A DNA stretch of 36,197 nt from a virus, in IMG/VR virus record IMGVR_UViG_3300003323_000534, positions 1-36,197 of that record; one strand, 5' to 3'. The position numbers were made by a program, and so were the translations under genes. Within the stretch, counting starts at the first letter, position 1; each line of letters opens with the position of its first letter. The notes under the pieces are model-generated. The model ran no database searches and had not been told where the DNA came from. It worked only from the letters and a program-made list of their open reading frames with translations. Shown here piece after piece: positions 1 through 36,197 of this stretch.

Positions 1-57
1 CCCAGCATGCGAACGCGCGAAACGCGTGTCCGTCCGTCCGCGATCGAGGTGATCATC

Positions 58-528
58 ATGCCGATGACGCCGGAGGAGCGCAGACGGAAAGACGCTGATC
101 GGAAGCGGAATCAGCGTGCGAAAGACCGTGCTGCCCGCGACGCTGCGAAGGCTGCCGTCGCGGACGCCCGAAACGCGTCCGCAACGCAGTACATGACCGA
201 TGCCGTCGAGCGCTCCCTCGCTGCCATGAAGTGGATCACCCGGTCCGATGACGCGGCCGTCGCGCAGGTCCGCAAGCTCGCGATGTTCTGCGATCGGCTC
301 GAGGACGACGGGGACTACATCCGAGCGCTCTCCGCCCACCGTGCCCTCACCGCGACGCTGCAAGCGCTCGGCGCCAACCCGATCGTCCGACAGCAGCACG
401 AGCTGCGATCCCTCCGCGCGGTCAGTCGAACGTCGGGAGGCAGCGATGACGGTGACCGCACCGAGCAGCAGCCGACAGGGGCGATCGTCTCGAACTTCAA
501 GCGGCCGCCGAAGCGCCGGGCGCGATAG
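58..528 (+). CDS. terminase small subunit (probable)
   Basis: 156 residues. It probably binds the packaging site and delivers DNA to the large terminase. The N-terminus (about 1-45) is strongly basic and Lys/Arg/Ala-rich. The middle is helical and the tail is basic (ends KRPPKRRAR). No catalytic motif is visible, so the call rests on size, charge and its place just before the large terminase. An ATG at 7 is in frame, but the ATG at 58 has a good ribosome site (GAGGTG at 45-50), so I use 58. Its last 83 bases overlap the large terminase gene in another frame. An unrelated small DNA-binding protein cannot be excluded. Confidence 0.65.
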   Translation: MPMTPEERRRKDADRKRNQRAKDRAARDAAKAAVADARNASATQYMTDAVERSLAAMKWITRSDDAAVAQVRKLAMFCDRLEDDGDYIRALSAHRALTATLQALGANPIVRQQHELRSLRAVSRTSGGSDDGDRTEQQPTGAIVSNFKRPPKRRAR

Positions 529-2170
529 GCCGCTCCTCGGCCACCAGACCCCGCGCATCTTCACCCCGCCGCTCCGGAAGCTCACTCCTTCGACAAGCCT
601 CGGGTACGACGTCATCAAGTTCGCCGACTACATCCGTGACCGCCTCGAGGAGATCGCGCTCACCTCGGACGACCCCGACTACACGCTCGGTCTGTTCCCG
701 CGCCTGCTCGAGTGGCAGCGCTGGCTCTTGATCCACACGCTTGAACTGCTGCCGGGCCCGGACATGGTGTTCCGGTTCCGGATCGTGCTCCTGCTCGTCG
801 CCCGGCAAAACGGGAAAAGCACGCTCCTCACCGCCCTGATCCTCTGGCGGCTGTTCCAGGACGGCGCGAAGATGGTCATCGAGACGCACATCTCCCTCGA
901 TCACGCTCGAAAGGCGTGGGATGAGGTGTGCGCCGTCGCTAACGAGATCCCCGAGCTCGCCGACGAGGTCGCGAAGCACAACGAGGGCAAGGGGTCCGAG
1001 CTGTTCAAGCTCGACGCCGGCGAGACCTTCAAGATCGCTTCCACCAACCGCCGCGGCGGCCGCGGCTTCTCTGGCGATCTCGTCATCTTCGACGAACTCC
1101 GCGAGCATCAGGACTTCAAGTCCTGGTCCGCGACATCCAAGACCACCATGGCCCGCAAGCGCGCCCAGGTGTGGGGCGTTTCCAACGCGGGGGACAGCCA
1201 GTCGGTCCTCCTCAAGCACCTCCGCGACGTGGCGCTGTCCGTCATCGCCGGCGAAGCTCTCGACTCAGTCCCCGACGACCTCAAGAAGAACCTCGACGTC
1301 AACTCCATCGGCCTCTTCGAGTGGTCAGCTGGTGAGGTCGACGGCATGCCGCGCGACATCTGGGACCGCGAGGGCTGGGCCGAGTCGAACCCCAGCCTCG
1401 GCTACACCGAACTCGACGAACGAGCCATCGCCACCGCAGCCGTGTCCGACACCGAATACGACTTCCGCACCGAGGTCCTCTGCCAGTTCGTCAACGGCGC
1501 CGGCACCGGCCCGTTCCCGGCGGGCTCCTGGGCCGCCGTGAAGGTCCCGGCCGTCACGCGCGACCGCGATCGACCCGCCGCCTACTGCATCGACGTGTCC
1601 GCCGACCGGACCATGGCGTACATCGCCATCGCCTTCTGGGACACCGAAGGCCGGCGCCGCGTCGAGATCGCCGCGCAGCGCGCCGGAACCGACTGGATCA
1701 TCCCGTGGCTGCTCTCCCCGCACCGTGCCGTTAAGCCAGAACACGTCACGATGCAATGGAACGGCGCCCCCGTCTCGTCGCTCGTCACCGAGTTCGAGAA
1801 CATCGACCTCCGCACCTTCCAGCTCGATGAACTGCCCTGGGAAGAGATCACCCCGTGGCAGGGGCCAGACCTCGCGCGCGGCTCCGGCATCATGTTCGAC
1901 GCGCTCCGACAGGCCGTCGTACCCGCAGACGACGACGGCGACCGCGAGCCCGTCATCACCCTCACCCACGGCATGCAGCCGTCACTCGACGTCGCCGCAA
2001 CCTCAGCCGTGATCAAGGCCGTGGGCGACGGATGGGTGATCAACCGAACGAAGTCGCCAGCCGACGCAGCACCGCTCGTCGCAGCGATCGGTGCGCTCTG
2101 GCTCGTGACGCAGAACCCCGAGTACGAGAAGCCGTCCGTCTACGAAACGCGCGGCCTCATCTCGCTCTGA
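446..2170 (+). CDS. terminase large subunit
   Basis: 574 residues. This is the packaging motor ATPase and nuclease that translocates DNA into the prohead and cuts it. A Walker A variant, ARQNGKS, lies at residues 119-125, typical of phage large terminases. Walker B with the catalytic acid pair (LVIFDE) lies at 212-217. A probable RNase H-fold nuclease strand, YCIDVSADRT, contains Asp383. The reading frame is open back to 248, but the ATG at 446 is preceded by GGGAGG (435-440) and needs only a modest overlap with the small terminase, so it is the better start. Length and motif order are normal for the family. Confidence 0.93.
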   Translation: MTVTAPSSSRQGRSSRTSSGRRSAGRDRPLLGHQTPRIFTPPLRKLTPSTSLGYDVIKFADYIRDRLEEIALTSDDPDYTLGLFPRLLEWQRWLLIHTLELLPGPDMVFRFRIVLLLVARQNGKSTLLTALILWRLFQDGAKMVIETHISLDHARKAWDEVCAVANEIPELADEVAKHNEGKGSELFKLDAGETFKIASTNRRGGRGFSGDLVIFDELREHQDFKSWSATSKTTMARKRAQVWGVSNAGDSQSVLLKHLRDVALSVIAGEALDSVPDDLKKNLDVNSIGLFEWSAGEVDGMPRDIWDREGWAESNPSLGYTELDERAIATAAVSDTEYDFRTEVLCQFVNGAGTGPFPAGSWAAVKVPAVTRDRDRPAAYCIDVSADRTMAYIAIAFWDTEGRRRVEIAAQRAGTDWIIPWLLSPHRAVKPEHVTMQWNGAPVSSLVTEFENIDLRTFQLDELPWEEITPWQGPDLARGSGIMFDALRQAVVPADDDGDREPVITLTHGMQPSLDVAATSAVIKAVGDGWVINRTKSPADAAPLVAAIGALWLVTQNPEYEKPSVYETRGLISL

Positions 2171-2184
2171 CCGAAGGAGTCACC

Positions 2185-2409
2185 GTGGCACGCCCCGATC
2201 GCCTCGTCCGCAGGGCACTGCGCACGAGGTACGTCGTCACCACCGCGACCGAGGACACCTTCGACGGCATCCTCATCGACGCCGACGACCAGCACCTCAT
2301 CCTCGCCGACGCGGACGCGCTCGCCCGGAACGGCGACCGCACCCGCGTCGACGGTCAACTCTGGATCCCCCGACCGAGCGTCAAGTACATGCAGGCGCTG
2401 AGCCAGTAG
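2185..2409 (+). CDS. small protein between terminase and portal, Sm-like strand pattern
   Basis: 74 residues, GTG start with GAAGGAG just upstream (2173-2179). It begins 14 bases after the terminase stop and ends 11 bases before the portal ATG, so it belongs to the packaging/head operon. The stretch TFDGILIDADDQHLILADA resembles the strand-loop-strand of small Sm-like barrels, but I do not recognise a named family. A structural or packaging accessory role is inferred from position only. Confidence 0.7.
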   Translation: MARPDRLVRRALRTRYVVTTATEDTFDGILIDADDQHLILADADALARNGDRTRVDGQLWIPRPSVKYMQALSQ

Positions 2410-2420
2410 AGGAGCAGCAC

Positions 2421-4397
2421 ATGATCCTCTCGAACGGCGCCCTCGCCCCGCTCGACTCATCACTTGGCGACCTCACCCCGAGTACCAACGTCGTCTACGG
2501 CGGCAGCTCGGGGCAGATCGCGATCGCGGGCGGCTGGGCTGCGTACGCAGAGCTCTACAAGCGCCAGCTCTGGATCGGCGTCGTCGTCCGGAAGCTCGCC
2601 ATGGCGACCGCCCGCAACCCGTTCGACGTCAAGCTCGCCCTCAGCGACAACAGCCAGCAGCCCGAGGACGGCCCGCTCGCAGCCCTCATGGCTCGACCTA
2701 ACCCCCGGCTCACCGCCTTCGAGTTCTGGCGCTGGGTGTCCTCCACCCGAGACGTCTACGGAGAAGCGTTCGTCTGGAAGCTCCGCGACCGGCAGGGTGT
2801 CGTCCGAGAGCTCTACCCGATCCACCCGACCAACATCACCATCCGCACCAACACGGACGGCGACCTCGAGTACGTCTTCGCAGGCACGCGCGTGTTCCCC
2901 GAGCACGACATCATCCCCTTCGTCAGCTACAACCCCGACACGCTCCGCCGCGGCTGGTCGAACCTCGAAGGTCTGCGCATGACGCTCCTCAACGAGGACG
3001 CATCACGCCGCGCGACCGCTTCCTGGTGGGGCAAGGGCGCTCGACCCTCGCTGATCCTCTCCCACGAGAAGAACCTCTCCGCGCCCGCCGTCGCTCGCCT
3101 TCGCGACCAGGTCGCCGAGCAGCAGTCCGGCGCCGACAACATGGGCAAGCCGCTCATCGTCGAGGAAGGCATGCAGGCCACGGTCATGCAGCTCTCCGCC
3201 GAGGAGATGCAGTACATCGAGTCGCGCAAGCTCAACCGCGAGGAAGTCTGCGCCGCCTACGACGTGCCGCCACCCGCCGTCCACATCCTCGACAAGGCCA
3301 CCTTCTCCAACATCACCGAGCAGCTCCGGTCGATGTACCGCGACACGATGGCACCCCGCTTCGAGGAGTTCGAGTCCGTCATCGATCACCACCTCGTCAG
3401 CGAGTTCTACGAATCCGGGGAAGCGTTCACCAAGTTCAACATGGACGAAGTCCTCCGAGGCGACTTCGAGACCCGCGCCACCGCGGTCGGCACCCTCATC
3501 GAGAAGGGCGTCTACCGGCCCGCCGAGGCGCGTCCGATGTTCAACCTCCAGCCCGCAGGCCCCGAAGCGGACGTCCTCTACGGCAACGCCGCACTCGTGC
3601 CCCTCGGCAGCAACGCAAGGCCGCCGCAGGTCGACACGAACGGCAACGTCATTCCCGAGCCGATCGAACAGCCTGCCGCTCGATCCGCCCGGAAGCCCAT
3701 CACAGTCCGATCCCTCATGGGGCGGCTGTCACAGGTCAAGGCCGGTGGCGGCGACCTCCGCGCGAAGCTGGTCGAGGAGCACGCCAAGGAGCTCGGCCGG
3801 TTCTTCACCGAGCAGCGCGACAGCGTCATCGCCGCGCTGGGCCAGAAGGCAGGCGGACTGTTCGACCCGGAGGACTGGGACAACGAGCTCGCCGACGTCC
3901 TCACAGCACTGGGCCTCGCCACCGCGCAAGCCGCCGGCACCGCCACAGCCAACCAGCTCGGCTCGAAGTTCGACGCCACCGCCGTCGACGAGTGGGTCAC
4001 CGACTCGGCCAAGAAGTCCGCTCAGAAGGTGAACCGGACCACCGCGGATCAGCTCACCGCAGCTCTGGACGAAGCCGACGACGACGCGGCTGCCGAAGAC
4101 GTCATCGCCGGAGTCTTCGACGGGCCCGTGTCGGCGCGGAGCGACCAGATCGCCACCACCAGGGTCGCGATGGTCGCAGGCTTCTCCACCCTCGTCGCCG
4201 GTCAGCAGTCCGGCGCAGCCACCAAGACGTGGAACGTCCAATCCGGCAAGCCGCGGACATCCCACGCCGCGATGGACGGCGAAACCGTCGGGATCAACGA
4301 GCTGTTCTCCAACGGCATGAACGCCCCGGGCGACCCCGCCGGCGGAGCGGACGAGGTCGCCGGATGCACCTGTGGCCTGACCCTCAACTTCGAGTAG
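2421..4397 (+). CDS. portal protein with MuF-like C-terminal domain
   Basis: 658 residues, well above the 400-500 usual for an HK97-type portal. Residues about 1-420 match a portal: the dodecameric ring at the head vertex through which DNA enters and to which the tail attaches. The segment from about 440 is helical and acidic. The last 60 residues carry the MuF-type head-morphogenesis signature: KTWNVQSGKPRTSHAAMDG, then a PGDP-like turn, then a closing GCTCGL. No separate MuF gene follows, so both functions appear to sit on one chain. The ATG at 2421 has an AGGAG site upstream. The next gene, the prohead protease, starts 8 bases later. Confidence 0.88.
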   Translation: MILSNGALAPLDSSLGDLTPSTNVVYGGSSGQIAIAGGWAAYAELYKRQLWIGVVVRKLAMATARNPFDVKLALSDNSQQPEDGPLAALMARPNPRLTAFEFWRWVSSTRDVYGEAFVWKLRDRQGVVRELYPIHPTNITIRTNTDGDLEYVFAGTRVFPEHDIIPFVSYNPDTLRRGWSNLEGLRMTLLNEDASRRATASWWGKGARPSLILSHEKNLSAPAVARLRDQVAEQQSGADNMGKPLIVEEGMQATVMQLSAEEMQYIESRKLNREEVCAAYDVPPPAVHILDKATFSNITEQLRSMYRDTMAPRFEEFESVIDHHLVSEFYESGEAFTKFNMDEVLRGDFETRATAVGTLIEKGVYRPAEARPMFNLQPAGPEADVLYGNAALVPLGSNARPPQVDTNGNVIPEPIEQPAARSARKPITVRSLMGRLSQVKAGGGDLRAKLVEEHAKELGRFFTEQRDSVIAALGQKAGGLFDPEDWDNELADVLTALGLATAQAAGTATANQLGSKFDATAVDEWVTDSAKKSAQKVNRTTADQLTAALDEADDDAAAEDVIAGVFDGPVSARSDQIATTRVAMVAGFSTLVAGQQSGAATKTWNVQSGKPRTSHAAMDGETVGINELFSNGMNAPGDPAGGADEVAGCTCGLTLNFE

Positions 4398-4405
4398 GAG
4401 CCAGC

Positions 4406-5425
4406 ATGAACATCATCCGGAAGGACGCCACGATCACCCCGACCGGGACCGCCGAGGACTTCCCCGGCACCTTCGAGGTGATCCTCTCCGCCCCGACGCA
4501 GGACCGTGACGGCGACACCCTGCTGCCCGAAGAGTGGAAGCAGCCGCTTCCCGAGCACATCACCTTCGACTCTGACCACGGCATGTCCGTCGCCACCACG
4601 GTCGGATCAGGCACCCCCGAGCTCGACCCGGACACCGGCAACCTCATCGTCAAGGGCACCTACTCATCGCTCCCACGCGCGCAGGAAGTGCGCACCCTGG
4701 TCAACGAGGGGCACATCCGCACCACCTCGGTCGCGTTCATGACCGTGCAGGACGGCAAGAGCACCAACGCGCCCAAGCAGCGGGAACTGCTCAACGGTGC
4801 CTTCGTCGCCGTCCCCTCGAACCGCGAAGCTCTCGTGCTCTCGTCGAAGTCGTTCACCGGCGAACACGAGAAGGCCGGTGCTCGGAACTCCACGGCCGAC
4901 AAGGAACGACTCCAAGCAATCATCGCCGCCGCCACGGAGATCCTCGGCGACGACGAAGCGAAGGCCGCCCGCGTCACGAACCGCAAGAGCATCGCCGGCA
5001 GCGTCGAAGCACTCGCCGACCGTGTCCGATCCGCACTCCAGGACGCCCACGAAGGCGAATGGGTGTGGATCCGCGGCACCATCCCCGCCGCCGACGGTTC
5101 CGGCGGGACGGTCGTGTTCGAGGTCGAAGACCGAGACACCTACGAGACCCAGCTCTACCGCCAGAGCTACACCGACGACGGACTCACCGCCACCCTCACC
5201 GGTGACGCCGAGCCCGTCGGGGTGACCGAAGTGGTCACTCCGGACCCTGAGGAATCAGGAGCCCCCACGTCCTCCGACGGAGACCCCGAAGCTCCCGCCG
5301 CCGGTGCCCCCGCACCCGCCGCCGGAACCCGGTCAGCTCCCTCGAGCGATGAGGCGGCCGCCGAAGCCCAGGTCAGGGCCGCCGCCGCGCGCGCCCGACT
5401 CAACCTCATCACCGCCAACTCCTGA
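4406..5425 (+). CDS. prohead protease with C-terminal scaffold-like region
   Basis: 339 residues. Residues 1-150 form an HK97-type maturation protease that trims the capsid precursor. Candidate catalytic residues are His58 in HITFDSDHG and Ser108 in RTTSVAFM, followed by the conserved-looking GAFVAVPSN. Residues about 155-215 are helical. Residues about 217-275 look like a small all-beta insert (starts EWVWIRGTIP, ends near LTGDAEPVGVTEVV). Then comes a Pro/Ala/Ser-rich linker and a helical tail that may scaffold assembly. The frame is open far upstream, but the ATG at 4406 follows the portal stop and a GTAGGAG site. Confidence 0.87.
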   Translation: MNIIRKDATITPTGTAEDFPGTFEVILSAPTQDRDGDTLLPEEWKQPLPEHITFDSDHGMSVATTVGSGTPELDPDTGNLIVKGTYSSLPRAQEVRTLVNEGHIRTTSVAFMTVQDGKSTNAPKQRELLNGAFVAVPSNREALVLSSKSFTGEHEKAGARNSTADKERLQAIIAAATEILGDDEAKAARVTNRKSIAGSVEALADRVRSALQDAHEGEWVWIRGTIPAADGSGGTVVFEVEDRDTYETQLYRQSYTDDGLTATLTGDAEPVGVTEVVTPDPEESGAPTSSDGDPEAPAAGAPAPAAGTRSAPSSDEAAAEAQVRAAAARARLNLITANS

Positions 5426-5436
5426 GGAGGAGACCA

Positions 5437-6684
5437 GTGCCCACCATCAAGTCGCTCCAGGACGACATCCGCACCCTCTCGCTCAAGGCGCTCGAGATCG
5501 CCGAGAACCGCAACGAGGAGTACAAGTCGTTCGCCGACCAGAAGAACGCCCTCGACCCCGTCGAGGCCGACATCAAGTCCAAGCAGAGCGAGCTCGCCGA
5601 CGCTGAGGACCTCGAGAAGCGCCGGAAGGGCTTCCAGCAGGCCGCCGGCGCCGGCTCCCTCGACGACGCCGGCGGGGACCCCCGCCGAGAGGCCGTCGCC
5701 AAGTCGTTCGGGCAGCAGTTCCTCGACTCCGACGGCTTCAAGTCCCTCAAGGAGCGCGGCTTCGACGGCACGTGGACCACCGGCAGCGTCGAGCTCAAGG
5801 CCGCCCTCACCGAGGGCACCGCCGGCGCACCCGGCGGCGGCTACGCCCTCACCGGCAACCCGAGCGTGCTGCCCGGCATCGTCGACCAGAAGTTCGCCCC
5901 CCTCACCGTGGCGAGCCTCTTCCCGAACGGCACCACCAACAGCACCCTGATCCGCTACCTCGTCGAGACCGTCGTCACCAACGCGGCGGCCGCCGTTGCC
6001 GAGGGCGGCATCAAGCCCGAGTCGGCCCTGCAGTTCAGCAAGGTCGACGAGGTCCTGCACAAGATCGCGACCTTCCTGCCGATCTCCGACGAGATGCTCG
6101 AGGACTGGGACCAGGCCCGCTCCTACATCGACGCCCGCCTGACCCTCTTCGTCCAGCAGGCCGAGGAGGCGCAGCTCCTCCGCGGCGACGGCACCGGCGC
6201 GAGCATGGTCGGTCTTCTGAACCGCCCCGGCCTCGCCACCAAGGTGACCCGTGGTACCGCCCCGTCGGCTGCGGACGACAACGCGATGGATGCGGTCTAC
6301 CGGCAGATCACCAAGATCCGCACGACCCAGTTCATCGAGCCGGACGCGGTCGTCATCGACCCGATCGGCTGGGAGGGCATCGTCCTGTCGAAGAACAACC
6401 AGGGCGCCTACTACGCCCAGGGGCCGTTCGTCTCGACGCAGACCCCGACGCTCTGGGGCAAGTCGGTCGTTCCGACCCCCGCGATGGACGAGTCCACCGC
6501 GCTCGTCGGCGCGTTCGCGCAGGGCGGCCAGATCTTCCGCAAGGGCGGTCTGACCGTGGAGGCGTCGAACTCGCACGCCGACTACTTCCAGCGCAACCTC
6601 ACCGCCCTTCGCGCCGAGGAGCGCGCCGCACTCGCCGTCTACCGGCCCGGCGCGTTCGGGCTCGTCGGCGGTCTGAACGGCTGA
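5437..6684 (+). CDS. major capsid protein (HK97 fold)
   Basis: 415 residues, GTG start with a strong TGAGGAGGAG site ending 4 bases before it. The first 75 or so residues are charged and helical, consistent with the delta domain that the prohead protease removes. The rest has the usual HK97-fold features of actinophage capsids, including GGYALTGNPSVLPGIVDQKF near 130, the MLEDWDQARSYID helix and a C-terminal GGLTVEASNSHADYF. It is followed at once by a 15-bp hairpin (6701-6733) that could cap a highly abundant transcript. Confidence 0.93.
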   Translation: MPTIKSLQDDIRTLSLKALEIAENRNEEYKSFADQKNALDPVEADIKSKQSELADAEDLEKRRKGFQQAAGAGSLDDAGGDPRREAVAKSFGQQFLDSDGFKSLKERGFDGTWTTGSVELKAALTEGTAGAPGGGYALTGNPSVLPGIVDQKFAPLTVASLFPNGTTNSTLIRYLVETVVTNAAAAVAEGGIKPESALQFSKVDEVLHKIATFLPISDEMLEDWDQARSYIDARLTLFVQQAEEAQLLRGDGTGASMVGLLNRPGLATKVTRGTAPSAADDNAMDAVYRQITKIRTTQFIEPDAVVIDPIGWEGIVLSKNNQGAYYAQGPFVSTQTPTLWGKSVVPTPAMDESTALVGAFAQGGQIFRKGGLTVEASNSHADYFQRNLTALRAEERAALAVYRPGAFGLVGGLNG

Positions 6685-6700
6685 CCCAGGTCCGCCACCT

Positions 6701-6733
6701 CGTGAGGGCGCCGACCCAGTCGGCGCCCTCACG
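6701..6733 (+). terminator. hairpin after the capsid gene
   Basis: Bases 6701-6715 (CGTGAGGGCGCCGAC) pair perfectly with 6719-6733, leaving a 3-base loop. There is no T-run after the stem. It may act as a partial terminator or 3' stabiliser that lowers expression of downstream genes relative to capsid. Confidence 0.6.
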
Positions 6734-6760
6734 CCCGGTCCCAGACGAGGAGGAACCCCC

Positions 6761-7027
6761 ATGGCCGTCAAGGTCGACCAGAAGCCCACCAAGGCGCGCG
6801 CGACGGGCGCCGCGGCGCACACCGCGAGCCCGATCACGACCGAGCTCACCGCCGACAGCACCTCGACGGGCGCTGCGAAGTACATCGCGCCGGGAACCAT
6901 CCGAGCCGAGCACATCGACGCCGAGGTCGTCGTCACGACGAAGCCCGCAGGACCCGTCACCACCACTGCGCCCTGGGCGCAGAACACCGCAGTCTCCGCC
7001 GCCGATGAGAAGGTCGAGACGAAGTGA
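6761..7027 (+). CDS. small head-region protein of unknown function
   Basis: 88 residues, Ala/Thr-rich with no Cys. ATG preceded by GAGGAGG (6747-6753). It lies between capsid and connector genes, the place where many phages encode a decoration or head-completion protein, but I see no motif to assign it. Its stop overlaps the GTG of the next gene (GTGA), so the two are probably translationally coupled. Confidence 0.7.
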   Translation: MAVKVDQKPTKARATGAAAHTASPITTELTADSTSTGAAKYIAPGTIRAEHIDAEVVVTTKPAGPVTTTAPWAQNTAVSAADEKVETK

Positions 7028-7182
7028 CCGCCCGCAAGCGCACCCCCCGCTCGTCCGCGCCGCTGAAGACTTACCGTCACCCCGACGGCAAGACGCTCTG
7101 GCAGTACCGCGAGGGCGAGCAGCCCAAGGACTACGTCGAGGCCGAGGACTCGACGTCAGCCCCTGATCGCGCCGACGCCTAG
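7024..7182 (+). CDS. 52-residue basic head-region protein
   Basis: A short gene starting at GTG 7024 that overlaps the upstream stop by 4 bases and ends TAG at 7182. The N-terminus is basic (TARKRTPRSS). The core, KTYRHPDGKTLWQYREGEQP, looks folded, and the tail is acidic. AGGAG for the next gene is embedded at its stop. Function unknown. Position suggests a role near the head-tail junction. Confidence 0.65.
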   Translation: MTARKRTPRSSAPLKTYRHPDGKTLWQYREGEQPKDYVEAEDSTSAPDRADA

Positions 7183-7191
7183 GAGCCTTCC

Positions 7192-7776
7192 GTGACGATC
7201 GTCGATGACTCACCCGCAGAAGACCTCAAGCCCTTCGCCTCCGCGGAGCTCATGGCGCAACGCACCGACGGCGCGATCGACAAGGGCCGCCCGTACCTCG
7301 AAGAGGCGCTCACCGCGGCGTCCGCCGTGATCCGCGACTACTGCGGGTGGGTCATCGGCCCGCTCATCGAAGAGACGCTTTACCTCGAAGGTCCCGACTC
7401 CGGAGTCCTCTCCCTCCCCACCCTCAACCTCGTGCAGCTCGTCGCCCTCAGCCAGAACGGCACCGCTGTGTCCCTGGATGACGTCAGGGCGACGCGTGGC
7501 GGGATCGTCCGGGCCCGCACGCCCTTCGTTGACCGCTACGGCACCATCGTCGCCACCATCCGGCACGGCCTCGACCCGGTTCCGGCACCGATCGTCGACC
7601 TGACGCTGCAGATGGCCGCACGCGCTCTCGGTTCTCCGCTCGGCGTCGTCCGGGAGCAGTCGCTCGTCGCGAACGTCACCTGGTCAACCACCGCCGCCGG
7701 AGTCGCCGGAGGCACCGTGATCCTCGAACACGAGCGCGCCGTGCTCGCTCCCTACCGCATTGTCGGCATCGCGTGA
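7192..7776 (+). CDS. head-tail connector (gp6-like adaptor)
   Basis: 194 residues, GTG start after TAGGAG. The order helical N-terminus (ALTAASAVIRDYCGW), a beta segment with LPTLNLVQLVAL, and a C-terminal helix and strand matches the adaptor proteins that bind under the portal ring in HK97-like phages. The position, after the capsid and before the stopper, supports this. The stop overlaps the next GTG. Confidence 0.72.
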   Translation: MTIVDDSPAEDLKPFASAELMAQRTDGAIDKGRPYLEEALTAASAVIRDYCGWVIGPLIEETLYLEGPDSGVLSLPTLNLVQLVALSQNGTAVSLDDVRATRGGIVRARTPFVDRYGTIVATIRHGLDPVPAPIVDLTLQMAARALGSPLGVVREQSLVANVTWSTTAAGVAGGTVILEHERAVLAPYRIVGIA

Positions 7777-8111
7777 CCGCATCATTCGCACGCGAGGTCA
7801 TCACGCGGCTCCGGTACCCAATCCTCGACGACCATGGAACCGCGGTCCCCGACTACGACGCCGTCCCCGCCGAGCTCGACATCCGCCGCTGCTGGCTCGA
7901 GCCGGTCGTGTCGCAGGAAGTCAACGACGGTCGCCTCGCCGTGTCCACCGGCTGGAACGTCGCCGCACCGAAGGACGCCGACCTGGTGTCCACCGACCAC
8001 GTCCGCTACGGCGGCGTCGAGTACGAGGTCGTCGGCGACCCGCAGCGTGTCCCGTCCCCGACGGGCGCGCTCGACGCTGTGCGGCTGACGCTGCAGCGCT
8101 GGGAGGGTTGA
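7773..8111 (+). CDS. head closure (stopper) protein
   Basis: 112 residues, GTG start overlapping the connector stop (GTGA). The sequence is beta-rich and ends in GGVEYEVVGDPQRVPSPTGALDAVRLTLQRW. That pattern, a beta protein with a G-D-P-x turn and closing R-W, is common in the small stopper proteins that seal the connector. The next gene starts within its stop (TGATG). Confidence 0.68.
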   Translation: MTASFAREVITRLRYPILDDHGTAVPDYDAVPAELDIRRCWLEPVVSQEVNDGRLAVSTGWNVAAPKDADLVSTDHVRYGGVEYEVVGDPQRVPSPTGALDAVRLTLQRWEG

Positions 8112-8368
8112 TGGCCGGGCAGATCAAGATCGAGATGAACTCCGCCGGCGTCGTCGAGCTCCTGCAGTCCGAGGACGTGCAGGCCGACCTGCTCCGTCGT
8201 GGCGAAGCGATCCAGCAGGCCACTGGCCTACCGGACGGCTTCGACGTCCTCCCCGTCGTCGGCAAGCAGCGCGCCGCCGTGTACGTGACCACCGCGTCGA
8301 TGGAAGCCCGCCTCGCGGAAGCGAACGACCGCGCGCTCACCCGCGCGCTCGACGCCGGAAGGGGATGA
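8111..8368 (+). CDS. neck / tail completion protein (HK97 gp10-like)
   Basis: 85 residues; ATG at 8111 shares its A with the preceding stop. The charged N-terminal helices (VVELLQSEDVQADLLRRGEAIQQ), central beta strands with AAVYVTT and closing Arg/Ala-rich helix fit the gp10-like neck protein found between stopper and tail terminator. The frame stays open upstream, but the coupled start fits the operon best. Confidence 0.65.
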   Translation: MAGQIKIEMNSAGVVELLQSEDVQADLLRRGEAIQQATGLPDGFDVLPVVGKQRAAVYVTTASMEARLAEANDRALTRALDAGRG

Positions 8369-8369
8369 C

Positions 8370-8789
8370 GTGTCCGAGCTGATCCTGTTCCCCGACGTCG
8401 AGCAGGAAGCCTGCGACCACCTCACCGCTGCCTTCGCCGCCACCACCGAGTTCCGCGGCGTGACCGCCACCGGCAAGGTCCCCACGAAGCGCCCCAGTCG
8501 CTTCGTCCGGATCCGCCGCACCGGCGGCCAGCAGCTCGGCGTGATCGTCGACCAGCCGACCATCGTCGTCGAGGGCTACGCGTCCACCGACACCGGGGCG
8601 TCCCGGCTCTGCTCCTACGCCGTCGCGCTCCTCGTGCAGGCCGGCCGCGACCGCCGCCTCGGCGCCGCCGCCGTCGTCTCACCCGGCGTCGTCGTACCGG
8701 GCGCACCCCAGAACCTGCCGGACCCGGTCACCGACCAGGCCCGGTACACCGCGACCGTCACGGTCGCTCTACGCGGGTCCCGCGCGTAA
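8370..8789 (+). CDS. tail terminator protein
   Basis: 139 residues, GTG start with GAAGGGG upstream. An N-terminal helix is followed by FVRIRRTGG, IVVEGYAS and a long helix (ASRLCSYAVALLVQAGRD), then strand YTATVTVALRG at the end. This is the usual pattern of the tail terminator that caps the tail tube and joins it to the neck. Its place before the tube gene agrees. Confidence 0.68.
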   Translation: MSELILFPDVEQEACDHLTAAFAATTEFRGVTATGKVPTKRPSRFVRIRRTGGQQLGVIVDQPTIVVEGYASTDTGASRLCSYAVALLVQAGRDRRLGAAAVVSPGVVVPGAPQNLPDPVTDQARYTATVTVALRGSRA

Positions 8790-8806
8790 CCCACCACCCA
8801 CCAATG

Positions 8807-8824
8807 AGCCGCCGTCGGGCGGCT
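8807..8824 (+). terminator. short hairpin before the tail tube gene
   Basis: AGCCGCC (8807-8813) pairs with GGCGGCT (8818-8824) around a GTCG loop. There is no T-run. It may be a weak terminator or a leader stem upstream of the tail tube gene. Confidence 0.4.
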
Positions 8825-8853
8825 GCTTCGTGCTGCCCGGGAAGGGGCCCACC

Positions 8854-9447
8854 ATGAACACCGCATCCAACGTCGTCAACGGCACCCCCGCCGCGACCGG
8901 CGGCGTCCTGTACGCCCCGCTGCGCACCCCGCTGCCCGGAACCGCGGTCACCGCGATCCCGTCCGGGTTCAACTCCGGCGGGTACGTGTCCGAGGACGGC
9001 ATGACGAAGTCCGAGAGCCGCGACGTCAACTCGATCAAGGACTGGAAGGGCCTCACCGTCAAGCGGTCCCAGACCGGCTTCGAGGCGACGTTCCAGTTCG
9101 CGTTCCTCGAGTACCTCGGCGAGGCCGGCGCGATCGCCGTGTACGGCGAGAACGCCGTCACCGTCACCCCCGCGACCGCCGACCACGGCAAGCAGATGAA
9201 GGTCGCCGTGAAGGGCGACGTAGCCCCGCACCTGTCGTGGATCTTCGACATGGCTGACGGTGACGCGGTCATCCGGATCCTCGTCCCGGACGGGCAGGTC
9301 ACCGAAACGGGCGACACCCCGTTCGGCAACTCCGACGCCGCGGTCCGCGACGTGACCATCTCCGCCTTCCCCGACGAGGACGGCGTCCTGTTCTACGAGC
9401 TCACCGACGACGGCATCAAGGTCGGCGCCACCGTCCCGAGCTCCTGA
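8854..9447 (+). CDS. major tail tube protein
   Basis: 197 residues. The frame opens at a GTG at 8830, but the ATG at 8854 has a GGGAAGGGG site and is preferred. The content is beta-rich: GGYVSEDGMTKSESRDVNSI, a tube-type core (FQFAFLEYLGEAGAIAVYGE) and a final strand EDGVLFYELTDDG. This is the family of actinophage tail tubes that polymerise around the tape measure. The hairpin at 9453-9491 directly after it fits a very abundant product. Confidence 0.85.
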   Translation: MNTASNVVNGTPAATGGVLYAPLRTPLPGTAVTAIPSGFNSGGYVSEDGMTKSESRDVNSIKDWKGLTVKRSQTGFEATFQFAFLEYLGEAGAIAVYGENAVTVTPATADHGKQMKVAVKGDVAPHLSWIFDMADGDAVIRILVPDGQVTETGDTPFGNSDAAVRDVTISAFPDEDGVLFYELTDDGIKVGATVPSS

Positions 9448-9452
9448 CAGAC

Positions 9453-9491
9453 CAGCGGGTCGGGGAGATCGGGACTCGCCCCGACCCGCTG
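9453..9491 (+). terminator. hairpin after the tail tube gene
   Basis: A perfect 13-bp stem, CAGCGGGTCGGGG (9453-9465) with 9479-9491, encloses a 13-base loop. No T-run follows. Like the hairpin behind the capsid gene, it may reduce read-through into the chaperone and tape-measure genes. Confidence 0.6.
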
Positions 9492-9530
9492 CCACACCAC
9501 CCGAGTCCCGACCACGAAGGAGTCCCCACC

Positions 9531-9827
9531 GTGACGTACGAAGTCCCCGCCTCCAAGGCGTCGATCAAGCAGAACCGCTTCGAGTTCAAGATGCCCGGCG
9601 ACCGGAAGAACTACTCGGTCCCGAAGCTGCAGTTCCTGAAGCCGGACCTCATCGACGACATCGAGAACAAGCCGAAGACGGACTCCGTCAAGGCGATCCT
9701 CGAGCACTACCACCCGGGCCTCTGGTCCAAGTTCGACGACCTCGAGCAGGCGAAGGGCTTCTTCGAGGCGTGGGCCGCGGCGTCGGGTATCTCGCTGGGG
9801 GAATCCTCGGCCTCCACCGACTCCTAG
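9531..9827 (+). CDS. tail assembly chaperone G
   Basis: 98 residues, GTG start, GAAGGAG upstream. This is the short form of the tail chaperone pair that coats and folds the tape measure during tail assembly. The sequence has a basic beta N-terminus (FEFKMPGDRKNYSVPKLQFL), an acidic helix and a C-terminal FFEAWAAASGISLGE. The slip site lies near its 3' end, 21 bases before the TAG. It sits in the canonical place between tail tube and tape measure. Confidence 0.82.
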   Translation: MTYEVPASKASIKQNRFEFKMPGDRKNYSVPKLQFLKPDLIDDIENKPKTDSVKAILEHYHPGLWSKFDDLEQAKGFFEAWAAASGISLGESSASTDS

Positions 9828-10180
9828 CCGAGCACGGGGAGGCGATCCGCTTCGACCTCTTCATGGCCGGACGGTCCCTCGACGACTTGGGGTCGTCCGG
9901 CTTCTCCTGGCTCGACCTCCTCGCCTACACCCGGCACGCCCCGCACACGTCGGCGCTCGCCCGCGCGGTGCACGGCGAGGCGGCGGCGTGGGGCGCGACC
10001 GAGCACCTCCTCGCGAACGTCATCGACCTCCTCGCGATCGCGAACTGGCAGCGCGGCGGCAAGAAGGCCGGCCCCCGACCTAAGCCGATCCAACGTCCCG
10101 GCGCTCGGAAGCGGATCGGCACCACGGTGCTGCCCCTCGACGCGCTCGACAAGCTCCTGGGCTACTCGCCCCGCACCTGA
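9531..10180 (+). CDS. tail assembly chaperone GT (-1 frameshift product)
   Basis: The second chaperone has no good start of its own. Its frame (9770-10180) is the -1 frame relative to G, and both frames are open over the end of G. Slippage at GGGGGAA (9797-9803) would join about 91 residues of G to ILGLHRLLAEHGEAIRFDLF and on to the TGA at 10178, giving about 216 residues. GT fusions by -1 frameshift are a well-established feature of long-tailed phages; the exact slip site here is inferred. The T part is helical with a basic Arg/Lys/Pro-rich stretch near the end. Confidence 0.78.
9797..9803 (+). promoter_or_regulatory. putative -1 ribosomal frameshift site
   Basis: G GGG GAA read in the G frame (Leu-Gly-Glu). 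Shifting one base back keeps perfect P-site pairing (GGG to GGG) and gives GGA in the A site. It is in the expected place in the last tenth of the G gene. No strong downstream pseudoknot was identified by eye. Confidence 0.65.
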
Positions 10181-10192
10181 TCGGAGGCGACG

Positions 10193-12643
10193 ATGCCCGT
10201 CGAGCTCGCAACCGCGTACGTGTCCCTCGTCCCATCGCTGAAGGGTGCGCAGGGCGCGATCGCGTCGGAGCTCGGCGGCCTTGGCGGTGCAGGCGGTGCC
10301 GGCGGTGCGGCACTCGGCGGCGGAATCGTCGGCGGCCTGAAGGGCGCCCTCGGTCCCGTCGCCGGCGTCATGGCCGGCGTGTTCGCCGCCGGGTCGATCG
10401 TGTCCTGGGGCAAGGAGCAGATCGACTCCCTGAAGCGCATCGAGACCCTCAACGCGCAGTCCGCGTCGGCCATCAAGGCGACCGGCAGCGCCGCGGGCGT
10501 CACGTCGCAGCACATCCAGGACCTCACGGGCGCGCTCGAGAACTCGACTGCCACCGAGGCGGAGTCGATCCAGGAGGGCGCGAACCTCCTCCTCACGTTC
10601 AAGAACATCAAGAACGAGGCCGGCGACGGGAACGACGTCTTCGACCAGACGACCCGGATCATGACCGACATGGCGCGGGCCATGGGCACCGACGTCAAGG
10701 GCGGCGCGATCCAGCTCGGCAAGGCGCTCAACGACCCGGTGAAGGGCATCTCCGCCCTGTCCCGAGTCGGCGTGACCTTCACCGACGACCAGAAGAAGAT
10801 GATCCAGTCGATGGTCGACGCGGGCGACACGATGGGCGCCCAGAAGGTCATCCTCAACGAGCTGAACTCCGAGTTCGGCGGCGCGGCCGCAGCGTACGCG
10901 GCGACGTACGCCGGCAAGGTCGACCTCCTCGGCCACGCGTGGGGCACCTTCGGTGAGACCCTGTTCCAGAACGTCACCCCCGCCCTCGGGTGGGTCGCGT
11001 CCGGGCTGACAGGGCTGCTGAACAACGTCCTCACCCCGATGGCCGGGCAGGTGTCCGCAGCGCTCACCGGCGCGGCGTCCGCGTTCGGCGGCTTCGTGAA
11101 AGGCATCGGCGACGCGATCAGCTACGTCGTCGGCTACGTGACCGGCGCCGGCTCCACCATCGACATGGGCTGGCTCGAAGGGCCGCTGCAGACCGTCGGC
11201 GACGTTGCGATCTCGGCCATGGCTGTGCTCGCCCCGATCGCCTCGCAGCTCTGGTCAGCCATTGCTCCGCTGGCTGGACAGTTCCTCAGTCTGTGGACGC
11301 AGATCTCGCCGCTGTCGATCATCTTGCAGGCCCTCACTCCAATCCTGCCAACGCTGACTGGACTGCTCACCCAGCTCGCGGGGACGGTCAGCGGCGTTCT
11401 GCAAACTACGCTCGTCGCCCTCGCGCCAATCCTGGTCCAGCTCGCGGAAATGCTGGGCGGAGTTTTGGCGCAAGCCGCGACAATACTCGTACCCATTTTC
11501 GGTCAAATCGCCAGCGTTTTGGGAAGTACGTTTATCTCCCTGCTCGGGAATTTGCTCCCAATTGTCAGTCAGCTGGCAAGCACATTGGGAGGAGCGCTTG
11601 CCAATTCGTTGACACTCCTCGGCCCGATTTTTTCCGCGCTCGGACCAATTCTCGGGCAGATTGTCAGCGCTTTGGGAAGTGCGCTCCAGTCCGTCATTTC
11701 GGCGCTGATGCCTATCCTGCCCGTCCTGGTTGAATTGTTCACTTCAGTGCTTTCAGCGGTGCTCCCCCTGGTGCCAATCGTGTTGTCACTGGTCACCGCC
11801 CTGGTCCCGCTACTGACGCCTTTGTTGGACCTGGTAGGAACCCTGCTACCGCCCCTGATCGGCCTTTTCGCAGCAATCCTAACGCCGATCCTGCAGCTCG
11901 TCGGAGTGCTGGTAAGCGCGCTCGTTCCGATTCTGCAAATTGTCGTCGGTATTCTTGCTGCCGTTGTTGGCGGAATTGCCACCGCGCTCACGTGGTTTGT
12001 CAACCTGATCACCGGATCGGGGAATGCGCGGGATCAAATCGCTGCAATCTGGGGGGCCATTTCCGGATTCTTTTCCGGCCTGTGGGGACAAATCTCCGGA
12101 TTCTTCTCCGATGGCATTGCAAAGGTGGTCGGTTTTGTCGGTGACCTGAACGGGAAGATCCTCGGTGCGCTGAAGGGCGCCGGGACCTGGCTGCTCGACG
12201 TCGGCAAGAACATCGTGCAGGGCCTCATCGACGGGGTCTCCGGCATGGTCAAGAAGGCCGTCGACGCGGTGAAGAACGTCGGCGGGAAGATGCTCGACGG
12301 GGTCAAGGACTTCCTCGGCATCCACTCCCCATCAAGGCGGTTCCGCGACGAAGTCGGCGCGCAGACGATCAACGGCGCGATCGAGGGCGTCGAGTCCCGA
12401 GCGGGCGCGCTGAACTCGCTCTGGTCCGACGTCCTCGCCGTCCCCGCACCGGGGTCGTTCGTGCCGTCGCTGCCGTCCACCCGGGCGGTGTCTGGGGTGC
12501 CGTTCGCTGCAGCCGCGGCGGCTGGCGCGGGTTCTGACCGTCCCGCCGTCGAGCAGCACATCCACCCCGCTCCGGGGATGTCCGAGGAGACCATCGGCCG
12601 CGTGTCCGCCGACTCCCTCAACTACCTCCTGAAGCAGGTGTGA
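10193..12643 (+). CDS. tape measure protein
   Basis: 816 residues. It sets tail length and is ejected with the DNA. Glycine-rich N-terminus (GGLGGAGGAGG), then a helical region and a long hydrophobic stretch (about 340-650) made of short repeats with regular Pro and Gly (LAPILVQLAEMLGG, LLPIVSQLASTLGG and similar). The conserved GIHSPSRRF motif near 710 is typical of phage tape measures. ATG with GGAGG upstream. The central third has clearly lower G+C (for example 30 of 60 bases at 11461-11520) and different codon choice from both flanks. No lytic transglycosylase or peptidase motif is seen. Confidence 0.92.
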   Translation: MPVELATAYVSLVPSLKGAQGAIASELGGLGGAGGAGGAALGGGIVGGLKGALGPVAGVMAGVFAAGSIVSWGKEQIDSLKRIETLNAQSASAIKATGSAAGVTSQHIQDLTGALENSTATEAESIQEGANLLLTFKNIKNEAGDGNDVFDQTTRIMTDMARAMGTDVKGGAIQLGKALNDPVKGISALSRVGVTFTDDQKKMIQSMVDAGDTMGAQKVILNELNSEFGGAAAAYAATYAGKVDLLGHAWGTFGETLFQNVTPALGWVASGLTGLLNNVLTPMAGQVSAALTGAASAFGGFVKGIGDAISYVVGYVTGAGSTIDMGWLEGPLQTVGDVAISAMAVLAPIASQLWSAIAPLAGQFLSLWTQISPLSIILQALTPILPTLTGLLTQLAGTVSGVLQTTLVALAPILVQLAEMLGGVLAQAATILVPIFGQIASVLGSTFISLLGNLLPIVSQLASTLGGALANSLTLLGPIFSALGPILGQIVSALGSALQSVISALMPILPVLVELFTSVLSAVLPLVPIVLSLVTALVPLLTPLLDLVGTLLPPLIGLFAAILTPILQLVGVLVSALVPILQIVVGILAAVVGGIATALTWFVNLITGSGNARDQIAAIWGAISGFFSGLWGQISGFFSDGIAKVVGFVGDLNGKILGALKGAGTWLLDVGKNIVQGLIDGVSGMVKKAVDAVKNVGGKMLDGVKDFLGIHSPSRRFRDEVGAQTINGAIEGVESRAGALNSLWSDVLAVPAPGSFVPSLPSTRAVSGVPFAAAAAAGAGSDRPAVEQHIHPAPGMSEETIGRVSADSLNYLLKQV

Positions 12644-12644
12644 C

Positions 12645-13418
12645 GTGTTCCAGATCGACGTGGCCGGCTTCACCATCTGGGGTGAGCGTCCCCGCCGGAT
12701 CCCCGCCCCCGTGTTCCTCGAACGGGGCGGGTTCACCGGCTGGGACGACACCCCGGACCTGAGGCGGGAGTCCAACGACCGGGTGAACGCGCACGGAGTG
12801 TTCGACGCGGCCGGGTACTACACCGCCCGCACCGCGTCGTTCTCCGGGCAGGTCGTCACCGACAGCGCCCGCGAGACCGCCGCGATCGGCCGACGCATGC
12901 GTGGGCTCCTCGCCGACGGCGGCTCCGGCAGGGTGACGGTGCAGCGGGACGACATCACCGAGTGGGCCATCGGTCGGCTCGCGTCCTCGACGAAGTTCAC
13001 CATCGACGGCGCCGACCCGACCGTCGCCGCCTGGCAGATGCAGTTCTGGTTCCCCGACCCGCGCAAGTACGGGTCGATCCAGTCCTTCGGGCCGGGTACA
13101 AGCGTCACCGCGCAGCACTACGGCAACACGTTCGCTTTCCCCCGGCTGACCGTGTCCGGCTCGGACCCAGCCGGGTACACGGTCACCGGGACGAACGGCC
13201 GGACGTGGCGGGTGACGCTGCCGCTGGTGACGCAGTTCCCGCACACGATCGACATGGCGACGGGGCTCCTCACCGCGAATGGATCTATCCGCACCGGCGT
13301 CACACCGCGCGCGGACATCTGGCGGGCCGCGCCAGGGCGCCCCGTCACCCAGTCCGTCGTCGGAGCGTCCGGCGGCTCCGTGTCCCTGCAGGTCGCCGTC
13401 ACCGACACCTACGTCTGA
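12645..13418 (+). CDS. distal tail protein (Dit-like)
   Basis: 257 residues, GTG start directly behind the tape-measure stop. The N-terminal half includes GGFTGWDDTPDLRRESNDR and FSGQVVTDSARETAAIGRRMRGLL. It is followed by a beta-rich half with WQMQFWFPDPRKYG and FPRLTVSGSDPAG. This matches the first tail-tip protein after the tape measure in siphophages, which forms the hexameric ring at the tube end. Assignment is by order and overall pattern. Confidence 0.75.
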   Translation: MFQIDVAGFTIWGERPRRIPAPVFLERGGFTGWDDTPDLRRESNDRVNAHGVFDAAGYYTARTASFSGQVVTDSARETAAIGRRMRGLLADGGSGRVTVQRDDITEWAIGRLASSTKFTIDGADPTVAAWQMQFWFPDPRKYGSIQSFGPGTSVTAQHYGNTFAFPRLTVSGSDPAGYTVTGTNGRTWRVTLPLVTQFPHTIDMATGLLTANGSIRTGVTPRADIWRAAPGRPVTQSVVGASGGSVSLQVAVTDTYV

Positions 13419-13429
13419 TCGGAGCGCTC

Positions 13430-14518
13430 ATGTGGACGTTCTGGCTCTGCGAGACCCGCACCGGCCGCCGCCTGCAGCAGGTCGAACCGACCGGCGGGTC
13501 CTGGTCAACCGTCATCAGCGGCATCGGCTCCGGCTCGCACCAGTTCCGCATCGCCGATAGCCCGCTGCCGAAGGCGCTGTGGAAGCAGATCACCTACCCA
13601 TGGGCGTGCACCATCGTTCAGTGCTGGAACGACGTGCCCCTGTACGCCGGCATCATCCTCGACCGGTCCCTCGACCGCTCGAGCGGCATCCTCACCGTCG
13701 GCAGCAAGGAGTTCCGGCAGATCCTGAACCGCCGGTACCCGTTCCGCATCGGAGGCGAGTACAACACCGGCACGCTCAGCATCGTCGACCGGACGACACG
13801 GGGCATGATCGCCGACATCGTCCGCGTCGGCGTGTTCAAGAACGACGACGCCGGCGGCTGGAACCTCCCCGTCTCGATCGCCGCATCCGAGGTCGGCTCC
13901 GGGAAGCTGACCATCTGGAACTACGACTTCGTGACCATCGAGAACGCCCTCGCCGAGCGTGAGGGCGTCGAGGACGGACCCGACGTCGTATTCGCGCCGC
14001 GGTGGATCGGGGAACGCCTCGACTGGCAGCTGCAGATCGGCACCCCACGCCTGTCTGGCGGCACGTACGAGTTCCCGATGAACGTCGCCCGGCCGTCTCT
14101 CACCGACGTCGTCTCGAAGGACGACGGCTCCCGCATGCTGACCGGCGAGTTCGCGATCGGGAAGGGCTCCGAAGCGGACATGCGGCACGGTGAGGGCGGC
14201 GGCCAGCCCGGCCCCGACATCCCGTTCCTCGACTTCTCCGCCTCGTTCAAGGAGATCGACGACGTCGCGGTCCTCGCCTCGCACGCGAACGCCGACGTAA
14301 AGGCGCACCGATCCGCGACCACGCAGTGGGAGATGTCCGCGCTCCTCTCCGACCGATTCGCTAGCACCAGCGCCCCGACCCTCGGGTCGACGTTTCGCAT
14401 GAAGTTCTACGACGACATGTGGGAGGACGACGGCGACGTGGACCAGTACCTGATCGGCATGTCCGGCGACGTCAGCAGCAAGGTCAAGCTCGACGTCCAA
14501 CCCCTCGGGAGCATCTGA
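13430..14518 (+). CDS. tail hub / tail-associated protein (Tal-like)
   Basis: 362 residues. The frame opens at 12962, but the ATG at 13430 follows the Dit stop with GGAG (13421-13424), so the longer reading is rejected. The sequence contains GIILDRSLDRSSGILTVGSKEF, ADIVRVGVF and TIENALAEREGVEDGPDV, a pattern shared by baseplate hub proteins of actinophages that close the tube. No peptidase motif is apparent. The stop overlaps the next ATG (TGATG). Confidence 0.7.
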   Translation: MWTFWLCETRTGRRLQQVEPTGGSWSTVISGIGSGSHQFRIADSPLPKALWKQITYPWACTIVQCWNDVPLYAGIILDRSLDRSSGILTVGSKEFRQILNRRYPFRIGGEYNTGTLSIVDRTTRGMIADIVRVGVFKNDDAGGWNLPVSIAASEVGSGKLTIWNYDFVTIENALAEREGVEDGPDVVFAPRWIGERLDWQLQIGTPRLSGGTYEFPMNVARPSLTDVVSKDDGSRMLTGEFAIGKGSEADMRHGEGGGQPGPDIPFLDFSASFKEIDDVAVLASHANADVKAHRSATTQWEMSALLSDRFASTSAPTLGSTFRMKFYDDMWEDDGDVDQYLIGMSGDVSSKVKLDVQPLGSI

Positions 14519-15294
14519 TGGCCGTACGCAACATCGACAACAACGAGCTCAAGGACCTGAAGGACCGCGTCCGCCGCCTCGAGTCCGCGTCCCCGTCGGG
14601 GTTCACGTCGATCACCCGCGGCGCGCTCCGCGTCGCATCCGCCGAGGGGCTGATCGTCGAGGGCTCCGAGCGCGTCTCCGGCACGCTCCGCGTCACCGGC
14701 ACGGAGATCGTCGACGGCACGCTGAGAATCACCGGCACCCTCACCGTGCAGGGACCGACGACGCTTGGCGGCAGGACCACCATCAGCGGCGACACCACCG
14801 TCACTGGCCGGTTCGACGTCGACGGCCCGGTCAGCATCGACGGGGATCTGACCATCAACGGCATGACGAAGGTCAACGGCGACACCACCGTCGCCGGGCC
14901 GTTCCACGTCGACGGCGACACCGACTTCGACGGCCGCCTCACCATCCGCGGCGACACCAGCCTCTCCGGCGACCTCGACGTCACCGACGCCGGGCACATC
15001 CAAGTCGGCGACATGCGGATCGGCAAGGACGGCGGCCGAGGGAAGGTCGACTTCGGCACCGGCGAACTCGCCTCCAACGGCACGAAGATCGCCATCCAGT
15101 CCGGCCCCGCCATCGCGGGAGTAGGCGGCGGCGTCGCAGACCTCACCTACGGCGGCAACGGCTTCCGAGTCGAGGCTGGTGGTGCGATCCGGATCGGGGA
15201 CCTCCCGACCACGGACGCCGCACCGAACCTGTACCTCGACAACAACAACCGGCTCTGGCGGACCTCCGGGTCGACGCCCGGCACGAGCGTCTAG
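14518..15294 (+). CDS. tail fibre/spike protein with short beta-helix repeats
   Basis: 258 residues; ATG at 14518 shares its A with the upstream stop. After a short charged N-terminal coil (ELKDLKDRVRRLES), residues about 45-160 are an almost unbroken run of short strands and turns of the type G-T-L-T-V-x-G and G-D-T-T-V-x-G-x-F. This predicts a narrow beta-helix or trimeric beta-prism, as in tail fibres. The C-terminus (NLYLDNNNRLWRTSGSTPG) looks like a foldon or tip. Confidence 0.7.
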   Translation: MAVRNIDNNELKDLKDRVRRLESASPSGFTSITRGALRVASAEGLIVEGSERVSGTLRVTGTEIVDGTLRITGTLTVQGPTTLGGRTTISGDTTVTGRFDVDGPVSIDGDLTINGMTKVNGDTTVAGPFHVDGDTDFDGRLTIRGDTSLSGDLDVTDAGHIQVGDMRIGKDGGRGKVDFGTGELASNGTKIAIQSGPAIAGVGGGVADLTYGGNGFRVEAGGAIRIGDLPTTDAAPNLYLDNNNRLWRTSGSTPGTSV

Positions 15295-15302
15295 GAGCGC
15301 AC

Positions 15303-15761
15303 ATGGCGATCGTCACCGGCACCCTCACCGACTTCGGCCTGCAGGCACTCACGTCGCTGAGTCCACGGATCATCTTCACGGCATCCGAGCCCGCGACGCT
15401 CTCCGGCCGCCTGTTCGCGACCGTACCGATCGTCGTGACCCCGTCCGCAACGGGCACGTTCAGCGTGGACCTGCAGCCGACGGACTTCGTGACCCCGGGC
15501 GTCTTCTACCGCGTCCGCGTGGAGTGGCTCGATGCCGCGGGTGGGTACGTCGGCGTGGACCTCCTCGACTGGCCGCTGTACGTCCCGGCGGGCGGCGGCG
15601 CCATCGGCGACCTCGTCCAGGTAGACGCTAACCCGGCGCTCGCATGGGTGGGCGTCGACCCGCCCCCACAGCTGCCCGTCAGGACGGTCTGGTGGCTGCA
15701 GGTCAACCCAGACGACCCGGACGACCCGAGGGCCACCGGGATTCTCTACGAGTGGGGCTAG
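15303..15761 (+). CDS. minor tail protein of unknown function
   Basis: 152 residues, ATG after TAGGAGC. The beta-rich domain (ARIIF-like strands, GTFSVDLQPTDFVTPGVFYRVRVEWLDAAGG) resembles the Ig-like or FN3-like accessory domains of tail fibres. The C-terminus is acidic and Pro-rich (NPDDPDDPRAT) and ends YEWG. It sits between the beta-helix fibre and the endolysin, so a tail-tip or adhesin role is likely. No catalytic motif. Confidence 0.62.
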   Translation: MAIVTGTLTDFGLQALTSLSPRIIFTASEPATLSGRLFATVPIVVTPSATGTFSVDLQPTDFVTPGVFYRVRVEWLDAAGGYVGVDLLDWPLYVPAGGGAIGDLVQVDANPALAWVGVDPPPQLPVRTVWWLQVNPDDPDDPRATGILYEWG

Positions 15762-15770
15762 GAGGCAGCG

Positions 15771-16874
15771 ATGCCGAACGGTCAACTGACAGCCTCGCAG
15801 CTCGTGCTGATCCCTAGGGGTCCGCACGTCACGACGAACGGCGACCAGTATCTCTCCCGGGATGCGCTGCCGTACTTCCTCGCCGCGGCCGCCGAGTTCC
15901 ACCAGCGGACCGGCATGAAGGTCCACGTCGCCGAGGCGTACCGGACGCTCGAGACGCAGATCGCGTACTTCCTCGACCGGTACTTCGTCGGCTCGACCGG
16001 CATTCTCTGGCGCGGACAGCGGTGGCTGAAGAAGGCCGGCAAGGCAACCGCCGCGGTCCCCGGTACGTCGATCCACGGCAACGGTGACGCCGTCGACGTC
16101 TGGTCGGGCATCGACGTCTCCTTCACCGCGACCAACCACCGCGCCTGGGTCGAGGTCGCAGCGAAGTACGGGTGGCGGAACACCGGCACCAGCTTCGGCG
16201 AGCCATGGCACCAGGAGTGGTCCCGCGCTTGGGTCACCCAGGCCGTCGCCCCCATCGGCGGCGCCCAGCAGAACACCGAGACGCCCGCCGCCCCGGTCCC
16301 ACGCAACGTGAACATGGAGGACGACATGCCCCGACTCGTACGGGTCAACGAACCCGGCAACACCCTGAACGGCCTCGTGGCGTTCCTGTTCCCCGACCGC
16401 GTCATCCGCACCGGCGACAACAAGGTGCCAGGCCTGAAGGGGTCCGACCAGATCTACCGGCTCGGTCGCGCGTGGGGTCTCGTCCCCGCGAACGCGAAGT
16501 GGGAGGACCACGCCGAGCAGGTCAGCGTCGTCGAGTTCCTCGAGGCGGAGAACGAAATCAACCGCGCTCGAGGCGTCGCACGCGGCGAGTACGCGAAGGA
16601 CATCGCCGCCGCTGTGTGGGGCACGCTCATCGACGTCCCGAGCCTGAACGGCCGCCAGACCGCCGCAGCCCGCGTCGGTGGCATCGACCTGCTCAAGCAG
16701 GACACCGCCCGATTCTCGGGCCAGGCCGCGAAGGACATCGCCGCGCTGCTCGCGCACCAGGGCCCGACCGGCCCGATCGACACGAGCAAGCTCGCCGACG
16801 CGATTGCCGACGCGCTCAACACGAAGATCGCGACCGCGGTCGTCGACATCCTCGCAGCCCGCCTGCGCGACTGA
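15771..16874 (+). CDS. endolysin, M15 (VanY-like) peptidase
   Basis: 367 residues. Cleaves peptidoglycan cross-links at the end of infection. The M15 zinc site is visible: SIHGNGDAVD (His102, Asp109), and GEPWHQEW with catalytic Glu144 and zinc ligand His147. After the catalytic domain (1-150) comes a linker and a region near 190-260 with RVNEPGNTLNGLVAFLFPDRVI and repeats of charged helices. This part probably binds the cell wall. It is longer than minimal M15 enzymes because of this C-terminal part. Followed by membrane proteins, as in a lysis cassette. Confidence 0.85.
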   Translation: MPNGQLTASQLVLIPRGPHVTTNGDQYLSRDALPYFLAAAAEFHQRTGMKVHVAEAYRTLETQIAYFLDRYFVGSTGILWRGQRWLKKAGKATAAVPGTSIHGNGDAVDVWSGIDVSFTATNHRAWVEVAAKYGWRNTGTSFGEPWHQEWSRAWVTQAVAPIGGAQQNTETPAAPVPRNVNMEDDMPRLVRVNEPGNTLNGLVAFLFPDRVIRTGDNKVPGLKGSDQIYRLGRAWGLVPANAKWEDHAEQVSVVEFLEAENEINRARGVARGEYAKDIAAAVWGTLIDVPSLNGRQTAAARVGGIDLLKQDTARFSGQAAKDIAALLAHQGPTGPIDTSKLADAIADALNTKIATAVVDILAARLRD

Positions 16875-16885
16875 ACGGACCCGTC

Positions 16886-17356
16886 ATGACCACCACCTTC
16901 GCCCGCTACGCCGCGACGCTCCTGCCGCTCGGCGTCCTCGTCCTCGGCGTCTTCGACGCCGCACAGCGCGCCGGCACCTCGCTCGTCGGCTGGCAGACGA
17001 TCACCCAGCTCGTGATCCTCCTCGCCACCACCGGCGCCGCGTACTGGCTGCCGCTTGTTCCCGGGAAGTGGGCGGGCGCGCTGAAGACCGGTGCGGCCGT
17101 CGTCGGTGCCATCGCCTCGGCGCTCGTCGCGACGGTCCCCGACGGGCACTTCACGACCGCGTCGCTGATCCTGTTCCTCACCGCCGCGCTCAAGGCCGTG
17201 GCTGTGCAGGTTGGCGTCACCGTCCGCACCGACGCGACGAAGACGATCGACGCGAGGGCCGCCGAAGACGTGCCGGTGGTCACCGTCGTCGAGCCGTCGG
17301 CGAGCGTGGACCCGAGCGACGTCGTCGTGTCCGGTGTCGCGACTTCGGGCCGCTGA
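16886..17356 (+). CDS. holin-like membrane protein
   Basis: 156 residues with predicted membrane segments at about 9-24, 36-57, 66-84 and 91-110, then a soluble acidic C-terminus. Position directly after the endolysin and its size make a holin likely: a pore that lets the endolysin reach the wall. The frame is open upstream, but the ATG at 16886 follows the endolysin stop. The stop overlaps the next ATG. Confidence 0.72.
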   Translation: MTTTFARYAATLLPLGVLVLGVFDAAQRAGTSLVGWQTITQLVILLATTGAAYWLPLVPGKWAGALKTGAAVVGAIASALVATVPDGHFTTASLILFLTAALKAVAVQVGVTVRTDATKTIDARAAEDVPVVTVVEPSASVDPSDVVVSGVATSGR

Positions 17357-17844
17357 TGGTCGCCACGGACCCGAAGCTCAACCAGCGGCGCCTCTGGTGG
17401 GAACGGCTGCTCTGGATCGTCGACATGACCGCCTACGGCGTGATCGGCGTCTCCGGGGCGCTCGCCCTCGTCCACGTGTCCGACTACGTCCTCAACACGC
17501 TCCTCGGACAGCGGTGGATCATCACCCTGTTCGCGTCCCTCATGCTCGCCGCGCTCCTCGGCCTCACGGGCCGCGCGTCACGCGTCTGGGCAGTTGAGTA
17601 CGTCGGGAACGTCGCCGCCGGATGGGGAGCAGCGGTGTACGCGATCGTCCTCTCCTCCGGCGCCTTCGGCGGCACCGCGTCGTTCGCCGCGTTCGGCATG
17701 GCCGTCGTCGCGACGCTCGCCATGGTCCGCCGGTACGCGGAGCTTCGCATCTTCACCTCGGAACCGGGGATCCGCTCAGGGGGGTGGCTGCGTGACGTCA
17801 TCGAGCGCAGAACCAAGAACGTCGTCGCGCGGAAGCACTACTGA
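17356..17844 (+). CDS. membrane protein of the lysis region
   Basis: 162 residues with about four membrane segments (near 23-43, 53-71, 80-100 and 108-124), a Trp/Arg-rich N-terminus and a basic C-terminal tail. ATG at 17356 shares its A with the previous stop. It may be a second holin, an antiholin or another membrane lysis factor. No signature distinguishes these. Confidence 0.65.
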   Translation: MVATDPKLNQRRLWWERLLWIVDMTAYGVIGVSGALALVHVSDYVLNTLLGQRWIITLFASLMLAALLGLTGRASRVWAVEYVGNVAAGWGAAVYAIVLSSGAFGGTASFAAFGMAVVATLAMVRRYAELRIFTSEPGIRSGGWLRDVIERRTKNVVARKHY

Positions 17845-17855
17845 GGGGGAACCGC

Positions 17856-18272
17856 ATGGACTGGGACCTCGTCCCCATCACCGCGGCGGTCGGCGGCGGC
17901 GCCGGGATCCTCGCCCTTGCGCAGGCGTTCGTCACCGTGTCACGGCTCGTCCGGCAGGGCGTCTCGGTGCGTGAGGGGAAGCGCCGCGTCGATATCGTGC
18001 AGCAGCGCGATGAGGCGCTCGAGCAGGCACGTCGCGAGCGGGAGCGCGCAGACGCTGAGCAGGCGCGCGCGGACTGGGCGGACGCGAACCGGCAGATCGC
18101 GGTTGCGAACGAGCAGCGAGCCCGCGAGCACGCCGCCGAGCTCCGCGTGCAGCTCGTCGAACGCGCCGGCCTCGGCCGCGATGAGCTGCCGACGTGGCCG
18201 GACATGGACCGCACCATCCCTCGAGCGGAGTTCGACCGTCTCCGCCGTAGCAACCCGCCTGCGGCGGACTGA
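17856..18272 (+). CDS. membrane-anchored coiled-coil protein
   Basis: 138 residues: one N-terminal membrane segment (about 7-28) followed by a long, highly charged helix (about 35-100, rich in RER, EQA and DAN patterns). ATG with GAGGGGG upstream. This one-anchor plus coiled-coil plan recurs in the lysis modules of Gram-positive phages. A role as a minor holin or spanin-like factor is possible but unproven. Confidence 0.62.
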   Translation: MDWDLVPITAAVGGGAGILALAQAFVTVSRLVRQGVSVREGKRRVDIVQQRDEALEQARRERERADAEQARADWADANRQIAVANEQRAREHAAELRVQLVERAGLGRDELPTWPDMDRTIPRAEFDRLRRSNPPAAD

Positions 18273-18302
18273 CAGCCCCACGGGGCGGAGTGGAGCACAC
18301 GC

Positions 18303-19967
18303 ATGGCGTGGAAGAAGAAGGCCGACATCCGGGGACCGCGCGGCTTCTCGGTCGCAGCCAGCTACATCCGAGACGGGCACCTGCTGACGTCGACGGAGGA
18401 CGGTCGCACCCTTGATGCTGGCGTGGTGGTCGGGCCGCAGGGACCACCCGGTGTCAACGGAATCGCGAACGACGACGCGATGGCGACGCTCGTCAACTCG
18501 GAGACCTCCGCAACTCGCGCGGCGCTGAAGACCGCGGTCGCCGCTCCGGTGAGCCTGGGGATCGCTGAGCAGCGGGCGCGACTCGCAACGCGGGCCGCCG
18601 CCGATATCGCGATCTCCTCTGGCCGCTCTCGCGTCGCGACCGAGGACGCGGACCAGTTCACCGAGTCGTGGGCTGACCTGTCGGCCTGGGCTGGGGCCGG
18701 CGTGCAGGTCTCCGGCGGTTCCGCGTTCGGTGGGGCCGCATCGCAGTCGGCTGGGATCGCGCACTCCCTGCGCATCGATCCCTCGACCATCGGACGCATC
18801 ACCTTCCGCGTGAACTACGTGGTGGGGGCCTCGACCGGGCAGGGTGTCCTCGTCGGCCTCTCCAAGGGGGCTGCTGGCGCTGCACCTGCTGCTGGTGGCG
18901 CCGGCGCACGTGGCCTGTACTTCCGGTCCGACGGACAGGCAACCGCGACGAGCATCGTCCGTGTGCTCGACAACGGCGCGCAGACCACAGACCTCACCGG
19001 CACAGGCAGCGCCACCTGGTGGGTGACGGTGACAGTCGACGAGACCTACATCACGATCACCGCCTACAGCCCGACCACCAACACCGAGGTGCACTACCGG
19101 TGGGCTCGCGATGACGCGTCGTTCCCGATCAACAACCTGACGATCATGATAAACGACAGCCGCGGCACAAGCGGATCCTCCGTCAGCACGGTGGGATCCC
19201 GTCGCGGCGGGATCGTCACCACACGCCCCAAGGCTGCCGCCCGATCGGCTCACTGGGGAACCGCGGCCGGCGACGGCTTCCGCATCGCGCTGCCAGCCAA
19301 CTACGACTCACGCCAGCCCTGCCCAGCAGTCGTCCTGTTCCACGGAAACGGATCGGACGAGAACCACTGGATGAGCAACGCGAACGGCAAGGCCGTGGAC
19401 TCCGCGCTCCTCGACGCGGGCTTCATGACGATCGCAGCCGCGAACACGGGAGCGGTCTCGACGTGGGGCGCCGACGCTGGTCTCGCCGCGTACACGGCGG
19501 CGTACCAGTACGCCCGCGACCACTACAACGTCGGTGGCCTGTGCTTCTACGCGAACTCGATGGGCAGCATCGAGTCCCTGAACGTTCTCGCGCGGGACGC
19601 CATCCCCGGGGTGTCAGCCTGGGCTGGAACGGCACCGACCTACGACCTCGCCGAGAACCATGCCAACCCGCTGTTCACGAGCACGATCGACACCGCCTAC
19701 GGCGGCGATTTCGCGACGAACGCTGTCGGTCACGACCCCGCGAAGATGAGTCCGCGCCTCTTCCGCGGCATCCCCATGTGGATGCTGATCCCGTCCGACG
19801 ACGTGGCGGTCACGCCGGCTGCTAACGGGTACGCGCTGTTCGGGGCGGTCTCGCCCTTCGTGCCGACGACCAGGGTCGATGTGACCGGCGGGCACTCGAC
19901 GACTCAGATCGCTGCGCGCGCTGCCGAGGTGGCGACCTTCTTCAAGGGCGTGCTCGGCCTGAGCTGA
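18303..19967 (+). CDS. tail fibre / receptor-binding protein with alpha/beta-hydrolase domain
   Basis: 554 residues. Residues 1-60 include a short collagen-like GPQGPPGVNG. Residues about 60-110 are helical. Residues about 117-310 form a beta jelly-roll-like domain (FTESWADLSAWAG start). From about 320 a hydrolase follows: oxyanion strand VVLFHGNGSDE (344-354), nucleophile elbow FYANSMGS with Ser419, candidate acid Asp499 or Asp500 (PSDDVAV), and His531 (TGGHSTT). This is a complete esterase-type triad order. The most likely role is tail-borne removal of an ester group from a surface polymer during adsorption. It lies after the lysis genes rather than with the other tail genes. The exact substrate is unknown. 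Confidence 0.8.
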   Translation: MAWKKKADIRGPRGFSVAASYIRDGHLLTSTEDGRTLDAGVVVGPQGPPGVNGIANDDAMATLVNSETSATRAALKTAVAAPVSLGIAEQRARLATRAAADIAISSGRSRVATEDADQFTESWADLSAWAGAGVQVSGGSAFGGAASQSAGIAHSLRIDPSTIGRITFRVNYVVGASTGQGVLVGLSKGAAGAAPAAGGAGARGLYFRSDGQATATSIVRVLDNGAQTTDLTGTGSATWWVTVTVDETYITITAYSPTTNTEVHYRWARDDASFPINNLTIMINDSRGTSGSSVSTVGSRRGGIVTTRPKAAARSAHWGTAAGDGFRIALPANYDSRQPCPAVVLFHGNGSDENHWMSNANGKAVDSALLDAGFMTIAAANTGAVSTWGADAGLAAYTAAYQYARDHYNVGGLCFYANSMGSIESLNVLARDAIPGVSAWAGTAPTYDLAENHANPLFTSTIDTAYGGDFATNAVGHDPAKMSPRLFRGIPMWMLIPSDDVAVTPAANGYALFGAVSPFVPTTRVDVTGGHSTTQIAARAAEVATFFKGVLGLS

Positions 19968-19968
19968 T

Positions 19969-20115
19969 TCACCAGGCCTGCTGATCCACGGCGCTGTCGA
20001 TGCACCGCTCGGAGCAGAACCGACCTTCGATGACGCGTGGTCCCTTGTGGCACACATCGCAGGACGCGGCTCGTACCGCTAGCCAACGGGCGAATCGTGC
20101 GATCGGGGTTTCCAC
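19969..20115 (-). CDS. 48-residue zinc-finger-like protein
   Basis: A short leftward gene starting at GTG 20115, with stop TGA at 19969-19971. It encodes a CDVCHKGPRVIEGRFCSERC core, a CxxC plus CxxxC zinc-binding pattern, after a helical N-terminus (PIARFARWLAVRAAS). It ends two bases from the end of the tail fibre gene, convergent with it, and is transcribed from the side of the bidirectional terminator at 20149-20188. No clear ribosome site; TTG at 20136 is an alternative start. Function unknown. Confidence 0.6.
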   Translation of the reverse strand: METPIARFARWLAVRAASCDVCHKGPRVIEGRFCSERCIDSAVDQQAW

Positions 20116-20148
20116 GCCGGTGACCGTACGCGACAATCAATCACAATG

Positions 20149-20188
20149 AAAGCCCCCTCAGGCTCCCAACAGAGTCTGAGGGGGCTTT
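20149..20188. terminator. bidirectional rho-independent terminator
   Basis: AAAGCCCCCTCAG (20149-20161) pairs perfectly with 20176-20188, with a TTTT run on the top strand and an A-rich side that gives T's on the bottom strand. It separates the late rightward block from the leftward lysogeny-side genes. Confidence 0.88.
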
Positions 20189-20261
20189 TCGTCGTTCCGC
20201 GGACGAACGGCGTCAGATCAAGCCAGCGTCGCGTGCAGCTTCGGCGATCGCCTAACGCACG

Positions 20262-20513
20262 CTACTGGCGCCGCACTGCGTCGCGCCAGACCCAGGCGCA
20301 GTCGGCACCCTGCCCGTGACCCCACTCGACGAGCACGGCACGGTCGGTGTACGCGATGACTCGACCCTCGAGCTCGAGCAGCCGGTTGGGGAACTGCACC
20401 CACGCGAGCACCGGGTCAGGAGCGGGGAGGTCGACCTCGGGACCGCCGCGCGCTGCCTCGGGGAGGGAGTATGCGTCGTCGAGCCGCCACCGGTCGCGGC
20501 GTCGGACGCCCAT
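20262..20513 (-). CDS. small protein A of a tandem related pair
   Basis: 83 residues, ATG at 20513 sharing one base with the stop of the upstream leftward gene (TGATG), so translationally coupled. The C-terminal half (RVIAYTDRAVLVEWGHGQGADCAWVWRDAV) resembles that of its neighbour: AV-VE, then QG, then AWV-R--V. Probably a small beta domain. Location beside integrase and repressor suggests expression from the prophage. Function unknown. Confidence 0.65.
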   Translation of the reverse strand: MGVRRRDRWRLDDAYSLPEAARGGPEVDLPAPDPVLAWVQFPNRLLELEGRVIAYTDRAVLVEWGHGQGADCAWVWRDAVRRQ

Positions 20514-20803
20514 CAGCGGCGCGGTTTGAGCGCGCGGATGGTGACGGTGTGCCGCGGCACCCAGGCGCGCTGCAGTCGTCCCTGCCAGGCGATCTCGACG
20601 AACACGGCGACGTCGGACCGGGCTACGGCAAACGCCTTCACCTCGGGGAGCACGCCGATCTGCTCGAACCGGAGGTCGTGCACGGTGACGGGCTGCGGCG
20701 GGTCGACGGGCTCGACGCTGCCGATGCGGTCGAGGGGCATCGACTCGGCGGCGTAGATCGGGACGTCCTGGTGCTCGGGCGGCGCCCATCGGTGTTCGGC
20801 CAT
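20513..20803 (-). CDS. small protein B of a tandem related pair
   Basis: 96 residues, ATG at 20803. Acidic N-terminal half, then AFAVARSDVAVFVEIAWQGR and QRAWVPRHTVTI, aligned in pattern with the downstream 83-residue protein, so the two look like an old tandem duplication. No Cys, no membrane segment, no catalytic motif seen. Confidence 0.65.
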   Translation of the reverse strand: MAEHRWAPPEHQDVPIYAAESMPLDRIGSVEPVDPPQPVTVHDLRFEQIGVLPEVKAFAVARSDVAVFVEIAWQGRLQRAWVPRHTVTIRALKPRR

Positions 20804-20831
20804 GCGGCCATCGTGACCATGCCCGCCGACA

Positions 20832-21095
20832 TCAGCGGCTGCGGACGGCGCCCATCGGGTCGACGGTGATGATGCGCGTCTCGGTCTTCCGGTTCACGAC
20901 TCGGATGATGACGACGATGAGCCAGAGGCCGCCGGTGACGATCGTCAGGAGCAGGTTCCAGAACCAGCCGATGCGCTTCTTGCGCTGCAGGATTGCCTGG
21001 TTCCCCGTGACGCTCGTGACGGTCCACCCGTTCGACGAGGCACGGGCGATCTCGGTCTGCAGGGCCTGCTGCTGAGCAGGGGTCACATCGGTCAT
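20832..21095 (-). CDS. small two-helix membrane protein
   Basis: 87 residues. A short soluble N-terminal domain (TPAQQQALQTEIARASSNGWTV region) is followed by KKRIGWFWNLLLTIVTGGLW and LIVVIIRVV, one hydrophobic hairpin or two membrane segments. A basic tail follows. The frame reaches further upstream, but the ATG at 21095 has AGGA 8 bases before it. It lies in the leftward, lysogeny-side block. Small membrane proteins there often alter superinfection or the host envelope, but nothing in the sequence proves it. Confidence 0.7.
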   Translation of the reverse strand: MTDVTPAQQQALQTEIARASSNGWTVTSVTGNQAILQRKKRIGWFWNLLLTIVTGGLWLIVVIIRVVNRKTETRIITVDPMGAVRSR

Positions 21096-21170
21096 GCCGA
21101 ACATCCTGCACGACCGCACAGCACCACGCACACCCCCGAACGTGTCGCACGAGATCCGCATCCTCAACCC

Positions 21171-21440
21171 ATGGACGACCTCGGCCGCCGCGTCCTCACC
21201 CTGGACGACGAGCACCCCACCCACACCCGCACCAAGGAAGCGATCATCCGGAAGCAGCTCGGCATTTCACCGGCCCGCTACTACCAGATCCGCAACCGCC
21301 TCCTCACCGACCCCGAAGCGCTTGCCGAGTTCCCGCTGCTGCCGCGGCGCGTGGAGGCCGAACAGGCGCGCGACCTCCGTGCCCTGCTTGGACGCGATGA
21401 CGGCCGGGCTCCCTCGGGTGGAGTCCGGCCGTCGAGGTAG
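21171..21440 (+). CDS. DUF3263-type DNA-binding-like protein
   Basis: 89 residues, rightward, with no clear ribosome site, so possibly leaderless. The stretch RTKEAIIRKQLGISPARYYQIRNRLLTDPEALAEFPLL matches the DUF3263 pattern known from actinobacteria and their phages, a short helix-turn-helix-like protein. It is divergent from the membrane protein gene and convergent with integrase (3 bases between the ends). Confidence 0.75.
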   Translation: MDDLGRRVLTLDDEHPTHTRTKEAIIRKQLGISPARYYQIRNRLLTDPEALAEFPLLPRRVEAEQARDLRALLGRDDGRAPSGGVRPSR

Positions 21441-21443
21441 GTG

Positions 21444-22307
21444 TCAGGCGGCGATCGTGTCTAGCGTGTCCGGTGGCGGCTGCCCGCCGATCGCGACGAC
21501 GGGACGCGGCTGCCGCTTCCGGAAGGTCGTCGCCTTGCTGACGCTGCGGAGCGCCTCGCCGGAGACGTGCGTGTAGATCTCGGTCGTCTTCGACGAGGCG
21601 TGACCCATCCACTCCTGCACCGCGCGCAGGTCCTTTGTCTCGTCGTACGCAGCCGTGCCGGCGGCATGCCGGAGAGCATGGGTGTTGATGCCGACGCGGT
21701 CCTTGACCACGCGGTAGGTCGTCGTGATGTGCTGGTGCCCGCCGAACCGGCCCGGGAAGTAGTACCCCTCGCTCCCGAGGTCGCGCTCAAGCTCGTTGAG
21801 CGCTGCGATGAGGTCCGGGTCGTCGAGCGGTACGACGCGCTCCTTGTCGCCCTTGCCACGGACGACGAGCTTCGAGAACTGCCGGTCCTGGATGCGCAAC
21901 CCAGTGATCTCGTTGAGCCGAAGGCCGCAGGAGCGCCCGAGCAGGATGATGGCGGTCGACCGAGCGTCAGCACCGTCGAGGCCGGTCGAGACGTCCTCGT
22001 CAAGGGCGACCCGAGGGATGCGCTTCGGAATGCTGATCGGCTTGAGCGGGTACGCCGGGTCGTGCGAGACGAGGCCCCGCTGGTGCGCCCACGCGTAGTA
22101 GGCACGGAACGACGAGCGGAACGACTTGCGGTACTCGGCGGAGAGCGTGCGCCGGTCGGCTAGGAACTGCTCGAGGTCGTCGACGGTGACGGTGGTGAGG
22201 TCGGGGTGCGTCCGCTTTAGGACGTCGAGGTGGTACAGCCGAAGCTCGACCGTGCGCTGCGCGAGGCCGGTGGCGTCGAGGTGGTTGCGGAACTCCTTGA
22301 GCTTCAT
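21444..22307 (-). CDS. int: tyrosine-family integrase
   Basis: 287 residues. Catalyses recombination of attP with the host attB. An N-terminal SAM-like core-binding domain (1-95) is followed by the catalytic domain with all signature residues: Arg130 (CGLRLNEI), Lys152 or Lys155 (GKGDKER), His210 and Arg213 (HALRH), His236 (GHASSKTTEIY) and Tyr245. ATG with AAGGA 9 bases upstream. It lies downstream of the repressor on the same strand, and the attachment site lies inside that repressor gene. There is no separate arm-binding N-terminal domain of the lambda type. Confidence 0.92.
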   Translation of the reverse strand: MKLKEFRNHLDATGLAQRTVELRLYHLDVLKRTHPDLTTVTVDDLEQFLADRRTLSAEYRKSFRSSFRAYYAWAHQRGLVSHDPAYPLKPISIPKRIPRVALDEDVSTGLDGADARSTAIILLGRSCGLRLNEITGLRIQDRQFSKLVVRGKGDKERVVPLDDPDLIAALNELERDLGSEGYYFPGRFGGHQHITTTYRVVKDRVGINTHALRHAAGTAAYDETKDLRAVQEWMGHASSKTTEIYTHVSGEALRSVSKATTFRKRQPRPVVAIGGQPPPDTLDTIAA

Positions 22308-22446
22308 CGGGACTGGTCCTTCGAGTCAAGCCGCGCTATGCGACGGCTGTCGTGTGGTGAGCACGAGGCAGGGGGGACCGTGAGCGTACAGAGAAGAGCG
22401 TGAGGGCCGATCATGTTCACCCGCGTACGGTCGAACGTCCCGTGCG

Positions 22447-22893
22447 TCAACCGACCGCGGGGAACGCGATGATCGTCGCGTCACCGTCGGCATCCTCGGA
22501 GGGGGCGCGAACGGGCAGGGGAGTGACCGGCGCCAGCGTTGACGCGGCAGTCTCATCACCGGCAGGTTGTTGGTTCGAGTCCAACTCGGGGAGCGACAGG
22601 CCCTCACCCTTCGGGGTGGGGGCCTTTTCGTCGTTCGGGGCCGGCGACGTCGGCTCGCCGTAGAGCACGGCGATCGACACGCCGAGGGCTGCCGCGATGT
22701 CCGCGAGCTCGCGCCCCTTCCATGCGACGCTGCCGCGCAGCCGCTTGCTGATGTCCGTCTGGCCCAGCCCGAGCATCGTTCCGAGCTGCGTCTGGGTGGC
22801 GCGACCGATCAGCAGCGTCTTGATGCGCTGTCCGACCTGCGCGTCCCAGGACTCGGGTTCGTACGCGGGTAGCTGGCTCACTCGTGCGTTCAC
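22447..22893 (-). CDS. HTH immunity repressor containing attP
   Basis: 148 residues from the GTG at 22893. This start has a promoter with -35 TTGCCA and -10 TACTTT ending 8 bases before it, which suggests a leaderless message. A longer GTG start at 22962 is possible. The Cro/C1-type helix-turn-helix (about residues 22-75, TQTQLGTMLGLGQTDISKRL) binds operators. Residues about 97-114 are the antisense reading of a tRNA 3' half, so integration would replace the C-terminal third. The viral-form C-terminus is IIAFPAVG: hydrophobic, but not a classical ssrA-like LAA end. Confidence 0.82.
   Translation of the reverse strand: MNARVSQLPAYEPESWDAQVGQRIKTLLIGRATQTQLGTMLGLGQTDISKRLRGSVAWKGRELADIAAALGVSIAVLYGEPTSPAPNDEKAPTPKGEGLSLPELDSNQQPAGDETAASTLAPVTPLPVRAPSEDADGDATIIAFPAVG
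22553..22604. other. candidate attP core (tRNA 3'-half identity)
   Basis: The top strand reads as an anticodon-loop-like CTCATCA, stem CCGGC, variable AGGTT, a perfect T-arm (GTTGG, loop TTCGAGT, CCAAC) and an acceptor 3' strand TCGGGGA. There is no D-arm or 5' acceptor half, so it is not a working tRNA but the part a phage carries to restore a host tRNA on integration. The CAU-like anticodon suggests a tRNA-Met target; loop position 37 is C, so homology may begin just after it. It lies about 250 bp upstream of integrase, inside the repressor gene. Confidence 0.72.
22599..22628 (+). terminator. terminator next to attP (inside the repressor gene)
   Basis: GGCCCTCACCC pairs with GGGTGGGGGCC around a TTCG loop (one mismatch) and is followed by TTTT on the top strand. 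It lies directly after the tRNA-like 3' end, where a host tRNA terminator would be. The phage may therefore carry tRNA end plus terminator so that the host gene stays intact after integration. Confidence 0.7.
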
Positions 22894-22900
22894 GTGTGTC

Positions 22901-22929
22901 AAAGTACGCCAAACATGCGCGCCTGGCAA
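22901..22929 (-). promoter_or_regulatory. repressor promoter
   Basis: -35 TTGCCA (22929-22924), a 17-bp spacer and -10 TACTTT (22906-22901) on the bottom strand. Predicted start of transcription at about 22894, at the GTG of the repressor. Confidence 0.5.
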
Positions 22930-22966
22930 CGTCTGTCCCAGATTGCGTGCATATGCCGCCACGGCC

Positions 22967-22982
22967 TGTTACAGTCCCACCA
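22967..22982 (+). promoter_or_regulatory. rightward early promoter (extended -10)
   Basis: TG-T-TACAGT (22967-22975) forms an extended -10. The ATG of the excisionase-like gene follows at 22982 without a Shine-Dalgarno site, so the message is probably leaderless. No good -35 is visible. A perfect 8-bp palindrome, GCATATGC (22949-22956), lies just upstream, between the two divergent promoters, and could be an operator. Confidence 0.45.
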
Positions 22983-23197
22983 TGCCGACACGGAATACAG
23001 ATGCCGCCGAGGAATACCTCGACACCGGCGAAGTGCTTGCCCGGGTCAGGATCTCACGCCGAACGCTTGACCGATACGTCAAGTCCGGCAAGCTCCGCGC
23101 CCACACCCTCCCGAGCGGACACCGTCGCTACGCGGTGACCGACGTCGAGGCGCTGCTCACACCCGGACCCTCCCACTCTGCGGAGGACGCCTCATGA
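22982..23197 (+). CDS. excisionase-like MerR/HTH_17 protein
   Basis: 71 residues. The core EYLDTGEVLARVRISRRTLDRYVKSGKLRAHTLPSGHRRYAVTDVEALL is the winged-helix pattern of small excisionase and MerR-like DNA binders. As the first gene right of the repressor, it is either the recombination directionality factor or a Cro-like early regulator. The ATG at 22982 fits the extended -10; an upstream in-frame opening at 22697 is antisense to the repressor and rejected. Confidence 0.78.
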   Translation: MPTRNTDAAEEYLDTGEVLARVRISRRTLDRYVKSGKLRAHTLPSGHRRYAVTDVEALLTPGPSHSAEDAS

Positions 23198-23331
23198 ACC
23201 CCGACGTCTACAGCCTCGAGTACTACCGCGCGAAGTGGCGAGCCGAAGACCGACAGCGCGAGCAGCGCCGTCAGCAGTCCCGCGCCGCCCAGCCCCGCCG
23301 CCGCGACAACGTCAAGGGCCACCGCCGATGA
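23194..23331 (+). CDS. 45-residue basic protein
   Basis: Starts at ATG 23194, overlapping the excisionase stop (ATGA), and ends TGA 23331, overlapping the next ATG. The N-terminus is MNPDVYSLEYYRAKWRAEDR; the rest is almost all Arg/Gln/Ala. Very basic, possibly nucleic-acid binding. No family recognised. Confidence 0.62.
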   Translation: MNPDVYSLEYYRAKWRAEDRQREQRRQQSRAAQPRRRDNVKGHRR

Positions 23332-23489
23332 GCGCCGCGGCCTGGTTCCTCGCAGCGCTCGCAGCAGCGCTTCTTGCGCTCCTCTTCGGCGTTCCGTTCA
23401 ACAGCGGCGCCGGCCTCGTGATCGTCCTCCTCTGGCTGGTCGGGTCTCTTCGACTCGCCACCTCGAGCACCGGAAGGCCTCAACGATGA
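23328..23489 (+). CDS. small two-segment membrane protein
   Basis: 53 residues, ATG at 23328 overlapping the previous stop. Two hydrophobic segments (AWFLAALAAALLALLFGV and LVIVLLWLVGSLRLA) are separated by a short polar turn. Early position suggests a host-takeover or exclusion role; nothing more can be said. The stop overlaps the next ATG. Confidence 0.62.
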   Translation: MSAAAWFLAALAAALLALLFGVPFNSGAGLVIVLLWLVGSLRLATSSTGRPQR

Positions 23490-23758
23490 GCATCGCCTAC
23501 GCCGCACCCCGCTCCGCAGACTTCGACTGGGTCGCCGTCGACCTCCTCATGGGAGGCAGCGGGGCCGTCAACCCCAAGTTGATCCGCACGCCCGACCGCA
23601 TCGAGGCAGTCCGACGCCTGCACAGCCAGGGCCTGCCAGACAACCAGATCGCCGAGCGCACCGGCATGAGCCGTCGCCAGGTGCTCCGCATCCGTCACGG
23701 CCGCCTTCACCTCCCCGCGATCGTCACCGGCGGTCGCAACGCGAAGGCCGTCCTGTGA
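23486..23758 (+). CDS. HTH protein (resolvase-type HTH module)
   Basis: 90 residues. The C-terminal part, IEAVRRLHSQGLPDNQIAERTGMSRRQVLRIRHGRLHLPA, is a short helix-turn-helix. The same module closes the 235-residue protein at 26795, with 18 identical bases (23684-23701 and 27443-27460). An unrelated-looking N-terminal part contains FDWVAVDLLMGG. Probable DNA-binding regulator. Confidence 0.75.
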   Translation: MSIAYAAPRSADFDWVAVDLLMGGSGAVNPKLIRTPDRIEAVRRLHSQGLPDNQIAERTGMSRRQVLRIRHGRLHLPAIVTGGRNAKAVL

Positions 23759-24066
23759 ACGACGACGCGCTCACGCTCGAGCAGACCGCCGCCCTCTGGG
23801 CGCTCGACTTCGACGTCTGCTGCCTCAACGTCTACGGGACCACCGAACCCTGCAACGCCATCGCCGGGTACGAGATCATCTGCGCGCACTGCGACTACAC
23901 GCGCCCGCTCTGCCAGCCCCACGCCGCCGGCATCGTCAAGCTCATCAACCACCCCAACGGCGACGACATCATGCCGGTCTGGAAGTGCGACCGCTGCCAG
24001 CGCCGCTCGTTCACCTTCGGCAAGGTCTTCCACCTGCACCTCAGCGGGGGAGGCCACCGTGGCTGA
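23755..24066 (+). CDS. Cys-rich zinc-binding-like protein
   Basis: 103 residues, GTG start overlapping the previous stop. Cysteines occur as CC near 22-23, ICAHCDYTRPLC and KCDRCQRRSF, the last being a clear CxxC knuckle. The N-terminus has an acidic helix (ALTLEQTAALWALDF). Likely a zinc-stabilised early protein; function unknown. It overlaps the next GTG by 8 bases. Confidence 0.68.
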   Translation: MNDDALTLEQTAALWALDFDVCCLNVYGTTEPCNAIAGYEIICAHCDYTRPLCQPHAAGIVKLINHPNGDDIMPVWKCDRCQRRSFTFGKVFHLHLSGGGHRG

Positions 24067-24244
24067 GCTCGACAACGTCGCAGTCGGCGTCCGACACGAA
24101 CCCTGGTCGGGACACGGCGTCCGCCTGCAGGTGCACGGAGCATCCGTGCAACTTGAACCGGCAGACGCCGCAGACCTCGCACGTCGACTCACCGACGCCG
24201 CGTCCGAAGCGGTTCACGCCGACCGGGCGGCCCGCCGTGGGTAA
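24059..24244 (+). CDS. small hypothetical early protein
   Basis: 61 residues, GTG start after GGGGGAGG. Two short strands (NVAVGVRHEPW, VRLQVHGASVQL) and an amphipathic helix (ADAADLARRLTDAASEAV). No motif. Overlaps the next gene by 8 bases, so translation is probably coupled. Confidence 0.62.
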   Translation: MAELDNVAVGVRHEPWSGHGVRLQVHGASVQLEPADAADLARRLTDAASEAVHADRAARRG

Positions 24245-24710
24245 GCAGACCATCGGGCAGCGCTCGCACGCCGCCGTCGATCAGTGGCGCGACACGGTCT
24301 ACAACCGCGACGTCGTGAGCTGCGTCGTCGCCGGAACGTCCCCCGCAGAGCAGTGGTCCTGCCACGGGCCCCGCACGCTGCAGCACCGCGTCGGACGCGG
24401 CATGGGCGGCTCGGCTCTCTTCGATACCCCGGCGTACCTGCTGACGATGTGCCTGCACCACAACACGATCGCCGAGACCGACGCGACCTTCGCGAGCATC
24501 TGCCGCACCAACGGCTGGACACTCCCGCGGCACCGCATCGACGTCGACCCCATCCTCGTCCCCGTCCGCTACTTCGACGGCTGGCACGAACTCGACAACA
24601 GCGGCTTCCGCACCCCCGTGTGGGGACCGCATGCAGTCGAGCGGATCGCCGCGTTCTGGCGTCAACCCCAGGTTGATGCAGAAACGGCACTCAGCGGAGA
24701 CCCCGCATGA
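24237..24710 (+). CDS. HNH-like protein
   Basis: 157 residues, GTG start inside the previous gene's 3' end. TLQHRVGRGMGGSALFDTPAYLLTMCLHHN resembles the HNH core: a His before a RxxRGMGGS turn, then MC and a closing HHN. It lacks the usual CxxC pairs, so nuclease activity is uncertain. The C-terminal region (GWHELDNSGFRTPVWG) is of unknown role. It may act in early DNA processing. Confidence 0.62.
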   Translation: MGKQTIGQRSHAAVDQWRDTVYNRDVVSCVVAGTSPAEQWSCHGPRTLQHRVGRGMGGSALFDTPAYLLTMCLHHNTIAETDATFASICRTNGWTLPRHRIDVDPILVPVRYFDGWHELDNSGFRTPVWGPHAVERIAAFWRQPQVDAETALSGDPA

Positions 24711-24991
24711 GCCGCCGCAAGCGCTACCGCGAGACCACTGAGTACCTCGCCGCAGCGCGCCGCTTCATCCGCGCCGCCGGCCGTCGCGTCGCGGACGCCG
24801 ACGAGCACGAGCTCGAAGGACTCCTCGGCCTCGCCGACATCGTCGCCGAAGCCATCCAGCACGCAGTCGACGGGCAACGGGCCATGGGCAAGTCCTGGTC
24901 CGACATCGCCCGAGCGACCGGCAAGACGCCGCAGGCCGCGCACAAGCGCTGGTCTCGCGACCTCGCCACTACGACACCCAAGGACGCCTGA
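24707..24991 (+). CDS. helical DNA-binding-like protein
   Basis: 94 residues, ATG overlapping the previous stop. All helical; the C-terminal part, KSWSDIARATGKTPQAAHKRWSRDL, is a helix-turn-helix of the sigma-4 or AsnC type. The N-terminus is basic. A possible early regulator. The stop overlaps the start of the replication gene (TGATG). Confidence 0.65.
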   Translation: MSRRKRYRETTEYLAAARRFIRAAGRRVADADEHELEGLLGLADIVAEAIQHAVDGQRAMGKSWSDIARATGKTPQAAHKRWSRDLATTTPKDA

Positions 24992-25818
24992 TGCCGTACT
25001 TCCCGGTCGACGACCAAGCACCCTTCCACCCCAAGTTCATCGCCGCAGGCAACGCCGCTATCGGCCTCTGGACCCGCGCCGGCGCGCTCTGCAAGGCGCA
25101 TGCCTCCGGCGGCTGGCTGTCCCACGACGCCGCACGGACGATCGGCACCGCTGCTGAGATCAAGAAGCTGCTCAAGGTGAACCTGTGGGAACACATGACG
25201 CGTGACGATGAGCCGGGCTACGTCTTCCACGATTGGACCGACTCCAAGGGCAACGGCACCGCGGAGGAGGAGACCGAGCGCCGAGAGTCCGAGAAGGAGC
25301 GGAATCGGATCCGTCAGGCCGAGTACCGGGCACGCAAGAAGGCGGAGCGCGAGGCTGAGATCGAGGCCGAGCTTGAAGCGAGGCGTAACGGTGTGACTAA
25401 CGGCGTTAGTAACGCCCGACGTAACGCCCCTGTCACGACTACCCCCAGTCCCAGTCCCAATCCCACTGACGGACTGGACATGACTCGACAACCTGGAATC
25501 CGTCCAGAAACGACCGCGAGGCTCTGGACGGATCAGCAGGAGATCTCCGAGTTCGTTCGAGCCAGGGCGAAGCGTGCTGGGGTCGTGGACCTCGGTCGTC
25601 TCGGCTCGATGCTCGCCACGACCGTCGAGCAGCTCGGCCCGCTCTCGGCCCACGCCGCAGTTGTCCTCATCGAGAGCCTGCTGCACCGGGCCCGTGGCGA
25701 AGTCCGGTCCGTGGACGGCTACATCATCACCTGCATCCGGCAGTCGCCGGACGGCGTTCGGGACCTCTACGAGACCGAAGACCTCGCCGCCATCAGCGCC
25801 CCGCAGGTCGGTGCCTGA
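24991..25818 (+). CDS. replication initiation protein
   Basis: 275 residues. The N-terminal wing (PYFPVDDQAPFHPKFIAAGNAAIGLWTRAGALC to YVFHDW) is the winged-helix pattern of actinophage replication initiators. A very charged helix follows (about 88-130, EEETERRESEKERNRIRQAEYRARKK), then a low-complexity RNGV/TNGV and Pro/Ser part that overlaps the iterons, and a C-terminal helical domain. No helicase or polymerase motif is present, so host enzymes are probably recruited. The candidate origin lies inside the gene, as in lambda O. Confidence 0.75.
   Translation: MPYFPVDDQAPFHPKFIAAGNAAIGLWTRAGALCKAHASGGWLSHDAARTIGTAAEIKKLLKVNLWEHMTRDDEPGYVFHDWTDSKGNGTAEEETERRESEKERNRIRQAEYRARKKAEREAEIEAELEARRNGVTNGVSNARRNAPVTTTPSPSPNPTDGLDMTRQPGIRPETTARLWTDQQEISEFVRARAKRAGVVDLGRLGSMLATTVEQLGPLSAHAAVVLIESLLHRARGEVRSVDGYIITCIRQSPDGVRDLYETEDLAAISAPQVGA
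25380..25468 (+). repeat. 12-bp iterons, candidate replication origin
   Basis: TAACG occurs at 25386, 25398, 25410 and 25422, exactly 12 bp apart, mostly within the frame GTAACG followed by G/C-rich bases. GGCGTTA-G-TAACGCC (25403-25417) is also a perfect inverted repeat. A 6-bp CCCAGT-like repeat follows (25443-25465). The array lies in the replication initiator gene and could be its binding site. Confidence 0.6.
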
Positions 25819-26060
25819 TGGCCCCCATCGCCGACACCACCGGCTACCCGCCGCGGCCGTCCGACGACTGCATGCGCATCCTCTTCGGCCGCACCGGCGA
25901 CCCGCATGCGCAAGCCGAGTTCGACGAGGCGTACCGCGCCGAGATCATCGCCGCCGGCTTCGACCCCGACTTCCACCACCACCGTCCCGCACCCCGCATC
26001 GACGAAGCCGTCCGAGGGCAGGGCAAGGACTACGCACTCCCGAGAGGCGACCGTGACTGA
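25818..26060 (+). CDS. small hypothetical early protein
   Basis: 80 residues, ATG sharing a base with the replication gene stop. His/Asp/Pro-rich middle ([16 protein letters not shown]) after an amphipathic helix ([17 protein letters not shown]). No recognised domain. It overlaps the start of the methyltransferase gene by 8 bases. Confidence 0.62.
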
Positions 26061-26733
26061 TCAGCGCAAGCCCTACTACGAAGACGAACACGTGACGCTC
26101 TACCACGGCGACTGCCTTGAGCTGACCGAGTGGACCTCCGCTGACGTTCTCGTGAGCGACCCCCCGTACGGCACCCAGTTCAGCGCCGAGAACCCGAACG
26201 GAGGCTACGGCCGCCGACAGAACGCCGGCGTTGGTCCTGAGGGATTCACGATCGCCAACGATGGCTCCACCGAAACTCGCGACGCAGCGCTGGCCCTGTG
26301 GGGGAGCAAGCCTGCACTGGTCTTCGGTTCACCTCGGCTGCCCGACCCGCCGGGGAACTGGGCGGACCGCCTCGTGTGGGACAAGAAGCGACCCGGCATG
26401 AACGGCGGACCGTGGCGGTACAGGCACGAGTCGATCTACGTCACTGCCGGTTTCGTGCGCACCTCCAACGCCTCGGTCTCGATCCTCACGGCGTTTCCCG
26501 ACCAGAGCGAGCACATGCACGCCAAGCCCCTCGGGCTCATGACCGCGTTGGTGGAAACAGCTCCTCCGGGAATCATCGCCGACCCGTTCGCCGGCAGTGG
26601 CACCACCCTCGTGGCGGCCGCCCACCTCGGCAGGCACGCCATCGGCGTCGAAATCGACGAGCGGTACTGCGAACTCCTCGCAAAGCGTCTCGGTCAGCAG
26701 ACCTTCGACCTCGACTGGGGCGACGCGTCGTGA
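26053..26733 (+). CDS. DNA methyltransferase, beta class (N6-adenine or N4-cytosine)
   Basis: 226 residues, GTG start with GAGAGG upstream. The catalytic motif IV, SDPPYG (35-40), comes before the AdoMet-binding motif [10 protein letters not shown] (177-185), which is the beta-class order. No restriction enzyme is encoded nearby, so it is an orphan, probably masking phage DNA against host restriction or affecting regulation. The region between the motifs is short and may carry the target-recognition part (residues about 60-150). The sequence recognised cannot be told from this. Confidence 0.88.
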
Positions 26734-26794
26734 ACGCCCACACCAACCGATCGGCGCTCGCCGCATGAGCGCTCCGACTTCCAGGAAGGCAACC

Positions 26795-27502
26795 ATGACC
26801 GACACCGCTGTCCGCATCTGCCCGCCAGACCACAAACACGGTCAGAGCAACACATGCCGCTCGAACCACCACTGCCAGTGCGAGGAGTGCCGAGCGGCAC
26901 ACCGCGAGTACGCCCGGAAGGTGCGCCGCGAGAAGGCGTACGGCCGCTACGAGTCGTCGCTGATCTCGGCTCGCGGTGCACATCGACGCATCCAGGCGCT
27001 CGCACGGCAGGGCTGGTCTCAGAAACGGCTTGGCGACCGCCTCGGCTGGGCGCAGCAGCGCGTGAACCAGGTTCTCGCAGGACGGCTGATCACGAAGGCT
27101 GTGCACGCGCGGATCGATGAGCTGTTCCGCGAGCTGTGGGACAAAACGCCGGAGGCGGTCTCGAAGTGGGACCTGGCGTCGATCTCCCGCACCCGGGCGA
27201 AGGCCGCCGCGGCTGGGTGGCCTCGCCCGCTCGACTGGGACGACATCGACAACGACGAAGCGCCGGCGCACGTCTCCCGGTCGAACGACGACGTGGATCA
27301 CACCGCCGTGGAACTCGCCGTCGGCGGCACCGTCGTCCGCCTCACCCCCGCCGAGCGCCGCGCCGCGGTCCGCATCCTCCACGGCCACGGCCTCACCGAC
27401 CCGGACATCGCAACCCGCCTCGCCTGCTCCGACCGCACCGTCCTCCGCATCCGTCACGGCGAGCTCCACCTGCCCGCCAACACCGAAACGAGCGCAGCAT
27501 GA
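26795..27502 (+). CDS. two-domain DNA-binding protein (zinc motif plus HTH modules)
   Basis: 235 residues, ATG with AGGAAGG upstream; an in-frame ATG at 26765 is an alternative. N-terminal NTCRSNHHCQCEECRAAHREYARK is a likely zinc site. It is followed by a helix-turn-helix (about 63-92, RRIQALARQGWSQKRLGDRLGWAQQRVNQVL). The C-terminus repeats the resolvase-type HTH seen in the 23486 gene (AAVRILHGHGLTDPDIATRLACSDRTVLRIRHGELHLPA). This is a modular regulator with two or more DNA-binding units, typical of actinophage early regions. Confidence 0.75.
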   Translation: MTDTAVRICPPDHKHGQSNTCRSNHHCQCEECRAAHREYARKVRREKAYGRYESSLISARGAHRRIQALARQGWSQKRLGDRLGWAQQRVNQVLAGRLITKAVHARIDELFRELWDKTPEAVSKWDLASISRTRAKAAAAGWPRPLDWDDIDNDEAPAHVSRSNDDVDHTAVELAVGGTVVRLTPAERRAAVRILHGHGLTDPDIATRLACSDRTVLRIRHGELHLPANTETSAA

Positions 27503-27837
27503 CCCTCACGACCGAGGGGGACCGCCCGCCCGTCACGCCAGACCGGTCCTATGGGCCCACCGAGATCCGCGTCCCGATCCACTCCCACACCTGGTGGCGA
27601 CTCGCCGGCGTGGCAGAAGACGCCGGCATCACCGTCGGCGACCTCCTCACCGAGATCACGCTCGACGGCCGCGCGCTCGCCGCAGCTGAACGCCGCGCTG
27701 CCCGCGACCGGGCCGCATCTGCACGCGCCCTCGCCCAGATCGCCGCGAAGTACCACGACAGCTCCGTCGACGACGAGGACTTCCTCGCCTGGATCGAGAG
27801 CGTTCTTCCGACCAACCCCGACAAGGAGACCCGATGA
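27499..27837 (+). CDS. small helical early protein
   Basis: 112 residues, ATG overlapping the previous stop. It has EIRVPIHSHTWWRLAGVAEDAGITVGDLLTEIT, then an Ala/Arg-rich helix and an acidic stretch (HDSSVDDEDFLAWIESVL). The first part resembles ribbon-helix-helix-like proteins (strand, helix, helix). No firm family. The stop overlaps the next ATG. Confidence 0.65.
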   Translation: MTLTTEGDRPPVTPDRSYGPTEIRVPIHSHTWWRLAGVAEDAGITVGDLLTEITLDGRALAAAERRAARDRAASARALAQIAAKYHDSSVDDEDFLAWIESVLPTNPDKETR

Positions 27838-28400
27838 CCCTCGAACTCCGCCACACCCCGCAGCAGGCACGCTCCACGGCCACGCTCACCGCCCTCACCG
27901 ACGCCGCCCGTGTCGCCGCCGAGACGTTCGGCTACGACCGGTTCACCACCGCCGACGTCGCCCAGATCTCCGGCCGCAGCATCGGCACCGTCTACCGGTA
28001 CTTCCCCGACCGGCTCGCACTCCTCGACGCGATCGACCCCGGCCGGAAGGTCGCCGCCGACGTGCGCGCCGAACGAGCACGCCAGAACGAGAAGTGGGGC
28101 CAGCAGAACCACCCCGACGGCACCGGCCCACTCACTGCTCCGCTGCTCGACATGCTCATGCGCATCGATCAGTCTCGCAGCGACGACTACCGAACGGCAG
28201 CGTGCGAGCTCGCCGCTGCAGCGACCCGGTCGACCGACGAGGCAGCTGTCACCGGGAACGTCACGTGGCTCGACATCACCCTCGAGGAGTTCGTCGAAGC
28301 CACCGCGGAGTCCGATCCCACGAAGCTCCGAACCGAGCTGATCCAGCTTGCTGCCGTCGCGCAGCAGTGGGCCGAGGCGATCGATCGGCGGTTCGCCTGA
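27834..28400 (+). CDS. TetR-type HTH fused to a MazG-like domain
   Basis: 188 residues. Residues about 16-67 are a TetR DNA-binding unit (AARVAAETFGYDRFTTADVA, GRSIGTVYRYFPDRLALLDAI). The usual TetR ligand domain is absent. Instead residues 78-99 read VRAERARQNEKWGQQNHPDG, and EEFVEA (151-156) plus ELIQLAAVA (168-176) follow. That order, KWG-HPDG then EExxE with a second Glu after 12 residues, is the phage MazG-like pattern. The usual last Asp is Gln171, so nucleotide-cleaving activity is uncertain. The gene is coupled to its neighbours by 4-base and 1-base overlaps. Confidence 0.78.
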   Translation: MTLELRHTPQQARSTATLTALTDAARVAAETFGYDRFTTADVAQISGRSIGTVYRYFPDRLALLDAIDPGRKVAADVRAERARQNEKWGQQNHPDGTGPLTAPLLDMLMRIDQSRSDDYRTAACELAAAATRSTDEAAVTGNVTWLDITLEEFVEATAESDPTKLRTELIQLAAVAQQWAEAIDRRFA

Positions 28401-28567
28401 TGGCTGTCGATGGCGTGAAAAGTACGTGGGAGACCGGAGCGAAGCACGGCCTATACCTCGAAGTCGTCGATGAGGAAGGAGAGCCGGAGCAGTGGTTCAT
28501 CGACTGCTGGTGCCCGTTCAGCAGGAATCACTCCGGCCACCCACTCGAACCCAAGGAGCTCTGCTGA
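28400..28567 (+). CDS. 55-residue early protein
   Basis: ATG shares a base with the TetR/MazG stop. Sequence: VKSTWETGAKHGLYLEVVDE, then WFIDCWCPFSRNHSG and LC at the end. Three Cys, possibly a small metal-binding fold. The stop overlaps the next ATG. No known family. Confidence 0.6.
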   Translation: MAVDGVKSTWETGAKHGLYLEVVDEEGEPEQWFIDCWCPFSRNHSGHPLEPKELC

Positions 28568-28815
28568 TGCCCACCGACGTGCACCTGATGGAGAAGACGC
28601 TCCTCACCGTCGCGCTCGAGGACACGAGGCCCGGCACCCACATGGCTGCCGCGATGGTCGACCCCGACGGCACAGCCCGCATCGAACTCCTCGAGCGGCG
28701 CCCGGACGGCTGGGTGAACCTCACCGACGACGACGCCCCGACCACCTCCCTCGACATGGCCCACAAGTACGACGACCTCGTCGTCACCCGACTCCCGGAA
28801 GGCACCGCATCATGA
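28567..28815 (+). CDS. small hypothetical early protein
   Basis: 82 residues, coupled start (TGATG). Beta-rich (LLTVALEDTRPGTHMAAAMVD, ARIELLERRPDGWVNL) and ends in a helix and strand with DDLVVTRLPEG. No motif. A 4-base overlap leads to the next minigene. Confidence 0.62.
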   Translation: MPTDVHLMEKTLLTVALEDTRPGTHMAAAMVDPDGTARIELLERRPDGWVNLTDDDAPTTSLDMAHKYDDLVVTRLPEGTAS

Positions 28816-28886
28816 CCGAGAACGACCGCGCCGTGCAGGTGTCCGTGTCGCTGCCAACGCGCGAGCAGAACAGAGCCGACCGATGA
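28812..28886 (+). CDS. 24-residue minigene
   Basis: A very short frame from ATG 28812 to TGA 28886 with ATGA overlaps at both ends, so it may serve mainly to pass ribosomes to the next gene. The peptide ends in a charged, Arg-rich tail. Coding status is uncertain. Confidence 0.35.
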   Translation: MTENDRAVQVSVSLPTREQNRADR

Positions 28887-29077
28887 AGCGCACCGGCTTC
28901 AAGATCATCGACCGACGCACAGGCCAGCGCGTGACCTCGGTGACCTACTTCAGCGAGCAGGGCGCGCGCGATGACATCGCCAACTGGCAGAACCGGCATG
29001 ACCGCGGTGGGCGTCCGGACATCACGCGAGACCTGCTGGTGAACATGACCGTCGTCGAGGAGGACCACCATGGCTGA
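28883..29077 (+). CDS. small hypothetical early protein
   Basis: 64 residues, ATG overlapping the previous stop. It starts MKRTGFKIIDRRTGQRVTSV and has an acidic end (MTVVEEDHHG) after DITRDLL. Small alpha/beta protein, no known family. Overlaps the next gene by 8 bases. Confidence 0.62.
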   Translation: MKRTGFKIIDRRTGQRVTSVTYFSEQGARDDIANWQNRHDRGGRPDITRDLLVNMTVVEEDHHG

Positions 29078-29672
29078 CCGCATGATCCCGGTGCCGGAGT
29101 CGCTGATCGAGCGCGTGCAGCTCGCAATCCGTGAAGGCCTCTACCCGGACGCGCCCGAGTGGGCGGAGCTGGACCACCAGCTTGCCCTGCTCTCGCAGCC
29201 GACCCTGACCGCACACCCGACCGTGCCCGCGACTGATCTGCCCGAGCTCCGCTACTCCGCCAACCAGCACGCCGGACGATTGCGTGCACGAGTGCGTGAG
29301 CTGCCCGACTCCTACCGCCGTGACGCAGCCCTGATGACGGAGGCCGCGGACCAGCTTGAGTACCTGAGTCGCGCCGAACTGGACAACCACCACGCCGCCG
29401 ACATGTGCCCCTACTGCACCCCCGACCCGACGCAGCGCCGGCGCGACCAGGTGGACGTGGACGCACTAGTACACGAACTCTTCCCGGAGCGCCGGCCGAC
29501 GCCCGAGCCGCCACGCATCGAGGACAGGGCACCGCGTACGCCGCCCTGCGCAGACCCGAACGTGAACCGGTGGTACTGCCTCCGCGGTGCCGACGGGATG
29601 TGCCCGCTTGCGAAGTGCGTCGACCCGTCCACGATCAGCGACGTTACCCCACCCACGGGAGCGGACCGGTGA
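29070..29672 (+). CDS. hypothetical protein with two Cys-rich parts
   Basis: 200 residues, ATG after GAGGAGG. Helical N-terminal two-thirds (ESLIERVQLAIREG, LRARVRELPDSYRRDAALMTEA). A first CxxC (MCPYCTPDP) near 112 and a second group (CADPNVNRWYCLRGADGMCPLAKC) near the C-terminus suggest two zinc sites. Not recognised. Coupled by GTGA to the next gene. Confidence 0.65.
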   Translation: MADRMIPVPESLIERVQLAIREGLYPDAPEWAELDHQLALLSQPTLTAHPTVPATDLPELRYSANQHAGRLRARVRELPDSYRRDAALMTEAADQLEYLSRAELDNHHAADMCPYCTPDPTQRRRDQVDVDALVHELFPERRPTPEPPRIEDRAPRTPPCADPNVNRWYCLRGADGMCPLAKCVDPSTISDVTPPTGADR

Positions 29673-29809
29673 TCATGATCGGCACCCGAACGGCCGCCTG
29701 CCCGTGCTGCACCTCCCAGGGCCGTCATGGTCGGGACACCTGCCGGGCCTGCAACGGGTCGGGTCGGATCGCTCAGGCCGTCCTGCACGGTGAGGAGCCG
29801 ACGGTATGA
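29669..29809 (+). CDS. 46-residue DnaJ-type zinc-finger peptide
   Basis: GTG start overlapping the previous stop (ATG 29675 is an alternative). ACPCCTSQGRHGRDTCRACNGSGR contains CxxC and the CxxCxGxG knuckle typical of DnaJ zinc fingers, here on its own. Such isolated fingers may bind misfolded or nucleic-acid partners, but the target is unknown. Confidence 0.6.
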   Translation: MIMIGTRTAACPCCTSQGRHGRDTCRACNGSGRIAQAVLHGEEPTV

Positions 29810-29919
29810 GCCCGTCCCCGGAGGCGGTCGCTCAGGCGCAGGCCCTCATCGATGACCACATGTTCAAGCACTGGGCGGCGGGAGTGCTCGCCCGAGCAGA
29901 AGGAGACACGACAGCATGA
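29806..29919 (+). CDS. 37-residue helical protein
   Basis: ATG at 29806 overlaps the previous stop and the stop overlaps the next ATG. Sequence is one acidic-to-polar helix, AQAQALIDDHMFKHWAAGVL. Unknown function. Confidence 0.5.
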   Translation: MSPSPEAVAQAQALIDDHMFKHWAAGVLARAEGDTTA

Positions 29920-30284
29920 GCGACAACACCACCCTCGACGTCGAGGGCTACTCCGCGGCCGACCCCATCGAGAGCGACGAGGACTGGCACGACGAGATCG
30001 GCAGCCGCATCCTCTACTGGTGGTCCGAGCACAAGTTCCACGACCGCAACGGCTGGTACGCGGAGCTCGCCGGTAGCCCGAAGTGCCTCGCCCTCGGCCA
30101 CGAGTGGAACCCTGAAGGCGACGACCTCGAGCACGAACGGTTCGGACACGAACCCGGATGGGGCGGCGACAACTGGATCTGCCCCGACACCCGGTACGGA
30201 TCCGCCTGCACCGAGTGCGAGGGGGAGTGCCACCTCGGCGAGTGGCCCGCCGACGACATCCTCTGGGCGGCGGTCCGAGCATGA
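29916..30284 (+). CDS. acidic Trp/Cys-rich protein
   Basis: 122 residues, AGGAG upstream and ATGA overlap. Very acidic, with DEDWHDEIGSRILYWWSEHKF, GHEPGWGGDNWICPDTRYG and a Cys group (ACTECEGECHLGEW). Probable small metal-binding protein of the early operon. No named family. Confidence 0.65.
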   Translation: MSDNTTLDVEGYSAADPIESDEDWHDEIGSRILYWWSEHKFHDRNGWYAELAGSPKCLALGHEWNPEGDDLEHERFGHEPGWGGDNWICPDTRYGSACTECEGECHLGEWPADDILWAAVRA

Positions 30285-30607
30285 CCGCCCAGCACCTCGT
30301 CGAGGTCATCGGCCCCACCGACAACCCGTTCGCCAACGGCCTGTTCACCTGCACCGGCAGCCCCGACGACGACTGCCACCAGTACCCGTCCTGCGACTGC
30401 GAAACCTGGCCCTGCGAACACCCCGCAGAACGGCAAGCATCCTGCTGGATGACCCCCTGGTGGAACGACGGCTGCGACCTCGCCGACACCTACCTCGACG
30501 ACGACGGCAACCACGACCGCTCCACCTGGCACTCCGGACCCGTCCGAGGCACCTGGCAAGGCGACGGCCTCACCTGGCAGTACGACGAACAGGACACCAC
30601 CCCATGA
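30281..30607 (+). CDS. Cys-rich, Trp/Asp-rich protein
   Basis: 108 residues, coupled start. Seven Cys fall between residues 24 and 65 (FTCTGSPDDDCHQYPSCDCE, WPCEH, SCW, GCD), and the C-terminal half is Trp/Asp/Thr-rich (WHSGPVRGTWQGDGLTWQYDEQD). Probably metal-bound. Unrecognised. Confidence 0.63.
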   Translation: MTAQHLVEVIGPTDNPFANGLFTCTGSPDDDCHQYPSCDCETWPCEHPAERQASCWMTPWWNDGCDLADTYLDDDGNHDRSTWHSGPVRGTWQGDGLTWQYDEQDTTP

Positions 30608-30927
30608 GCCGCAACCGCCGCGCCACCAACCGCACCCCGACACCAGCAGCCCAGGTGCACGAGGAGAAGGCGCTCGCCGAAGTCGTCCGCGTCCGCGTCG
30701 CCGATCTTGGCCCACAGCACATCGGCTGTCGCGTCGAGGTCAGCGACCGCTACGACGGCATGATCGGCCCGGCCGCCGGGACGCTCGTCGGCTACCGCCC
30801 CGCGACCACGCCGCCGAACTACCGGGACGGCGGCGCACCCTGGCGCACGCTGCTCCTCGCGCAGGGTCCAGGCAGGGGAGAGCCCGCCACCGTCCGCGAG
30901 GTGGACCACATCCGCATCGCCCTCTGA
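30604..30927 (+). CDS. last protein of the early operon, unknown function
   Basis: 107 residues, ATG overlapping the previous stop. Basic N-terminus, then a strand-rich part (VVRVRVADLGPQHIGCRVEVSDR, GTLVGYRPATTPP, WRTLLLAQG). May be a small beta domain. It is followed 7 bases later by a strong terminator. Confidence 0.63.
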   Translation: MSRNRRATNRTPTPAAQVHEEKALAEVVRVRVADLGPQHIGCRVEVSDRYDGMIGPAAGTLVGYRPATTPPNYRDGGAPWRTLLLAQGPGRGEPATVREVDHIRIAL

Positions 30928-30934
30928 CCGAACC

Positions 30935-30966
30935 GAAGAGCCCCGCCACGAGCGGGGCTCTTCTTC
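30935..30966 (+). terminator. rho-independent terminator of the early operon
   Basis: GAAGAGCCCCGC (30935-30946) pairs with 30952-30963 around CACGA, followed by a short pyrimidine/T-rich tail. It marks the end of the gene run that starts at 22982. Confidence 0.8.
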
Positions 30967-31059
30967 GTCGTCCGGGGCTCCGAAATCGGTCGGAACTTGT
31001 CGGCGTGTCGCTGCAGGTTGTTGGTCTGCCCTGTCACTGGGCATCCAGAGCATCGAAAC

Positions 31060-31422
31060 ATGTCCAATCCGCAGACCGACGAGCTGATGCATCGGCTCCG
31101 CAACACGGCCGCTATGCAGCGGTCGATCGGCCTCACGGCCGGCGCCGACATGCTCGAGTCGGCTGCCTCCACCATCGCTGACCTCGCCGCAACTGTGTCC
31201 GTGCTCCGGGCGGCCGACCTGTCCGCCGTCGCACCTGCCGGCCGGGTCATCACCACCCGCGACGAAGCCCTCGCGCTCCGCGCTGGCGCTGTCGTCGTCA
31301 ACGAGCCCGGCAAGGCCTACCAGATCAAGCCCACTCCAACCGCGGCGGACGGCTACATCGAGCAGGTCGTCGCCGCGTACATGCTGCCCCTCACGGTCAT
31401 CCACGAGGGCGACCCGGCATGA
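31060..31422 (+). CDS. small hypothetical protein
   Basis: 120 residues, first gene after a 132-bp gap in which I see no convincing promoter. The N-terminus is helical (TDELMHRLRNTAAMQRSIGLTAGADMLESAASTI). The C-terminus is beta-rich (GAVVVNEPGKAYQIKP, AYMLPLTVI). No Shine-Dalgarno is obvious. Stop overlaps the next ATG. Confidence 0.62.
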   Translation: MSNPQTDELMHRLRNTAAMQRSIGLTAGADMLESAASTIADLAATVSVLRAADLSAVAPAGRVITTRDEALALRAGAVVVNEPGKAYQIKPTPTAADGYIEQVVAAYMLPLTVIHEGDPA

Positions 31423-31634
31423 GCAGCGACCTCCGCATTGCGGGCTCGACCGTCCACGTCGAGGGATGCCTCTGGGCCGGCCGCCGCACGTCGCGACGCT
31501 GGTTCGAATCCGGCAGCACGCCGCGCGAGCGCATCGTCGACGCCATCCGCCGGCAGGGCTTCACCGCGTGCCCCGACTGCCGCCCCCTCGACACCCTCAC
31601 GTCCACCACCCCGGAAGGAGCCCGCCGTGGCTGA
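31419..31634 (+). CDS. small hypothetical protein
   Basis: 71 residues, ATG overlapping the previous stop. Contains GCLWAGRRTSRRWFESG and CPDCRPLD, one CxxC. Overlaps the next gene by 8 bases. No known family. Confidence 0.58.
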   Translation: MSSDLRIAGSTVHVEGCLWAGRRTSRRWFESGSTPRERIVDAIRRQGFTACPDCRPLDTLTSTTPEGARRG

Positions 31635-32121
31635 CCGCAGCACCATCCTGAGCACCGCCGACCACCTGATCTCGAAGGACCGAGCTGACGTATACGGCCC
31701 GCCCCGCCAGTCGTTCGGCCGCATCGGCGCGCTGTGGGGCGCCATGCTCGGCACCGACGCGATCGCACCCGAGACGGTCGCCCTGATGCTGGTGCAGCTC
31801 AAGGTGTCCCGCATCATCTCCTCGCCGGATCACGAGGACTCCTGGGTGGACCTCTGCGGGTACGGCGCCCTCGGCGCGGAGCTCGCGACCGCTGGGGAGC
31901 CTGCCGCGGACGTCGTCCCGAGTCCGGACCGTTCGCCGTCTGACACGATGCGCCGCTGGGCCGGCGTGGTCGTCGGTTCGGGGGAGCGGGTCGAGTTCGA
32001 TGCGCTTCCGTCCGACATCACGATCGTCACGGAGACGAAGCTCGGCGGCCACGTGGAAGCGCACGGCGCGGACGGCGTCGACCGTGAGCTGCGCTTCCTC
32101 GCGGAGGTGCCGCGTGGCTGA
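31627..32121 (+). CDS. DUF6378-like protein
   Basis: 164 residues, GTG start with GGAAGGAG upstream. Residues about 1-85 carry DHLISKDRADVYGPPRQSFG, PETVALMLVQLKVSRI and DSWVDLCGYGALGAELA, the pattern of the phage family DUF6378. The last third (RWAGVVVGSGERVEFDAL) is an added beta part. Biochemical role unknown. Confidence 0.7.
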   Translation: MADRSTILSTADHLISKDRADVYGPPRQSFGRIGALWGAMLGTDAIAPETVALMLVQLKVSRIISSPDHEDSWVDLCGYGALGAELATAGEPAADVVPSPDRSPSDTMRRWAGVVVGSGERVEFDALPSDITIVTETKLGGHVEAHGADGVDRELRFLAEVPRG

Positions 32122-32317
32122 CGAACGTAAGTGCTACGCCGGGGACCTCGGCTCCGACGCGCTCGGGAAGCAGGTTCACCTCGGCGACGAGGTCACCGTC
32201 GGCCCCGTGGTCGAGGTCACCCACCGCGTCAACGCGCGCGGCGTGAAGACGACCCGGATCCTGTCCGAGACCGAGGGCCAGCGCGTGTACGACACCGCCC
32301 TCGTCGAGGTGCGCTGA
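32114..32317 (+). CDS. small hypothetical protein
   Basis: 67 residues, GTG start overlapping the previous gene by 8 bases. Short strands (VHLGDEVTVGPVVEVTHRV, TTRILSETEG). No motif. Its stop shares a base with the next ATG. Confidence 0.58.
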   Translation: MADERKCYAGDLGSDALGKQVHLGDEVTVGPVVEVTHRVNARGVKTTRILSETEGQRVYDTALVEVR

Positions 32318-32412
32318 TGCGCCGCCACGTTGACCTGGTCGCACGCCTAGCTCTTCTCGCGCTCGTCGTCCTCATCCTCGTCGGCTCGATCGGGATGGCG
32401 GCGACGTCGTGA
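32317..32412 (+). CDS. 31-residue membrane peptide
   Basis: ATG at 32317 (TGATG coupling). Basic start followed by a single hydrophobic segment, LALLALVVLILVGSIGMAA. Could be a small membrane effector. Short, so moderate confidence. Confidence 0.5.
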   Translation: MRRHVDLVARLALLALVVLILVGSIGMAATS

Positions 32413-32783
32413 CCCGGTTCATGGCGGGCGCGATGCGCGAGGACGTGACGCTGGGGGAGAAGCACTGGCGGTTCTACGCGGAACTCGCGAAGCGCCACCG
32501 GGTCAGCGTCCCCGACGTTCTCGCGGAGGTGCTGCGTCAGTACGCCGAGCTCGACCCGTCGGTCCGTCGCCGCGCGATGACCCCGAAGCGCACTGACCTC
32601 GCCCCGCACGCGGACACGATCCGCCGCCTCAACGCTGCCGGCTGGTCCGACAACCGGATCGCCGACCACCTCGGCTGCGCCCAGTCGAGCATCACCCGGT
32701 ACCGGGGCGGCGTCCTCGGCCTCGACTCACCCACACCCCGCCCGGCCGGTTCCGGCCGACCCAGGAAGGAACGCCGACTCTGA
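32409..32783 (+). CDS. HTH DNA-binding protein
   Basis: 124 residues, GTG start overlapping the membrane peptide stop. The C-terminal part, TIRRLNAAGWSDNRIADHLGCAQSSITRYRGGVLGL, is a helix-turn-helix. It has the same order as the modules in the 23486 and 26795 genes, but is less similar. The N-terminus (GEKHWRFYAELAKRHRVSVPDVLAEVLRQY) may be a dimer part. A regulator of the second early block is likely. Confidence 0.68.
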   Translation: MTRFMAGAMREDVTLGEKHWRFYAELAKRHRVSVPDVLAEVLRQYAELDPSVRRRAMTPKRTDLAPHADTIRRLNAAGWSDNRIADHLGCAQSSITRYRGGVLGLDSPTPRPAGSGRPRKERRL

Positions 32784-32983
32784 TGGCCATCCGCAAGAAC
32801 ACGCAGGCGCTCCCCGAGAACGGGAAGTACCTCACCCTCGCCGAGCTGCGAGCGTTCGTCTCCGAGACCGCTGACCTGCCCTCCGACCTGCCGGTCAAGG
32901 GACACACCGGTGGAGGCTCCTGGACCGACTCCCGCGGCCTGTACGTCAAGGACCTCTCCGTCTCACCCCGGGAGGAGCAGTGA
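32783..32983 (+). CDS. small hypothetical protein
   Basis: 66 residues, ATG sharing a base with the previous stop. KYLTLAELRAFVSETADLPSDLPVKGHTGGGSW, then LYVKDLSV. Appears folded but unassigned. Overlap GTGA to the next gene. Confidence 0.58.
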   Translation: MAIRKNTQALPENGKYLTLAELRAFVSETADLPSDLPVKGHTGGGSWTDSRGLYVKDLSVSPREEQ

Positions 32984-33462
32984 ACCAGCGCAACCGGAAG
33001 CTCCTCGAGCAGCACGACAAGGCGATCACCGAAGCCCTCGAGTCCGTCAGCAACCTCATCACCGACGCGTTCCGCAACGGCACCGAGAACCCGGAGTCCC
33101 CGTGGGGCAGCGACCCGGACACGTCGGTACTGCAGGTCGCCCAGATCGGCGCCCTCCAAGCCGTCGTCCTCGCGCTCCGCTCCCACACCGCCCACACCAT
33201 CGTGTCGAACATCGACATCGTCGACGAACTCCACGCCCTCCGCCACGCACCGCGGGACACGGTCCACGCCGACGCCCTCCAGGACATCCGCAACCTCCTG
33301 CAGGAGTGCAGCACCTGGACACCCGGCACCCCCGACGCGGACTGGTCCTTCACCGACCACGAGGCAGTCGGCGCCCTCTGGGACAGCCTGCCCGCCATCC
33401 TCGACCGCACACGACCCACCACAGACGACGGCAGCGCTCGCCGCAGCACGGGGGAGCACTGA
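32980..33462 (+). CDS. hypothetical helical protein
   Basis: 160 residues, GTG start, 4-base overlap. Long amphipathic helices (KLLEQHDKAITEALESVSNLITDAF, QVAQIGALQAVVLALRSHTAHTIVSNIDIVDELHALRH) and a polar, basic tail (DGSARRSTGEH). No motif. The tail resembles that of the protein at 33734. Confidence 0.6.
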   Translation: MNQRNRKLLEQHDKAITEALESVSNLITDAFRNGTENPESPWGSDPDTSVLQVAQIGALQAVVLALRSHTAHTIVSNIDIVDELHALRHAPRDTVHADALQDIRNLLQECSTWTPGTPDADWSFTDHEAVGALWDSLPAILDRTRPTTDDGSARRSTGEH

Positions 33463-33464
33463 CC

Positions 33465-33737
33465 GTGACCACCATCGACCAGCAGCTCGAAGTAGCCCGG
33501 TTGCGCGCAGTCGCACTCGCTGACCGACGGGTCCGCGCCATGCAGCGACGCCTCCACGACCAGGGCGCTGACGACCGACGCATCCTCGGCATCACCGACC
33601 CCGTCACACCTCGCCCGATCATCCGCGAGGCCGCCGGCTTCGGTGCCCTCGCAGCCGCGTTCCAGACGTTCATCGAGGACTTCACCCGCTCGTTCAACGC
33701 CGGGTGGAACGCCATCCGCCCAGAGGACCGACGATGA
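33465..33737 (+). CDS. hypothetical helical protein
   Basis: 90 residues, GTG start after GGGGGAG (33450-33456). Helical throughout (VARLRAVALADRRVRAMQRRL, AAFQTFIEDFTRSFNAGW). The frame is open far upstream, but that part is antisense-like reading of the neighbour. Overlaps the next gene by 4 bases. Confidence 0.6.
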   Translation: MTTIDQQLEVARLRAVALADRRVRAMQRRLHDQGADDRRILGITDPVTPRPIIREAAGFGALAAAFQTFIEDFTRSFNAGWNAIRPEDRR

Positions 33738-34153
33738 CCGCCCCCGAGCAGTACCGCGCCATCATCCGGACCACCGACGGACGACAGCTCGTCGGCACGC
33801 TCCTCGACATCGAGTCCGCCGGCGAGCAGATCACCGCCACCTTCATCAAAGACCAGGCCGCGCCCCGACCCCGACGGAAGCACCGCATGCTCACCGTCAT
33901 CGAAGGCGACACCTGGGACGACATCCTCCACGAACTCGACGAAGCAGCCCTCCGCGCGTTCACCACCGACCACGACTTCGACATCACCAGCGGCGGCACC
34001 ACCAGCTCCCGCATCCAGATCGCCACCGTCGACCCCCACCAGAAACACGAGGCCTACGTGAAGCAGATCAACGACGAGATCGAACGCCACCGAGCCCACA
34101 ACCCCACCACCCAGAACGACGGCGCTCGCCGCAGTGAGGACTCCGACCGATGA
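33734..34153 (+). CDS. hypothetical protein, beta barrel-like start
   Basis: 139 residues, ATG overlapping the previous stop. YRAIIRTTDGRQLVGTLLDIESAGEQITATF reads like a small barrel (SH3 or Sm-like). HRMLTVIEGDTWDDILHELDEAALRAF then leads into a polar tail (QNDGARRSEDSDR). Function unknown. Confidence 0.6.
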   Translation: MTAPEQYRAIIRTTDGRQLVGTLLDIESAGEQITATFIKDQAAPRPRRKHRMLTVIEGDTWDDILHELDEAALRAFTTDHDFDITSGGTTSSRIQIATVDPHQKHEAYVKQINDEIERHRAHNPTTQNDGARRSEDSDR

Positions 34154-34782
34154 TGCAGCGCACGATCCAGCAACTCGTCGAGATCCTCGCTGACGAGCAC
34201 CTTGGATGGGTCGACGGCCACATGAAGCGTCGCGACGCCCTACTGGTCCAGCTCCGATCGGCCGTCGGCTCCTCGTCGGGTGGTACCGCGTCAGGCCGCA
34301 CCATGGCGTCGCAGCACTCGGCACTCAACCTCGGCGCGTTCGAGGCCTGGGAAGACATTTCCGGCCGCATCGCCAGCATGTTTCACCAGGCGACGGACCA
34401 GCGCCCCGGTGACGATGCGACCGAGAACCTCCGTGCCTGGCTCAAGGTGTGGGACCTCGCGGATCGTCGAGGCGAACTCGGCGAAGTGCAGATCGACACA
34501 CAGCGGCGTCGTCTGACCGCGATGGTCGAGCGCATCCAGAACCTCCTGGACCCGCCCCGCGTCAAGGAGATCCAGGCGCACTGCCCGAACCCCGACTGCG
34601 GGGAACGCTGGTGGTACACGGATACCCGCTTCGGGGACCGCACCTCAGCCCTCTACGTGCGCTACCGCACCGACGAGCCCCTCGCGCTCCGCTGCCACTG
34701 GTGCGAATCCGAATGGGGCGAGCACGAACTCGACGACATCATGCAGATGATCCGACTCCGCGACGCCCTCTACGGTGGCTAA
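34150..34782 (+). CDS. phage protein with C-terminal zinc ribbon
   Basis: 210 residues, ATG overlapping the previous stop. N-terminal helices (QLVEILADEHLGWVDGHMKRRDALLVQLR), a helical middle, then CPNPDCGERWWYTD, followed 35 residues later by CHWCESEWGEHEL: two CxxC-type pairs forming a zinc ribbon. This arrangement recurs in actinophages without a known role. It is the last gene before the non-coding stretch at 34783-35128. Confidence 0.72.
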   Translation: MMQRTIQQLVEILADEHLGWVDGHMKRRDALLVQLRSAVGSSSGGTASGRTMASQHSALNLGAFEAWEDISGRIASMFHQATDQRPGDDATENLRAWLKVWDLADRRGELGEVQIDTQRRRLTAMVERIQNLLDPPRVKEIQAHCPNPDCGERWWYTDTRFGDRTSALYVRYRTDEPLALRCHWCESEWGEHELDDIMQMIRLRDALYGG

Positions 34783-34815
34783 ACGGGGTACAAAAGTCTC
34801 CTCAAACGCGGGTCA

Positions 34816-34845
34816 GTACCCCGGTTGCGGCTGCAACCGGGGTAC
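34816..34845 (+). repeat. perfect 13-bp inverted repeat
   Basis: GTACCCCGGTTGC (34816-34828) pairs exactly with 34833-34845, loop GGCT. A direct copy of its arm, GGGGTACA, also occurs at 34785-34792. There is no T-run, so a protein-binding or RNA-structure site is as likely as a terminator. Confidence 0.65.
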
Positions 34846-34894
34846 ATCTGCGTCAAGGCATCGAAGCGGCAAGACACGCCGCATGTCGAAAAAC

Positions 34895-34926
34895 TTGCGC
34901 ACACGACGGAGATCGTGTGCTAGCTT
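34895..34926 (+). promoter_or_regulatory. putative promoter with built-in operator
   Basis: TTGCGC (-35-like, 34895-34900) and an extended -10, TG-C-TAGCTT (34918-34926), flank a perfect inverted repeat, GCACACGA-N6-TCGTGTGC (34899-34920). A repressor bound there would sit between -35 and -10. The -35 to -10 spacing is long (20 bp). Confidence 0.4.
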
Positions 34927-34931
34927 CTGGA

Positions 34932-34998
34932 CCACGCACTACAACTGTGCCTACGGCCCGAACAGCCACCCGGTGATCGAAACTGGGTGGCTTTCTTC
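34932..34998 (+). ncRNA. possible short RNA
   Basis: About 65 bases lie between the putative promoter and a rho-independent terminator. No start codon with a ribosome site is seen in them. The transcript would be CTGGACCACG... through the terminator stem. It may be a regulatory RNA, or an attenuated leader of the HNH gene. The rest of the gap up to 35128 shows no further clear signal. Confidence 0.3.
34964..34998 (+). terminator. rho-independent terminator in the non-coding stretch
   Basis: AGCCACCC (34964-34971) pairs with GGGTGGCT (34985-34992), with two further possible inner pairs, followed by TTCTTCG. It lies about 30 bases after the putative transcription start at 34932. Confidence 0.65.
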
Positions 34999-35128
34999 GT
35001 TTCCGGCCGCAGCGACGAACCTCGCATCGTCCGTAGTGCTTCTCGGACACCCGCGACCGCCCACACACGACGACTGGAATCGACAGGGCGTTGATCACGG
35101 GGTAGCTCACCGGCCGATCGGAGCATCG

Positions 35129-35416
35129 ATGGGACGCGGCGGCAATTCTCGGCACCGCATCATGCGACAGGAAGAGCGCGAGCGGTGGAAGGCCAGCAAC
35201 GCCGCCTGCCACATCTGCGGCCAGGCGACCATCGACTGGGACGCCGAAGCGAACTCACCTGACGCCTTCGAGCTCGACCACGTCTTGCCCGTCAAGACGC
35301 ACCCAGAACTCGAGTTTGACCCAGCCAACCGGCGGCCATCGCACCACCGATGCAACCGCAACAAGGGTGCCGGCGCGGTACGGCCCGGCCTCGGCATCAC
35401 CTCCGAGGCCTGGTGA
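35129..35416 (+). CDS. HNH endonuclease
   Basis: 95 residues, ATG with GGAG (35120-35123). CHIC at 27-30, ELDHVLPVKTHPELEFDPANRR (His51) and HHRCNRNKG (72-80) form the complete CxxC-DH-N-HxxC HNH site. The open frame continues upstream to 34775, but that part crosses the non-coding elements and is rejected. HNH proteins encoded next to the terminase are known to take part in cos cleavage and packaging. If the ends join, this gene lies about 0.8 kb before the small terminase. Confidence 0.88.
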   Translation: MGRGGNSRHRIMRQEERERWKASNAACHICGQATIDWDAEANSPDAFELDHVLPVKTHPELEFDPANRRPSHHRCNRNKGAGAVRPGLGITSEAW

Positions 35417-35556
35417 CCGAGTGCAGGCACGGCGACCACGAGCCGTGCACCTGCCACCGCACACGAACCAACCGCCGACCCGAGCCGCTCCTCCATCCGG
35501 CGGCCGTCGCAGAGCTCGACCGGGTCATGGACGACGTCATCGAAGACCGGAGCTGA
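35413..35556 (+). CDS. 47-residue Cys/His protein
   Basis: GTG start overlapping the HNH stop (GTGA). TECRHGDHEPCTCHRTRTNRR carries Cys and His spaced as in small zinc proteins, followed by an acidic helix (AAVAELDRVMDDVIEDRS). Possibly a partner of the HNH protein; unproven. Confidence 0.55.
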   Translation: MTECRHGDHEPCTCHRTRTNRRPEPLLHPAAVAELDRVMDDVIEDRS

Positions 35557-35558
35557 CC

Positions 35559-35786
35559 ATGCACGAGCACATCACCGTCGACGGCGAACGCCTGACCCTC
35601 ACCAGCGGGCAGTATGCCGTCATCGACGTCCTCGCGTCGTCCGGACTGCCCGTCCCCCACCGGTACGACCTCATCCGCCTCGACGCCGACGGACAGCACG
35701 TCACCACCCACTACGTCGGGGATATGGTCACCCTCGCCCACGGGGACGAGTTCATCACCGCCCGGATCTCCACGACCACTGCCTGA
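35559..35786 (+). CDS. ubiquitin-like (multiubiquitin-type) small protein
   Basis: 75 residues, one beta-grasp-like domain: HITVDGERLTLTSGQY, then a helix (AVIDVLASSGLP), YDLIRLDADGQ, and a final strand DMVTLAHGDEFITARI. This matches the order of prokaryotic multiubiquitin domains (I-x-V-D-G, helix, Y-x-L-x-R, D-x-V-x-L-x-x-G-x-x-F). It ends STTTA with no Gly-Gly, so conjugation from the C-terminus is not obvious. No E1, E2 or JAB gene lies in the window. Confidence 0.62.
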   Translation: MHEHITVDGERLTLTSGQYAVIDVLASSGLPVPHRYDLIRLDADGQHVTTHYVGDMVTLAHGDEFITARISTTTA

Positions 35787-35821
35787 CGACGCCGTGCAGG
35801 ACCGAGACTGAGGAGCCCGCC

Positions 35822-36154
35822 GTGCCCAAGCTCGCGAACACGATCGAGGTCAAGCGCCGCGGCAGCAACGTGACCCTGACCATCGACGGTCAGGAGTTCG
35901 GCTGGTACCTCGCCGACCAGCCGATCACCACGACCACCGACCCACACGACCTCGGCACGGTGAACCTCACGCTCCTCGCCGACCACGTCATCATCGACGA
36001 CGACTTCGGCACCCCGGTCGGGCCAGCCAGCTCGGACATCGACTGCCGCAAGCACCAGCCCCGCCAGCACCGCGACGGCAAGCCGCCGTGGTGCAACACA
36101 TGCGGCCTGACCAGCGAAGGCTTCGAACCTCGCTCACGTCTCACGAAGGACTGA
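35822..36154 (+). CDS. small protein with C-terminal zinc-finger-like end
   Basis: 110 residues, GTG start after TGAGGAG. N-terminal strands (TIEVKRRGSNVTLTIDGQEF, GWYLADQPITT, LTLLADHVIIDDDF), then CRKHQPRQHRDGKPPWCNTCG, a probable zinc site. It is the last gene before the right edge. Unrecognised. Confidence 0.62.
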   Translation: MPKLANTIEVKRRGSNVTLTIDGQEFGWYLADQPITTTTDPHDLGTVNLTLLADHVIIDDDFGTPVGPASSDIDCRKHQPRQHRDGKPPWCNTCGLTSEGFEPRSRLTKD

Positions 36155-36197
36155 TCCTCACCCCTTGGGGGTAGGGGCGGTCGGATCGCTGTGAACC
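36155..36197. other. right genome edge, GC-rich terminal segment
   Basis: No gene. ACCCCTTGGGGGT forms a short stem, followed by a G-rich run and the edge sequence ending GTGAACC. The left edge starts CCCAGC. Such a place between the last gene and the terminase is where a cohesive end would lie, but the overhang cannot be read from one strand. Confidence 0.4.

Follow-up and report, generated by a model that had tools for sequence, protein, structure and literature searches.

An attachment site within the repressor gene points to integration-dependent immunity in a Microbacteriaceae phage

What becomes of an immunity repressor whose own gene carries the site at which the phage recombines with its host? 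This question is raised by a 36,197-base virus record, analysed here over its full length and termed the window, whose left end carries terminase and portal genes and which has a repressor gene at 22447..22893 on the minus strand. In its viral form the gene encodes 148 aa plus stop, with GTG at 22893 assumed as the start and a further in-frame GTG upstream at 22962, and its product matched the BetR/HTH_3 domains and phrog_2328 ("transcriptional repressor"). The protein showed 42% and 39% identity to the repressors of two lysogens (G233 and G494, respectively) and 45% over 70 aa to the Dogfish gp33 immunity repressor, and no relative of it was found among the viral contigs searched. Directly after the repressor and on the same strand, as the first-pass annotation had noted and as in BPs-type systems, lies the gene of a tyrosine integrase (21444..22307, minus strand; 287 aa). 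Pfam returned only the SAM-like and catalytic (Phage_integrase) domains and did not find an arm-binding domain, indicating the simple 'armless' type. The integrase C-terminus, DTLDTIAA, is ssrA-like by sequence, and nearly all close relatives end in -AA, mostly as ..LAA.

The first-pass annotation had placed an attP core, read as tRNA sequence, at 22553-22604 inside the repressor gene. Both the location within the gene and the tRNA identity held: bases 22558..22594 (plus strand) exactly match the last 37 bases of tRNA-Asn(GTT) genes and lie antisense to repressor codons 100-112 of 148, near the 3′ end of the gene. The boundaries shifted, with the core starting at 22558 and the identity to the host site passing the tRNA end and running through the terminator to about 22628-22639. 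Since attP, at 22.56 kb, is uninterrupted, the window is not the integrated form. A 29-base part of the core was present in eight viral contigs, and ARAGORN assigned this part to the 3′ end of tRNA-Asn genes in L006 and L008. Viral contigs L002 and L004, which carry the tRNA string without this repressor arrangement, were set aside.

A host tRNA matching the core was recovered when 22556-22640 was searched against 66 genomes of the genus of Curtobacterium sp. VKM Ac-2922. The site was matched in 65 of the 66, and in the 30 loci read it was the tRNA-Asn gene, with identity reaching into the terminator, for example 96% over 82 bp (22558-22639) in G066 and 99% over 71 bp in G055 and G015. Other matches in these genomes, which might have pointed to an attB elsewhere, were short and weak. 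Of 400 genomes drawn from across the family, only 18 matched at E <= 1e-18, including six or more of the same Curtobacterium genomes. On these matches the host is most likely a Curtobacterium, with other Microbacteriaceae possible.

The consequence of integration was predicted by joining in silico the Curtobacterium 5′ half of the tRNA to the window from 22558. ARAGORN recognized tRNA-Asn in attL and attB, and not in attP or attR. In the joined repressor, ..QQPAG-DETAAS.. became ..QQPAG-stop, giving a predicted integrated form of 112 aa that ends SLPELDSNQQPAG and detaching a 36-codon tail, DETAAST..DATIIAFPAVG (22450..22557, minus strand), a feature delimited by the join and by the attR tails of relatives. 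The new stop, TAA, comes from antisense reading of the tRNA anticodon loop, G-T-T-A-A (TTAAC giving GGT-TAA). In effect the host provides, in its tRNA-Asn, a stop codon that is nearly invariant; the other two antisense frames through tRNA-Asn read on. The shortening foreseen by the first-pass annotation was therefore reproduced, but with 112 rather than about 97 codons kept, because the shared core itself encodes codons 100-112. Likewise, the repressor gene is joined to host DNA as had been proposed, but the host adds only the stop codon to the translated protein.

Natural lysogens of relatives showed the same event. The integrase served as query against 367 genomes of the genus of Microbacterium sp. 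18062, the 66 Curtobacterium genomes and 400 family genomes, after which the positions of tRNA-Asn 3′ ends were mapped. The integrases of the lysogens were at most 49% identical to that of the window, and a separate integrase scan of genome contigs gave, among the matches listed, distant integrases only. Fourteen lysogens were found, all of relatives (G107, G112, G131, G155, G232, G233, G249, G394, G407, G417, G478, G494, G625 and G704), with prophages of 8 to 42 kb where both ends share one contig and with the ends of G407 on separate contigs. Each lysogen has one copy of the 3′ end in an intact tRNA-Asn that faces an ORF ending ..LPxLDSNQ[QE]P[AI]G*, and the second copy, attR, adjoins the integrase and carries the lost tail in frame. 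The repressor was cut at the tRNA in all 14, and none kept the viral form, the finding that would have spoken for immunity independent of integration; in those of G233 and G494 the last residue aligns exactly with residue 112 of the window repressor. A chance overlap is excluded by the exact 37-bp tRNA match together with the same arrangement in 14 lysogens.

The N-terminal parts of the lysogen repressors vary widely among prophages. Pfam placed eight of the nine that were scanned in HTH families, one of them weakly, and G478 had no match; the first protein was entered with a slightly shortened N-terminus, outside the HTH. Further viral-form records with attP in the repressor are L005 (identical to L102) and L105. 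The attL/attR pairs allow the viral and prophage forms of a repressor to be read directly from host genomes, and the lysogens indicate that integration-dependent immunity is common among Microbacterium prophages and those of the wider family. Two prophages of the same design, in G107 (C10:467615-475655) and G417 (C1:657038-665273), span only about 8 kb and may be satellites or remnants. Partial tRNA-Asn/terminator matches 2 kb apart in G562 (C2:2769162 and 2771127) are possibly a prophage remnant or small insertion. In nine viral contigs with related integrases (L104, L110, L116, L124, L128, L129, L142, L158 and L160), repressor ORFs run antisense through tRNA-like 3′ ends, some of which are clearly not tRNA-Asn, and the tails in this set often end in -AA.

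The tails themselves are not random. An AA end is seen in 12 and an A end in 19 of the 26 distinct tails, against 3.6% and 14.9% of 2,496 ORF ends from the same loci (binomial p about 3e-11 and 4e-11, respectively); because the tails are mutually related the true significance is lower than these values, and the bias is still strong. The window tail ends IIAFPAVG, without an -LAA or similar ssrA-like end, in line with the earlier suggestion that its end is not of the standard kind, and a related non-standard motif occurs in other phages. This motif, [DEN][AP][VT][VI]..[LFI], was found in 8 of the 26 tails against a shuffle mean of 0.06, a comparison made with a motif picked after seeing the data. 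Its members are EAVITELFA (two), DAVVTELTSKVRAA, DAVVTSITAAI, NAVVIPLRARQ, EAVISSLVVNR, DAVIIPLFA and DATIIAFPAVG of the window, and the tail NPVVVLADRVAS resembles them. Synonymous codon variation at the motif positions points to selection on the peptide. On the integrase tree this second set, slightly more loosely defined, was clustered, needing 4 changes where shuffles gave 9.0.

The tail is on the same side of the crossover as the integrase. The two are therefore inherited together, and a tail can be paired with different repressors. We put forward, tentatively and as a reading more apt to fail than to hold, that tails of this Microbacteriaceae phage set, including that of the window, carry a conserved non-ssrA element, [DEN]AV[VI]xx[LF], as a new degron or silencer able to travel with the integrase and to serve different repressors (examples are EAVITELFA, DAVVTELTSK, DAVIIPLFA, NAVVIPLRARQ and DATIIAFPAVG). 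Such tails raise the question of which protease signals actinobacterial phages use in the choice between lysis and lysogeny. An NVVxLxxR- or PxVxL-like string occurs at the N-terminus of the L013 integrase, at the repressor N-termini of L203 and L213, and in many tails, including L183-L189. A minus-strand frame at 22607-22326, ending ..HSAA, was considered as the true tag reached by frameshifting and was rejected, as codon-position GC gave it no coding support.

Taking these observations together, we consider it highly probable that the window is the viral form of a temperate Microbacteriaceae phage, most likely of Curtobacterium, with integration-dependent immunity. Before integration, the 148-aa repressor would be held inactive by its 36-aa tail, most likely through marking for a protease. 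The integrase, itself tagged by its ..TIAA end, would recombine attP with the host tRNA-Asn gene, rebuilding the tRNA and putting the anticodon-loop stop into the repressor frame, and the 112-aa repressor, free of its tail, would accumulate and shut down the lytic genes. The sequences themselves show attP within the repressor gene, the attB, the truncated repressors in lysogens of relatives, the ssrA-like integrase end and the conservation among tails. By analogy with BPs, the long form would be unstable or inactive, with a protease involved, and the short form would repress and give immunity. The immunity logic proposed by the first-pass annotation is in this way supported by the truncated repressors of the 14 lysogens, with the difference in stability drawn from the BPs precedent.

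Two observations run against this switch model: the window tail lacks -AA, and the divergent neighbouring gene is excisionase-like although BPs-type systems are said to be without an evident directionality factor. The first of these, shared by several relatives, would fit a tail that silences a truncatable repressor by a non-proteolytic route, either by masking DNA binding or oligomer formation or through contact with another protein, as would the varying distance of [DEN]AV[VI]xx[LF] from the C-terminus. We regard this route as unlikely, given that in BPs DNA binding is alike in the two forms and it is the long one that undergoes degradation (PMC4557955) and that nearly half of the tails in the set do end in -AA. 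It is less probable still that the window phage has lost its tag, leaving a long repressor that is stable and active and an immunity independent of integration, with attP still in the gene. The AVG end, unlike that of most relatives, would fit that case, but GC by codon position in the tail is still coding-like in the repressor frame, a conserved motif is shared with tails of other phages and the integrase retains its -AA end.

The overlap might also be incidental, the repressor ORF of an ordinary tRNA-integrating phage running through attP without functional effect; tRNA 3′ ends are the integration sites of many phages, and antisense frames there are often open. This explanation is highly improbable when set against the lysogens, all of which use the one antisense frame that stops in the anticodon loop, with the other two running on in G478, G704 and G625, where all three frames were inspected, and against the non-random tail ends.

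The repressor ORF also contains host-like sequence beyond the tRNA. A hairpin resembling the tRNA-Asn terminator (22595..22639, plus strand), identified by identity, terminator scan and folding, is antisense-coding for the repressor linker EKAPTPKGEG. All 19 folded sites, 18 of them distinct and each either a prophage attL or an attP, gave a strong hairpin just past the tRNA 3′ end, with a mean z of -4.1 against base shuffles. Its sequence varies between phages (the lysogen attL sites include L200, L210 and L217), its other strand codes for repressor, and its T-run is of the intrinsic-terminator type in the window by terminator scan and weak in some lysogens. The hairpin is probably the tRNA terminator, and a phage-borne copy would keep tRNA transcription from running antisense into the repressor gene.

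This is a known kind of switch, the BPs type, here in Microbacteriaceae phages. In BPs, with gp33 as repressor and gp32 as integrase, an ssrA-like tag leads to degradation of the long repressor, and the shortened one is stable (PMC4557955; PMC9262239). The integration-dependent clusters listed in these papers are G, I, N and P, without Giles, which had been offered as a precedent and is dropped here. The window and BPs share adjacent same-strand repressor and integrase genes, an attP near the repressor 3′ end, restoration of a tRNA 3′-end attB, an armless integrase with an ssrA-like end and, by prediction for the window, a shortened repressor with a new stop. They differ in the tRNA (tRNA-Arg in BPs, tRNA-Asn here, with the stop in the anticodon loop), in the window tail without an -LAA-like end, in the host terminator sequence inside the ORF and in the Microbacteriaceae hosts. 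As BPs also acquires a stop codon at attL (PMC9262239), a stop from the host has a precedent, and what is particular to this group is its position in the tRNA-Asn anticodon loop. We call the window a variant of the BPs type because its viral repressor lacks an ssrA-like end; what it adds is the non-ssrA tail set, the anticodon-loop stop, the hairpin carried within the gene and the occurrence across Microbacteriaceae.

Integration-dependent immunity with tRNA attB sites is also described in Gordonia phages (PMC5559632). Among them UmaThurman, EricDab and Dogfish, small cluster CW phages, have the gene order excise/repressor/integrase as in the window and integrases 35-38% identical to that of the window, but use other tRNAs and have tails ending AAA (Dogfish), WAA (EricDab) and IPA (UmaThurman). 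In Bifidobacterium, such immunity was predicted in silico from both prophage ends for Bb423phi2 and 689b-1 (PMC6109161), the same reconstruction approach applied to other hosts and another phage type and framed with an ssrA-like tag. In the literature searched, which took in few subscription journals, we found no report of integration-dependent immunity in prophages of Microbacterium or its family.

Upstream of the repressor, a divergent gene (22982..23197, plus strand) encodes a small MerR/HTH_17 protein that matches excisionase families, with a Cro-like role also possible; UmaThurman and EricDab have a gene annotated 'excise' at the same place, whereas BPs-type systems are described as having no evident recombination directionality factor (PMC9262239). 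The 88-bp gap between the divergent genes (22894..22981) is the putative control region. No clear operator palindrome was seen in it, and a promoter scan gave no matches. A single copy of CATATG, which forms the centre of the BPs operator half-site CGACATATGTCG, is present in the whole window, and it falls within this gap at 22950-22955.
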